In this document: positions 1 through 35,383 of the stretch, piece after piece
Numbering within the stretch: the stretch's first letter is position 1
How the letters are laid out: each line of letters opens with the position of its first letter
Source: [Clostridium] clostridioforme AGR2157
Lineage (GTDB): Bacteria; Bacillota; Clostridia; Lachnospirales; Lachnospiraceae
Direction: 5' to 3'
Assembly (NCBI RefSeq): GCF_000424325.1
Contig: NZ_AUJR01000048.1
Span: 1 to 35,383 of the forward strand
DNA: 35,383 nucleotides
Notes under the pieces: generated by a model
What the model was told of the DNA's origin: nothing
What the model saw: the letters and a program-made list of their open reading frames with translations, nothing else
Databases searched by the model: none
Program-made: the position numbers and the translations under genes

Positions 1-286
1 CCTTTGCATCATCGGTAATTTCAATCCTGCGGCCACGGCCTTTACTGTCTTCCATGGCAGCTTTCACGCCTGATTCCATATATTTTTTCAGGCAGAGCTT
101 TACCGTCGGTCTCGAAATATCGAGTTTGTCAGCAATGGCTTCATCTGCCATGCCATCTGATTTTAATAAGAGGATTTTGGCTCTCCTGTGGACTCTGGCT
201 TCAACAGTCCCCTTCTGTAGAATGGACTTTAAATATGACTTATCATCATTGGAAAGAAAAATAGGCGTAGCACTCTTTGGCATCAT
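1..286 (-). CDS. IS630-family transposase, N-terminal part, runs off the left edge
   Basis: Reading the minus strand from the ATG pair at 281-286 gives about 95 residues beginning MMPKSATPIFLSNDDK and continuing through a helix-turn-helix with the phrases VEARVHRRAKILLLKSDG and ISRPTVKLCLKKY, then GRGRRIEITDDA. This is the winged helix-turn-helix of IS630/Tc1-type transposases, which binds the element ends; the catalytic DDE part lies outside the window. An AGGAGG at 291-296 sits 4 nt before the first ATG and 7 nt before the second, so the second (281-283) may be the true start. No stop occurs in the visible part, so the element could be intact. It borders the AT-rich patch that follows, suggesting recent insertion there. 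Confidence 0.8.
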   Translation of the reverse strand, partial: MMPKSATPIFLSNDDKSYLKSILQKGTVEARVHRRAKILLLKSDGMADEAIADKLDISRPTVKLCLKKYMESGVKAAMEDSKGRGRRIEITDDAK

Positions 287-293
287 TTTACCT

Positions 294-328
294 CCTGAAA
301 TGGTCTATAAGTATTATACCATTTCAGG
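294..328. repeat. Perfect 11-bp inverted repeat just upstream of the IS630 transposase
   Basis: CCTGAAATGGT at 294-304 is the exact reverse complement of ACCATTTCAGG at 318-328, with a 13-nt spacer. It overlaps the transposase ribosome site. It may be an autoregulatory binding site, part of the terminal inverted repeat of the element, or a hairpin limiting transposase translation. The outer end of the element cannot be fixed from one copy. Confidence 0.6.
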
Positions 329-433
329 ATAATAATGTAAACTTATTAAAATCGAGTTATATTAGTGTTTATCTCAGAGCAAAGGAAAGAAGCGATTGAG
401 ATGTGTATTAACTCCAAAAGAAAAAATGATGCT

Positions 434-511
434 TTACTCCATGCAAAGCCAGTAGATTGCGACATTTGCATGGAGTAATAATAGTCGCAAAATAAAAATG
501 CTGGCTTTGCA
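434..511 (+). repeat. Nested, mutually exclusive inverted repeats (leader structure)
   Basis: Three complementary pairs interlock. Pair A is TTACTCCATGCAAA (434-447) with TTTGCATGGAGTAA (465-478), 14 bp perfect. Pair B is TGCAAAGCCAG (442-452) with CTGGCTTTGCA (501-511), 11 bp perfect. Pair C is TTGCGAC (457-463) with GTCGCAA (484-490), 7 bp perfect, nested inside B. A shares 442-447 with B and its second arm lies in the loop of C, so hairpin A excludes the B+C long hairpin. The structure ends 17 nt before the ribosome site of the next gene. Confidence 0.7.
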
Positions 512-542
512 ACTTGACTATCATATCAAGGAGGAAGCCCGC

Positions 543-806
543 ATGAAATATCTTAATGCAAAAGTGATTCTTCCGGACGCATTGGTAAAAGAGCTACAGA
601 ACTATGTTCAAGGCGGATATATCTATGTTCCTGTCGAGCAGGAACAGCAAAAGCGTTGGGGAGAAGTTTCCGGTTATCGGGAAGAATTGGAGCAGCGTAA
701 TAGGCAGATAAAAAAGGAACATCAAAACGGTGTTTCTATGGAATGCCTGTCAGAAAAATACGGTTTATCTTTCTATGCTGTCCGGAAAATTATATATCAA
801 AAATAA
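543..806 (+). CDS. CD3324-family small DNA-binding protein
   Basis: The product is 87 residues, MKYLNAKVILPDALVKELQN onward, and resembles the CD3324 family of clostridial proteins (Mor-activator-like). I recognise the YVQGGYIYVP stretch, a basic and polar middle, and a C-terminal helix-turn-helix-like segment (MECLSEKYGLSFYAVRKII). It probably acts as a transcription regulator; its targets are unknown. The start at 543 is chosen because AAGGAGG at 528-534 precedes it by 8 nt. An in-frame ATG at 498 would add 15 residues but has no ribosome site and falls inside the leader hairpins. The gene is monocistronic, closed by a strong terminator, and sits in the AT-rich patch beside the IS630 gene. 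Confidence 0.75.
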   Translation: MKYLNAKVILPDALVKELQNYVQGGYIYVPVEQEQQKRWGEVSGYREELEQRNRQIKKEHQNGVSMECLSEKYGLSFYAVRKIIYQK

Positions 807-810
807 CTGT

Positions 811-842
811 AAGGGGCTGCCAAGTGCAGCCCCTTATTTTAT
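811..842 (+). terminator. Rho-independent terminator of the CD3324-family gene
   Basis: AAGGGGCTGC (811-820) pairs perfectly with GCAGCCCCTT (826-835) around a 5-nt loop, followed by a T-rich tail. It starts 4 nt after the stop codon. Confidence 0.9.
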
Positions 843-939
843 TCAGTTTGGTTCGGTATCAGACAGTGTATAGAATGTTTATCTCAATGGCTGTAAAATA
901 AAAGAAAAATATAGAAAGATTTTATGAGAGGTAGTAACT

Positions 940-1695
940 ATGTGTACCAGATTTGTTTATCATGGAGATGATATGATTACAGGTTTTAATTTTGATATTG
1001 ACCTTTCTGTATGGAAACATAAAGTGATTGAAGAAAAGGAGCGTTTCTATATCGGAATTTTGCGACCGGACGGAACGTACCATTCTTATCATGGGGTTAA
1101 TAAAAATGGAAATGTTGGAACGTTGTTATATGTGCACGGAAACCCTGACGGAACATATCAAGACAGCCAAATATGTATGACGATTGCAGATTTGACGGAG
1201 CAGTTTATCAAAGCGCAACTTTCTTTTGACGAAGTACTTCAAATTGTAAAGTCGAAGAAGATTACCTATGCTCCGGACGCTACTATGCAGGCGATGTTAT
1301 CAGATGTTCATGGACGCGTATTGATAATCGAGCCGGGAATTGGGTATTGGGAAGAACATAAACGATATTCCTTGATAACGAATTACTCTTTGATGAAACC
1401 GGAAAGCACAAAAAAATTTATTGTGCAGGGCGACGACCGATACGAAAGGGCTTTGCAATTATTAGACAGATACGAAAATGATTTTTCAATTTCCGACGCA
1501 TTCACATTGCTTCATGCCGTCCGGCAAGAGGGCGCATGGGCTACCAGAGTTTCATTTGTTTACTCTGCGAAAGAACAGACAGTATATTATGTAGAAAATA
1601 ACCACTTTGAGCATATCACGAGATTTGTATTTCCGTCAGCGGAGCAGGAAAGGAGTAGTCATGCAACAGAAAGTTTATCCTCGTTCAAAGGATAA
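940..1695 (+). CDS. Ntn-type linear amide C-N hydrolase (choloylglycine hydrolase / acyltransferase superfamily)
   Basis: The 251-residue product begins MCTRF, so removal of Met1 exposes Cys2, the N-terminal nucleophile of this superfamily. Other expected positions are visible: Asn17 and Asp19 in GFNFDID, Asn148 in LITNYS, and Arg203 in ATRVSFVYS, followed by the YY strand typical of the fold. The Arg that precedes Asn/Asp in true bile-salt hydrolases (RNMD) is Phe16 here, so a bile-salt substrate is doubtful. Members cleave amides such as penicillins, conjugated bile acids or acyl-homoserine lactones; the substrate here is unknown. There is no signal peptide. AGAGG lies just before the ATG. 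The 3' end overlaps the next gene by 35 nt, implying co-translation. The AT-rich composition suggests transfer. Confidence 0.7.
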
Positions 1696-2281
1696 AGAAA
1701 CGGTTTATCTGAAAAATGTTATCACCAATCCCAATATCATAATTGGTGATTATACAATGTATAACGATTTCGTCAGAGAACCAAAAGATTTTGAAAAGAA
1801 CAACGTTTTGTACCAATATCCGATAAATAAAGATAAACTGATAATTGGAAAATTTTGTTCGATAGCCTGCGGAGCAAAATTTATTTTCAACAGTGCAAAT
1901 CATTCTTTATCATCTCTTTCAACATACCCATTTCCTATCTTTTTTGAAGAATGGGGATTAGATGTGAAAGATATTACGAAAGCATGGGATAACAAAGGGG
2001 ATATTATTATCGGAAATGATGTTTGGATTGGTTACGAAACAGTCATTTTAGCAGGTGTTACAATTGGCGATGGCGCAATCATCGGAGCGCGTGCAGTCGT
2101 TACGAAAGATGTTCCCCCATATACAATCGTAGGCGGTGTACCTGCGAAGCCGATAAGAAAGCGCTTTCCACAAGAAACGATTGACACTTTGCTAAAAATA
2201 AAGTGGTGGGATTGGTCTAAGGAGCGTATAGCACAACATATATCCGAGATACAGTCAGGAAATATTGAACATCTGATATAA
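1661..2281 (+). CDS. Vat/CatB-like xenobiotic O-acetyltransferase (left-handed beta-helix)
   Basis: The 206-residue product has the full architecture of the Vat streptogramin A acetyltransferases. It has an [15 protein letters not shown] entry strand, then [13 protein letters not shown], and [11 protein letters not shown] with the candidate catalytic His81 (His82 in VatD). The hexapeptide-repeat coils [26 protein letters not shown] follow, then [18 protein letters not shown] and a C-terminal KWWDW helix. Members acetylate the hydroxyl of streptogramin A or chloramphenicol using acetyl-CoA, as cytoplasmic trimers. Drug specificity cannot be told from the sequence. The start at 1661 follows GGAAAGGAG and lies inside the upstream hydrolase gene; the longer frame from 1607 lacks a ribosome site. 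The pairing with an amide hydrolase beside an IS suggests a mobile detoxification unit. Confidence 0.8.
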
Positions 2282-2282
2282 A

Positions 2283-2320
2283 TTGCCGTACGACGGAAGC
2301 CGTCGTACGGCAATAATTAT
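2283..2320. terminator. Perfect 14-bp hairpin after the acetyltransferase gene
   Basis: TTGCCGTACGACGG (2283-2296) and CCGTCGTACGGCAA (2300-2313) are exact complements with a 3-nt loop. The hairpin begins 2 nt after the stop codon. The following bases are A/T rich but not a clean T run, so this is a likely terminator or mRNA-stabilising hairpin. Confidence 0.7.
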
Positions 2321-2339
2321 TGACTTACTATATCCATCT

Positions 2340-2426
2340 TCAAAAATTTTTAATTTCATCCTTATATACACCGTCTTGCTGTAACCATTTTGCTAAGCTA
2401 CAAACTGTTTCACAATCTATGAGAAA
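2340..2426 (-). pseudogene. Possible 3' fragment of an unidentified gene
   Basis: One minus-strand frame is open for 28 codons with protein-like content (IDCETVCSLAKWLQQDGVYK and then DEIKNF, stop). It has no start and no ribosome site. It may be the C-terminal stump of a gene cut off where the AT-rich patch joins the chromosome; chance is also possible. Confidence 0.25.
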
Positions 2427-2445
2427 CTATAGTAAGAATGAAGGG

Positions 2446-2718
2446 CTATTTTATTAAATCATTGTATTCCGGATGCTTTTCAAACCATTTGACGGCATAG
2501 GAACAGGTCAGAACAGCTTTCTTGTCCTGGGAACGCAGATGCTCTGCCAGGGCTTCCATCAGTTTGCCTGCGATTCCCTGGCCCCGGAGGGAGTCGTCCA
2601 CAAAGGTGTGGTTGATATCTGCGGCGCCATCAGCAGTGTCCGGAAATGTTACCTCAGCCAACAGTTTGTCCTGTTCATCATATAGGGCAATTTGATTTGG
2701 ATGATAAGTGAAATTCAT
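2446..2718 (-). CDS. YjdJ-type GCN5-related N-acetyltransferase
   Basis: The 90-residue product (MNFTYHPNQIALYDEQDKLL onward) matches the small YjdJ/NATD1-type acetyltransferase fold: a short N-terminal sheet, INHTFVDDSLRGQGIAGKLM with the RGQGIA acetyl-CoA loop, and a C-terminal SYAVKWFEKHPEYNDLI helix. Members of this minimal GNAT class transfer an acetyl group to an unknown amine in the cytoplasm. AGGAGG (complement of 2726-2731) lies 7 nt before the chosen ATG (2716-2718). An in-frame upstream start at 2799 would add 27 residues but has no ribosome site. Confidence 0.85.
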   Translation of the reverse strand: MNFTYHPNQIALYDEQDKLLAEVTFPDTADGAADINHTFVDDSLRGQGIAGKLMEALAEHLRSQDKKAVLTCSYAVKWFEKHPEYNDLIK

Positions 2719-2848
2719 GGCAGGTCCTCCTGTATTGTGAATTGGGGACTGACCGTCCCGCTGCCATGTAATTATAGCACTGAAGGTCTGGTTAAGCAAC
2801 AGGCAGATGGAATTGCCATGGCTTCCAGAAGTTCTCCAGAGGACCTCT

Positions 2849-2868
2849 GAAGTCCTCCAGAGGACTTC
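2849..2868. repeat. Near-perfect palindrome with a partial second copy
   Basis: GAAGTCCTC (2849-2857) and GAGGACTTC (2860-2868) are exact complements separated by CA. A related unit, GTTCTCCAGAGGAC, occurs just upstream at 2831-2844, so the core CTCCAGAGGAC appears twice 23 bp apart. It lies between two minus-strand genes and could be a tandem operator for the acetyltransferase gene or a decayed repeat. Confidence 0.5.
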
Positions 2869-2892
2869 CGGGGCCCTAAATGGCTAAAAATA

Positions 2893-2938
2893 ACAGGTGA
2901 ATAGCAGGAGGGAAGTGCTTCCTTTGGCTGTTACCTGT
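2893..2938 (-). terminator. Terminator-like inverted repeat of the DUF3298 gene
   Basis: ACAGGT (893-898 of this kilobase block) pairs with ACCTGT (2933-2938), and inside it GGAAG (2911-2915) pairs with CTTCC (2918-2922). Read on the minus strand the outer arm is followed by TTATTTTTAG. The 5' arm overlaps the stop codon at 2931. Confidence 0.5.
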
Positions 2939-3698
2939 CAGGACTATCTGTATCAAAGGGCAGCAGGAATTCCGGAATGCCGCTGGAGTAGGGGGCAATA
3001 TCGTACTGCTGGTAGTAAATGACAATCCCCCTTGGTGTCAGATAAAAATTTTCAGGATGAAAGGAATTGCGAAGGAGTTCAGGGTAGTTGTCAAAATAGG
3101 TGCCGGGATTGGCTTTCAGTCTCTCCGCAATTTCAAGCTGTATCCAATTCTGGATATCCTGGATATAGGAGGGATTGTCTTGATAAAAGTCGCTGAGTGT
3201 CATTTGTTTGCCGGACTCAGCATCCCATGTCTCAGACGTCCGCAGTGTGGAGCCATGAGCTCCGCCTGTAAATGTATACTGCTCCATATAGAGACTGAAA
3301 ATACAGTTCTGGTTATAAGTCACCACATAACTTATATTAAATTCATATGGAAAGAACGGGAAATTACGGACGCGGCTGTAATTTGCTTCTTCGGCTGCCT
3401 GGGGATACAATACGGTCCTGCAGTATTTGCCTTTTTCGGCTGCCTGTGTGGCATAATATTGGTTTATGGTCTGTATGGTCTCCTGGTTACAGGAAGCATC
3501 TAATTGCGGGTAACGAATCTGACAGTTAAGAACAATAGAATCCCGGTAATCCATCTGGTCTGCCAGGATATGTTGGGTTATGGTTTGCATAAAAGCCTCA
3601 TATGATATGTTTTTACAATATATGTGCATGGTTGGCCATGTATGATTGACTAATGGTTTCAGTGGGACATTCCTGTGTTTTGTTTTCCGTCTTGACAC
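2931..3698 (-). CDS. DUF4163/DUF3298 domain protein
   Basis: The 255-residue product has an N-terminal DUF4163-like part (residues about 50-125, with the IVLNCQIRYPQL strand) and a C-terminal DUF3298 part. Within the latter, TFTGGAHG (about 145-152), WDAESGKQMTLSDFY and the final YDIAPYSSGIPEFLLPF stretch are diagnostic. The fold occurs in PdaC and RsiV-type extracytoplasmic proteins, where it binds cell-wall material or lysozyme. Those usually have a signal anchor; none is visible here. The only long start is a GTG at 3696-3698, without a clear ribosome site and overlapping a forward promoter. Either the start lies further in (ATG at 3627-3629) or the N-terminus has been lost. Function is otherwise unknown. 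Confidence 0.7.
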   Translation of the reverse strand: MSRRKTKHRNVPLKPLVNHTWPTMHIYCKNISYEAFMQTITQHILADQMDYRDSIVLNCQIRYPQLDASCNQETIQTINQYYATQAAEKGKYCRTVLYPQAAEEANYSRVRNFPFFPYEFNISYVVTYNQNCIFSLYMEQYTFTGGAHGSTLRTSETWDAESGKQMTLSDFYQDNPSYIQDIQNWIQLEIAERLKANPGTYFDNYPELLRNSFHPENFYLTPRGIVIYYQQYDIAPYSSGIPEFLLPFDTDSPDR

Positions 3699-3720
3699 GA
3701 ACGTATGTTTGTGATATTAT
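3692..3720 (+). promoter_or_regulatory. Sigma-A promoter with an SOS operator in its spacer
   Basis: TTGACA (3692-3697) and TATTAT (3715-3720) are separated by exactly 17 nt. A LexA-type box fills the spacer. It should drive the small genes beginning at 3807. Confidence 0.8.
3698..3711 (+). promoter_or_regulatory. LexA (SOS) box 1
   Basis: CGAACGTATGTTTG fits the Gram-positive LexA/DinR consensus (CGAACRNRYGTTYG class) with a single imperfect half-site base. It lies between the -35 and -10 hexamers, the classic repressing position, and also touches the GTG start of the divergent DUF3298 gene. Confidence 0.7.
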
Positions 3721-3731
3721 AAGAACATAAA

Positions 3732-3745
3732 AGAACATATGTTCT
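3732..3745 (+). promoter_or_regulatory. LexA (SOS) box 2
   Basis: AGAACATATGTTCT is a perfect 14-bp palindrome containing the exact GAAC-N4-GTTC core of Bacillus/Clostridium LexA sites. It lies just downstream of the predicted transcription start, 34 bp centre to centre from box 1 (about three helical turns), so two LexA dimers could bind the same face. Confidence 0.8.
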
Positions 3746-3806
3746 CATGCGGAGCTGAGAGGGATAATCCATGAAGCAGAACATAAAATATATTGGAGGT
3801 AGCCAT

Positions 3807-4070
3807 ATGAAAATCACAAAGGACAATCTGAATGAAGTTTTATTTGAGAACCAGGATGCCAGGCTTTTGATTGAAGACGTCGTGACCCATACCAGCGCTA
3901 ACCTCTATTATTACCATGATATAGAGATAACGGTTCAGAAGGCACTGGATATCTGGCATAAGGCCCAGACTGCAGACGAGGAAGAGAGCGGATTTTACAG
4001 TGTGTCCTTCCTGGATTTTTCAAAGAAGCGGATGCCAGTGCCGACAGGTTTACAGCAAGCATTCTCATAG
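3807..4070 (+). CDS. Unrecognised 87-residue protein under a predicted SOS promoter
   Basis: I do not recognise this protein. It begins MKITKDNLNEVLFENQDARL, is acidic in the first half, and contains a THTSANLYYYHDIEITVQKALDIWHKA helix followed by SGFYSVSFLDFSKKR. No membrane segment or signal is seen. GGAGG at 3795-3799 lies 7 nt before the chosen ATG; an in-frame ATG at 3771 has no such site. Beyond the stop, two other frames stay open: one reads SWFFEDIFYKDRIFKAVFGN and ends near 4140, the other runs to the stop at 4193-4195. The present C-terminus (MPVPTGLQQAFS) may therefore be the product of a frameshift. The two LexA boxes upstream suggest induction by DNA damage. Confidence 0.5.
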   Translation: MKITKDNLNEVLFENQDARLLIEDVVTHTSANLYYYHDIEITVQKALDIWHKAQTADEEESGFYSVSFLDFSKKRMPVPTGLQQAFS

Positions 4071-4221
4071 CTGGTTTTTCGAGGACATATTTTACAAAGA
4101 CAGGATTTTTAAGGCCGTTTTTGGAAATGCATTCCGGCGCTGATCGATGTCTGTCACATAGGAGAATGGAAATCAAACAATACCTGACATCATGATAAAA
4201 CAGAAAGGTGGTTTTATAAAA

Positions 4222-4446
4222 ATGGAAAATTGTTGCAGGGTTAACCTGGAACAGGAGATGACTATTGAGAACCTATATTGTTTCATAAGGGCATCCCTGC
4301 AGGCATTACAGAACACCGGTGGATATGGGGAGGCGGATTTTGTATGTCCTCTCTGTGGAAGAAAGGCCCATATAAAGCGTTTGAAGGGCGAGATTTATAA
4401 TACAGGTGAGATTGAGTGCAGGTGTGGGTACTCGTTTCATTTTTAA
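4222..4446 (+). CDS. Small zinc-ribbon-like protein, function unknown
   Basis: The 74-residue product (MENCCRVNLEQEMTIENLYC onward) has a helical N-terminal half and a C-terminal pair of metal-binding knuckles, Cys42-x2-Cys45 (VCPLCG) and Cys66-x-Cys68 (ECRCG), with two beta-strand-like stretches between. That is a zinc-ribbon pattern, but the family is not recognised. AGGTGG at 4206-4211 precedes the ATG by 10 nt. An upstream in-frame ATG at 4192 overlaps the stop of the preceding open frame (ATGA), which would allow translational coupling and add 10 residues. It lies in the same transcript direction as the predicted SOS-controlled gene. Confidence 0.55.
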   Translation: MENCCRVNLEQEMTIENLYCFIRASLQALQNTGGYGEADFVCPLCGRKAHIKRLKGEIYNTGEIECRCGYSFHF

Positions 4447-4480
4447 AGGCAGACCGGTGGCTGATACGTGAATAAACTAG

Positions 4481-4503
4481 GCCGTCACTTTGCGGCGTTT
4501 TTT
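4481..4503 (+). terminator. Weak terminator before the SleB-like gene
   Basis: GCCG (4481-4484) and CGGC (4493-4496) can pair around an 8-nt loop, followed by G and six T residues. The stem is short, so termination is likely partial. Confidence 0.4.
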
Positions 4504-4628
4504 AACCAATAATTACCTTAAATATGTTTGGATTGCTAATTTTGGGACAGAATATAATAGAGAGCAAATGCCATGGGCAGTTCGCGGGTATCTGACTCAG
4601 GGCAGTTCAAACATTTTAAGGAGTAAAT

Positions 4629-5324
4629 ATGAAACGAATCGTTATATTGGGAGCCATGGCCTTGGCCATATCACTGGCAGTGCCTATGACAGCGCAGGCA
4701 GAAGAAAACGGGACAGATATGGTACTCGCCGCACAGGGTGTGGTTAATGAATTAAAGACCGCTCTTCGGGATGCAGCCCATAAGACAATCAAATTTGCCA
4801 ATCAGGACGGAATCAATATTTATAAGGAACCCAGCACAGAGGCAGTGGTTTTGGACCAGGCATTACTGAATACATCCTTTGAGGTTTTGGGGGAATACGG
4901 CGATTGGTCAATGATAACAACAGAGGCAGGACATGCATATATTGAAACAAAATGTCTCTCAGGTATTGAGATAAGGCATCCTTCTTATTCCGAAGAGGAC
5001 CTTTATATACTGGCTCATGTAATCTGCGGCGAGGCGCAGAACTGCCCGGACGATGAGCAGCTGCTGGTGGGCTCCGTGGTATTGAACCGGGTGAATCATC
5101 CCCGGTTTCCCGGTACAATCAAGGGTGTTGTATTTGCACCGGGGCAGTATTCCTGCACCAGGGATGGAAATTACTACCGTGAACCCACAGCAAGCAATTG
5201 GGCCAATGCAAAGTGGCTTCTGGAAAATGGAAGTATCTTGCCGAGGAATGTGGTCTGGCAGTCAGGAGGCAGACAGGGCAGGGGAGAATACCTGAGGACC
5301 AGATATCACAGTTATTGTTATTGA
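4629..5324 (+). CDS. Secreted SleB-like cell-wall hydrolase with an SH3-like domain
   Basis: The 231-residue product starts with a Sec signal peptide (MKRIVILGAMALAISLAVPM, cleavage after TAQA). Residues about 55-110 look like a bacterial SH3 domain (NIYKEPSTEAVVLDQ ... WSMITTEAGHAYIETKCL). Residues about 122-231 are a SleB/CwlJ-type hydrolase domain: YILAHVICGEAQ carries the expected catalytic Glu135, then GSVVLNRVNHPRFPGTI, GQYSCTRDG and the terminal YHSYCY. Relatives are lytic transglycosylases acting on cortex or vegetative peptidoglycan. The signal and the SH3 module favour a role outside the cell. AAGGAG lies 5 nt before the ATG, and a TATAAT at 4553-4558 may belong to its promoter. It is followed by a bidirectional terminator shared with the tRNA. 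Confidence 0.85.
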   Translation: MKRIVILGAMALAISLAVPMTAQAEENGTDMVLAAQGVVNELKTALRDAAHKTIKFANQDGINIYKEPSTEAVVLDQALLNTSFEVLGEYGDWSMITTEAGHAYIETKCLSGIEIRHPSYSEEDLYILAHVICGEAQNCPDDEQLLVGSVVLNRVNHPRFPGTIKGVVFAPGQYSCTRDGNYYREPTASNWANAKWLLENGSILPRNVVWQSGGRQGRGEYLRTRYHSYCY

Positions 5325-5380
5325 TGGCAGGTGGAATACCAGTGAAAGCCTCATATTTACGCATTTTCAGGTATATACAC

Positions 5381-5413
5381 AAAAATGGCCCTCCGTACTG
5401 GAGCGCCATTTTT
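5381..5413. terminator. Bidirectional terminator between sleB-like gene and tRNA-Ala
   Basis: AAAAATGGC (5381-5389) pairs with GCCATTTTT (5405-5413), and the inner CTCC with GGAG, with one unpaired C in each arm. There are A/T runs on both sides, so it can serve the forward hydrolase gene and the reverse tRNA gene. Confidence 0.85.
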
Positions 5414-5441
5414 GTATTAAAGTTTGTCGGTAGATATTCAA

Positions 5442-5514
5442 TGGAGCATACGGGATTCGAACCCGTGACCTCCACACTGCCAGTGTGGCGCGCTCCCAGC
5501 TGCGCTAATGCCCC
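5442..5514 (-). tRNA. tRNA-Ala (anticodon GGC)
   Basis: The minus strand folds as a 73-nt cloverleaf. The acceptor is GGGGCAT with ATGCTCC, followed by discriminator A73. The D arm contains AGCTGGGAG, the anticodon stem is CCACA/TGTGG with loop CTGGCAG and anticodon GGC, and the T arm contains GGTTCGAATCC. The acceptor has the G3-U70 pair that marks alanine tRNAs. CCA is not encoded beyond the discriminator. It reads GCC codons. It stands alone, with its own promoter and a terminator shared with the convergent gene. Confidence 0.95.
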
Positions 5515-5525
5515 AACACTCGTAG

Positions 5526-5554
5526 ATAATACCATAAATCCAGATGAAAATCAA
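5526..5554 (-). promoter_or_regulatory. Promoter of tRNA-Ala
   Basis: On the minus strand TTGATT (5549-5554) and TATTAT (5526-5531) are 17 nt apart, and the -10 box ends 11 nt before the first tRNA base. Confidence 0.8.
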
Positions 5555-5737
5555 GTACTATTTTTTTAATTATTCATACTTTTTGAAAATTCCGTATAAA
5601 ATGTTAAATCTCCCGCTTTTAATCCTTAAGGAATTTTATTCTTAATTTAGCTTCTGCTCAAACTTTAGTCACAATTTTCATGTATACTCTTTTTCAACAA
5701 GGAATTACTCCTTTTGACATAGATTTCTCTCATACTC

Positions 5738-5764
5738 AGCCGGCATGATTATATCATGTCGGCT
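5738..5764. repeat. 12-bp inverted repeat in the AT-rich gap after the tRNA
   Basis: AGCCGGCATGAT (5738-5749) pairs with ATCATGTCGGCT (5753-5764) with one G-T wobble and a 3-nt loop. No T run follows. The surrounding 5570-5832 stretch is strongly AT-rich and contains no gene I can support. Confidence 0.4.
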
Positions 5765-5832
5765 CCTCTCATAATCAGGCATATTCTGTATAACTTTCAT
5801 TAGTTGACAATCATCATTACATCCGTCAATCT

Positions 5833-5894
5833 TGTATAATAGACTTGAAATAAAAAATGGCATAGCAAAAGAGCGAAGATGTAACTTCGCCATG
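5833..5894 (-). repeat. IS91-type element 3' end, copy 1 (62 bp)
   Basis: This 62-bp segment is repeated at 35030-35090 with only one substitution and one 1-bp gap. It contains the hairpin GCGAAG-atgtaa-CTTCGC at 5873-5890. Copy 2 sits directly downstream of an IS91-family transposase gene, where the rolling-circle origin end (oriIS) of this family lies, so this copy marks the end of a decayed relative. The flanking bases of the two copies are unrelated. Confidence 0.75.
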
Positions 5895-6090
5895 TCTGTC
5901 AGGGATATGCACAATCAGGCGTTTGATAAAGTCAATGGCGGAGATGCATTCGGTTACAGTTTCATGTTCTTCATGGCGCTGATAGTGGAGAAGTCACATC
6001 ATAGGCATCAATCCTGGAAGTGGCAATGACGGGCCGGCCCAGATATCTGCTGATATATTTAATAGTGATATCAGGGGAGCACGGATTTAG
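5895..6090 (-). pseudogene. IS91-family (Transposase_32) transposase fragment, frameshifted
   Basis: Read on the minus strand, one frame gives NPCSPDITIKYISRYLGRPV followed by IATSRIDAYD. A second frame continues YQRHEEHETVTECISAIDFI and KRLIVHIPDRH. Together these are the central part of a Transposase_32/IS91-type protein. YISRY is consistent with the two catalytic tyrosines (YxxxY) of this HUH family. The break at about 5986-5992 is explained by one extra base in the codons for VTFHY. The N-terminus is not recognisable. The C-terminus is missing: the reading frame runs straight into the 62-bp element end, so an internal deletion joined the two. Confidence 0.75.
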
Positions 6091-6261
6091 TGGGCATACC
6101 CTTTGGCCTGCAGCAGTTCAAGCTGGCAAAACTGGCTTTGATGCCCTTCGGAAGCCAGGTTATTTAAAGGTTTGATATAAAAAGGCCGCGGTATTTTTGC
6201 GATAACAGAGGACAGAATGCCTCAATTTTGATATACTAATGAATAAGAGATAGCAGGTAAG

Positions 6262-6316
6262 CAGACGCAGCTGTCCCAGGGCGTGTTTTACAGGGCATGC
6301 TGGGAGACTGCGTCTG
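6262..6316 (+). promoter_or_regulatory. Long hairpin in the leader of scrR
   Basis: CAGACGCAG (6262-6270) pairs with CTGCGTCTG (6308-6316), TCCCAG (6274-6279) with CTGGGA (6300-6305), and GCGTG (6281-6285) with CATGC through one G-T wobble. No T run follows, so it is not an ordinary terminator. It ends 44 nt before the repressor start and may stabilise or attenuate that mRNA, or be a leftover of a terminator. Confidence 0.55.
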
Positions 6317-6360
6317 TCGTATTCTCTGGATAAACATCAAATGAAAGAGAAGGGATGGAA

Positions 6361-7347
6361 ATGTCACCAAGAAAGATTACCATGGATGATATCGCCAATA
6401 TGGCAGGGGTTACTAAGAGTACGGTATCCAGATATTTTAACGGAGGCAGTGTTAAGGAATCCACCAGGGAGCGTATTCAGGAAATCATAAGGGAGTATAA
6501 TTATGAGCCAAATACATTTGCCAGATTAAAGGCCAAGGAAAGCAATGTGATTGGGGTGGTCCTTCCAACCCTTAATTCCAAAGTGTCCAGCCGGGTGGTG
6601 ACCAGCATTGGGCGTTATCTGAGGGAGCAGGGGTATGAAACCCTGATTAAGGACTCGGACCACAGCGTGGACCTGGAACTTAGGAACATCCAAAGGTTGA
6701 TTACGCTGAAGGTGGACGGTATCATACTGAGCGCCATTACCATAACAGAGGAGCACAGAAAGCTGATTCAGGAAAGCCCTGTGCCTGTGGTGGTGGTGGC
6801 CCAGGACTATGACGGGGGAATCTGTATTGTCCACGATGATTACGGGGCAGGAAAAGCTATGGGAGTCCGTGTGGGAAAGGCCGGCCCGGCCCGGGTTGGG
6901 TATATGGGAGTATCCGGCCTGGATGTGGCTGTGGGTATCAACCGTAAGCAGGGCGTATTGGACGGCCTGAAAGAATGCGGCGTGGAAAATGTGGTAACGG
7001 CCATCGGGGATTACAGCTACGCCAGCGGAATCCGCATGGCAGAGGAAATCCTGGACCAGGGCCCGGTGGATGCAATCATATGCGCCACGGACCGTCTGGC
7101 TTTTGGGGCATACTATGTTCTGGGAGAGAGGGGGCTGAGGATTCCTGAGGATGTTTCCGTGGCAGGCTTCGGAGGATATGACGAAAGTACTCTGTTAAAG
7201 CCTGAACTGGCAACCCTGCGCTTTGACTCCTACGGCCTGGGCTACCTGGGGGCGGAGACCATTCTGAAGATGATACATCAGGAACCGGTGCCAAAAAAAC
7301 AGATAGTGGATTATAGGATAATTGAAGGCGAAAGCGTGAAAGAATAA
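6361..7347 (+). CDS. scrR: LacI-family repressor of the sucrose operon
   Basis: The 328-residue product opens with a LacI helix-turn-helix (ITMDDIANMAGVTKSTVSRY) and hinge, then a periplasmic-binding-protein-like effector domain (NVIGVVLPTLNSKVSSRVV ... VDAIICATDRLAFGAYYVLG ... VSVAGFGGYDES). It sits immediately upstream of a sucrose PTS gene and a GH32 hydrolase gene, and two LacI-type operators lie between, so it is read as ScrR, sensing a sucrose-derived sugar (phosphate or fructose in relatives). The ATG at 6361 is preferred: AAGGG lies 7 nt upstream, whereas the in-frame ATG at 6355 directly abuts it. The role is inferred from context; LacI paralogues are hard to assign by sequence. Confidence 0.8.
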   Translation: MSPRKITMDDIANMAGVTKSTVSRYFNGGSVKESTRERIQEIIREYNYEPNTFARLKAKESNVIGVVLPTLNSKVSSRVVTSIGRYLREQGYETLIKDSDHSVDLELRNIQRLITLKVDGIILSAITITEEHRKLIQESPVPVVVVAQDYDGGICIVHDDYGAGKAMGVRVGKAGPARVGYMGVSGLDVAVGINRKQGVLDGLKECGVENVVTAIGDYSYASGIRMAEEILDQGPVDAIICATDRLAFGAYYVLGERGLRIPEDVSVAGFGGYDESTLLKPELATLRFDSYGLGYLGAETILKMIHQEPVPKKQIVDYRIIEGESVKE

Positions 7348-7430
7348 GGGATTTTCGGGGTATAGGAAGAAATAGAAGAGAAATTGTGGAAAGTGCACAA
7401 ACTTCGGAGCTATTTTTTTACAACTAAAAA

Positions 7431-7445
7431 TGGGACCGGTGCCAA
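7431..7445 (+). promoter_or_regulatory. LacI-type operator O1
   Basis: TGGGACCGGTGCCAA has the CG-centred palindrome typical of LacI-family sites and resembles O2, 58 bp downstream. It lies upstream of the -35 box. Confidence 0.7.
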
Positions 7446-7452
7446 TAAAATG

Positions 7453-7481
7453 TTGACTTTTTGGGGTAAAAGTCCTATTAT
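7453..7481 (+). promoter_or_regulatory. scrA promoter
   Basis: TTGACT (7453-7458) and TATTAT (7476-7481) are separated by 17 nt. Transcription should start near 7488, at the edge of operator O2. Confidence 0.85.
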
Positions 7482-7488
7482 ATAAGTA

Positions 7489-7503
7489 TGGAACCGATAC
7501 CAA
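7489..7503 (+). promoter_or_regulatory. LacI-type operator O2, also a cre-like site
   Basis: TGGAACCGATACCAA overlaps the predicted transcription start. Together with the preceding A it also satisfies the CcpA cre consensus WTGNAANCGNWNNCW, so it may serve both ScrR and CcpA. O1 does not satisfy the cre consensus (G at the fourth position). Confidence 0.7.
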
Positions 7504-7543
7504 AACATGAATGAAAGTATAGTTAAGAAGAGGGGAAGGGAAT

Positions 7544-9475
7544 ATGATGGATTATGCAAAAACGGCAAGCCTGGTCATTCAGTATGTAGGCGGAAAAAGC
7601 AATATTAAGTCAGTTACCCATTGTGCTACCAGACTTCGTTTCCAGCTCAGGGACAATGAGCTGCGGGACGAGGAGGCAATCAGCGACCTGGAAGGGGTAA
7701 AAGGTGTGTTTCTCACACAATCCCAGTTCCAGATTATATTTGGCTCCGGTACGGTAAACATGGTCTGCGATGAAGTACAGAAGCAGCTGGGGGCATTGGA
7801 GGAAAAGCCGGAGGAAAAAGAGGAAGGAAAGGGAAATGTGGTCCAGCGTTTTATTAAGATGCTAAGCGACATTTTCGTGCCCATTATTCCCGCCATTGTG
7901 GCAGGCGGTCTTCTCATGGGCCTTAACAACCTGCTGACATCCCCGCTTATAAACGGGCAGTCCATTATTGAACTGTATCCCATGTGGCAGGGACTGGCTT
8001 CGGCCATCAACACCTTTGCAAACGCGCCCTTTACGTTCCTGCCGGTACTTATTGGCTTCAGCGCCACTAAAAAGTTTGGCGGAAATGCGTTCCTGGGCGC
8101 TGCTATGGGAATGATTATGGTCCATCCGGATTTGCTGAACGCATACCAGATTGGTCTGGCACAGCCGCCGGCATGGGATATCTTTGGTTTTCAGATAGCT
8201 GCCATCGGATATCAGGGAACCGTACTTCCTGTTCTGGCTGTTTCATGGATTCTTGCCAATATTGAAAAGCGGCTGCACAAGGTAACGCCATCCTGGCTGG
8301 ATAACCTGACAACACCTCTTTTATCCATCCTGGTGACCTCTTTCCTGACCTTTATCTGCGTGGGACCTGTGCTTAGGGAGGCGGGCAATCTGCTGGCAGC
8401 AGGCATCACATGGCTGTACAATACACTGGGACCTGTGGGCGGAGCTTTCTTTGGGTTTGCATATGCCCCCATTACCATGACCGGTATGCACCACAGCTTT
8501 ATTGCCATTGAGACCCAGCTTCTGGCTGACAGCGCCCATACAGGCGGCAGCTTCATATTTTCAACTGCAAGCATGAACAATGTGGCCCAGGGAGCAGCTG
8601 TTCTGGCAGTGCTTCTCATGACAAAGAATGATAAAATGAAATCCATCTGTTCCGCGTCCGGCATCTCTGCCCTGTTAGGCATCACGGAGCCGGCCATGTT
8701 CGGTGTGACATTGAAACTGAAGTATCCATTTTACGCTGCCATGGCCGGTTCAGCAGCAGGCAGCGCCTATCTGGCAGCCACCAAGACTCTGGCCCAGGCA
8801 TTGGGCGCGGCAGGACTTCCTGGATTTATCTCCATGAAGCCCGACCACTATATGAATTTTGCCATTGGAATCATTTTGTCCATGGGCGTTTCTTTTGTCC
8901 TTACCATGGTGTTCTGGAAAAAGTTTGCCCTTGACAGGCAGGACGGTTCGGAGAAAAAGGCGGGAAGCAGAACTGAGGGAATAGAACCGGTTCAGAAGGC
9001 AGCGGCGGGCCGGGAAACCGTTACCGAGCTTTATGTTCCCGTGAAAGGTCAGGTCCTGGATGTGGGGCAGTCCGCAGATGAGGTTTTCGCATCCAAGGCC
9101 CTGGGCAATGGCGTGGCCATTAACCCGGCAGAGGGTATGGTATGTGCGCCGTGCGACGGTATCGTAAGCCTGCTGTTTCCCACAAAGCATGCAGTGGGAA
9201 TCACATCTGAGACAGGTGTGGAGGTGCTCATCCATATCGGAATCAATACAGTACAACTGGATGGCCAGGGATTTGAGACCTTTGTTTCACAGGGAGATAA
9301 GGTGAAAAAGGGCGATAAACTGATTGCCGCTGACCTGGATTTGATTCGGGAAAAGGGAATGAATCCGCAGACTATGATGATTCTGCCTGAGGGAGGAAAT
9401 CTGGATGTGACCGTATATCCTGGTGAACAGGCAGATGCCAAAAATGTGGCGGTAAAGGCAGTGAAGACAGAATAA
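7544..9475 (+). CDS. scrA: Sucrose-specific PTS transporter, fused EIIBCA
   Basis: The 643-residue product is a fused permease. The EIIB domain (1-85) has the phospho-Cys27 in THCATRLRFQLRD. The EIIC domain (about 105-465) has around ten membrane segments and the GITEPAMFGV loop of the sucrose/beta-glucoside class. A C-terminal EIIA-Glc-like domain (about 495-640) has phospho-accepting His564 in VLIHIGINTVQL, and FPTKHAV supplies the second histidine. It phosphorylates sucrose during import to sucrose-6-phosphate. Many sucrose permeases lack EIIA; this one carries its own. Two adjacent ATGs (7544, 7547) follow AGGGGAAGGG; the second has better spacing. Specificity is supported by the downstream GH32 gene. 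Confidence 0.9.
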   Translation: MMDYAKTASLVIQYVGGKSNIKSVTHCATRLRFQLRDNELRDEEAISDLEGVKGVFLTQSQFQIIFGSGTVNMVCDEVQKQLGALEEKPEEKEEGKGNVVQRFIKMLSDIFVPIIPAIVAGGLLMGLNNLLTSPLINGQSIIELYPMWQGLASAINTFANAPFTFLPVLIGFSATKKFGGNAFLGAAMGMIMVHPDLLNAYQIGLAQPPAWDIFGFQIAAIGYQGTVLPVLAVSWILANIEKRLHKVTPSWLDNLTTPLLSILVTSFLTFICVGPVLREAGNLLAAGITWLYNTLGPVGGAFFGFAYAPITMTGMHHSFIAIETQLLADSAHTGGSFIFSTASMNNVAQGAAVLAVLLMTKNDKMKSICSASGISALLGITEPAMFGVTLKLKYPFYAAMAGSAAGSAYLAATKTLAQALGAAGLPGFISMKPDHYMNFAIGIILSMGVSFVLTMVFWKKFALDRQDGSEKKAGSRTEGIEPVQKAAAGRETVTELYVPVKGQVLDVGQSADEVFASKALGNGVAINPAEGMVCAPCDGIVSLLFPTKHAVGITSETGVEVLIHIGINTVQLDGQGFETFVSQGDKVKKGDKLIAADLDLIREKGMNPQTMMILPEGGNLDVTVYPGEQADAKNVAVKAVKTE

Positions 9476-9539
9476 ACATGGCGGTGGCAGAGGCTATGAA
9501 GACAGCGTAAACACATGGTGACGGTAAGGAGGAAGCAGC

Positions 9540-10988
9540 TTGAAAAAATATGAAAAGGTCCGAAGGGAGGACTATGAGGCATGGTACCGGGAAAACAGGG
9601 AGTACAGGGAAATGGTCAAGGCGGATGACAGCCGCCTGGCCTACCACCTGATGCCTGAAACCGGCTGGCTGAACGACCCCAATGGCCTCTGCCAGTTTCA
9701 GGGACTGTACCATATTTATTATCAGTATACACCCTTTGAGCCTACAGGGGAGATTAAGCTCTGGGGTCACTATACCACCCGGGATTTCATCCATTATAAA
9801 CAGGAGGAGCCGGTGCTTTTTCCGGATCAGGACATGGACGCCCATGGCGTATATTCCGGTTCAGCTTATGTGGAGGACAAAACCATCCATTATTTTTACA
9901 CAGGCAATGTGAAGCTGTTTGACCGGGATGATTACGATTATATCATGGGCGGCCGGGTGAGCAACACCATTCATTTTACCAGCCAGGATGGGTATCATTT
10001 TTCTGCCAAGGAACTGGTGATGAATCACGGAGATTATCCGGATGACATGAGCTGCCACATAAGGGACCCTAAAGTGTATAAAGAAGGGGAGTTTTATTAT
10101 ATGGTACTGGGGGCAAGGGATGTGCACAGCAAGGGAATGGTACTCCTGTACCGGTCAATGGATTTAAAAAAATGGGAGTATTTTAATAGAATCACTACGG
10201 ACAAAACCTTTGGCTATATGTGGGAATGCCCGGATTTGTTCTGTCTGGACGGACAGCTCTGTCTGGTCTGCTGCCCTCAGGGCGTGAAGCCAATGGGAAC
10301 AGAGTATCAGAATGTGCATCAGTGTACGGTTTTCTGCCTGGACTATGATTTCAGGGAAAATACCTGCAAGCTGAAATCCCAGCTGCCTGGAATGGTGGAC
10401 AGGGGATTTGACTTCTATGCGCCTCAGACCTTTCTGGATGAAAAGGGGCGGCGCATTCTCATAGGCTGGATGGGGATTCCGGATGCGGATTACACCAATC
10501 CAACGGTGAACGCCGGATGGCAGCATGCCCTTACCATGCCGCGGCAGCTCCATATGAGGGAAGGACGCCTTTTGCAGCAGCCTCTGGAGGAGATGAGGGA
10601 GCTTCGCAGGGACAGAAGGGATTACGATTTTGAGGAACTTGACAAGGGCGTGGAGCCAGGGCTTGTGTTTGAAGGATGCATATCCTTTGTGACCTGTCAT
10701 GACATGTGCCTGACTGTCAGGGGAGATGTGACGTTATCCTATGAAAATGGTTTGCTGACCCTGGATATGGGAACCTGCGGAAGCGGCAGGACCAGACGGA
10801 GCGTCCCGCTGGAGAGACTTACGGATTTGCATATTTTTTCAGACACCACTTCGCTGGAAATATTTGTAAACGAAGGCCGGGAGGTCTTTACCACAAGGGT
10901 ATATGGTTCCCACCCGGGCATGCGGATGGAAGGAGATTGTTCCGGAAATGGGATTGTCTATGGACTGAATGGTTTTATATATGAATAA
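9540..10988 (+). CDS. scrB: Sucrose-6-phosphate hydrolase (GH32)
   Basis: The 482-residue protein shows the three GH32 signatures: WLNDPNG with nucleophile Asp46, RDP at 175-177 as transition-state stabiliser, and EC at 229-230 with Glu229 as acid/base. It has the five-bladed propeller followed by a shorter C-terminal beta-sandwich. There is no signal peptide, so it acts in the cytoplasm on the sucrose-6-phosphate made by ScrA, giving glucose-6-phosphate and fructose. The start is a TTG at 9540, 7 nt after AAGGAGG; no ATG in the right frame lies nearby. A 64-nt gap separates it from scrA. It follows the scrA promoter in operon order. No dedicated fructokinase gene is present in the window. 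Confidence 0.92.
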   Translation: MKKYEKVRREDYEAWYRENREYREMVKADDSRLAYHLMPETGWLNDPNGLCQFQGLYHIYYQYTPFEPTGEIKLWGHYTTRDFIHYKQEEPVLFPDQDMDAHGVYSGSAYVEDKTIHYFYTGNVKLFDRDDYDYIMGGRVSNTIHFTSQDGYHFSAKELVMNHGDYPDDMSCHIRDPKVYKEGEFYYMVLGARDVHSKGMVLLYRSMDLKKWEYFNRITTDKTFGYMWECPDLFCLDGQLCLVCCPQGVKPMGTEYQNVHQCTVFCLDYDFRENTCKLKSQLPGMVDRGFDFYAPQTFLDEKGRRILIGWMGIPDADYTNPTVNAGWQHALTMPRQLHMREGRLLQQPLEEMRELRRDRRDYDFEELDKGVEPGLVFEGCISFVTCHDMCLTVRGDVTLSYENGLLTLDMGTCGSGRTRRSVPLERLTDLHIFSDTTSLEIFVNEGREVFTTRVYGSHPGMRMEGDCSGNGIVYGLNGFIYE

Positions 10989-11198
10989 GGTTCAAGGAGC
11001 TACTAGGCATTGGCCTTAGCGCCTGTTCACCCGGCAAGGCGATAGACAGTGGAAAATTCAAAAGGACATTTGTCCAATGATTGCATCTGCATTTATAAAA
11101 AGACTGGCAGGAAGAAATAGTTAGGAGACATAAATCCTATACTTTATTCCTGCTTTTCATATATAATAATTCCATGACCGGCCGAAAGGAATACAAAA

Positions 11199-11873
11199 AT
11201 GGATGAAAATTTATTGAAGTTACTGGAACTTGTGGAAAAAGATAAAGTGCTGTTCCAGCTTCTGCGGCAGTGTCCTTATGAAATCCTGCGGAATTTTAAA
11301 GTAAGGAAATACAAGGATAGCCGGTTCGTGCTGAAACAGGGTGAGATATACAATACATTTTATATTGTAGCCTCTGGCTATGCGGATATCTATGTGGAAT
11401 CTGAGCACGGTAAGAAGTATCTATTGTGTACCTATACAAAAGGGGATTACATAGGAGAGTTGGAACTGTTTTCCCAGGTTGGCTATATAAGCCGTGTGGA
11501 GGCCAGGGGTGATGTGACCATGCTGGAGCTGGACCGGACCTATTTTGTCAAATGGATTCGCATGGACAATAACTTCAATGAATATATGATTCGGACCCTG
11601 TGCAGCAATTCTTACCGGATGTGTGCGAATATGGGGCAGAACACCCTTTATACGCTGAAGCAGAGAATCTGCCAGTACCTGGTAGGCAATGCGGGAACAG
11701 ACGGTAAACTGCGCTTCGTGGTCTCATCTGAAATACTGAGCCAGAAGATGGCAGTGACCCAGCGAAGTGTGAATCGCATTTTAAAACAACTGAAGGAACA
11801 GGGCCTTATTGAACTGAATAAGGGGAATATTGCCATAAAGGATTACGATGCCCTGAACAGAGAAAGAAATTAG
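11199..11873 (+). CDS. Crp/Fnr-family transcription regulator
   Basis: The 224-residue product has a cyclic-nucleotide-binding-like beta-roll (residues about 25-120: FVLKQGEIYNTFYIVASGYA ... GDYIGELELFS) and a C-terminal winged helix (about 150-215: LKQRICQYLV, SQKMAVTQRSVNRILKQLKE). There is no cysteine cluster of the kind that holds the Fnr iron-sulfur centre, and the phosphate-binding residues of true cAMP receptors (RxSxA) are replaced, so the effector is unknown. It lies 10 nt before the phosphorylase gene and heads the ECF transporter operon, which it most likely controls. GAAAGGA precedes the ATG. TATAAT at 11162-11167 is the best -10 candidate. Confidence 0.85.
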   Translation: MDENLLKLLELVEKDKVLFQLLRQCPYEILRNFKVRKYKDSRFVLKQGEIYNTFYIVASGYADIYVESEHGKKYLLCTYTKGDYIGELELFSQVGYISRVEARGDVTMLELDRTYFVKWIRMDNNFNEYMIRTLCSNSYRMCANMGQNTLYTLKQRICQYLVGNAGTDGKLRFVVSSEILSQKMAVTQRSVNRILKQLKEQGLIELNKGNIAIKDYDALNRERN

Positions 11874-11883
11874 GAGGAACAGT

Positions 11884-12648
11884 ATGGATAGTTTACAGCC
11901 GCATATCAGATGCAGCAGGCAGGATGGCGCAGCCTACGCAATCCTTCCCGGAGACCCTGCAAGGGTAGAACGGATTAAGGGATTTCTGGAGGATGTTAAG
12001 GAGATTGCATTTAACAGGGAGCATAAAAGCGTCAGCGGTATCTATAAGGGGGTCCGGGTCATGGCCGTTTCCACGGGAATGGGCGGGGCGTCCACGGGAA
12101 TCGCGGTGGAGGAACTGCATCACATAGGCGTAAAGAATATGATACGGATTGGAAGCTGCGGCGCTTTGCAGAAGGATATACATATGGGAGACCTGCTTCT
12201 GATTCATGGGGCTGTCCGGGATGACGGCGCTTCCAGGTCCTATGTAGAGGAGCAGTATCCGGCGGTGCCTGATACGGAGCTTCTTATGTGCATGGTTGAG
12301 ACAGCGAAAACATTCCATTTTCCCTTTCGTATAGGTAAATGCAGAAGCCATGACAGCTTTTATACGGACCGGGAGGATGAGATTGATGCCTACTGGCATG
12401 AAAAAGGAATATTAGGTGCGGATATGGAGACTGCGGCGCTGTTCACCATAGGCGCGTTAAGAGGCGTCAAGACAGCGTCCGTCCTGAATACGGTCAGCCT
12501 GTTCGAGGGGAATCTTGGGGAGGAAATCAATGGATACGTGGAGGGCATTCACCAGGCGGCAGAGGGAGAAAAGAATGAAATCCTTCTGGCCCTGGAAACA
12601 ATTGTGCGCATGGAAGAAAAAGTCCGTGAACAGGAGGCGGGAAGATGA
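11884..12648 (+). CDS. Nucleoside phosphorylase, uridine phosphorylase-like
   Basis: The 254-residue product belongs to the PNP/UDP phosphorylase family. LPGDPARVERI is the phosphate-binding loop near the N-terminus, STGMGGAST and IRIGSCGAL form the central core, and ADMETAALFTIG is the ribose-binding Met-Glu motif. Members split a nucleoside with phosphate into base and ribose-1-phosphate. Overall pattern and length are closest to uridine phosphorylase, but base preference cannot be fixed. GGAGGA precedes the ATG by a few bases. The stop overlaps the next start by 4 nt (ATGA), so it is translationally coupled to the ECF substrate-binding component. The whole block therefore looks like uptake plus cleavage of one nucleoside class. 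Confidence 0.85.
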   Translation: MDSLQPHIRCSRQDGAAYAILPGDPARVERIKGFLEDVKEIAFNREHKSVSGIYKGVRVMAVSTGMGGASTGIAVEELHHIGVKNMIRIGSCGALQKDIHMGDLLLIHGAVRDDGASRSYVEEQYPAVPDTELLMCMVETAKTFHFPFRIGKCRSHDSFYTDREDEIDAYWHEKGILGADMETAALFTIGALRGVKTASVLNTVSLFEGNLGEEINGYVEGIHQAAEGEKNEILLALETIVRMEEKVREQEAGR

Positions 12649-13259
12649 AAGAAAAAAATTATAACAGCCCCTGGTCCCTGAAATTTAATACGGCCGCGCT
12701 GGTACTGATACCTGCTGCAGTGGGGATTAATTATATCGGTAAGCTGTTTGCCGGCGTATTGAAACTGCCGCTTTGGCTGGACTCCATTGGAACCTGCCTT
12801 GCAGCCTGTCTTGCCGGTCCGGTTGTGGGGGCGATTGCAGGAGCTGCCAACAATCTGATATATGGCCTTACCATGGACCCCATATCTACAGTATATGCCC
12901 TTTCACAGGCGGCCCTTGGAATTGTGGTGGGACTGATGTCGTATTATGGTCTGATGAAAAACCTGAGGGGGACTATCTTAACCGGTGTTCTGGCAGGCCT
13001 GGCTGCTGTTATCGTATCCACCCCCCTGAACATGATGTTTTGGGGAGGAACAACAGGTAATCTGTGGGGAGACATTGTATATGCAGGAGCCTTGTCTCAG
13101 GGGCTTCCAGCCTGGATTGCATCCACGGCGGATGAAATCGTGGTGGACCTTCCGGACAAAATCGTGGTGCTTTTGCTGGTGGCGGGACTGTATAGAGGAT
13201 TTCCCAAAAGTATTCTGTCCCTGTATCAGAGCAACAGCAAAATAGAAAGTCTGGACTAA
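12645..13259 (+). CDS. ECF transporter substrate-binding (S) component
   Basis: The 204-residue protein has about six hydrophobic segments. It begins with a short basic N-terminus and has the LPLWLDSIGTCLAACLAGPV and GAIAGAANNLIYGLT stretches seen in S components of the nucleoside/vitamin-type energy-coupling-factor importers. It would bind substrate in the membrane and dock on EcfT. Ligand identity is not evident; the coupled phosphorylase suggests a nucleoside. The ATG overlaps the stop of the phosphorylase gene. The T component follows after 11 nt. Confidence 0.8.
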   Translation: MKEKNYNSPWSLKFNTAALVLIPAAVGINYIGKLFAGVLKLPLWLDSIGTCLAACLAGPVVGAIAGAANNLIYGLTMDPISTVYALSQAALGIVVGLMSYYGLMKNLRGTILTGVLAGLAAVIVSTPLNMMFWGGTTGNLWGDIVYAGALSQGLPAWIASTADEIVVDLPDKIVVLLLVAGLYRGFPKSILSLYQSNSKIESLD

Positions 13260-13270
13260 GGAGAAGATGA

Positions 13271-14047
13271 ATGAAAAGTATAAGTTTATATGAGGAAAAG
13301 AACTCTTTTTTAAACAGGCTTTCGCCTGAAAGCAAGATTCTGTATGTTCTGTCCGCTGTTTTCATCCCGATTTTCATGGGGAATCATATGGCCAGCACGG
13401 GATTCATCCTCTTAAGCGCATTGCTGCTGTTTGGTTCCGGCGTAATCCGAAAAACCATACCTATCTTAGGTGTGTCTGGTTTTGTGGTACTCACCGTGCT
13501 GCTGATTCAGGGATTGTTCCGGGCTGGGAACGAAACAGCGCTCTTTGGCATCTGGGGGCTTACCTTCTATAAAGAAGGCCTTATGTTTGCTCTGGATATC
13601 GCCATTAATGTGTTTAATATCATCCTTTGCTTCTGCGTGCTGGTACTTTGCACCAAACCGTCCGACATGATTGAGAACTTTGTGCGCAGAGGATTTTCGC
13701 CCAGATTTGGATATGTGTTTATTTCCTTGTTCCAATTGATTCCGCAGATTACGGAAAAAATGGCAACCATTACGGATGCCCAGAAAAGCAGGGGAATGGA
13801 AACAGAGGGGAACCTTCTGGTGAGGATGAAGGCATTTCTTCCTCTGATTTCACCAGTTATTATGAGCTCTTTTATAGATACAAAGGAGCGGGCCATTGCG
13901 CTTGAGGTGCGTGGATTTAATGCAAAAAACAGGAAGACATTTCTTAATGAACAGCATACGACCACACTGGACAAGGTGATTCAGGGATTTCTGATTCTTG
14001 GTATTGTGGGAGCAATTGGTTGGAGGATTATGACATGGCTGAGATAA
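13271..14047 (+). CDS. ecfT: ECF transporter transmembrane (T) component
   Basis: The 258-residue membrane protein is the CbiQ/EcfT type. It has an amphipathic N-terminus (NRLSPESKILYVLSAVF), several membrane helices, and the two coupling-helix signatures AQKSRG (about 177-182) and ALEVRGF (about 209-215), whose arginines contact the ATPases. It couples ATP hydrolysis to toppling of the S component. AAGGAGAAG lies just before the ATG. Its stop overlaps the first ATPase gene by 13 nt. A dedicated T next to its own S and A genes makes this a group I ECF system rather than one sharing a common module. Confidence 0.9.
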   Translation: MKSISLYEEKNSFLNRLSPESKILYVLSAVFIPIFMGNHMASTGFILLSALLLFGSGVIRKTIPILGVSGFVVLTVLLIQGLFRAGNETALFGIWGLTFYKEGLMFALDIAINVFNIILCFCVLVLCTKPSDMIENFVRRGFSPRFGYVFISLFQLIPQITEKMATITDAQKSRGMETEGNLLVRMKAFLPLISPVIMSSFIDTKERAIALEVRGFNAKNRKTFLNEQHTTTLDKVIQGFLILGIVGAIGWRIMTWLR

Positions 14048-14889
14048 AAGTAACAAATCTGAAATACAGGTATCCCCATACAGACCGCCTTGCCCTGGAC
14101 GGAATCAATTGTGAAATCCATGCAGGGGAGTTCATAGGTATTATAGGAAGGAATGGCTCAGGTAAGAGTACTTTTTGCCAGGCCCTCACAGGGCTGGTTC
14201 CCAACTTTTATAGGGGTGCATACGGAGGGAAGGTCTTTGTGGATGACATCGAGGTCAGGCATGTGGAGGTGGATGACTTATGCCGGAAGGTGGGAATCGT
14301 GTTCCAGAATCCATTTAACCAGGTGACGGGTTCCAAACTGACTGTCTATGAGGAAATTGCATTTGGTCTGGAGAATTTCGGCATACCAAGGGATGAGATG
14401 ATACGGCGCATTGACAGAAGCCTTGAGGAACTGGATATTATCCGGTTTAAAGACAGGGCGCCCTTTGACCTTTCAGGGGGACAGATGCAGAGGATGGCCA
14501 TTGCCAGCATCATTGCCATGGAGCCTGAGGTTATCATATTGGATGAACCAACCTCGCAGTTGGACCCGCAGGGAAGCGAGGAGGTGTTCCGAGCGGTTCA
14601 GAGACTGAGCCGGCAGGGAATCACTATCATTATGGTAGAACACAAGATGGAGAAAATTGCAGCCTACAGCGATCGGGTCATGCTGCTGGATGACGGAAAA
14701 CTGGTGGATTTTGATGCACCCGGAGCTATATTTTCCAGGAATGATTTAAGGGAACATGGTGTAATCGCGCCTTCCTATACAAGGATATGCCGGGAACTTG
14801 GAATAAAGACAAAAGAGACGGACCAATATCCGGTTACCCTGGAAGAGGCAGGCGCGCTTCTTACATACGGACAGGAGGGGATGGTATGA
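14035..14889 (+). CDS. ecfA1: ECF transporter ATPase A (canonical)
   Basis: The 284-residue ABC ATPase has Walker A GRNGSGKST (38-46), Q-loop VFQNPFNQ, signature LSGGQ at 146-150, Walker B ILDEPT with Asp170-Glu171, and the switch histidine in VEHKME. It forms a heterodimer with the next gene product on the cytoplasmic face of EcfT. The ATG at 14035 is chosen because GGAGG (14022-14026) lies 8 nt upstream; a start at 14020 would precede that site. It overlaps ecfT at its 5' end and the second ATPase at its 3' end (ATGA). Confidence 0.92.
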   Translation: MAEIKVTNLKYRYPHTDRLALDGINCEIHAGEFIGIIGRNGSGKSTFCQALTGLVPNFYRGAYGGKVFVDDIEVRHVEVDDLCRKVGIVFQNPFNQVTGSKLTVYEEIAFGLENFGIPRDEMIRRIDRSLEELDIIRFKDRAPFDLSGGQMQRMAIASIIAMEPEVIILDEPTSQLDPQGSEEVFRAVQRLSRQGITIIMVEHKMEKIAAYSDRVMLLDDGKLVDFDAPGAIFSRNDLREHGVIAPSYTRICRELGIKTKETDQYPVTLEEAGALLTYGQEGMV

Positions 14890-15734
14890 ACCAGATTGAC
14901 ATAAAGGGGCTGCATTTTTCATATTCGGAAAAGGAAGAAATCTTAAAAGGAATCAATCTTGTTATTGACGAGCGCTCTACTGCCATCATCGGGCAGAATG
15001 GGGCAGGAAAGACTACCTTTGTTAAACTGTTAAAGGGACTTTTGCGGCCTACACAGGGGAACATTCTGTTTAATGGCCAGGACCTGTCGGATTTTACGGC
15101 AGCTCAGTTGGCAAAGGACATTGGACTGGTGTTTCAGAATCCCAATGACCAGATATTTAAGAATACGGTAATAGATGAGGTGATGTTCGGGCCCCTGCAG
15201 ATTGGCATGGACAGACAGGTCGCAGAAGTATCAGCCCAAAAGGCATTAGCCATGGTGGGACTGGAGGGAACCGAAAAGGTAAATCCCTATGACCTGGGAC
15301 TTTCCGACAGAAAAATGGTATCCATTGCAGCAATTATAGCCATGGACACGGATGTAGTCATATTTGATGAACCGACTATTGCCCAGGATTATATGGGCAA
15401 GGAGAGGATTAAGGCCATTATGAAGGCGCTTAACAGGGAACACAAAATTGTTATTTCCATTCTCCATGATATGGATTTTGTGGCGGAAACGTTTGAGCGG
15501 GCTATTGTATTTGCAAAGGGGAATGTACTTCTGGACGGGGATACCAGGGCTGTATTTGGACAGAAGGATATGCTGGAGCAGGCATATCTGGAGCAGCCCG
15601 GAGCCACCAGATTGTGCCATGAACTGGGATACAGCGAGGTTTTTTTGTCCCCTGAGGAATTTATAAATTTCAAGATAAAGCAACCGTTATCAGGAGGCAG
15701 ACGGGCGGATCGGCCGCCGTACCAACGGTTATAA
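14886..15734 (+). CDS. ecfA2: ECF transporter ATPase A' with a degenerate signature motif
   Basis: The 282-residue ABC ATPase has Walker A GQNGAGKT (36-43), Q-loop VFQNPNDQ, Walker B IFDEPT with Asp161-Glu162, and switch His in LHDMDF. The ABC signature, where LSGGQ is expected, reads LSDRK (139-143), so both glycines are gone. In the A/A' heterodimer this motif faces the ATP held by the partner, so one of the two composite sites is probably non-canonical. Start and upstream stop overlap as ATGA. The C-terminal 20 residues (GGRRADRPPYQRL end) are atypical. After the stop the same frame stays open for a further 44 codons, which could reflect an older, longer C-terminus. Confidence 0.88.
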   Translation: MNQIDIKGLHFSYSEKEEILKGINLVIDERSTAIIGQNGAGKTTFVKLLKGLLRPTQGNILFNGQDLSDFTAAQLAKDIGLVFQNPNDQIFKNTVIDEVMFGPLQIGMDRQVAEVSAQKALAMVGLEGTEKVNPYDLGLSDRKMVSIAAIIAMDTDVVIFDEPTIAQDYMGKERIKAIMKALNREHKIVISILHDMDFVAETFERAIVFAKGNVLLDGDTRAVFGQKDMLEQAYLEQPGATRLCHELGYSEVFLSPEEFINFKIKQPLSGGRRADRPPYQRL

Positions 15735-15893
15735 GGCCCGGGCCGGGCACCGGGCTGTCTCAGCTATGAAATTGGCGAGGAGGAATCCGGTGTTGTGGCC
15801 TGGATTGAACGGTGGGAAAGCGAGGAAGGCCTTGAAATAGGGCGACCGCAATCCCACTGGCTTTAGCGCGCCCGCATCATTTTCGGAGCCCTT

Positions 15894-16112
15894 CTATAAA
15901 AACTGGTCGTTTTCAGAACGTTTATAGGATATGATGTCATTGATATCGCAGTCCAGGATGCGGCAGAGGTCATTGAGCGTGGTGGTGCTTAAGGGTTTGT
16001 TCTTCCGGAGCCTGTCTATGGTGGAGCTTGACAGGTTATGGTTATAAATCAAGGTGTAGGTGGATTCATCAGAATTCTTGAGCGTGTTCCAAAAAGGTTC
16101 ATATGTAATCAC
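15894..16112 (-). CDS. Small Cro/CI-type helix-turn-helix regulator
   Basis: The 72-residue product (MITYEPFWNTLKNSDESTYT onward) is the minimal XRE-like class (HTH_26). The recognition segment is LSSSTIDRLRKNKPLSTTTL, followed by NDLCRILDCDINDIISY. It should bind DNA as a dimer; targets are unknown. The start is GTG at 16110-16112, with AGAGG 7 nt upstream on the minus strand. The gene stands alone in a gene-poor stretch and is transcribed toward the ECF operon end. Confidence 0.85.
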   Translation of the reverse strand: MITYEPFWNTLKNSDESTYTLIYNHNLSSSTIDRLRKNKPLSTTTLNDLCRILDCDINDIISYKRSENDQFL

Positions 16113-16431
16113 GGTGTATCCTCTTTTCTTACGTGTATATTATGTAAATAGAAAAATAAGGCAATTTTAGTTTACCTAAAAAAATGGTTCATTTCTCGGA
16201 TATGCAGAATTTGCCTACAAAAAAGGTGAAAAATACCATGTTAGCCGTAAGGGAAGAGGGATGGACGTATGTCAGGCGGACAGAATCCATTGCCCCATTG
16301 CCCTTCATTTTCCTTAAAATCTATTTAATAAACGCTGGAATCCGGTTATTTCCCCCTCTTGGAAAAAAATTCTAAGGAAGGAAAGAACAAGCTTTTATGA
16401 AAAATATAGGACAGTATAAGAGGAAAAGGAC

Positions 16432-16459
16432 TTGCTTTTTTCCTGAAAGTTTGTATAAT
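16432..16459 (+). promoter_or_regulatory. Promoter of the broken secreted-protein gene
   Basis: TTGCTT (16432-16437) and TATAAT (16454-16459) are 16 nt apart, about 70 nt before the next start codon. The 16113-16431 stretch before it is AT-rich and holds no gene I can support. Confidence 0.6.
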
Positions 16460-16529
16460 GGGATAACGGAGTGAAACTAAGCATGTAATTTTCAGTTATC
16501 AGGCTTATGAATCCAGGAGGCAGAGTAAA

Positions 16530-16891
16530 ATGAAGGTCAGGAAGGTACTGGGCGGCTTTGCATGGGCCATGCTTGCGGCGACGCTGATTTTGGTGAATGC
16601 AATGGCGGCTAACGGGGATGATTTGTTTTACCAGACAGAGAATTCCAATGTTTCAGCGGTGGTACAGTATCAGCGATGATTCAGCAACGACGCAGAATTT
16701 TTTGGATTTCAGCAGTTATTACGAGGAGAGACCGGCACGGATGCTGGTCTTTTTTAATGCAGTGAAACCCGGGATGAAAAGCAGGCACCATTGTTTTTAA
16801 CAAAACAGCCGGATGCTGACAGCAAGTTTTGCAATGTATTGAACAAAAAGGGATATGGATTATTCGCCCGCCGGGTGGTAATATTAAATCA
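16530..16891 (+). pseudogene. Secreted protein gene broken by two frameshifts
   Basis: AGGAGG at 16515-16520 and ATG at 16530 open a frame with a clear signal peptide (MKVRKVLGGFAWAMLAATLI, then cleavage near NAMAA). It stops after 49 codons at 16677-16679. A second frame carries on with protein-like sequence (SISDDSATTQNFLDFSSYYE, ERPARMLVFFNAVKPG). A third then continues with DEKQAPLFLTKQPDADSKFC and NVLNKKGYGLFARRVVIL. The three parts join end to end, so the simplest reading is one small exported protein of about 120 residues that has suffered two indels, or two sequencing errors. The family is not recognised. A free 49-residue secreted peptide is the alternative. Confidence 0.5.
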
Positions 16892-16921
16892 TGAAATCAA
16901 CGAACACAGGAGGGAATGGTT

Positions 16922-18541
16922 ATGCATTTATTAGACAGTGAACTGAGGAATAAGGAAGAGTGGGAAGCAGCAGGAATAGAACTTCCAAAATTTGACAGGG
17001 AAGCCATGAAGGCAGCTACCAGGGAATGCCCGCAGTGGGTGCATTTCGGTGCAGGCAATATCTTCCGCGCATTTCCGGCAGCGCGTCAGCAGAAGCTGCT
17101 GAACGATGGTGTGGAAAAAACCGGCATCATTGTTGCAGAAGGTTATGACTATGAAATCATTAAGAAGGCATACAGGCCTCAGGATGACTTAAGCCTCCTG
17201 GTTACACTGAAAGCCAATGGCACCATTGAGAAGACCGTGATTGGAAGCCTTGCGGAATCCCTGACAGTGGACCGTCAGGATGAGGCTGACTGGAACCGCC
17301 TAAAGGATATTTTTGCCAGCAGTACCCTGCAGATGGTCAGCTTTACCATCACGGAAAAAGGCTACAGCATCACTTCAGCAGACGGTTCCTTCCGTTCAGA
17401 CGTAGCGGCTGATTTTGAGGCTGGCCCGGAGCAGGCGGACAGCTATATCGGCAAGCTGGCAGCCCTGTGCTACTGGAGATATACCCATGGGGCAGCTCCT
17501 CTGGCACTGGTAAGCATGGATAACTGTTCCCACAACGGCGATAAGCTGTATGCGGCTGTGGATGCCTATGCAAAGGCATGGACGGAGAACGGCAGGGCTG
17601 TTAAGGGATTCCTGGAGTACATTGAGAATCCGGCCAAGGTTTCCTTCCCATGGAGCATGATTGATAAAATTACCCCACGTCCGGATGACAGCGTAAAGAA
17701 AATGCTGGAGGAGTCTGGCTTCACGGATACAGAGAGCATTGTCACCAGCAAGAACACATATGTGGCTCCTTTTGTAAATGCAGAGGAGGCCGAATATCTG
17801 GTTATTGAGGATGCATTCCCCAACGGACGCCCCCAGCTTGAAAAGGCAGGCGTTATGTTCACTACCAGGGATACGGTTGAAAAGGTGGAGCGCATGAAGG
17901 TGTGCACCTGCCTGAATCCTCTTCACACTACCCTGGCTGTATATGGCTGCCTTCTGGGCTACACCAAAATCAGCGAGGAGATGAAGGATGCAGACCTGGT
18001 GAAGCTGGTGGAAATCATTGGATACAAGGAAGGTCTTCCTGTGGTTACGAATCCGGGTATCCTTTCTCCTGAGAAGTTTATTGACGAAGTTTTACAGATT
18101 CGGGTTCCAAACCCATTCATGCCTGATACGCCTCAGAGAATCGCCTGCGATACCTCCCAGAAGCTGTCTATCCGTTTCGGAGAGACCATCAAGGAGTATA
18201 TGGCAAGACCTGAGCTGGATGTGAAGTCCCTTAAGTTCATACCTATGGTTCAGGCAGGATGGTGCCGTTACCTGTTAGGTGTAGACGATGAGGGCAATAC
18301 CTTTACCGTGAGCCCGGACCCAATGTATGAGGGACTGGCTGAGAAGCTGCAGGGCGTGAAGGTAGGAGAGCCATGCAATGTACACGAAGTGCTCCAGCCA
18401 ATTTTAAGCGATGCCAAGATATTCGGAGTGGACCTGTATGAGGCAGGGCTGGGCGAATATGTGGAGAGCATTTTCGCGGAGTTGATAGCAGGCAAGGGGG
18501 CTGTAAGGGCTGCCCTTCAGAAACACCTGGCAGAGGCATAA
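16922..18541 (+). CDS. Mannitol dehydrogenase-family oxidoreductase (fructuronate reductase type)
   Basis: The 539-residue product belongs to the long-chain polyol dehydrogenase family. It has an N-terminal dinucleotide fold with VHFGAGNIFRAF, a SMDNCSHNGDKL segment and FPWSMIDKITPRPDD. The C-terminal substrate domain carries the lysine and Asn/His of the conserved active site in KVCTCLNPLHTTLAVYG. Its length and pattern are closest to D-mannonate oxidoreductase (UxuB), which reduces fructuronate to mannonate with NADH during glucuronate use. No other hexuronate genes are nearby, so the substrate is uncertain. The ATG at 16922 is favoured: AGGAGG at 16908-16913 lies 8 nt away, while the ATG at 16916 is only 2 nt away. 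A strong terminator follows. Confidence 0.8.
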   Translation: MHLLDSELRNKEEWEAAGIELPKFDREAMKAATRECPQWVHFGAGNIFRAFPAARQQKLLNDGVEKTGIIVAEGYDYEIIKKAYRPQDDLSLLVTLKANGTIEKTVIGSLAESLTVDRQDEADWNRLKDIFASSTLQMVSFTITEKGYSITSADGSFRSDVAADFEAGPEQADSYIGKLAALCYWRYTHGAAPLALVSMDNCSHNGDKLYAAVDAYAKAWTENGRAVKGFLEYIENPAKVSFPWSMIDKITPRPDDSVKKMLEESGFTDTESIVTSKNTYVAPFVNAEEAEYLVIEDAFPNGRPQLEKAGVMFTTRDTVEKVERMKVCTCLNPLHTTLAVYGCLLGYTKISEEMKDADLVKLVEIIGYKEGLPVVTNPGILSPEKFIDEVLQIRVPNPFMPDTPQRIACDTSQKLSIRFGETIKEYMARPELDVKSLKFIPMVQAGWCRYLLGVDDEGNTFTVSPDPMYEGLAEKLQGVKVGEPCNVHEVLQPILSDAKIFGVDLYEAGLGEYVESIFAELIAGKGAVRAALQKHLAEA

Positions 18542-18591
18542 ACCCATTTGATTCATAAAATATGGGTTCCGGCCCCAGGCCGGCCCGGCGC

Positions 18592-18631
18592 ACGCCCGGA
18601 CAATGGCATACAGCCGCTGTCCGGGCGTTTT
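18592..18631 (+). terminator. Terminator of the polyol dehydrogenase gene
   Basis: ACGCCCGGACA (18592-18602) and TGTCCGGGCGT (18618-18628) pair perfectly over 11 bp with a 15-nt loop, followed by TTTTC. The remainder of this 326-nt gap is AT-rich. It contains a 7-bp inverted repeat, TGGAAAT with ATTTCCA, at 18813-18830, shortly before the lipoprotein gene. Confidence 0.85.
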
Positions 18632-18867
18632 CTGCTGTTGATGGGAGACGTAGATATTTACAAAATGTGGGAGAAATTAATGAAATTGTAACAAAAAAGT
18701 TATATTTTATATACAAAACAGGGAGAATATGGTATTATAGTGGGAACGAACGGATGTTTATGTCTGATTCACTGAACTTACAGGCATTTGCCTTTTTAAT
18801 ATAGATTAAGAATGGAAATGGGAATTTCCAGGAATCATAATATTATTGGGAAAGACAGAGGTTACGT

Positions 18868-20250
18868 ATGAAAAGGTGGATAGCAGCAGGCATATTAATC
18901 CTTGCATTGACAGGATGTTCCCGGTATGAACCGACAAAGGAGATGACCAGGTCCCAGGAGGAGGCCATGCAGTCTGAGGCAGCAGAGGCGCAGACCGGGC
19001 AGGAGACCCAGGAGGCAGAGGCGGCTGATTCGGAGGTCATTACCATTTCCTCATATCCGCCCAGGAACCCGGTGAAGGTAAAGGGCATCTATGTGTCCGC
19101 CTATGTGGCCGGTACCGGCTGTATGATGGATAAAATCATTGAGGAGATTGACAGGACGGAGCTCAATGCAGTGGTCATTGATGTAAAGGACGACCAGGGA
19201 AGGATTACCTATGCCATGGATTCCCCTACTGTGAATGAGATAGGGGCCTGCCAGGTTTTTATCCAGGACATGCCGGCGCTTATGGCAAAGCTTAAGGAGC
19301 ATGGAATCTATACTATAGCCAGGGTGGTGGCCTTCAGGGACCCTTATCTTGCGGAACAGAAGCCGCAGTGGAGCCTTCACGTGGCGGATGACAAGATTTA
19401 CCGGGATAATAAGGGCCTTGCATGGGTAAATCCCTATAAGAAGGAAGTCTGGGATTATCTGGTCGAGGTGGGGAAAAAGGCAGGCGAGGCGGGATTTGAC
19501 GAGATTCAGTTCGATTACATCCGGTTTGCCGTGGACAGGACCATGAATGACGTTGTCTTTGACGACGCAGATACCCAGGGGCATAATAAGACCCAGGCAA
19601 TTACGGAATTCATAAGCTATGCACATGATGAGCTGGCAAAGGAGGGACTCTTTGTGTCGGCTGACGTATTTGGCACCATCATGCGCAGCGAGGAGGATGC
19701 GGCTGCCGTAGGCCAGGAATACGAGGACATGGCGGAGCAGCTGGATTATATATGTCCTATGATTTATCCATCCCACTATGGGCCGGGAAATTTTGGAATA
19801 GAGTATCCAGATACCCAGCCTTATGATACAATATTAAATGCATTGAATGGTTCCAGGGAGCTTCTGGCCGCTTCCGCAAAGGATGACACGCCTCAGGCAG
19901 TGGTAAGGCCATGGCTTCAGGACTTTACGGCGTCCTATCTGGAACATTATATTAAATATGGCGATGAACAGGTGAGGCAGCAGATACAGGCTGTCTACGA
20001 TGCCGGCTATGACCAGTGGATTCTCTGGGATGCAGGGGTCAGCTATCACTACGGCGGGCTGCTGACTCCGGAGGAAGCAGCGGAAGAGGACGAGCGTATA
20101 GCCCAGTCCAGGGCAGCGTCGGAGACGGAGGGGGCCCCGGCGGAGAACGTCCCGTCAGAGAATGTCCCAGTGGAGAATGCCCCTGCGGACAACATCCCGG
20201 CGGAGAACGTCCCGTCAGAGAATGTCCCGCCGGCAAGCGGCGCCCGGTAA
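18868..20250 (+). CDS. Lipoprotein with a DUF4015-type putative glycoside hydrolase domain
   Basis: The 460-residue product starts with a lipoprotein signal peptide; the lipobox LTGC places the lipidated Cys at residue 17. An acidic linker follows (about 18-60). Residues about 65-400 match the DUF4015 TIM-barrel: VKGIYVSAYVAG, LNAVVIDVKDDQGRITY, YTIARVVAFRDP, FDEIQFDYIRFAVD, DYICPMIYPSHYG and QWILWDAGVSYH. The conserved Asp and Glu on these strands resemble a glycosidase active site, but the substrate is unknown; a surface-polysaccharide role is plausible. The C-terminal tail is a repeat of five residues (ENVPS type). A weak AGAGG precedes the ATG. uvrC follows after 58 nt. Confidence 0.85.
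   Translation: MKRWIAAGILILALTGCSRYEPTKEMTRSQEEAMQSEAAEAQTGQETQEAEAADSEVITISSYPPRNPVKVKGIYVSAYVAGTGCMMDKIIEEIDRTELNAVVIDVKDDQGRITYAMDSPTVNEIGACQVFIQDMPALMAKLKEHGIYTIARVVAFRDPYLAEQKPQWSLHVADDKIYRDNKGLAWVNPYKKEVWDYLVEVGKKAGEAGFDEIQFDYIRFAVDRTMNDVVFDDADTQGHNKTQAITEFISYAHDELAKEGLFVSADVFGTIMRSEEDAAAVGQEYEDMAEQLDYICPMIYPSHYGPGNFGIEYPDTQPYDTILNALNGSRELLAASAKDDTPQAVVRPWLQDFTASYLEHYIKYGDEQVRQQIQAVYDAGYDQWILWDAGVSYHYGGLLTPEEAAEEDERIAQSRAASETEGAPAENVPSENVPVENAPADNIPAENVPSENVPPASGAR
20143..20232 (+). repeat. Six 15-bp tandem repeats coding for a Glu-Asn-Val-Pro tail
   Basis: Six consecutive 15-bp units encode ENVPS, ENVPV, ENAPA, DNIPA, ENVPS and ENVPP. Units 1-2 and 5-6 are almost identical at the DNA level, including a stretch over 30 bp repeated 60 bp apart, suggesting duplication by slippage. 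The tail lies at the extreme C-terminus of the surface lipoprotein. Confidence 0.9.
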
Positions 20251-20308
20251 AGCGGCATACCGGAAAGCGGCGGAACATAAAGCCATATGAAAGGGATGGT
20301 GACAGTTA

Positions 20309-22285
20309 TTGTTTGATTTAGAGGAAGAACTGAAGAAACTCCCGGCCAGCCCGGGAGTTTATCTTATGCATAATGACAGGGATGAGATTATATACGTGGG
20401 CAAGGCCATCAGTCTTAAGAACCGGGTCAGGCAGTATTTTCAGAGCAGCAGGAATAAGACGGCCAAAATTGAACAGATGGTGTCCCACATTGCGTGGTTT
20501 GAATATATCCTGACGGATTCCGAGCTGGAAGCCCTGGTGCTGGAGTGCAACCTGATTAAGGAGCACAGGCCGCGGTACAACACCATGTTAAAGGATGACA
20601 AAAGCTATCCCTATATCAAGGCAACCATGGGGGAGGATTTTCCACGCCTTCTGTTTGCCAGGGACATGAAGAAGGACGGCAGGAGCCGTTACTTTGGTCC
20701 TTATACCAGCGCCGGGGCCGTGAAGGACACGCTGGATTTGATACACAAATTGTACCGCATCAGGACCTGCAGCCGGAACCTGCCAAAGGATACGGGAAAG
20801 GAGCGTCCGTGTCTCAATTATCACATCAAGCAGTGTGACGCCCCCTGCCAGGGATATATTTCCAGGGAGGAATATCAGTCCAACTTCAGCCAGGCCCTGG
20901 ACTTTTTGAACGGCAGATACGACCCTCTCATAAAGAGTCTCCAGGAAAAGATGCAGGCTGCCTCTGACAGCCTGGAGTTTGAGCGGGCCATTGAGTACCG
21001 GGAGCTGTTAAACAGCGTGAAGCAGGTGGCGCAGAAGCAGAAGATAACCAGCAGCGGCATGGAGGACCGGGATATCGTGGCCATGGCCAGGGATGAGAGG
21101 GACGCGGTGGTACAGGTGTTCTTCATCCGGGAGGGCAGGCTGATTGGCAGGGACCATTTCCATATATCGGCTGTCACGGCGGAAAACGAGGGCGAGATTC
21201 TGGACAGCTTTGTAAAGCAGTTCTATGCGGGCACTCCTTTTATTCCAAGGGAACTGTGGCTCCAGCATCCCCTGGGGGATGAGGAGGTCATCAGCCAGTG
21301 GCTGTCCGCCAAACGCGGGCAGAAGGTAAGGCTGGTGGTTCCGAAAAAGGGAGAGAAGGAACGTCTGGTGGAGCTGGCAGCCAGGAATGCCGCTCTGGTG
21401 CTGTCCCAGGATAAGGAGCGGATTAAAAAAGAGGAGCTTCGCACCATCGGGGCCATGAACCAGATTGGGGAGCTCATTGGCATTGGGGGAATCCGGCGCA
21501 TGGAGGCATACGATATCTCCAATACCAGCGGCGTGGAGTCCGTGGGTTCCATGGTGGTATATGAGGACGGCAGGCCCAAGCGCAGCGATTACAGGAAATT
21601 CCGCATCAAGACAGTCCAGGGCCCCAACGATTACGCGTCCATGAATGAGGTGCTGACACGCAGATTTTCCCACGGTATGAGGGAGACGGAGGAACTGAAG
21701 GAAAAGGGGGCTGACTTAAGCCTTGGCAGCTTTACCAGGTTCCCGGATTTAATCATGATGGATGGCGGCAGGGGCCAGGTGAACATAGCCCTGGAGGTCC
21801 TTGATAAGCTGGGACTTTCCATTCCTGTGTGCGGCATGGTGAAGGATGATAACCACAGAACCAGGGGACTCTACTATAATAATGTGGAGGTGCCCATTGA
21901 CCGTCACTCCGAAGGGTTCAGGCTTATCACCAGAATCCAGGACGAGGCCCACCGTTTTGCAATTGAATACCACAGGAGCCTGAGGGGAAAGGGCCAGGTG
22001 AAATCCATCCTGGACGACATTCAGGGTATCGGACCGGCCAGGCGCAAGGCCCTCATGCGCCATTTTAAGGATATAGAGGCAGTGAGAAGCGCTTCCGTGG
22101 AGGACCTGGAGCAGACGCCCCAGATGAACCGCAGGTCGGCTGAGTCCGTGTACCGCTTCTTCCATCCGGAGGCGGACGGCGCCCGGACCAGTGGGCAGGC
22201 CACTGCGCAGAACAATGAACAGCCCGGTACCCGGACAAGCCCGGAAAACGGGGCAGAAAAGGGTTTCCAGAATCTGGAAACCTGA
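20309..22285 (+). CDS. uvrC: Excinuclease ABC subunit C
   Basis: The 658-residue protein has the full UvrC layout. The GIY-YIG nuclease is at about 10-95 (SPGVYLM ... [18 protein letters not shown]), a Cys-containing segment is [13 protein letters not shown], and a UVR coiled coil is near 195-235. The RNase H-like second nuclease carries [13 protein letters not shown], and helix-hairpin-helix motifs close the protein ([20 protein letters not shown]). It makes both incisions around UvrB-bound lesions in nucleotide excision repair. The start is a TTG at 20309; the AAGGGATGG stretch upstream provides a ribosome site, and the nearby ATGs are out of frame. The C-terminal 40 residues are a low-complexity tail. 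Confidence 0.95.
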
Positions 22286-22372
22286 CGATAAAAACACATG
22301 ACAACCGCATCAAATTATGATAGTATGATAGAAGTTAAACGAGAAGTAAAACCAGGTCAAGGGGGTATCATC

Positions 22373-23305
22373 ATGCATGGAGTAACCATATCGGAATTAA
22401 TTGAGAAAATGAAGCTTAAAAACACCACGCCGGAGATTGACACGGACAAGATTGTGCTGACCCATCCGGACGTGAACCGCCCGGCCCTGCAGCTCACGGG
22501 ATTTTTTGACCATTTTGACAGAGAGCGGGTTCAAATCATCGGATACGTGGAGCAGGCATATATTAATACCATGGACCAGGAGCAGAAGCGCCGGATGTAC
22601 GATAAGCTCACATCCAGCCAGATTCCCTGTCTGGTGTTCAGCCGCGACCAGGAGCCGGATGAGGACCTTTTGGAATTCTGTAATTACTATAGCGTTCCCT
22701 GCCTTGTGTCCGATAAGACCACCTCTGCCCTGATGGCAGAAATCATCCGCTGGCTCAACGTTAAGCTGGCTCCCTGTATCAGTATCCACGGCGTGCTGAT
22801 TGACGTATTCGGCGAGGGCGTCCTGATTATGGGCGAGAGCGGCATCGGCAAGAGCGAGGCTGCCCTGGAACTGATTAAGAGGGGACACCGTCTGGTGACG
22901 GATGACGTGGTGGAGATACGCCGGGTCAGCGATGACACTCTTATTGGAAGCGCCCCTGACATCACCAAACATTTTATCGAACTGCGCGGCATCGGCATCA
23001 TTGATGTGAAGACCCTGTTCGGTGTGGAGAGCGTTAAGGATACCCAGTCCATTGACATGGTCATCAAGCTGGAGGACTGGTGCAAGGATAAGGAATACGA
23101 CAGGCTGGGCCTGGAAGACCAGTACACGGAATTTTTGGGCAACCAGGTGGTCTGTCATACCATCCCCATCCGTCCGGGACGTAACCTGGCCATTATCGTG
23201 GAATCTGCGGCTGTCAACTACCGCCAGAAGAAGATGGGCTACAATGCAGCCCAGGAGTTGTACAACCGAGTACAGGCCAATCTTGGAAAGGGACAGGAAA
23301 AATAG
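22373..23305 (+). CDS. hprK: HPr kinase/phosphorylase
   Basis: The 310-residue protein has the N-terminal domain (1-130) and the kinase domain with His139 (SIHGVLID), Walker A GESGIGKS at 154-161 including Lys160, and the family signature IGSAPDITKHFIELRGIGII. It phosphorylates or dephosphorylates Ser46 of HPr and Crh in response to fructose-1,6-bisphosphate and phosphate, controlling CcpA-dependent catabolite repression. AAGGGGG lies 7 nt before the ATG at 22373; the longer frame from 22298 has no such site. It lies upstream of murB with a 49-nt gap. The Ser46-containing HPr-like protein at 26277 is its likely partner. Confidence 0.95.
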   Translation: MHGVTISELIEKMKLKNTTPEIDTDKIVLTHPDVNRPALQLTGFFDHFDRERVQIIGYVEQAYINTMDQEQKRRMYDKLTSSQIPCLVFSRDQEPDEDLLEFCNYYSVPCLVSDKTTSALMAEIIRWLNVKLAPCISIHGVLIDVFGEGVLIMGESGIGKSEAALELIKRGHRLVTDDVVEIRRVSDDTLIGSAPDITKHFIELRGIGIIDVKTLFGVESVKDTQSIDMVIKLEDWCKDKEYDRLGLEDQYTEFLGNQVVCHTIPIRPGRNLAIIVESAAVNYRQKKMGYNAAQELYNRVQANLGKGQEK

Positions 23306-23354
23306 TAACAGTTCAGAATGTTACGAACATTAAGTCTTAAGCGAGGAATGTATT

Positions 23355-24266
23355 TTGAATCTGGAACATATGTTGAAAGAGGTGCTTGTATCAGAAGGGG
23401 CAGTGTGCCGTTTCATGGAACCCATGAGCAGTCACACCACCTTCCGCATCGGGGGGCCGGCTGAAGCCTATGTGTGCCCCGGCAATGAAGAGGAGCTGGG
23501 AAAGGTTATCTGCCTGTGCAGAGAACACGATATTCCCTGGAGAGTGCTGGGAAATGGCAGCAATCTCCTTGTCAGCGACAGGGGAATCAAGGGAGTGGTC
23601 ATTGCTATGGAAGGAAACTGGTGCTATGCCGGGGCAGAGGGAAACGTTATACGTGCGGGGGCAGGTGAACTGCTGGCCCGTGTGGCCCGTGTGGCCCTGG
23701 ACCACTGTCTGACCGGTATGGAATTTGCCGCAGGCATACCCGGCAGCGTAGGCGGTGCCCTGGTGATGAACGCAGGGGCCTATGGCTCTGAGATAAAGAA
23801 TATCCTCAAATCAGCCAGGGTCATGACAAATGAGGGGGAGGTGCTGGAACTTTCCCTGGATGAACTGGAACTGGGATACCGCACCAGCTGTATCCCCGAC
23901 AGGGGATATACGGTGCTGGAGGCATCCTTTCAGCTGGAACCGGGGGACCGGGCAGCCATTGAGGCCCGGATGAAGGAACTGGCAGCCAGACGGAGGGAGA
24001 AACAGCCTCTGGAATATCCCAGCGCAGGCAGCACCTTCAAACGTCCTCAGGGATATTTTGCAGGTAAGCTCATAGAGGATGCCGGTCTCAGGGGATATGG
24101 CATGGGCGGTGCCAGGGTATCGGAGAAGCACTGCGGTTTTGTGATCAACGGCGGAAACGCCACTGCGTCCGATGTCATGGCCCTGTGCGGTCATATCAGA
24201 AAGACGGTGAGGGAACAGTCCGGCGTGGAGCTTGAGATGGAAGTGAAGCGCTGGGGCGAATTCTGA
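23355..24266 (+). CDS. murB: UDP-N-acetylenolpyruvoylglucosamine reductase
   Basis: The 303-residue product is a type II MurB. It has the FAD-binding segments TTFRIGGPAEAYV and GNGSNLLVSDRGIKGVVI, AGIPGSVGGALVMNAGAYG, then the active-site PSAGSTFKRP with proton-donor Ser226 and a C-terminal GFVINGGNATASDV. It reduces UDP-GlcNAc-enolpyruvate to UDP-MurNAc with NADPH in peptidoglycan synthesis. The start is TTG at 23355, preceded by a GAGGAA site. It is placed between hprK and rapZ in an order common in Clostridia. Confidence 0.95.
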   Translation: MNLEHMLKEVLVSEGAVCRFMEPMSSHTTFRIGGPAEAYVCPGNEEELGKVICLCREHDIPWRVLGNGSNLLVSDRGIKGVVIAMEGNWCYAGAEGNVIRAGAGELLARVARVALDHCLTGMEFAAGIPGSVGGALVMNAGAYGSEIKNILKSARVMTNEGEVLELSLDELELGYRTSCIPDRGYTVLEASFQLEPGDRAAIEARMKELAARRREKQPLEYPSAGSTFKRPQGYFAGKLIEDAGLRGYGMGGARVSEKHCGFVINGGNATASDVMALCGHIRKTVREQSGVELEMEVKRWGEF

Positions 24267-24302
24267 TTTGAAATGCTAATCTTACGTAACTGAGGTGGAT
24301 GG

Positions 24303-25172
24303 ATGAAGCTTGTGATTGTAACCGGAATGTCCGGGGCAGGCAAGACAATTGCACTGAAAATGCTGGAGGATTTGGGCTTTTACTGTGTGGATAACCTGCC
24401 CATATCCCTGGTGGATAAATTTGCCCAGCTGGCAGCGGCCGGCAGCGACATCAGCCAGGCCGCCCTGGGCATAGACATCCGCAGCGGCGAGGAACTGAGC
24501 CATCTGGATGCTATTTTCAGAGGATGGAAGGAACTGGGAATGGATTACCAGATTCTGTTCCTGGATGCCAATGACGGAGTCCTGATTAAGCGGTACAAGG
24601 AAACCCGCCGCAGCCATCCCCTGGCCGGGACAGGCAGGCTGGACAAGGGAATTGAAAAGGAGAGGGTCAAGCTGGCCTTCCTCAAGAAGGATGCGGATTT
24701 CATCATTGACACCAGCAAGCTCCTTACCAGGGAGCTGCGGCAGGAGCTGGAAAAGATATTCCTTAAACACCAGGAGTACTGCAACATGTTCGTCACGGTC
24801 CTTTCCTTTGGCTTTAAGTACGGCATTCCGGAGGATGCGGACCTGGTTTTCGACGTGCGTTTTCTGCCCAATCCCTACTATGTGGAGGAACTGCGCCCAC
24901 TGACAGGGGAGGACCAGGCTGTCCGGGATTATGTGATGCAGGGAGGCACCTGCGCGCAGTTTCTGGACAAGCTCTATGATATGATGGATTTCCTCCTGCC
25001 TAATTATATCAATGAGGGAAAGAATCAGCTGGTAGTGGCGGTTGGATGTACCGGAGGCAAGCACCGATCCGTGACGGTTGCCAAGGCCCTTTGCGGCCAC
25101 CTGACTGCCAAGGCCGAATATGGCATCAAAATAGAACACAGGGACATCGACAAAGACAATAAAAGGAAGTAG
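24303..25172 (+). CDS. rapZ: RapZ/YvcJ-type nucleotide-binding protein
   Basis: The 289-residue protein has Walker A GMSGAGKT at 8-15, the EDLGFYCVDNLP stretch after it, a Walker B-like GIDIRS, and the conserved C-terminal domain with YVEELRPLTG and VAVGCTGGKHRSVTVAKAL. In Bacillus the family (YvcJ) hydrolyses GTP/ATP and is cotranscribed with yvcK, whiA and crh. In Enterobacteria RapZ controls GlmS mRNA decay. GAGGTGG precedes the ATG. whiA begins 5 nt after the stop. The gap-filling yvcK/glmR gene usual in Bacillus between rapZ and whiA is absent here. Confidence 0.92.
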   Translation: MKLVIVTGMSGAGKTIALKMLEDLGFYCVDNLPISLVDKFAQLAAAGSDISQAALGIDIRSGEELSHLDAIFRGWKELGMDYQILFLDANDGVLIKRYKETRRSHPLAGTGRLDKGIEKERVKLAFLKKDADFIIDTSKLLTRELRQELEKIFLKHQEYCNMFVTVLSFGFKYGIPEDADLVFDVRFLPNPYYVEELRPLTGEDQAVRDYVMQGGTCAQFLDKLYDMMDFLLPNYINEGKNQLVVAVGCTGGKHRSVTVAKALCGHLTAKAEYGIKIEHRDIDKDNKRK

Positions 25173-25177
25173 CAGAC

Positions 25178-26155
25178 ATGTCATTTTCTTCCAACGTAAA
25201 AGACGAGCTGTCCAGGCAGATGCCCGGGGCGCGCCACTGCCAGATAGCAGAAACAGCAGCAATCCTGAGCTTGTGCGGAAGGGTAAAAATATCGGCCTCA
25301 GACCATTTTTGGATTGAAATCCATACGGAAAATGTGGCAGTTGCAAGAAAGTACTTTACATTATTGAAAAAAACATTTAATATAAGAACTGATGTCTCGA
25401 TTCGCAGTGGGGTTAATCCAGGGCGGAGCAGGACATACATCGTAGCAGTCAGGGAACATGAGGAAGCTCTCAGGGTCCTGCAGGCAGTGAAGCTCATCAA
25501 TTCCCAGGGGGAAATTGGTGAAAACCTTTCCCTGATTCGGAATGTGGTGCTTCAGAATGCCTGCTGCAGACGGGCTTTCATACGTGGCGCCTTCCTGGCG
25601 GCCGGTTCCATCAGCGCCCCGGAGAGGTTCTACCACTTTGAAATCGTGTGTCCCACCGAGCCAAAGGCGGAGCAGCTTAAAAACATCATTGCCACCTTTG
25701 ATATCGAGGCCAAGATAGTGCCAAGGAAAAAGTACTATGTGGTCTATATCAAGGAGGGCAGTCAGATTGTGGACATCCTTAATGTGATGGAGGCCCCGGT
25801 ATCCCTTATGGAGCTGGAGAATATCCGCATTGTCAAGGAGATGAGGGGCAGCGTGAACCGCCAGGTCAACTGCGAGACTGCCAATATCAATAAGACCGTG
25901 TCAGCTGCGGTAAAACAGATAGAGGACATCCGTTTCATCCAGTCTGTTGCCGGTCTTTCGGGTCTGCCTGAAAGTCTTCAGGAGATGGCCCGCATACGGC
26001 TGGAACGGCCAGACGCGACCTTAAAGGAATTGGGGGAGGCCCTGGAACCGCCTGTGGGTAAATCAGGCGTAAACCACCGTTTGAGGAAATTAAGCCTTGT
26101 GGCTGAAGAACTGCGGCAGCAGTTTCCGGACCGTAATACATCAAGTTTGCAATAG
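25178..26155 (+). CDS. whiA: WhiA, DNA-binding division and sporulation regulator
   Basis: The 325-residue product has the degenerate LAGLIDADG homing-endonuclease fold in the N-terminal two thirds (SFSSNVKDELSRQ, CCRRAFIRGAFLAAGSI, FDIEAKIVPRKKYYVVYIKE). A C-terminal helix-turn-helix follows (LERPDATLKELGEAL, GKSGVNHRLRKL). The catalytic acidic residues of endonucleases are not expected in this family. It links growth, division and chromosome segregation in Gram-positives. AAAGGAAG lies before the ATG within the 3' end of rapZ. Confidence 0.93.
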   Translation: MSFSSNVKDELSRQMPGARHCQIAETAAILSLCGRVKISASDHFWIEIHTENVAVARKYFTLLKKTFNIRTDVSIRSGVNPGRSRTYIVAVREHEEALRVLQAVKLINSQGEIGENLSLIRNVVLQNACCRRAFIRGAFLAAGSISAPERFYHFEIVCPTEPKAEQLKNIIATFDIEAKIVPRKKYYVVYIKEGSQIVDILNVMEAPVSLMELENIRIVKEMRGSVNRQVNCETANINKTVSAAVKQIEDIRFIQSVAGLSGLPESLQEMARIRLERPDATLKELGEALEPPVGKSGVNHRLRKLSLVAEELRQQFPDRNTSSLQ

Positions 26156-26276
26156 TTTTATCAAGTACGAATCAGTACGGGCACCTGAATGGCAGTCAGG
26201 ATACGGCCAGATTGGAACATGACCATTGGGACGTATCAGGGGCTTTGAACCATTCAAAGGAATGAGGAGGATTATT

Positions 26277-26531
26277 ATGGTAAAGAAATTGATTACAGTT
26301 GAATTGGCATCAGGACTTGAGGCGAGACCGGCAGCTATGCTCGTGCAGGTAGCCAGTCAGTACGAAAGCGCGATTTACCTGGAAGCAGAGGCAAAGCGTG
26401 TGAATGCCAAGAGCATCATGGGAATGATGACTCTCTGTCTGACCGCAGGCGAATCCATTTTGGTGGAAGCCGACGGAAAGGATGAGGAGGCAGCTGTAAC
26501 TGAAATTGAGAAGTATCTGAAAAACCAGTAA
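26277..26531 (+). CDS. crh: HPr-family protein lacking His15 (Crh-like)
   Basis: The 84-residue protein has the HPr fold with the helix-1 motif SGLEARPAA. Position 15, the histidine that takes phosphate from enzyme I in HPr, is glutamate. Ser46 in NAKSIMGMM, the target of HprK, is kept. That is the pattern of Bacillus Crh (Gln15, Ser46), which cannot carry sugars' phosphate but can act as CcpA corepressor. Location directly after rapZ-whiA also matches crh. GAGGAGG at 26264-26270 sets the start at 26277; upstream in-frame ATGs lack a site. A terminator follows. The gene symbol is by analogy. Confidence 0.8.
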   Translation: MVKKLITVELASGLEARPAAMLVQVASQYESAIYLEAEAKRVNAKSIMGMMTLCLTAGESILVEADGKDEEAAVTEIEKYLKNQ

Positions 26532-26566
26532 CTACCAGTCCGTTTGTTTGGAGAGATAGATAATGG

Positions 26567-26602
26567 GAATCAGGCAGGACTTGCCTGGTTCTCTTTTCTT
26601 TT
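26567..26602 (+). terminator. Terminator of the hprK-crh gene block
   Basis: GAATCAGGCA (26567-26576) pairs with TGCCTGGTTC (26582-26591), one G-T pair, 5-nt loop, followed by TCTTTTCTTTT. Confidence 0.9.
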
Positions 26603-26630
26603 ATCCGGATTTATGATAAACTGTTACTCG

Positions 26631-26690
26631 AATGACACGGAAAATAATGACGCAAAAAATGATGACACAGAATATAATAACGCGGAACAT
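26631..26690 (+). repeat. Four degenerate 15-bp tandem repeats upstream of dnaE
   Basis: Units AATGACACGGAAAAT, AATGACGCAAAAAAT, GATGACACAGAATAT and AATAACGCGGAACAT follow each other with no spacer. They lie within an open frame from ATG 26613 that would encode a 35-residue Asn/Asp-rich peptide (NDTEN-type units), but it has no ribosome site. A TTGACA follows directly at 26691. Confidence 0.85.
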
Positions 26691-26734
26691 TTGACATGGA
26701 CATTCATACCGCAAGGATAAGGAGAGAATAGGGA

Positions 26735-29700
26735 ATGGCATTTACCCATTTGCACGTCCATACGGAATACAGCCTTTTGGACGGCTCCTGTAAAATCAAG
26801 GAGCTGACAGCCAGGGCAAAGGAGCTTGGCATGGACAGCATGGCTGTCACGGACCATGGCGTGATGTATGGAGTCATTGATTTTTATAAAGCTGCCAGGG
26901 AGGCCGGCATCAAGCCGATTCTGGGATGCGAGGTCTATGTGGCCCCGGGCTCCCGCTTTGACAGGGAGACGGTAAGCGGCGAGGACCGGTATTACCACCT
27001 TGTGCTGCTGGCAGAGAACAACAAGGGTTATGAAAACCTGATGAAAATTGTGTCCAAGGGATTTGTGGACGGATTTTACTATAAACCCAGGGTGGACTAC
27101 GAGGTGCTGCGGACCTACCACGAGGGAATCATTGCCCTCAGCGCCTGTCTGGCAGGGGAGGTGCAGCGCTGCCTGACCAGGGGAATGTATGAGGAGGCTG
27201 TCAGGGCATCCGACAAGTATGCGGACATATTCGGAAAGGACAACTTCTTCCTGGAGCTTCAGGACCACGGGCTGCCGGACCAAAGGTTAGTAAACCAGGG
27301 CCTTATGCGCATGAGCAGGGATACGGGCCTTAAGCTGGTGGCCACCAACGATATCCACTACACCTATGCCGAGGATGAGAAGGCCCATGATATCCTTCTG
27401 TGCATCCAGACCGGCAAAAAGGTGGCGGATGAGGACAGGATGCGCTACGAGGGAGGCCAGTACTACTGTAAGTCCGAGGAGGAAATGCGTGCCCTGTTCC
27501 CCTATGCGCCTGAGGCCATTGAAAATACCCATATGATAGCGGAGCGCTGCAATGTGGAGATTGAGTTCGGGGTTACCAAGCTTCCCAAATATGAGGTGCC
27601 TGAGGGCTTTGATTCCTGGAGCTACTTAAACCATCTGTGCCGTGAGGGCTTTAAGACCCGTTACCCGGAGGATGACGGCACGCTGGGCAGCCGGCTGGAC
27701 TATGAGCTGGATGTCATCCGCTCCATGGGATATGTGGATTACTTCCTGATCGTGTGGGATTTCATCAACTATGCCCGCTCCCAGGACATTATCGTGGGGC
27801 CGGGGCGGGGTTCCGCCGCCGGAAGCATTGTGAGCTACACACTGGGAATCACCAATATAGACCCTGTGCGTTATAATCTTCTCTTTGAGCGTTTCCTGAA
27901 CCCGGAGCGCGTGTCCATGCCCGATATTGATATTGACTTTTGCTACGAGCGGCGCCAGGAGGTAATCGACTATGTGGTGCGCAAGTACGGCAAGGACCAG
28001 GTGGTGCAGATTGTCACCTTTGGTACCCTGGCCGCAAAGGGGGTTGTCCGGGATGTGGGGCGTGTGCTGGATTTGCCCTATTCCCTGTGCGACACCATTG
28101 CCAAGATGATACCGGGGGATCTGGGGATGACCCTGGATAAGGCCCTGACCATGAATCCGGATCTTAAGAAGGCCTACAATGAAGATGAGCAGGTCCACTA
28201 TCTCATCGACATGTCCAGGCGTCTGGAGGGACTGCCCAGGCATACCTCCATGCATGCGGCCGGGGTGGTGATTGGCAGCCGGTCCATTGACGAGTTTGTA
28301 CCCTTGTCCAGGGCCTCTGACGGTACCATCACCACCCAGTTTACCATGACAACCATTGAGGAGCTGGGACTTCTCAAAATGGACTTTCTGGGCCTGCGCA
28401 CCCTGACGGTTATCCAGAACGCGGTGCGGCTGGCTGAGAAGGACTACGGCATCACCATTGACATTGACCACATTGATTTTGACGATAAGAAGGTGCTTGA
28501 ATCCATCGGAACAGGCAGGACCGAGGGCGTGTTCCAGCTGGAAAGCGCGGGGATGAAGAGCTTCATGAAGGAGCTTAAGGCGGAGAACCTGGAGGATATC
28601 ATAGCAGGTATCTCCCTGTACCGTCCGGGCCCCATGGATTTTATACCCAAGTATCTGAAGGGAAAGAACGACAGGGCTTCCATCACCTATGACTGCCCCC
28701 AGCTGGAGCCCATATTAAGCCCTACCTATGGATGTATTGTGTATCAGGAGCAGGTTATGCAGATTGTGCGTGATTTGGCGGGATATACCATGGGACGAAG
28801 CGACCTGGTGCGCCGTGCCATGAGTAAGAAGAAAACGTCGGTCATGGAGAAGGAGCGCCAGAACTTTGTCTACGGCAACCAGTCCGAAGGGGTTAAGGGC
28901 TGTGTGAATAATGGGATAGACGAAAAGACGGCAAACCACATCTACGATGAGATGATTGACTTTGCAAAATACGCCTTCAACAAGTCCCACGCAGCGGCTT
29001 ACGCGGTGGTATCCTACCAGACCGCCTATCTGAAATACTATTATCCCAGGGAGTTCATGGCCGCCCTCATGACATCGGTCATGGACAATGTAAGCAAATT
29101 TTCCGAGTATGTACTGACCTGCCGCCGCATGATGGGCATTCCCGTGCTGCCCCCGGATATCAACGAGGGCGAGAGCGGATTTTCCGTGTCAGGGGACGCC
29201 ATCCGCTACGGGCTGTCCGCCATCAAGAGCGTGGGCAAACCGGTGACAGAGGTAATCCTGGCGGAGAGGGAGAAAAACGGTCCCTTCCGTTCCATGGAGG
29301 ATTTCGTGGGGCGCATGAGCATGAAGGAAGTAAATAAGAGAACCCTGGAAAATTTCATCAAGTCAGGCGCTCTGGACACCCTGCCGGGAACCAGACGTCA
29401 GAAGATGGCAGTGGCGCCCACCATGCTGGAGGAGAAGGCCAGGGAGAAGAAATCCATGTTTGAGGGGCAGTTAAGCCTTTTCGACATTGCGGGTGAGGAA
29501 GACAGAAATGAATTCCAGATTACATTTCCGGATGTGGGGGAATACTCAAAGGATGAGCTTCTTGCCTTTGAGAAGGAAATACTGGGAGTCTACATCAGCG
29601 GTCATCCCCTGGACGACTATGAGGAGATGTGGAGAAGGAATATAACAGCCACCTCCGCCCAGTTCATCGTGGATGAGGAGACGGATGAGGCAGGGGTGGA

Positions 29701-30220
29701 GGACGGATCCAGGGCTGTCATCGGCGGACTGGTGGCGGGCAAGACCGTAAAGACCACCAGGACCAACCAGCTCATGGCCTTTATAACCCTGGAAGACCTG
29801 CTGGGACCGGTGGAGGTCATTGTGTTCCCAAGGGATTACGAGGCCAACCGGGACCTTTTTACCGAGGATTCCAAGCTGTTTATCAGGGGAAGGGTGTCCA
29901 TCGGAGACGATCCGGTGGGAAAGCTGGTGTGCGAGCAGGTGATACCCTTTGACAGTGTACCCAAGGAGCTGTGGCTCCAGTTCCCGGATATGGAGACGTA
30001 TCAGGCCGGGGAACAGCGCCTTCTAACCTCTCTGCGGTCCAGCGAGGGAAAGGACCGGGTGGTCATTTACCTCCAGAAGGAGAGGGCCAAGAAAGTCCTT
30101 CCGGCCAACTGGAATGTACAGGTCACGCCCGGGCTTTTGGAAGACCTGGGAAAAGTACTTGGTGAAAAAAATGTCAAAGTTGTAGAAAAAAGTCTTGAAA
30201 AGCTGGGGAAAATGAATTAG
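26735..30220 (+). CDS. dnaE: DNA polymerase III alpha subunit (DnaE type)
   Basis: The 1161-residue protein has an N-terminal PHP domain (HLHVHTEYSLLDG onward), the C-family polymerase core with the catalytic aspartates in PDIDIDF (Asp397 and Asp399), GPGRGSAAGS and the FNKSHAAAYAVVSYQTAYLK fingers segment. A helix-hairpin-helix region and an OB-fold near 990-1060 (AVIGGLVAGKTVKTTRTNQL) follow. No inserted exonuclease is present, which separates it from PolC. In Firmicutes DnaE extends lagging-strand primers beside PolC. AAGGAGAGA precedes the ATG. The gene stands after a terminator and a repeat tract. Confidence 0.96.
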   Translation: MAFTHLHVHTEYSLLDGSCKIKELTARAKELGMDSMAVTDHGVMYGVIDFYKAAREAGIKPILGCEVYVAPGSRFDRETVSGEDRYYHLVLLAENNKGYENLMKIVSKGFVDGFYYKPRVDYEVLRTYHEGIIALSACLAGEVQRCLTRGMYEEAVRASDKYADIFGKDNFFLELQDHGLPDQRLVNQGLMRMSRDTGLKLVATNDIHYTYAEDEKAHDILLCIQTGKKVADEDRMRYEGGQYYCKSEEEMRALFPYAPEAIENTHMIAERCNVEIEFGVTKLPKYEVPEGFDSWSYLNHLCREGFKTRYPEDDGTLGSRLDYELDVIRSMGYVDYFLIVWDFINYARSQDIIVGPGRGSAAGSIVSYTLGITNIDPVRYNLLFERFLNPERVSMPDIDIDFCYERRQEVIDYVVRKYGKDQVVQIVTFGTLAAKGVVRDVGRVLDLPYSLCDTIAKMIPGDLGMTLDKALTMNPDLKKAYNEDEQVHYLIDMSRRLEGLPRHTSMHAAGVVIGSRSIDEFVPLSRASDGTITTQFTMTTIEELGLLKMDFLGLRTLTVIQNAVRLAEKDYGITIDIDHIDFDDKKVLESIGTGRTEGVFQLESAGMKSFMKELKAENLEDIIAGISLYRPGPMDFIPKYLKGKNDRASITYDCPQLEPILSPTYGCIVYQEQVMQIVRDLAGYTMGRSDLVRRAMSKKKTSVMEKERQNFVYGNQSEGVKGCVNNGIDEKTANHIYDEMIDFAKYAFNKSHAAAYAVVSYQTAYLKYYYPREFMAALMTSVMDNVSKFSEYVLTCRRMMGIPVLPPDINEGESGFSVSGDAIRYGLSAIKSVGKPVTEVILAEREKNGPFRSMEDFVGRMSMKEVNKRTLENFIKSGALDTLPGTRRQKMAVAPTMLEEKAREKKSMFEGQLSLFDIAGEEDRNEFQITFPDVGEYSKDELLAFEKEILGVYISGHPLDDYEEMWRRNITATSAQFIVDEETDEAGVEDGSRAVIGGLVAGKTVKTTRTNQLMAFITLEDLLGPVEVIVFPRDYEANRDLFTEDSKLFIRGRVSIGDDPVGKLVCEQVIPFDSVPKELWLQFPDMETYQAGEQRLLTSLRSSEGKDRVVIYLQKERAKKVLPANWNVQVTPGLLEDLGKVLGEKNVKVVEKSLEKLGKMN

Positions 30221-30314
30221 AATAGCGTTGGATATAGATGAGAGAATGAATGATTGAGAGCGATGTCAGCACAGGAGTAATTTGCGTGTGCTTAATACAA
30301 GGAGGTAAATTGCT

Positions 30315-31289
30315 ATGGCAAAGGCAGTGAAAACCATTGGAGTACTTACCAGCGGAGGCGATGCGCCGGGAATGAACGCGGCCATTCGCGCGGTTGTAAG
30401 GACTGCTATCAATAAGGGCCTTAAGGTAAAGGGCATCATGCGTGGATACGCAGGTTTGCTTGAGGAGGAAATCGTAGACATGGAGTCCACCAGCGTGTCT
30501 GACACCATCAACCGCGGCGGCACCATCCTTTACACGGCAAGATGTAAGGAGTTTACCACAGCGGAAGGCCAGCAGAAGGGCGCTGATATCTGCCGCAAGC
30601 ATGGTATTGACGGAATGGTGGTCATCGGAGGAGACGGTTCCTTCAGAGGCGCGGGAAAGCTGTCTTCCCTGGGCATCAATACAATCGGCCTTCCGGGAAC
30701 CATTGACCTGGATATTGCCTGTACGGATTATACCATTGGTTTTGATACGGCTGTCAACACGGCCATGGAAGCAATTGATAAGATTCGTGATACATCCACA
30801 TCCCATGAACGGTGCAGCATCGTGGAGGTTATGGGGCGCAACGCCGGATACATCGCACTGTGGTGCGGCATTGGCAACGGCGCGGAGGATATCCTTCTTC
30901 CGGAGCGCTACGACGGCAACGAGCAGGCCCTGATTAACCGGATTATCGACAACCGCAGACGGGGCAAGAAACATAACATCATTATCAATGCAGAGGGAAT
31001 CGGCCATTCCGGTTCCATGGCAAAGCGCATTGAGGCTGCCACGGGCATCGAGACAAGGGCCACCATCCTGGGCCACATGCAGCGCGGAGGTACGCCTACC
31101 TGTAAGGACAGGGTGTACGCCTCCATCATGGGAGCCAAGGCAGCAGAGCTTCTGGCCGCAGGCAAGAGCAACCGCCTGGTAGCCTATAAGCACGGTGAGT
31201 TTGTGGATTTCGATATCCAGGAAGCCCTGAACATGACAAAGGACATCCCGGAAGAGCAGTACGAGATAGCCAAGATGCTGATTCGTTAA
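30315..31289 (+). CDS. pfkA: ATP-dependent 6-phosphofructokinase
   Basis: The 324-residue product has GGDAPGMNAAIRAVV at the N-terminus, the ATP-site GGDGSFRGA (glycine after Asp, favouring ATP over pyrophosphate), the catalytic loop TIDLDIACTDYTIGFDTA with Asp131 and Asp133, and MGRNAGYIALW for fructose-6-phosphate binding. It commits fructose-6-phosphate to glycolysis and is cytoplasmic. Most bacterial enzymes read TIDND at the loop; Leu132 replaces Asn here. AAGGAGG at 30299-30305 precedes the ATG. It follows dnaE by 94 nt, as in several Clostridia (in Bacillus accA/accD intervene), and is closed by a strong hairpin. Confidence 0.95.
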   Translation: MAKAVKTIGVLTSGGDAPGMNAAIRAVVRTAINKGLKVKGIMRGYAGLLEEEIVDMESTSVSDTINRGGTILYTARCKEFTTAEGQQKGADICRKHGIDGMVVIGGDGSFRGAGKLSSLGINTIGLPGTIDLDIACTDYTIGFDTAVNTAMEAIDKIRDTSTSHERCSIVEVMGRNAGYIALWCGIGNGAEDILLPERYDGNEQALINRIIDNRRRGKKHNIIINAEGIGHSGSMAKRIEAATGIETRATILGHMQRGGTPTCKDRVYASIMGAKAAELLAAGKSNRLVAYKHGEFVDFDIQEALNMTKDIPEEQYEIAKMLIR

Positions 31290-31324
31290 TCCGGAATGTG
31301 AGAACATAAACGATGATAGAATGG

Positions 31325-31358
31325 AAAGTCCGCCGCCTGTCACAGGCAGCGGACTTTT
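31325..31358 (+). terminator. Terminator after pfkA
   Basis: AAAGTCCGC (31325-31333) pairs with GCGGACTTT (31349-31357), and the inner GCCTG with CAGGC; there is one C/A mismatch and a 3-nt loop, ending in TTTT. The ribosome site of the next gene begins only 3 nt later, so any read-through mRNA would carry this hairpin right beside its start. Confidence 0.85.
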
Positions 31359-31371
31359 GCGGAGAGATGAG

Positions 31372-31722
31372 ATGAAGGATACGACAGTGCTTTGCGGAGC
31401 CAATTCCTATGAACAGAAATATTATTTTAACCAGGATTTTAAATCCCTGCCCCAGTCCATAAGGGATGAACTCCAAATCATGTGCGTGCTCTATACAGAG
31501 GATGTGGGCGGCGTGCTGACCATGGAATTTGATGAAAGGGGAAACCTGGAATTTAAGGTGACCTCAGAGGAAACGGATTATCTCTTTGACGAGATAGGAA
31601 GCGTCCTTAAAATCAAGCAGTACCAGGAAGAGAAAAAAGAAATGCTGGAAGCGCTGGAACTGTATTACAGGACATTTTTCCTGGGCGAGGACATAGATAT
31701 AGAGGATGACGGGGAAGATTAA
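31372..31722 (+). CDS. DUF6145 family protein
   Basis: The 116-residue acidic protein (MKDTTVLCGANSYEQKYYFN onward) matches the DUF6145 family of Lachnospiraceae: LPQSIRDELQIMCVLYTEDVGG, LTMEFDERGNLEFKV and a C-terminal helix EMLEALELYYRTFFLGED. Function is unknown; it has no signal or membrane segment. The start at 31372 follows GGAGAG; a longer frame from 31321 would run through the terminator hairpin and is rejected. It abuts dusB (the next ATG is the base after its stop), so the two are probably cotranslated. Confidence 0.85.
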   Translation: MKDTTVLCGANSYEQKYYFNQDFKSLPQSIRDELQIMCVLYTEDVGGVLTMEFDERGNLEFKVTSEETDYLFDEIGSVLKIKQYQEEKKEMLEALELYYRTFFLGEDIDIEDDGED

Positions 31723-32688
31723 ATGAAGCTGAGGATTGGAAATACAGTTCTTGAGAATAATGTAATACTGGCGCCCATGGCGGGTGTCACGGACCAGCCC
31801 TTTCGGGTGCTGTGCCGGGAACAGGGAGCCGGATGCGTGGTGACGGAGATGGTCAGCGCAAAGGCGATTCTGTACAACAACAGGAATACCAGGGAGCTGC
31901 TTCAGATAGACCCGGCCGAGCGCCCGGCGGCAGTGCAGCTCTTTGGGTCGGAGCCGGATATTATGGCGGAGATTGCAGCCAGGCTGGAGGAAGGGCCCTA
32001 TGATTACATTGACGTGAACATGGGATGCCCTGTGCCGAAAATCGTCAACAACGGCGAAGGCTCTGCTCTGATGAAAAATCCCAAGCGCGCAGAGAAAGTG
32101 CTGACAGCCATGGTGAAGGCCGTGAAAAAGCCTGTGACCGTGAAGTTCCGCAAAGGATTCAACGACCTCTCTGTCAATGCGGTGGAATTTGCAAAGATGG
32201 CGGAAAGCTGCGGCGCTGCTGCCGTGGCTGTTCATGGGCGCACCAGGGAACAGTATTATTCCGGGAAGGCGGACTGGGACATCATTCGTCAGGTGAAGGA
32301 GGCGGTAAGGATTCCTGTTATCGGAAACGGGGACATTTTTAAGCCGGAGGACGCCGGGAGGATGCTTAAGGAGACAGGGTGCGACGGCATCATGGTGGGC
32401 AGGGGAGCCAAGGGCAATCCGTGGCTGTTTGGCCGGATTAACCACTATCTGGATACAGGGGAGGTTCTTCCGGGTCCCTCCATGGCTGAGATAAAGGCCA
32501 TGATTCTGCGGCACGGCCGGATGCTGGTCCGGTTCAAGGGAGAAGGGGTTGCCATGCGGGAGATGAGAGGCCATATGGCCTGGTATACAAAAGGAATGCC
32601 CCACTCAGCAGCGCTCAGGAATGAAATCAACCAGGTGGAGACATTTGAGGGTTTCGTGGAGCTTCTGGACAGGAAAATCCAATCTTGA
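31723..32688 (+). CDS. dusB: tRNA-dihydrouridine synthase
   Basis: The 321-residue product is a Dus-family flavoprotein. It has a TIM-barrel N-terminus with ILAPMAGVTDQPFR, catalytic Cys102 in NMGCPVPKIVNNGEGSAL, the FMN-contact VKFRKGF, VHGRTREQYYSGKADW and IPVIGNGDIF, GIMVGRGAKGNPWLF, and a C-terminal helical tRNA-binding domain. It reduces uridine in the tRNA D-loop with NADPH. The catalytic Cys and the DusB-type C-terminal domain make the assignment secure to family. Its stop codon overlaps the -35 box of the greA promoter. Confidence 0.93.
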   Translation: MKLRIGNTVLENNVILAPMAGVTDQPFRVLCREQGAGCVVTEMVSAKAILYNNRNTRELLQIDPAERPAAVQLFGSEPDIMAEIAARLEEGPYDYIDVNMGCPVPKIVNNGEGSALMKNPKRAEKVLTAMVKAVKKPVTVKFRKGFNDLSVNAVEFAKMAESCGAAAVAVHGRTREQYYSGKADWDIIRQVKEAVRIPVIGNGDIFKPEDAGRMLKETGCDGIMVGRGAKGNPWLFGRINHYLDTGEVLPGPSMAEIKAMILRHGRMLVRFKGEGVAMREMRGHMAWYTKGMPHSAALRNEINQVETFEGFVELLDRKIQS

Positions 32689-32713
32689 CAATGGACACAT
32701 TTTCCTATATAAT
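32685..32713 (+). promoter_or_regulatory. Consensus promoter for greA
   Basis: TTGACA (32685-32690) and TATAAT (32708-32713) are separated by 17 nt, an exact sigma-A consensus. The -35 box overlaps the dusB stop codon (32686-32688). Confidence 0.92.
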
Positions 32714-32793
32714 ACTCAGAATGTGTGGACATTAAGAATGATACTCAAGTGAAATCAACATAAATTAAGAATATAAGGAAGGAAGCGGGTAAG

Positions 32794-33276
32794 ATGGCAG
32801 ATAAGAAACATATTTTGACATATGCCGGACTCAAACAGTACGAAGACGAACTGCAGAATCTGAAAGTTGTCAAGAGAAAAGAAGTTGCGCAGAAGATTAA
32901 GGAAGCAAGGGAGCAGGGCGATTTGTCCGAGAACGCAGAGTATGACGCGGCTAAGGATGAGCAGAGGGACATTGAACTGCGTATCGAGGAACTGGAGAAG
33001 CTTCTTAAGAATGCCGAGGTCGTGGTAGAGGATGAAATCGACCTGGATAAGATTAATATCGGATGTAAGGTAAAGCTTCTGGATGTGGAGTATGACGAGG
33101 AGATGGAGTTCTATATCGTTGGATCCACTGAGGCCAACAGCCTTCAGAATAAGATAAGCAACGAATCACCGGTAGGCCGTGCCCTGATTGGCAAGGTAGT
33201 GGGTGACTGCGTAGACGTGGAGACCCAGGCAGGGGATATCCAGTATAAGGTGCTGGAAATCCAGAGGGTTTCATAA
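32794..33276 (+). CDS. greA: Transcription elongation factor GreA
   Basis: The 160-residue protein has the N-terminal coiled coil with [18 protein letters not shown] at its tip, whose acidic residues activate RNA cleavage by backtracked RNA polymerase. A C-terminal FKBP-like domain follows ([20 protein letters not shown] ... [14 protein letters not shown]). A GGAAGG site lies before the ATG, and a near-perfect promoter lies 80 nt upstream. lysS follows after 24 nt, a common pairing in Firmicutes. Confidence 0.96.
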
Positions 33277-33300
33277 ATCTAACACAAAGGAGTTAAGGAC

Positions 33301-34797
33301 GTGGGAGAACAGCAGAAGGTTAATCAGGCAGATACAGATTTAAATCACGTGCTGAAGGCGCGCAGGGATAAGCTGGCGGAGCTTCAGGCAGCTGGAAAGG
33401 ATCCTTTCCAGATTACAAAATATGATGTGACTGCCCACAGCATGGATATCAAGGATAACTATGCTCAGTGGGAGGGGAAGGAAGCAGCCATTGCCGGCCG
33501 TATGATGTTCAAGCGCGTCATGGGTAAGGCTTCTTTCTGTAATGTACAGGATTTAAAAGGCAGCATCCAGGTCTATGTGGCCAGGGACAGCGTGGGTGAG
33601 GAGCCGTACAAGGATTTCAAGAAAATGGACATCGGCGATATCGTGGGTGTGAAGGGAACCGCGTTTACCACCAAGACAGGTGAGATATCCATTCATGCCA
33701 CGGAGGTAACCCTTCTTTCCAAGAGCCTTCAGGTGCTTCCTGAGAAGTTCCATGGCCTGACGGACACGGATATGCGTTACCGTCAGCGCTACGTGGACTT
33801 GATCATGAACGCGGAGGTGAAGGATACCTTCATCAAGCGTTCCAGGATTCTGGCTGCCATCCGGAAATATCTGGGCGGAGAGGGCTTCATGGAAGTGGAG
33901 ACTCCTATGCTGGTTTCCAATGCAGGCGGCGCTGCTGCAAGGCCTTTCGAGACCCATTTCAATGCCCTGGATGAGGATTTAAAGCTTCGCATATCCCTGG
34001 AGCTTTATCTGAAGAGGCTTATTGTAGGCGGACTTGAGAGAGTTTATGAGATTGGGCGCGTGTTCCGCAACGAAGGTCTGGACACCAGGCACAACCCGGA
34101 ATTCACCCTGATGGAGCTGTATCAGGCTTATACGGATTACAACGGGATGATGGACCTGACCGAGAAGCTGTACCGTTTTGTGGCTCAGGAGGTACTGGGT
34201 ACCACCACCATTACTTATAAGGGCGTGGAGATGGATTTAGGCAAGCCCTTTGCCCGCATTACCATGGTGGATGCGGTTAAGAAGTATGCCGGAGTTGATT
34301 TTGACCAGATTCATACCCTTGAAGAGGCAAGGGCCGTTGCCAGGGAAAAGGGCGTGGAGTTCGAGGGACGCCATAAGAAGGGCGATATCCTGAACCTGTT
34401 CTTTGAGGAGTTTGCAGAGGAGCACCTGGTCCAGCCCACCTTTGTTCTGGACCATCCTGTGGAGATTTCCCCGCTGACCAAGAAAAAGCCGGGCAACCCG
34501 GACTATGTGGAGCGCTTTGAGTTCTTCATGAACGGCTGGGAGATGGCAAACGCCTACTCTGAAATCAATGACCCCATTGACCAGAGAGAGCGGTTCAAAG
34601 CACAGGAAGAGCTTCTGGCCCAGGGCGACGAGGAAGCCAACCATACGGACGAGGACTTCTTAAATGCCCTGGAGGTAGGTATGCCTCCAACAGGAGGAAT
34701 CGGATTCGGCATTGACCGTATGGTCATGTTGCTGACGGATTCACCGGCAATCAGGGATGTGCTGCTGTTTCCGACGATGAAGAGCTTAGATAAATAA
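33301..34797 (+). CDS. lysS: Lysyl-tRNA synthetase, class II
   Basis: The 498-residue product has an N-terminal OB-fold anticodon-binding domain (about 60-155, AIAGRMMFKRVMGKASF) and the class II catalytic core: motif 1 around RKYLGGEGFMEVETPML, motif 2 RVFRNEGLDTRHNPEFTLME, and motif 3 GIGFGIDRMVMLL. It charges tRNA-Lys. The start is GTG at 33301, 8 nt after AAGGAG. It ends the greA-lysS unit. Confidence 0.96.
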   Translation: MGEQQKVNQADTDLNHVLKARRDKLAELQAAGKDPFQITKYDVTAHSMDIKDNYAQWEGKEAAIAGRMMFKRVMGKASFCNVQDLKGSIQVYVARDSVGEEPYKDFKKMDIGDIVGVKGTAFTTKTGEISIHATEVTLLSKSLQVLPEKFHGLTDTDMRYRQRYVDLIMNAEVKDTFIKRSRILAAIRKYLGGEGFMEVETPMLVSNAGGAAARPFETHFNALDEDLKLRISLELYLKRLIVGGLERVYEIGRVFRNEGLDTRHNPEFTLMELYQAYTDYNGMMDLTEKLYRFVAQEVLGTTTITYKGVEMDLGKPFARITMVDAVKKYAGVDFDQIHTLEEARAVAREKGVEFEGRHKKGDILNLFFEEFAEEHLVQPTFVLDHPVEISPLTKKKPGNPDYVERFEFFMNGWEMANAYSEINDPIDQRERFKAQEELLAQGDEEANHTDEDFLNALEVGMPPTGGIGFGIDRMVMLLTDSPAIRDVLLFPTMKSLDK

Positions 34798-34851
34798 AAG
34801 CTAGGTTTTATGCGGGTTTGCGGGCTTTTTAAAACCGAAAAAAACGGTTTA

Positions 34852-34880
34852 TACATCAAAAATACATCAAATTTACATCA
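34852..34880. repeat. Three TACATCA direct repeats at 11-bp spacing
   Basis: TACATCA occurs at 34852-34858, 34863-34869 and 34874-34880, exactly 11 bp apart, about one helical turn. Such phased short repeats resemble arm-type binding sites of tyrosine integrases at element borders, but no integrase gene is visible. Confidence 0.6.
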
Positions 34881-34954
34881 CGATATGTAGAGATATGGAA
34901 TCATATGGAATAGGGTATCTAGGTTAGTAAACTCAGGTTACTGGCATATTTAAG

Positions 34955-34994
34955 AAAAAGGACATTTTCATTTTAAATGAAGGTGTCCTTTTTT
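34955..34994 (+). terminator. Terminator downstream of lysS
   Basis: AAAAAGGACA (34955-34964) pairs with TGTCCTTTTT (34984-34993), and inside it TTCATTT with AAATGAA, ending in a T run. It lies 158 nt after the lysS stop. Confidence 0.8.
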
Positions 34995-35029
34995 GCTTTT
35001 CAGGAAACTTTGCAAATCGGCCAAGATGG

Positions 35030-35090
35030 TGTATAATAGACTTGAAATAAAAACGGCATAGCAAAAGAGCGAAGATGTAACTTCGCCATG
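35030..35090 (-). repeat. IS91-type element 3' end, copy 2 (61 bp)
   Basis: This matches 5833-5894 except for one substitution and one 1-bp gap, in the same orientation. It contains the same GCGAAG/CTTCGC hairpin. It begins 75 nt beyond the stop of the IS91-family transposase, where the replication-origin end of such elements is expected. Confidence 0.75.
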
Positions 35091-35165
35091 ACGTTGCCTA
35101 TGTAGTTTTTGTTTTTGGTTTAGGCTGCACTATCTGACGGTAGAGAAAGAATAAGGCGTATGGAG

Positions 35166-35383
35166 CTATCCATATCCCATAACCTTTCGATAGCGTTCAA
35201 ATAGTGCAGTTTTTTTGTGGTAAACTTCTAAAACCAACATAGAAGTGCCACACTCCGGGCATTTGAGCGGATCATAGCCAAAAGCCAGAAGGATTGAATT
35301 ACGCCAATCCAGAAGCCTGGAAAGATAACGCTGTTTCTGAGGGGATAAACATTTCCGGAGATTTTTTTCCTGTTTATGGTGCT
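35166..35383 (-). CDS. IS91-family (Transposase_32) transposase, C-terminal part, runs off the right edge
   Basis: On the minus strand the last 71 codons read HHKQEKNLRKCLSPQKQRYL, then LDWRNSILLAFGYDPLKCPE, CGTSMLVLEV and LFERYRKVMGYG before the stop at 35166-35168. The basic segment, the GYDPLKCPECG half-knuckle and the FERYRKxMGYG end fit the C-terminus of Transposase_32 proteins of the IS91/IS1294 type, which are HUH nucleases moving by rolling circle. A 9-bp inverted repeat, CTGCACTAT at 35125-35133 with ATAGTGCAG at 35201-35209, brackets the stop codon. Whether the gene is intact upstream cannot be seen. Confidence 0.75.
   Translation of the reverse strand, partial: HHKQEKNLRKCLSPQKQRYLSRLLDWRNSILLAFGYDPLKCPECGTSMLVLEVYHKKTALFERYRKVMGYG

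Follow-up and report, generated by a model that had tools for sequence, protein, structure and literature searches.

The locus described here belongs to a contig of [Clostridium] clostridioforme AGR2157 (NZ_AUJR01000048.1) of which the whole stretch analysed, 35,383 nucleotides, is referred to as the window. It comprises a promoter with two LexA boxes, followed on the same strand by two small open reading frames, here called gene 1 and gene 2. The promoter, TTGACA-N17-TATTAT, spans 3692-3720 (+), with the -35 hexamer TTGACA at 3692-3697 and, after a spacer of 17 nt, the -10 hexamer TATTAT, with a TG in front of it, at 3715-3720, both being read directly and returned by a promoter scan. Scoring 11 matches out of 12, the hexamers rank first among the seven sigma-70-like sites that the scan finds in 2900-5600, where 5.7 are expected from shuffling. 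LexA box 1, CGAACGTATGTTTG, lies within the spacer at 3698-3711 (+), and box 2, the perfect palindrome AGAACATATGTTCT, at 3732-3745 (+), 34 bp further on from start to start; both are identified by direct reading, by a LexA matrix and by comparison of homologue loci. Promoter, boxes, palindrome and 34-bp distance are, on direct reading, present exactly as the original prediction described them. Transcription would start near 3727, which would place box 2 at about +6 to +19. Gene 1 (3807-4070, +) encodes an acidic protein of 87 aa with the C-terminus ...LQQAFS, its start being placed by the RBS GGAGG (3795-3799, +, read directly) and by the alignment of homologues. Gene 2 (4222-4446, +) is an open reading frame for a protein of 74 aa with a zinc-ribbon-like half, CPLC...CRC. 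A terminator scan gives no terminator-like site between the two genes and, after gene 2, a weak hairpin of five pairs with a T-run (4481-4503, +); it returns three sites against 2.0 expected, another candidate lying inside gene 2 (4413-4434).

The divergent PdaC/DUF3298 gene (2931-3629, -; PF13739 and PF11738) is placed outside this SOS unit. Box 1 had been thought to cover its start as well, but the GTG at 3698 is merely the longest reading of the frame (255 aa), and a start under box 1 is not supported by the shorter orthologous frames, the longest of which have 226-233 aa; the equivalent and likely start here lies near 3629 (232 aa), about 68 bp from box 1. Elsewhere in the window, a tRNA-Ala (GGC) at 5441-5515 (-), downstream of a cell-wall hydrolase gene, is the sole Rfam match at gathering thresholds, and a weaker LexA-like site (18747-18760, score 12.4) is found in the intergenic region before a lipoprotein-like ORF at 18868.

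The LexA matrix was built from six LexA-type sites of the same genome, with the two boxes of the window excluded: three sites at lexA and a yneA-like gene, and one each upstream of recA, uvrB and a gene for a Y-family polymerase (polY, on another contig, C1, with its own LexA box). Among these control genes lexA was named by search and the yneA-like gene by a LysM match, while the translations served to name RecA, UvrB and the polymerase by eye, the polymerase also by its 54% identity to that of the phage-like contig L052 described below. The uvrB site is the least certain control, as it lies about 0.6 kb before uvrB and adjoins a short uvrB-like fragment. Box 2 and box 1, scoring 21.0 and 16.3, are the top two sites on the + strand of the window, the next reaching 12.4, and the six control sites score 14.3-19.8, or 11.0-18.6 with each left out. 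The loose LexA pattern is not enriched genome-wide (29 matches against 27 for the reversed control) and, with two mismatches, is at chance level in the window (27 against 33 expected), so that single matches mean little and the evidence for the boxes therefore rests on their pairing, their placement on the promoter and their conservation. With a predicted LexA operator overlapping the promoter, as in members of the LexA (SOS) regulon, SOS control of this promoter is, as a reading of the sequence, well supported.

Paired or multiple LexA-type sites occur elsewhere in the same genome (G000) at lexA and the yneA-like gene, and before a radical-SAM/HhH gene. The latter pair (G000:C10:98252-98322; L090 352-424), 59 bp apart, precedes the gene of a radical-SAM protein with helix-hairpin-helix motifs, which is likely to be another SOS gene of this genome. 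Of two further LexA-type sites, 622 bp apart (G000:C2:103275 and 103897; L091), one stands where a LytTR regulator gene starts and the other where a sigma-70 region 4 gene does. At uvrB (L044, G000:C34, 900-1530, -) the uvrB-like fragment separates, by eye, the full uvrB frame from the LexA-type site, an arrangement that looks as if the promoter region of uvrB had been interrupted.

Removal of duplicates left 24 distinct homologue loci, 22 of them with 250 bp of upstream DNA. Dropped before counting were L001 and L054, which are the window itself, L002, L003, L005-L011, L013 and L056, which repeat loci already present on the genome contigs, and L057, which duplicates L031; L018 and L053, whose upstream DNA is too short for counting boxes, were kept among the 24 for the protein statistics. 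Two boxes are found within 250 bp upstream in 21 of the 22 loci, at a spacing of 26-37 bp in 18 of them and 128 or 171 bp apart in L030, L031 and L055, which we take to be Lacrimispora-type. At the 22nd locus, L052, a lexA gene intervenes between gene 1 and an upstream box pair with a spacing of 36 bp. Conservation of the boxes in relatives, one of the tests by which the original prediction was to stand or fall, is thus what is observed. A hexamer pair of the form TTGAC-N-N17-TA that contains, overlaps or abuts box 1 is present at 19 of the 22 loci (18 by pattern and L052 by direct reading; L055 is not among the pattern-read loci), and pattern reading finds none at L030 and L031. Box 1 itself is retained across genera, with shifts of a few bases in its position within the spacer. 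As controls, box pairs 20-45 bp apart occur in three of 4600 shuffled upstream regions and three times in 190,802 further bases from these loci, one of the latter being the lexA promoter of L052. A 22-base module, TTGACNCGAACNNNNGTTYGTG, has eight occurrences in the 17 genomes of the genus and none in the reversed control; seven stand before gene 1 and one before a second lexA, and the module misses the gene 1 of genome G004, whose box 1 is a variant. In viral contigs the promoter module is found at seven loci, with the second box and the gene array described below only on the L052 contig. As the neighbouring genes at gene 1 loci vary between lineages, promoter and gene 1 together are the conserved unit. 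In L030 and L031 a hairpin with a T-rich tail, perhaps an attenuator, is seen by eye in the leader between the far and the near LexA box.

The gene 1 family has nothing above cut-off in Pfam, NCBIfam or PHROGs, nor has the window protein in PADLOC, and the PDB holds no clear relative (one match, E 0.42). Gene 1 thus appears to be the founder of a new, so far unnamed protein family, and the earlier statement that the genes behind the promoter come from no known SOS family agrees with the lack of a profile match above cut-off. The proteins have 78-93 aa and a pI of 4.4-5.5 in all 24 members, and in none of the 24 was a membrane segment found, the highest 19-residue mean hydropathy being 1.17. 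In an alignment of 19 sequences, 22 columns are invariant, all of them in the first 56 residues, the remainder being variable. The C-terminus is of the form [ACFYLVIM][ASC] in 18 of 24 members against three of 100 flanking ORFs of at least 200 aa, a pattern that was defined after the family had been seen, on members that are related and not independent and against control ORFs that were called mechanically; any small or non-polar C-terminal residue is found in 23 of 24 members and in 51 of the 100 control ORFs. Such tails presumably resemble those that mark proteins for SsrA/ClpXP degradation. The dN/dS values of gene 1, 0.08-0.19 for six pairs among four close relatives, indicate that it is under purifying selection.

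Gene 1 is present in eight of 61 genomes, all eight being among the 17 of the window's own genus, in six of 397 genomes of the family, in five of 392 of the order, one of which is a weak partial match that was set aside (L058, 40 residues, E 0.0093), and in two of 391 of the class; the draws overlap, and the window's genome is counted in every one of them. Within the genomes searched, clear matches are confined to the window's own family. Named genome contigs hold 18 gene 1 loci, including some of [Clostridium] asparagiforme, [Clostridium] citroniae, Hungatella and [Clostridium] aerotolerans, relatives that would point to Enterocloster within the Lachnospiraceae. These copies lie among varied genes, some of them chromosomal by eye (glnS, radA), and no partner gene is consistent across the chromosomal loci. 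Two loci, L052 and L053, are on viral contigs, and at E <=0.01 neither 50,697 phage records nor 72,556 plasmid records gave a match. Among the open-access literature matches listed, no title or opening of an abstract treats this family.

Gene 2 carries a CxxC...CxC half and scores far below the curated Pfam cut-offs (15.7 bits against 28.6 for Lar, 16.1 against 29.8 for Elf1) and below that of NCBIfam Lar (17.6 against 39.6). It adjoins gene 1 in five chromosomal loci, the window included, and its dN/dS values, again for six pairs among four close relatives, are 0.04-0.15. Double-box promoters also precede gene 2 without gene 1 in two genomes. In G009 gene 2 stands after a second lexA that has a double-box promoter, and in G011 it follows a zinc-ribbon-like ORF with such a promoter, gene 1 lying elsewhere on the same contig with its own box pair. 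Taken together, the loci suggest that gene 1 is the core and gene 2 an optional partner. The gene 2 copy behind the second lexA of G009 (L068 3936-5020, G009:C69) appears to change frame, and another copy lies about 2.5 kb further. In G011 the double-box promoter, a different zinc-ribbon-like ORF and gene 2 follow each other at L069 2102-2780; a sequence repeat common to L069 and the separate gene 1 locus L006, together with a transposase-like ORF at L006 (by eye), suggests that the gene 1/gene 2 pair of this genome was split.

A different arrangement is found on the two phage-like contigs. In L052 a double LexA-box promoter, lexA, an ORF of 53 aa, gene 1, a Y-family polymerase gene, an ORF of 104 aa and gene 2 follow each other on one strand, so that on this contig lexA and the polymerase gene would stand under one LexA promoter. 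The lexA product has LexA and S24 domains and is 80.5% identical to LexA of the window's genome, and the polymerase has IMS domains and is 54% identical to the polymerase of that genome. L053 retains a remnant, with gene 1, fragments of the polymerase gene and of the 104-aa ORF, and gene 2. Tail-fibre-like ORFs (by eye) adjoin the array in L053 and lie about 7 kb from it on the L052 contig. The array with gene 1 is thus known from two related phage-like contigs, one of them decayed. It is absent from the window, where there is no convincing polymerase remnant between genes 1 and 2, and no relative of the L052 polymerase was found near gene 1 in the window or in the up to 4 kb covered on each side at the 18 genome-contig loci. 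Nor was a gene 1 relative found, at E <=0.1, in the polymerase-bearing records L095, L096 and L100-L106 or in the pattern loci L119-L124. L095 alone among those records has a gene 2 relative (38% over 50 residues, E 4e-9); this viral contig also carries a LexA-type box, the polymerase, an SRAP gene and, at 103 aa, a relative of the 104-aa ORF. That the polymerases already have another small neighbour in the 104-aa ORF speaks against gene 1 as their accessory; this ORF has no Pfam match and, at a guess from its position, may be ImuB-C. In the viral contigs the window's gene 2 gave eight pattern stretches, none of which was confirmed, while the gene 2 of L052 as query matched on the L052 and L053 contigs only. 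At both ends the acidic 53-aa ORF (L052 1215-1376) overlaps its neighbours, the end of lexA on one side and the beginning of gene 1 on the other, an arrangement suggestive of translational coupling. A small ORF family beginning MARGVRKTP... precedes, by eye, gene 1 in L030 and L031 and the lexA array in L052 (262-507), which hints at a shared mobile-element context.

Within the genus, a polymerase at least 55% identical to the LexA-box polY of the window's genome is present in all eight genomes with gene 1 and in one of the nine without it (G006). At a 50% cut two of the nine have one, G008 being borderline at 52%, and at a 60% cut the counts are seven of eight and one of nine. The hypergeometric tail is 0.0004, or 0.002 if G008 counts and 0.003 at the 60% cut, figures for which the cut-offs were chosen after the list had been seen and which are confounded by relatedness and by the size and completeness of the genomes; only the polY of the window's genome was examined for a LexA box.

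The promoter with its boxes, their conservation, the purifying selection and the array can be read from the DNA itself, and the following account builds on them. Two LexA dimers would repress the promoter, the one bound to the -35/-10 spacer blocking RNA polymerase and the other, just past the start, adding a roadblock near +6 to +19, and the two boxes together should give a tighter and later release than one box. On DNA damage, RecA-triggered cleavage of LexA would lift this repression and yield a short transcript covering both genes. Such LexA repression and damage induction we regard as very probable. Gene 1 would then be a small, acidic, soluble SOS protein made in a pulse and, given its probable C-terminal degradation tail, would act briefly and be gone once the damage is repaired; a short half-life is rather probable. 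As to function, gene 1 may be an accessory or regulator of damage-induced translesion synthesis and gene 2 a zinc-ribbon partner binding nucleic acid or protein. This role appears the most likely because a phage-borne array brings both proteins together with lexA, a Y-family polymerase and the 104-aa ORF, and SOS mutagenesis or its control would be preferred over a plain toxin in view of this company in L052 and L053 and of the yneA-like gene, which could already serve as a division brake. A part for gene 1 in mutagenesis is nevertheless put forward tentatively, and the account as a whole, of a double-LexA-repressed, short-lived SOS accessory or regulator of damage-induced mutagenesis, may equally well prove right or wrong. 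In a bolder version, which strikes us as rather doubtful, gene 1 would act in SOS mutagenesis as a small subunit or gatekeeper of a new type, with no relation to UmuD, YolD and ImuB-C, spread by phages in lexA-gene 1-polymerase-gene 2 cassettes and standing alone and double-locked on gut clostridial chromosomes.

Several other explanations have to be weighed. The least credible is that the boxes match by chance: genome and window do hold the loose LexA pattern no more often than expected, but the pairing, so rare in shuffled regions, and its conservation across genera lead us to reject this possibility as negligible. Gene 1 could instead be a feedback factor that binds RecA filaments or LexA in the manner of DinI and so tunes the length of the response, as its place between lexA and the polymerase in L052 would allow and as would suit a small, acidic protein with no membrane segment and a probable rapid turnover. 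However, acidity is common among proteins, and the DinI domain is not among the five families matched by any of 19 gene 1 members at E <=1 (a search whose filters drop most matches above 0.1), so that we hold such a factor to be unlikely.

Also unlikely, and slightly more so, is a factor that arrests growth or division, or is otherwise toxic, and hence needs the double lock. The SOS division inhibitors YneA, SosA and SulA are small and LexA-controlled, and gene 1 is likewise small, apparently under LexA control and probably short-lived. The chromosomal loci without a consistent partner gene, the probable degradation tail and the two operators would suit such a factor; the colicin E8 promoter offers an experimental parallel in being bound by two LexA dimers (PMC4482635), but its sites overlap, whereas those of the gene 1 promoter lie 34 bp apart on either side of the predicted start. 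Against this stand the hydropathy of gene 1, with no membrane segment at a maximum of 1.17, the failure to find LysM by Pfam in 19 members, and the presence in the genome of a separate, LysM-bearing yneA-like gene already beside lexA, with LexA-type sites between them; moreover, a site pair precedes the radical-SAM/HhH gene as well. Genes 1 and 2 might finally be phage cargo, serving a prophage, for instance by altering host LexA control or aiding replication at induction, and later domesticated by the host. The copies that accompany lexA near tail-fibre-like ORFs on phage-like contigs, and the same small ORF family in front of the locus in L052 and in L030/L031, speak for this, yet the purifying selection on gene 1, the genome-contig copies among varied and partly chromosomal genes, and the large phage and plasmid collections free of a gene 1 match at E <=0.01 make it quite improbable.

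For induction experiments, a study of prophages in Clostridium clostridioforme LM41 counsels caution, since mitomycin C and two fluoroquinolones are reported not to have induced them under the conditions used (PMC11318856). Among the matches listed, little literature concerns damage-induced mutagenesis in this group of gut bacteria. If the preferred account of an SOS accessory or regulator of mutagenesis is true, a conserved, double-locked and short-lived SOS family, travelling with lexA and an error-prone polymerase, would offer a new handle on DNA-damage tolerance and stress mutation in commensals.

Compared with known systems, the operator type at the gene 1 promoter is that of the Firmicutes LexA/SOS regulon, whose operators read GAACN4GTTC/T and of which lexA, recA and uvrB of C. 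difficile carry sites; in contrast, the part of that regulon's description available here names no protein like gene 1 (PMC4234289). The array of L052 resembles the published lexA-imuB-C-polY operons and clostridial polY/ImuB-C pairs (PMC6511836) in having lexA, a Y-family polymerase and a small downstream ORF, but differs in the addition of genes 1 and 2, while in the window neither lexA nor a polymerase accompanies these two genes. Near SOS polymerases, SRAP and zinc-ribbon proteins have also been described (PMC3765255). With the polymerase partners YolD and UmuD, gene 1 shares its small size, its apparent control by a LexA box and, in L052, its place beside a Y-family polymerase; it differs from them in lacking any Pfam relationship, neither YolD (PF08863) nor the S24 peptidase being among the five families matched by 19 members at E <=1, and in not standing beside a polymerase at the 18 genome-contig loci. 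The locus appears to hold a genuine promoter of the SOS type, whose double operator is unusual and conserved, in front of what is probably a new family of proteins with a link to a mobile mutagenesis array.
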